Shown here in pieces: positions 1 through 9,128 of a stretch of DNA of 9,128 nt. The DNA is taken from assembly GCA_938045315.1 (NCBI GenBank), contig CALINM010000042.1:1-9128 (forward strand), given 5' to 3'. How positions within the stretch are numbered: position 1 is the stretch's first letter; every line of letters begins with the position of its first letter. Below the pieces are notes generated by a model that saw nothing but the letters and a program-made list of their open reading frames with translations, searched no databases and was not told where the DNA came from. A program made the position numbers and the translations under genes. Source of the DNA: an uncultured bacterium. Lineage in GTDB: Bacteria > CALINM01.

Positions 1-524
1 AGTTCCACACCTATGGGTATTAATTTATTAAAAACATCTATCGTAGTGTCATAAAAACCAATTTCTACCTCTTTCTGAAGAAAAATATCACCCGTATCAA
101 GACCTTCATCCATTTTCATTATTGTAACACCCGTTTTAGTATCACCTGATAAAATTGCCCAATTTACAGGGGCAGCCCCCCTCCATCTTGGAAGGAGTGA
201 AAAATGTACATTAAAAGCACCAAATTTAGGTATATCAAGAATTTTCTTTGGTAATTTTTTCCCATAGGCTATAACAACAAATATATCAGTATCAAATCCC
301 TTTAAAAGCTTTATAAAATCATCATCTTTAATATCCTCAGGTTGATAAAAAGGAATGTTTCTATCGATAGCAAATCTCTTTGGTGAAGGCGCTGTAATTA
401 TCTGACCTCTCCCTTTTGGTCTATCAGGTGCAGTTACAATGAAAGAAATTTTATTATCAGATTTGTATAGAGTATCAAGAAAATTCAATACAAAATCCGG
501 AGTTCCGAAAAAACCTATTTTCAT
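1..524 (-). CDS. fmt: Methionyl-tRNA formyltransferase, N-terminal part (3' end cut by window edge)
   Basis: This enzyme transfers a formyl group from 10-formyltetrahydrofolate to Met-tRNA(fMet) to make the initiator tRNA in the cytoplasm. My translation gives 174 codons of a family that is usually about 310 residues, so the catalytic domain is present and the C-terminal tRNA-binding domain lies outside the window. It opens MKIGFFGTPDF. The family signature NVHFSLLPRWRGAAPV is at about residues 105-120, with the catalytic N105 and H107. The third catalytic residue, D143, sits in GLDTGDI. The ATG overlaps the deformylase stop as ATGA (positions 524-521), which suggests translational coupling. 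The SD is weak (GGAAA about 10 bases upstream). Pairing with def is the classic bacterial arrangement: Fmt adds the formyl group that Def later removes. The visible part has no frameshift or missing key residue. Confidence 0.97.
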   Translation of the reverse strand, partial: MKIGFFGTPDFVLNFLDTLYKSDNKISFIVTAPDRPKGRGQIITAPSPKRFAIDRNIPFYQPEDIKDDDFIKLLKGFDTDIFVVIAYGKKLPKKILDIPKFGAFNVHFSLLPRWRGAAPVNWAILSGDTKTGVTIMKMDEGLDTGDIFLQKEVEIGFYDTTIDVFNKLIPIGVE

Positions 525-1030
525 AAGCTTTTTTCCATTTGTTTCTTTAACCTTTTTATTATTAATTCTCGCCTTATAGTACTCAATCTATCAATAAAAA
601 GCTTACCATCTAAGTGATCATTTTCATGTTGAATTGCCCTTGCAAGTAATCCCTCGGCAACCAGTTCTTGAATTTCACCTTCCAGATTAATATATCTTAC
701 TATTACTTTTGAAGCCCTTTCAACTGGTGCTGTATAACCAGGTATACTTAGACACCCCTCATCATGCTTTTCCCTACCTTCTTGTAAAAGTATCTCCGGG
801 TTTATAAAAATAATCGGCTTTGGGTTCTCTTCAAGTTGATCTACATCAATAACAAAAAGTCTTATAGGTATTCCTACCTGAGTTGCCGCAAGCCCAATAC
901 CCTTTGCATGATACATGGTTTCAATCATTGAAGTCGCAATTTTTTTTATATCATCAGTGATATTTTCTATTTTTTTAGCAATAATTCTTAATCTTTGATC
1001 GGGATATTTTAATATTTCCATCACTGCCAT
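521..1030 (-). CDS. def: Peptide deformylase
   Basis: This metalloenzyme removes the N-terminal formyl group from nascent proteins. All three family motifs are intact. Numbered from the chosen start they are GIGLAATQ (44-51), EGCLS (91-95, metal-ligand Cys93) and QHENDH (134-139, metal ligands His135 and His139, catalytic Glu136). The length of 169 residues is normal. I chose the ATG at 1030 because an AAGGAG Shine-Dalgarno (about 1046-1041) lies 8 bases upstream. The GTG at 1039 runs straight into that SD and is too close to be used. The ATG at 1021 (MEILKYPD) is possible but more distant from the SD. The 5' end overlaps the polyferredoxin gene by 56 bases, so the SD lies inside that coding sequence. 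The 3' end overlaps fmt by 4 bases. Confidence 0.97.
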   Translation of the reverse strand: MAVMEILKYPDQRLRIIAKKIENITDDIKKIATSMIETMYHAKGIGLAATQVGIPIRLFVIDVDQLEENPKPIIFINPEILLQEGREKHDEGCLSIPGYTAPVERASKVIVRYINLEGEIQELVAEGLLARAIQHENDHLDGKLFIDRLSTIRRELIIKRLKKQMEKSL

Positions 1031-2534
1031 ACAAATCACTCCTTATTAAATCTTTGTTCTTAAATACTTCAATTCCAGCCTTTGAAGCAAGCGGACATAC
1101 ATACTCACATATGCCACAACCAATGCACAGTTCATCTACAATATAGGGTTTTTTTATTTCTCTTATCCTGCCTTCAAAGTCTTTTTCCCTTATAACTTCA
1201 AACCTTATAGCCTTTTTCGGAACAGGACAATGCTCTTCACATACCATACAGTTTACTTTTTTTGCATAGGGTAAACAATGATTTTTGTCAAAAACTGCTA
1301 ATCCAATAACCTGCTTCTTTTTTTGTTCCAAAGAAAGATGTGGAATAGCTTTAGTAGGACATACCTGACCACAAAGGGTACAATTATATTCACAATAGCC
1401 CTTTCTTGGCACAAGAACTGGTGTGAAAAGATTGTAAAAACCATAATCAAAATTAGAGGGATACAGGGCATTTTTTAAACAAATTTTAATACATTCACCA
1501 CAACGAACACATTTTTTTAAAAAATCCCTCTCATCTTTAACTCCTGGTGGACGAAGTAACTTACTATAATGTTCATCTCTAAAAAAATTGAAAGTTCCAG
1601 CAGTAAAATAACCTGTCAGAAGCCCTGTTATCAAAACCCTTCTTTTAGAAAAATTAGTTTTAAGCTCAGGTTTGACAGAAAAACTGTAATTAACTCTATT
1701 AAATTTACACTTAATCTTACAATTCATGCACACAATACATTCTTCTTTTTGCAAAATATCTTTATCAAAACTGGTGGGACAAATATTTTTACAGTCGCCA
1801 CAATCTTTACAAAGGCCATTAGGAACCCTTCTAAAAACAGAAAACTTACTAATTAATCCAAGTAATGTCCCAAGAGGGCACAAATTCTTGCACCAGTTTC
1901 TTTTTTCAAATCTTTCAAGTAATATAATAAAGAAAAAAATGAAAAAAGAAAAAAAAGCTAAAGGATATATTGTCTCTCTGAAAGGGAGTACATGGGATTT
2001 TAAAAAATTATAAAAAAAAGAGATGATATCCCTCTTTTCTCCAAAGATTTTATATAAACCAGTCCAACTGGTTTTGATAGAGTCAGCAAATACAGGGAAG
2101 AAAGAAAATGTTAAAAATCTGACAAGAATTGCTATGGGGTCTAAAAGACCAACAATATTAATTCCAAAAAGGGAAACAAACAAAAGAAAAACAAGTAAAT
2201 AATATTTAAAACTCCCCCATGTTATTTTTCTTTCTTTTTTTTTGATGAAGTTTGAAAATAAATCAATAGTTGTACCAAGAGGACAAATCCAACCACAAAA
2301 AAAACGCCCTAAAAAAAAGCAAAAAACTATAAGCAAAATGGCAGGAAAAAGAAGCCATGAAAAAGAAAATGTGGATAATAAATAGGAAAATAAAACAAGG
2401 GGATTAGCTCTAAAAAAACTATTTATCGCTAAAGATATATCATCTTTTCCCCTATACTCAGTGTTTACAAACAAAAAAAGAAAAATTAAAAGAAAAAAAA
2501 ATTGAAAAAAACGAGCTAAGTTAACCTTTTTCAT
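975..2534 (-). CDS. NapH-like membrane polyferredoxin (4Fe-4S binding protein)
   Basis: This is a 519-residue predicted electron-transfer protein. The Phe-rich N-terminal half has about five hydrophobic segments (roughly 8-24, 48-76, 112-131, 134-150 and 189-206). Two CxxxCP motifs, C80-C84P and C215-C219P, follow hydrophobic segments as in NapH, NosR and RdxA-type proteins. The soluble half carries six cysteine groups: 242/245/248/252, 266/269/272/276, 342/345/348/352, 381/385/388/392, 420/429/432/436 and 470/473/476/480. Most are classic CxxCxxCxxxC(P); the fourth is Cx3Cx2Cx3CP and the fifth has a wide first gap (Cx8Cx2Cx3CP). A hydrophobic patch at about 299-314 may be another membrane segment. 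The architecture resembles NapH fused to a NapG/MauM-type ferredoxin. A role passing electrons between the quinone pool or another donor and a periplasmic partner is inference. The start overlaps the upstream DUF362 stop as TAATG. The last 18 residues overlap def. Confidence 0.9.
   Translation of the reverse strand: MKKVNLARFFQFFFLLIFLFLFVNTEYRGKDDISLAINSFFRANPLVLFSYLLSTFSFSWLLFPAILLIVFCFFLGRFFCGWICPLGTTIDLFSNFIKKKERKITWGSFKYYLLVFLLFVSLFGINIVGLLDPIAILVRFLTFSFFPVFADSIKTSWTGLYKIFGEKRDIISFFYNFLKSHVLPFRETIYPLAFFSFFIFFFIILLERFEKRNWCKNLCPLGTLLGLISKFSVFRRVPNGLCKDCGDCKNICPTSFDKDILQKEECIVCMNCKIKCKFNRVNYSFSVKPELKTNFSKRRVLITGLLTGYFTAGTFNFFRDEHYSKLLRPPGVKDERDFLKKCVRCGECIKICLKNALYPSNFDYGFYNLFTPVLVPRKGYCEYNCTLCGQVCPTKAIPHLSLEQKKKQVIGLAVFDKNHCLPYAKKVNCMVCEEHCPVPKKAIRFEVIREKDFEGRIREIKKPYIVDELCIGCGICEYVCPLASKAGIEVFKNKDLIRSDLYGSDGNIKISRSKIKNYC
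1041..1046 (-). promoter_or_regulatory. Shine-Dalgarno for def, inside the polyferredoxin gene
   Basis: AAGGAG on the minus strand, 8 bases before the ATG at 1030. It decides the def start against the GTG at 1039 and lies inside the last codons of the polyferredoxin gene. Confidence 0.8.
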
Positions 2535-3415
2535 TAGACTTTAATCACTTTAGCCTTGGATATGCTTATTTCACCAAGCCCACGTTTAAAGGCTTCCACT
2601 GTTATTGGTATATCTTCAGGCTTTTTACCAAACATAGTCGTTGCATAAGCATCAGCTAAAACAATATCTTTTGATGCTATCACTTTATTTAAAATCTTTA
2701 CATCCCTTATATCGCCCCCTTGAGGTCCGTGGTTTAATAAAATTCTTGTGGCATCAATAATTGTAAGGTGCGTTTTTACAACGGTATTAATATCTGCAAG
2801 TGCAGTTTCAATATTCCTATGTATGTATCCTCTATTGCCACCCATAATACCCATGACATTCTTCAATGCAAGTGTAAGTATAGTAAGTCCATGATGTTTT
2901 GCTATGGGTACGTTAATTAAGACATTTGCATCTAAAACTTCGTCATACAACTCCCACTCTTTTAAAAATCTACCATTTAGAATAACGTTCTTAAATCTTT
3001 CGAACTCAATTTGCTTCAGCTCAACCTTTTTCATATTTTTAAATACGGAGTTGAATCCACTTGATTCATAACATCTCCTTGGATCATTACATGTCCTGTC
3101 AAAAATCTTTACTTTTTTAGCACCTGCTTTAATACACTCCTCGGCTATTGCTTTTACAACAAGAGGATGTGTATTTGCAGCTTGTTCGGGAGTTCTGTCC
3201 CATCCAATATTTGGTTTAATAACAACAACATCACCGGGCTTCACAAATTTAGTTATCCCACCTAAAGCATTAATAACATCCTTTGTAATCTTCTCATAAT
3301 CCCTGCCTTCAGATACAGCTAGAGTTTTTGGTTCTGATGCTTTTGTAATATCTAATGAAGTGAGGTTTACTAAAAAAGAAGATCCAATAAATTTTAAAAA
3401 ATTTCTTCTTTTCAT
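2534..3415 (-). CDS. DUF362 domain-containing protein with Tat-like N-terminus
   Basis: This 293-residue protein has the DUF362 hallmarks: VVIKPNIGWDR at about 64-74, LINVPIAKHHGLTILTLALK (166-185) followed by NVMGIMGG, and IIDATRILLNHGPQGG at about 219-234. The N-terminus MKRRNFLKFIGSSFLVNL resembles a twin-arginine signal (RRxFLK) followed by a hydrophobic stretch, which suggests export or membrane anchoring on the outer face. The first residue of the classic motif (S/T) is replaced by K. DUF362 has no generally agreed biochemical role, and members often sit next to 4Fe-4S proteins. Here the stop codon overlaps the polyferredoxin start as TAATG, so the two are probably translated together and may work together. 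No clear SD precedes the ATG. It begins 2 bases after the preceding stop, so coupling is likely. The gene appears intact. Confidence 0.9.
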   Translation of the reverse strand: MKRRNFLKFIGSSFLVNLTSLDITKASEPKTLAVSEGRDYEKITKDVINALGGITKFVKPGDVVVIKPNIGWDRTPEQAANTHPLVVKAIAEECIKAGAKKVKIFDRTCNDPRRCYESSGFNSVFKNMKKVELKQIEFERFKNVILNGRFLKEWELYDEVLDANVLINVPIAKHHGLTILTLALKNVMGIMGGNRGYIHRNIETALADINTVVKTHLTIIDATRILLNHGPQGGDIRDVKILNKVIASKDIVLADAYATTMFGKKPEDIPITVEAFKRGLGEISISKAKVIKV

Positions 3416-3417
3416 AA

Positions 3418-3957
3418 CTAAATTAAGCTTTTAGATTTTAAAAAATCCCTTACAGTATCTTTTACGCCCTTTTTTTCCACATCTTTTACAAGATCAGAAA
3501 TTATAGAGGGCAATAACAGCCCATTAAACTTTTCTATAAGCCTTGGAAGGGCTGGAAATTTTTTCAATGTATCTTTCCTGATTATAGACACTAAATAATC
3601 ATCTTTCTGTTCTATCAAGGGTTTTAAAAAAACAAGATTATACCTTGTATTAAAATCATTTTTGGACTTATCAAAATCTACAGTTTTTGAGAAACTACTT
3701 ACTTTCCTGCTATCAAAAACAACCAAATCTACTTCACCAGATGAAGCAGCATCAATTATGGCACCTGTGTCGTTAAATTTTTTTAATTTTACTGAAGTAC
3801 CAGTTCTCTCTGTTATTAGCCTTGAAAGTATATTACTGATAATTTCATCCTCCCTTGTATCCAGATGGCCAATATAAATAGTTTTGCCCACGCATGCATC
3901 GGAAATTCCTTGAAGCAGTATAATCATCAAAAAAGCAATTAAAACTCTTCTAAACAT
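3418..3957 (-). CDS. Short OpuAC-like periplasmic substrate-binding protein
   Basis: This 179-residue exported protein resembles the OpuAC/OsmF (glycine betaine-type) binding-protein fold. After a signal peptide (about 1-21, probable cleavage after SDA) comes GKTIYIGHLDTREDEIISN, then ITERTG, matching the usual strand-helix opening of that family. Next is DTGAIIDAASSGEVDLVV, which corresponds to the segment before the EYTGT motif. The C-terminus, with RKDTLKKFPALPRLIEKFNG and a final VRDFLKSKSLI, matches the family's closing helices. Typical members are about 270 residues, so the middle, which includes ligand-contact regions, is much reduced and the canonical EYTGT motif is missing. No ABC permease or ATPase is present in the window. 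It may therefore be a sensor or partner protein rather than a transporter component. An SD (GGAGAG, about 9 bases upstream) supports the ATG at 3957. The start lies inside the 3' end of the beta-helix gene. Confidence 0.72.
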   Translation of the reverse strand: MFRRVLIAFLMIILLQGISDACVGKTIYIGHLDTREDEIISNILSRLITERTGTSVKLKKFNDTGAIIDAASSGEVDLVVFDSRKVSSFSKTVDFDKSKNDFNTRYNLVFLKPLIEQKDDYLVSIIRKDTLKKFPALPRLIEKFNGLLLPSIISDLVKDVEKKGVKDTVRDFLKSKSLI

Positions 3958-4785
3958 CGAATATTACTCTCCATAAATGGTTTTTTTGATAGGGGTTTAA
4001 TATTAATTTTTGGTAAACTTTTATCAAAATTCTTATCATATATATTCTTTCTAATTTCCCTATCAAAAACTGTACCAAAATAGTTATTTTTAAAATTTAA
4101 ATCTTCCTTTTGTTCATCACCCACTTTTATATTATAAACATTTTTTCCATATTGTTATACCTGAAATTAACTTTATGCTGCATTTTGTAACTGGAAAAAT
4201 ACCAATCTCATTTTCAAATATAGAATTATACTCCACAATTCCCTGTGAATCCCTTTCCTCATATCTTATACCATGACGATTTTAAGTCATTTTATTGTTA
4301 CAAACATAAATATTTGACGTTGAAAATCTAAATCCATCGATATTATTTCTAAAAACTGAGTTTTTTACTACAGCCTTAGTGAAGTGAACCTGGAGGCCAG
4401 AAAATGCACCTTCAAATATAGCATAATCAATATAAGCATAATTTGCGTGATTTACCATTACATATTTCCATGATGAGGGAGATTTTTCCTGACTATCCGA
4501 TGTAAATATAACGGGCATATATTTTGTACCTTTAACTATTAAAGTTCCTTCAACATATAACTCACTATCACCTATACCATCATCATCTATATCAATGCTT
4601 TTGAATATTACCTCAGTACCTGGTTCTATCGTCAATTTGCCATTTTTTTTCACTGCAACTATACCTGTAATAAATACCTTACCCTTCCAAATTTCTTCAT
4701 ACCTAATTTCCCTAACGGGCAAAGAAAATGCATTTAGTGACAAGGAAGAACATAAAAACAAGCAGAGGGTCAAAAAAATTTTCAT
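3939..4785 (-). pseudogene. Secreted right-handed beta-helix protein, broken by an in-frame stop and a frameshift
   Basis: The intact reading frame begins at the ATG at 4785, overlapping the upstream stop as ATGA. It starts with a signal peptide (MKIFLTLCLFLCSSLSLNAF). Then come GKLTIEPGTEVIFK, an Asp-rich DIDDDGIGDSEL segment (about 65-76, possibly Ca-binding), VEGTLIVKGT and PVIFTS. Short strand repeats such as YIDYAIFEGAFSGLQVHF and VVKNSVFRNNIDGFRFSTS follow, typical of parallel beta-helix proteins. A TAA at 4284-4282 ends this ORF at 167 residues. The same frame then continues with recognisable beta-helix sequence (NRHGIRYEERDSQGIVEYNS, ending NEIGIF). At a run of five A/T pairs (4195-4199) the coding sense shifts by one base. 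The family's tail then continues: YKMQHKVNFRYNN, VYNIKVGDEQKED and NNYFGT, finishing at 3939. Adding one T to the run restores the frame. Without the lesions the product would be about 280 residues. A 167-residue secreted product could still be made. Confidence 0.8.
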
Positions 4786-5192
4786 CTTAAGATTTTTCTA
4801 AGGGTTATAGTTATATTTTCCACATCATTTTCTACAAAATTATGGTGATCATAAGTTTTATCATATAAACCATATAATTCACCCTGAATAGGTGTTCCCC
4901 CATAGAACTGCCTCACTCCAATATAATATTTACCCTTTTCAGGTAAATAAAGTTCAAAAAAACCATCTTCTCTTGTTTTCTTTGATATGCTTACAGGTCT
5001 CTCATGTCCCATTTCCTTATTTTTATATGCAAAAGCATAAACGCCTGATACAGGCCTTCCATTTTCATCAAGGGCATAACCAGTTAACTTATATTTTGGT
5101 TTGACTTGATAAGGTAAATCATCTTGATTTTTTTTAAAAATGGGAATTTTAATATAATATTTTTTCCCTTTTCTTTGTAATCGGGAAAACAA
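4782..5192 (-). pseudogene. Carboxypeptidase-regulatory-like (transthyretin-like) domain fragment
   Basis: This open frame codes for up to 136 residues. YKLTGYALDENGRPVSGVYA followed by an Ala/Tyr-rich strand, KTREDGFFELYLPEKGKYYI and a final VENITITLRKIL are typical of CarboxypepD_reg or Cna-B-like seven-strand folds found in periplasmic or surface proteins. The ORF has no signal peptide and only a TTG (5192) as a possible start. No convincing Shine-Dalgarno precedes it, and a TAA in this frame lies directly upstream. It therefore looks like the C-terminal domain of a longer, probably multi-domain exported protein whose front has been lost, or it is expressed by fusion with the frame that starts at 5298. 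Its stop overlaps the beta-helix start as ATGA, so the two were probably one operon pair. The name fragment is my interpretation; a functional short protein is not excluded. Confidence 0.6.
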
Positions 5193-5298
5193 TTAATTCA
5201 TCTACTTTCTTTTTTACGTCGAACAATCCACCTATATCCTTAAAATCAATTCTCGGTTCTCTAACTTCATAATAAATTTTCTCAAGAATTCGATGCAT
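5149..5298 (-). CDS. 49-residue ORF with AAA+-like N-terminal sequence, probably truncated or frameshifted
   Basis: This small ORF has a good start. The ATG overlaps the zinc-ribbon gene's stop as TAATG, and a GAGG Shine-Dalgarno lies 7 bases upstream. It encodes MHRILEKIYYEVREP, then IDFKDIGGLFDVKKKVDELI at about 17-36 and a Lys-rich end. The DIGGLxDVKKxxxELIxxPI pattern resembles the segment just before the Walker A region of Cdc48/Vps4-type AAA+ ATPases, but no Walker motif follows. After a run of six identical bases (5160-5165) the frame ends at a TAA. Removing one base from that run would join it to the transthyretin-like frame downstream (KREK then YYIKIPIF). It may be the remnant of an ATPase gene cut by a deletion, the true 5' end of the downstream gene with a homopolymer indel, or a genuine small protein. 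The family assignment is tentative. Confidence 0.45.
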   Translation of the reverse strand: MHRILEKIYYEVREPRIDFKDIGGLFDVKKKVDELIVFPITKKREKILY

Positions 5299-6593
5299 TA
5301 TACACCCTCTACTTCTATAAACTCCGCATCCTGAGGCAACTTGTCAAAAACTAACATAAAATCAATTAGTTTTCCCGGTGGCACATCAACATTAACCATT
5401 GATTTTCCCATTTTGTTATTAAGACCTTTTTCAATCTCTGTATAGGTAAGTTCTTTTAATTCAGCATCTGTAAATATATTTCCAGCAAAAACAACTTTTT
5501 CTGCTAACTTCACATTGTTTTTCCCATATACGGTGCATTTTATTTTCAAAAAACTTTTAGGTACGTTAAATTCATTTTTGATCTTACCTGTTACAATGAA
5601 AATTTGAGCTGGATCTTTTGCCTCTCCATATTTGGTTTTTACATTAGTTATACCAATACTACCCATATTTTCAACCATTTTTAATCTCTTCCACCACATA
5701 TAACCAGTACCTCCACCTCCAATAACAACCACAATTAATATACTTATTAAAATGCTCAGTATATTAAATCTTTTTGTAGTTGGCGCTACAAAATCCTCAA
5801 CATGAGGAGATATATTTTCATTAGAAATATTAGCTTGTTCAAAATCTTTGTTAATTATTTCATCCACTTCAGTTTTTGAATCAGTTTTTACATTCTTATC
5901 TTCAATAAACTTTTTATCATTAATATCAATTTCAAAATCCTCTTTTTTTTCAGTCAAACTTTCTTGTTCTTCATTGAATTCAAATTCATTTACTTTTTCA
6001 AAAAATAAATCCTGCTCTTGACTTTGTATAGTGAACTCTTCTTTTGTTTTATCTTCCTCTTGAAAATCGAATTCTTTTTTTGGCTCTCCTCCGTCTTGAA
6101 CTAAAAAATCAAAATCAGGCGTTGAAGTCTCTAAAATATCTTCTTTCCCTTCCAAAAGAGTATCATCTTTTTTTTGTTGCTCCTCATATGATTCTTCGAA
6201 AACTTTTTCTTTATCCATCTCTATATTTATTTCTCCAAATGTAGAACTTTCTAAAGAGCTTTGAGTCTCTCCGTAATTCAATTCATTAGTAAATTTTTCC
6301 CAATTAAACTCCTGTTGTAATTCTTCTTTATCTTCTTCAAAAGTAGGTTTATCAGAAAATAATTCCTTCTCCAATTTTTCAGTATCCTGTTGAACATTCA
6401 ATGATGAATCCATTAATCCTAATTGCTGTGTTGTCTCTGATAATATCTCCTCACCCCGTTCAATTTCTTCTTTTTCTGGGAAAACAAAAAACACATGATT
6501 ACATTTTTTACACTTAACTTTTACCCCTTCAGGTTTTACCTTAGAATCATCTAATTTAAACTTTGTCTTACATTCATCACATTGTATTATCAT
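5298..6593 (-). CDS. MJ0042-type zinc-ribbon membrane protein with DUF3426-like C-terminal domain
   Basis: This 431-residue protein begins with an MJ0042-type zinc ribbon: CDEC (Cys5, Cys8), then the FKLDDSKVKPEGVKVKC segment and CKKC (Cys28, Cys31), which would bind one zinc. Residues about 40-270 form a long acidic, Glu/Gln/Lys-rich linker, probably disordered. A single transmembrane helix lies at about 277-299 (NILSILISILIVVVIGGGG). The last 120 residues (ITNVKTKYGEAKDP, IFIVTGKIKNEF, DVPPGKLIDFMLVF) match the DUF3426 beta-sandwich, expected on the periplasmic side. The zinc ribbon and linker would be cytoplasmic. Function is not established; proteins of this layout are seen in Deltaproteobacteria and relatives. 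The start is supported by a GAGAGG SD about 7 bases upstream. The stop overlaps the next ATG by one base. Confidence 0.85.
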   Translation of the reverse strand: MIIQCDECKTKFKLDDSKVKPEGVKVKCKKCNHVFFVFPEKEEIERGEEILSETTQQLGLMDSSLNVQQDTEKLEKELFSDKPTFEEDKEELQQEFNWEKFTNELNYGETQSSLESSTFGEINIEMDKEKVFEESYEEQQKKDDTLLEGKEDILETSTPDFDFLVQDGGEPKKEFDFQEEDKTKEEFTIQSQEQDLFFEKVNEFEFNEEQESLTEKKEDFEIDINDKKFIEDKNVKTDSKTEVDEIINKDFEQANISNENISPHVEDFVAPTTKRFNILSILISILIVVVIGGGGTGYMWWKRLKMVENMGSIGITNVKTKYGEAKDPAQIFIVTGKIKNEFNVPKSFLKIKCTVYGKNNVKLAEKVVFAGNIFTDAELKELTYTEIEKGLNNKMGKSMVNVDVPPGKLIDFMLVFDKLPQDAEFIEVEGV

Positions 6594-6614
6594 AATAATA
6601 CCTCTCTTTAAAAA

Positions 6615-7358
6615 TTAAAATGTTATAGCACCCTTTAAAGAATAAACTGGTTTGAACTCATTCAGTTCAATTTCGCCTGTTATAGATAATAAAACAATTG
6701 TAAGCCTCGCTCCAACAAAAGCTTTATAATAGGTCTTTCTCTCCTCCTTCAAACTAAGCCCAGATGGAAAAGCTGCAGAAGCATATCCTCTTGGAATGCT
6801 TTCAAATCTATTCAAACCCACTCCACCATAAGGTGTTAACATTAAAAAACCTTTGCTAATTGAAGCATCCACACCATATGTTTTAAAATCTAACTCACTT
6901 ACACCTGATAGTTGAGTATAATTACCTCTTAATGCTATAGCAGGTGTAACTGTACTACCTTCAAGTATTGAGTATTTTATTTCCCCACCATATAACTTAA
7001 TATTTGTATCTGGCACTTGAGAATAATAAGCACCTATATCGAAACCTAAAGGAAGTCCCTTTATAACTCTAATTTTGGGAATAAAAATATAAGATGGTGC
7101 ATCATTATCTCGAACTGCATTCTTCCATACTCTATCACTAATATTAACAGCTGTAATTTCAACACCCACATCAAAACCTAATATCCCCAAAGGTTCAGCT
7201 GGTGAGAGGGGTTTAAAAGACGTTGCCACTGCAAATTCCTTTGAAAAATCTCTAAATGTAGATTGGGTCATACCAAGAGAAAATTTAATATCATCAAGTG
7301 CTAAAGTAGTAGTACAGGTAATTAAAACTAAAATAATAGTAATTAATAATTTTTTCAT
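6615..7358 (-). CDS. Secreted protein, probable outer-membrane beta-barrel
   Basis: This is a 247-residue protein of unknown function. It has a clear signal peptide (MKKLLITIILVLITCTTTLA). The mature part contains alternating hydrophobic/polar strands with Gly and Tyr turns, such as LGFDIGAYYSQVPD, YGVDASISKGFLMLTPYGGV and YKAFVGARLTIVLLSITGEI. It ends in a C-terminal phenylalanine (LKGAITF), the usual outer-membrane-barrel sorting signal. From the length I estimate about 8-12 strands. The start is fixed by a strong AAGGAGG Shine-Dalgarno 4 bases upstream, which sits in the 13-base gap after the nucleotidyltransferase stop. No specific family or substrate could be named from sequence alone. 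Its position before the zinc-ribbon membrane protein suggests an envelope role, but the two are separated by about 20 bases and need not be related. Confidence 0.78.
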   Translation of the reverse strand: MKKLLITIILVLITCTTTLALDDIKFSLGMTQSTFRDFSKEFAVATSFKPLSPAEPLGILGFDVGVEITAVNISDRVWKNAVRDNDAPSYIFIPKIRVIKGLPLGFDIGAYYSQVPDTNIKLYGGEIKYSILEGSTVTPAIALRGNYTQLSGVSELDFKTYGVDASISKGFLMLTPYGGVGLNRFESIPRGYASAAFPSGLSLKEERKTYYKAFVGARLTIVLLSITGEIELNEFKPVYSLKGAITF

Positions 7359-7362
7359 AATT

Positions 7363-7368
7363 CCTCCT
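7363..7368 (-). promoter_or_regulatory. Strong Shine-Dalgarno for the beta-barrel gene
   Basis: AGGAGG lies in the short gap after the nucleotidyltransferase stop and 4 bases before the ATG at 7358. It is the best ribosome-binding site in the window, which fits a well-expressed envelope protein. Confidence 0.75.
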
Positions 7369-7371
7369 TTT

Positions 7372-9128
7372 TTATTTTACATTTTTTTCACACATTTGTA
7401 ATGGAAAATGTTTTTTTACCCATTTAATTTCCTCCTCTTTAGTAGCTATTTTTCCTTTTAATCTCTCAATTAATAAACTATTAAAAATTTTTGTAAACAA
7501 AGGAGAAGGAGTATATCCTAATTTTTTCAGATCCTCTCCATTAATTAAAAGCTTTACCTTAGAAAAATCGGTAAAGTATAATGAAAAAAATCTTTTTATT
7601 CTCTCGTCATCAACCTTCGACATCATGTAAATGCTTACCTCTATTGGCAGATCCTTTAAAATAAAATAGATTTCGTATTCCTCTTTAATATTTTTCAATC
7701 GATTTAAAAGCATAGACTCTCGCCTCTTAAAATCGATGATTGTCTTAGAAATATTCCCCTTTAAACCCATATCTTTTACTACTTCTTTTATTTCATGGAA
7801 ATTTAAGTTATCAAAGAGGCATAAAAAATATATAAGTAGCTTATCTAATTTAATGCCCGTATACAACAATTCATACCATCTTATTAATTCTTTTGCCTTG
7901 ATGAAAAGCTTTTTCTGTTCTTTCCATTGTACATTCCTACCAATATATTTCATTAAACCTAACTCATCTATTCTATCCATTATTTTGATTATATCTTCTT
8001 CTTGAAATATTAACTCTATCTCATTCAATATTCTCGGACCTTTAATTAGCGAAAATATGTCCATTTTAATAGCATTTTTTATTAAATATAAGGTATGTTT
8101 GCTAATTTTGAAGTTGAACCTCGCTTCAAAACGAAGTGCTCGAAATACCCTGGTTGGATCTTCAACAAAGCTTAAGTTGTGAATAACTCTGATTATACCT
8201 TCTTTAATATCTCTTAAACCACCAAAATAATCTATTAAATTGCCAAAACTACCAGGATTTAACTTTACAGCTAAGGTATTTATTGTAAAATCTCTTCTAT
8301 ATAGGTCTAATTTTAGCGATCCCCACTCAACAGTTGGTAAACTAGCAGGAGATGGATAATACTCAATTCTTGCTGTAGCCAAATCAATTTTTTTACCATC
8401 AGAAAATATTAAACTTGCTGTACCAAATTTTTTATGCTCCACCACTTTAACTTTCAAAAGTTTACTGATAGCTTGAACCATTTTATGACAGTCTCCTTCT
8501 ATAACTATATCGATGTCATAATTTGATTTTCTTAGAATTAGATCTCTTACTACTCCGCCAACAAGAAATGCGTTATATCCAAAGCTCTCAGCTATTTCTC
8601 CAATTTTAATCAATCTGTCCTGAGTCTCCTTGTCAAATAATGTTTCTAAAAGATGTTTAAGATTTTTATCTAAATCATTTTTTTTCTCTCCAATTTCTTC
8701 TTCTTGTAACGCCTCATCCCGTATTATTCTCAAAAAATCTGTTCTTGTAACAACCCCAAGTGGCTCTCCTTCATCATTAATAACCGGAAGTAACCTCTGT
8801 CTACCCCTGAAAATAAGTTCTCGAATCTCATTTATATCAGAATCTGGTTTTACACTAAAAAACTCTGTGGTCATAAAGTTTCTAACCGGAAACTTATCAT
8901 ATCCATGAAATGCTGCTTTTTCTACATTTTGTCTTGATATAAGGCCCACAATCCTGATTTTACCTGTTTTTAATTCTTCACAAACGGGCACCATATTTAT
9001 ATTGTATTTCGTAAGAACTTCTTTAACATCCTCTATTGTTGAATCTGGCAATACATATTTAACAGGCATTGACATAATATCTCTTGCCACTTTAGGTTTT
9101 TCAATCTTCTTCCTTAGCTCTTCTAACA
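7372..9128 (-). CDS. CBS-domain tRNA nucleotidyltransferase (A-adding or CCA-adding), 5' end beyond window
   Basis: This is the C-terminal part (584 codons) of a poly(A)-polymerase-family tRNA nucleotidyltransferase, which builds or repairs the 3' CCA end of tRNA. The frame stays open through 9128, reading EELRKKIEKPK before VARDIMSMPV, so the GTG at 9090 is probably not the real start. Numbering from that GTG, two CBS domains span about 1-60 and 68-125. The nucleotidyltransferase head follows, with LVGGVVRD (176-183), metal-binding DID (192-194), KIDLATAR around D236, RRDFTIN (265-271) and EDPTRVFRALRFE (310-322). A helical, Lys-rich C-terminal body follows. In known relatives this arrangement is preceded by a DHH/DHHA1 phosphoesterase domain, giving about 850-900 residues. 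That part is outside the window and is inferred. Genomes with this type often split CC-addition and A-addition between two enzymes; which activity this one has cannot be read here. Confidence 0.93.
   Translation of the reverse strand, partial: LEELRKKIEKPKVARDIMSMPVKYVLPDSTIEDVKEVLTKYNINMVPVCEELKTGKIRIVGLISRQNVEKAAFHGYDKFPVRNFMTTEFFSVKPDSDINEIRELIFRGRQRLLPVINDEGEPLGVVTRTDFLRIIRDEALQEEEIGEKKNDLDKNLKHLLETLFDKETQDRLIKIGEIAESFGYNAFLVGGVVRDLILRKSNYDIDIVIEGDCHKMVQAISKLLKVKVVEHKKFGTASLIFSDGKKIDLATARIEYYPSPASLPTVEWGSLKLDLYRRDFTINTLAVKLNPGSFGNLIDYFGGLRDIKEGIIRVIHNLSFVEDPTRVFRALRFEARFNFKISKHTLYLIKNAIKMDIFSLIKGPRILNEIELIFQEEDIIKIMDRIDELGLMKYIGRNVQWKEQKKLFIKAKELIRWYELLYTGIKLDKLLIYFLCLFDNLNFHEIKEVVKDMGLKGNISKTIIDFKRRESMLLNRLKNIKEEYEIYFILKDLPIEVSIYMMSKVDDERIKRFFSLYFTDFSKVKLLINGEDLKKLGYTPSPLFTKIFNSLLIERLKGKIATKEEEIKWVKKHFPLQMCEKNVK

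Follow-up and report, generated by a model that had tools for sequence, protein, structure and literature searches.

Three genes are packed on the minus strand of the window, the whole stretch of DNA analyzed here, which is an entire 9128-bp MAG contig. The upstream gene (3418–3957) encodes a predicted periplasmic protein of 179 residues with a signal peptide and a one-lobe OpuAC-type (type-F substrate-binding-protein) fold. Two bases (3416–3417) separate it from the gene for a Tat-exported DUF362 protein (2534–3415; 293 aa; PF04015) that carries a LarA-like motif, H175-x9-K185-x13-H199. The stop codon of the DUF362 gene overlaps, in the sequence TAATG, the start of the third gene (975–2534), which encodes a NapH-NapG fusion polyferredoxin of 519 residues (NCBIfam NapG/NapH, Pfam Fer4_5/Fer4_7), and the 3′ end of the latter overlaps the start of a peptide deformylase gene. 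The first-pass annotation had described this trio, with its 2-base gap and TAATG overlap, as an envelope redox unit in which an exported DUF362 protein adjoins a membrane polyferredoxin; all three ORFs are present and the description is supported. The trio occurs in identical order in two relatives (SKW176 and SKW305) and in a second lineage (G110), so the arrangement is not due to chance. The conserved locus extends beyond the trio, which lies at its distal end: ten genes keep the same order between SKW176/SKW305 and the G110 lineage at ~25–50% identity.

The core module of the locus is the DUF362–polyferredoxin pair. Across 290 genomes, a Tat-type DUF362 gene lies within 3 kb of 35 of the 44 polyferredoxin matches, always on the same strand and upstream of the polyferredoxin in 34 of the 35 co-located pairs; outside the window's family, the same proximity is found for 32 of 41 matches. 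The nine matches without an adjacent DUF362 gene mostly reflect separate contigs or genomes in which none was scored. The co-occurrence expected for all three genes thus holds for the pair and not for the full trio, which is rare, the one-lobe protein being found at full length in only 7/290 genomes (adjoining DUF362 in four of the seven). Partner genes around the pair vary between lineages and thus reveal no substrate pathway common to them. Response regulators apart, the only widespread third partner that recurs is a family including a DUF6599 protein, seen at 9 of the 37 loci compared. Literature searches on DUF362 with polyferredoxin, on GeoRSP, and on the locus returned nothing relevant, and we did not find the pair described.

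The polyferredoxin contains four hydrophobic helices and six [4Fe-4S] motifs, of which the NapH half holds two and the NapG half four. The six FeS-type cysteine groups reported earlier are confirmed by conservation, with 28 of the 30 cysteines retained in 36–38 of 38 aligned homologues. An internal twin-arginine segment, SKRRVLITGLL, is found at about residues 297–320, and the RR pair precedes the NapG half in 36 of the 38 homologues. Several Fer4 families, including Fer4_5 and Fer4_7, score above the Pfam cut-off, and the NCBIfam NapG/NapH models match different halves of the chain below their cut-offs (97.6 bits for a cut-off of 269, and 84.5 bits for one of 234). The two halves match the models for NapH and NapG of the quinol dehydrogenase NapGH of periplasmic nitrate reductase; unlike NapGH, the window protein is the product of one fused gene and has DUF362 as a partner, and no nap reductase genes were recognized in the window or at the loci of its relatives. 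Assignment to a nap or nos operon was rejected because no reductase genes were recognized.

Judged by its sequence, the polyferredoxin belongs to a known family of dual Sec/Tat polyferredoxins (PMC5449189), and the first-pass label 'undescribed' does not extend to it. In this family, NapH and NapG are fused, clusters sit on either side of the membrane, and a twin arginine immediately precedes the fifth helix; for one member, MLMS-1 polyferredoxin Q1NSB0, both Sec and Tat are needed by experiment (Tooke et al. 2017, PMC5449189). We count six clusters by motif in the window protein, whereas seven are given in that study, which does not mention DUF362. Work on the family has dealt with its insertion rather than its function. 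The predicted dual Sec/Tat insertion of the window polyferredoxin is supported by conservation and by this one experimentally tested family member.

DUF362 proteins are widespread and, to our knowledge, have no settled function. The window protein matches PF04015 at 170.2 bits (cut-off 24). A twin arginine of the Tat signal occurs in 34 of 35 homologues and a cytoplasmic location is not predicted, in agreement with the export proposed at first. His175, Lys185, and His199 are invariant in 29/29 sequences and are the putative equivalents of H174, K184, and H200 of LarA (PMC7583248), a member of the lactate racemase superfamily, whose Pfam clan CL0471 includes DUF362. The His-x9-Lys spacing is identical in the two proteins, and the Lys-to-His distance is 14 in Tat-exported DUF362 versus 16 in LarA. 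In an HHalign comparison with nine LarA homologues, the His and Lys were paired free of gaps and His199 was offset by two residues, at a probability of 0.6%, which is not significant alone; a cytosolic DUF362 protein matched Lar_N below the cut-off (E = 4.3e-4). Arg74, present in 28/29 sequences, could match LarA Arg75, and there is no conserved His at 106–110 that would be equivalent to LarA His108, the alignment there being uncertain. Unlike LarA, the DUF362 protein is shorter and Tat-exported, and its NPN cofactor is only putative. Sequence searches of the PDB yielded nothing credible, and a model computed from three sequences (pLDDT 44) was too poor for use.

LarC is found in 30 of the 35 pair-bearing genomes as opposed to 122 of the 255 others (Fisher p = 2e-5, phylogeny ignored); neither the window's genome (92% complete) nor G002 (84%) yielded a match. 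DUF362 looks related to the nickel-cofactor racemases. The LarA-type His-x9-Lys-…-His motif, kept throughout, makes a nickel-pincer enzyme a guess that can be tested, one weakened by the failure to find LarC in the window's own genome. Genes larB, larE, and larC occur without larA in about 15% of surveyed genomes (PMC11796402). Tat-exported DUF362 might be one of the missing NPN users in genomes that make NPN and lack LarA, acting as a nickel-pincer-type (or related) periplasmic redox enzyme coupled to the quinone pool via the polyferredoxin, a proposal that we regard as rather unlikely in this specific form.

In the mechanism that we favor, to which we give an even chance, the polyferredoxin, linked to quinone, supplies electrons to a periplasmic DUF362 enzyme or takes them from it, and the one-lobe protein is an accessory. 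NapGH connects the menaquinone pool to the periplasm, and by analogy the polyferredoxin would do the same. Four helices inserted by Sec would place two [4Fe-4S] clusters on the cytoplasmic side, and a fifth helix, bearing the internal twin-arginine signal, would allow Tat to carry the other four clusters across the membrane. DUF362 would fold in the cytoplasm before export by Tat and may serve in the periplasm as a redox enzyme whose active site is akin to that of LarA. Electron exchange between the two is suggested by their co-location and by a cytosolic DUF362 protein of the same genome with a built-in 2x[4Fe-4S] ferredoxin (L002; Fer4 inside DUF362).

Co-location alone fits a maturation factor as well as a redox partner. 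DUF362 and the polyferredoxin may instead reduce or load the cofactor of another envelope protein of the locus, much as NosR and NosD act as maturation factors for nitrous oxide reductase. The Nos locus (NosR or NosG/NosH with NosD) presumably likewise joins a polyferredoxin to a periplasmic β-helix protein, which offers a lead; it differs in that no NosZ, NosL, or NosFY was recognized at the window locus. Both lineages with the full locus have β-helix and transthyretin-fold neighbors and no obvious reductase subunit beside the pair, and the gene directly following it in G110 is a ResB-like one for cytochrome c biogenesis, with genes for a thioredoxin-decaheme cytochrome and TlpA further up the contig. 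In most other lineages, however, the pair occurs without β-helix or transthyretin-fold proteins, so that a fixed client is not visible, and we consider maturation a rather unlikely role.

In the window, the locus is deleted or broken upstream of the trio. The β-helix gene (3957–4785, minus strand), intact in SKW176 with 282 residues, is broken by an in-frame stop and a frameshift. Only the 3′ part remains of a carboxypeptidase-regulatory-like (transthyretin-fold) gene (4782–5192, minus strand; intact with 336 residues at L021:7164-8174), which was truncated by a deletion. At the deletion junction, it is fused to a 5′ fragment of an AAA-ATPase gene (5161–5298, minus strand; 46 aa, 89% identical to residues 1–46 of L028:14677-15558), and the junction alignment reveals a GAAAAGGG microhomology. 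About 12.7 kb of upstream sequence appears to be lost, and the SpdSyn-like gene was not found in the window's genome. These lesions could mean that the trio is a remnant that no longer works in a system, or that assembly or strain mixture is at fault. Yet completeness of the genome is only 92%, the microhomology seems too short for the usual k-mer assembly error, and the three ORFs are intact with low dN relative to SKW176, though most of this divergence may predate the deletion. Specifically, dN is 0.11 for DUF362 and 0.16 for the polyferredoxin (dS 2.6 and 1.4, respectively), values comparable to those of the deformylase that point to purifying selection on both genes between the window and SKW176. 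We judge a remnant or mixed locus to be improbable.

The one-lobe protein matches the Pfam family OpuAC at 41 bits (cut-off 21.2), and its AF2 model (pLDDT 80) resembles OpuBC, EgtU, and ProX by Foldseek and VIA-align (~155 of 179 residues aligned, Z ~21). With these proteins and OpuAC it has in common the lobe-1 fold and C-terminal helices; in contrast to them, it has no lobe 2 and no transporter genes nearby. In hmmsearch, profile segments 27–152 and 126–187 match the two chain ends (18–152 and 222–289), which leaves the central lobe, ~100 residues, absent from the protein. The 'OpuAC-like' protein is lobe 1 alone of a type-F binding protein and, lacking the second lobe, probably cannot clamp a ligand. 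A single-domain SBP of Rhodothermus marinus (PMC10805632) is likewise a one-domain binding protein whose partner is not known; unlike the protein studied here, it resembles amino-acid SBPs and lies near chemotaxis genes. A single invariant Cys marks the predicted mature N terminus, within an AC[VIF]G motif found in every full-length homologue. By eye, the preceding residues (SDA-C, SKA-C, VHA-C, and AEA-C, the hyphen standing before the conserved Cys) resemble a signal peptidase I site and not a lipobox, and ordinary lipoprotein anchoring was set aside for want of a clear lipobox.

No ABC transporter genes adjoin the one-lobe gene in the window or its relatives, and a glycine betaine uptake system was dismissed on the missing permease and the single lobe. 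A scan of genome contigs with the one-lobe protein as query gave matches in SKW176 and SKW305 only; further one-lobe proteins lie beside DUF362 in other members of G110's phylum, the phyla searched around G110 and G287 being very small (12 and 2 genomes). The first-pass idea was a ligand-responsive or substrate-specific electron-transfer unit, with DUF362 or the polyferredoxin gated by the binding of a small molecule to the OpuAC-like protein. It draws on the clear fold, the signal peptide, and an adjacency to DUF362 that two lineages, with about ten genomes between them, conserve, but is highly doubtful, as the usual two-lobe cleft cannot form and most genomes have the pair without this protein. 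In the favored quinone-linked mechanism, the missing lobe suggests an accessory, probably a docking or scaffold partner that does not clamp a ligand.

A second unusual part of the locus is the binding protein, of which one conserved lobe is left and whose N-terminal Cys is invariant. The LarA-type motif in DUF362 suggests a concrete cofactor to seek, and the pair itself, whose two members travel together across dozens of families, provides a partner, and a direct test, for DUF362 as well as for the polyferredoxin.

The window is an entire contig of 9,128 bp and belongs to a 1.86 Mb genome of 244 contigs that is 92% complete. Its minus strand carries three consecutive genes encoding a 179-residue OpuAC-like protein (3418–3957), a 293-residue DUF362 protein (2534–3415), and a 519-residue polyferredoxin (975–2534), followed on the same strand by peptide deformylase and fmt, the latter named from sequence. 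The first-pass annotation had described this trio as packed with a 2-base gap and a TAATG overlap, and we found both as described. Compared with its counterparts in relatives, the polyferredoxin gene has an extended 3′ end (975–1039), which runs into the beginning of the peptide deformylase gene. Elsewhere on the contig, a DUF6588 protein (6615–7358) adjoins a zinc-ribbon DUF3426 membrane protein (5298–6593), in an order common to both relatives.

The three genes are also found in two relatives, SKW176 and SKW305, where the locus is far longer. It opens with a β-helix protein that has a propeller; next come a membrane protein resembling spermidine synthase, a pair of carboxypeptidase-regulatory-like proteins, and a second β-helix protein; these are followed by another carboxypeptidase-regulatory-like protein, another β-helix, the OpuAC-like protein, which has a single lobe, the DUF362 protein, and the polyferredoxin. 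The same order recurs in a separate lineage (genomes G110, G290, and G296, and partly in others) at ~25–50% identity. Retention of gene order at this level of identity points to selection acting on the cluster. The G110 contig that carries the locus also encodes, upstream of it, a thioredoxin-decaheme cytochrome, a TlpA-like protein, an NHL protein, and a possible outer-membrane protein. Downstream, it has GeoRSP radical-SAM genes as well as genes for an EB_dh-like lipoprotein, for YedE, and for a further NapH-like protein. SKW176 and SKW305 also possess a paralogous set, in which GeoRSP genes accompany the gene for another one-lobe protein.

Compared with SKW176, the window copy lacks ~12.7 kb. 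At the deletion junction (5161–5298), the first 46 residues of an AAA-ATPase gene are joined to a truncated carboxypeptidase-regulatory-like gene of which only the end is left, with the microhomology GAAAAGGG at the point of fusion. The β-helix gene in the window contains a stop and a frameshift, and the spermidine-synthase-like gene lost from the locus was not found elsewhere in the window genome. The genes for the one-lobe protein, DUF362, and the polyferredoxin are intact, with low dN relative to SKW176.

We surveyed co-location in 290 genomes from many families, using a DUF362 profile threshold of E ≤ 1e-35; in the sample of relatives, most families are represented by a single genome, so that relatedness between genomes is reduced but still present. 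DUF362 profile matches occurred in 75 genomes and polyferredoxin matches in 44. A DUF362 gene lies within 3 kb of the polyferredoxin gene in 35 of these 44, always on the same strand and upstream in 34, where chance would place one this close in <1% of cases (a rough estimate that assumes one or two of these genes in every 3 Mb). The two genes are thus strongly co-located. The twin arginine of the DUF362 protein is likewise conserved, being present in 34 of 35 homologues. Of 37 compared loci that hold the DUF362-polyferredoxin pair, 9 also encode a member of a family to which a DUF6599 protein belongs (for instance, at 10911–11843 of locus L070), sometimes accompanied by a Tat-type aldo-keto reductase-like protein.

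The polyferredoxin resembles a fusion of NapH and NapG, whose models match different halves of the chain, both with scores below their cut-offs. The NapH half has four hydrophobic helices together with a pair of CX3CP motifs and two cluster motifs, and the NapG half contains four cluster motifs preceded by an internal twin-arginine segment. This internal arginine pair is kept in 36 of 38 aligned polyferredoxins, and the cysteines are kept in nearly all. The architecture is that of the described dual Sec/Tat polyferredoxins of NapH-NapG type, for one of which Tat dependence was demonstrated (PMC5449189).

DUF362 and LarA belong to a common Pfam clan (PMC11770544). In LarA, the nickel-pincer (NPN) cofactor is held by K184 and H200, and H174 is a catalytic residue (PMC7583248). 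All 29 Tat-type DUF362 proteins examined carry the motif H175-x9-K185-x13-H199, and nine LarA homologues compared carry H-x9-K-x15-H; the H-x9-K spacing is identical in these two sets, and the stretch from lysine to the second histidine is x13 in the former and x15 in the latter. A cytosolic DUF362 protein of the window genome contains an inserted 2×[4Fe-4S] ferredoxin and gives a weak Lar_N match. LarC is commoner in genomes that encode the DUF362-polyferredoxin pair (30/35) than in the others (122/255), but a search for LarC in the window genome (92% complete) and in SKW305 found it in neither. Taken together, these observations leave a nickel enzyme as a conjecture for DUF362 that merits testing.

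The structure predicted with AF2 for the one-lobe protein (pLDDT 80) matches OpuBC, EgtU, and ProX over ~155 of its 179 residues (Z of ~21). Its sequence profile matches both ends of these chains and skips the ~100 residues between them; what the one-lobe protein lacks is the second lobe. Its sole cysteine is invariant and occupies the predicted mature N terminus. Full-length homologues occur in 7 of the 290 genomes, and 8 of 12 genomes in the phylum of G110 yielded a match.

GeoRSP radical-SAM/SPASM genes and a PqqD-like gene lie together at five loci (L025, 7196–18895; L026, 4816–16442; L051; L052; and L057), and the TIGR04303 match in L026 scores 410 bits, above the cut-off. Most of these loci also encode paired β-helix proteins together with a one-lobe OpuAC protein, as well as an orphan binding protein resembling PhnD, and a YedE-type transporter is present at L025, L026, and L057. 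They look like a separate conserved system.

For the conserved trio, we infer that the polyferredoxin is linked to quinone and would exchange electrons with the DUF362 protein, and that the one-lobe protein would play an accessory role.
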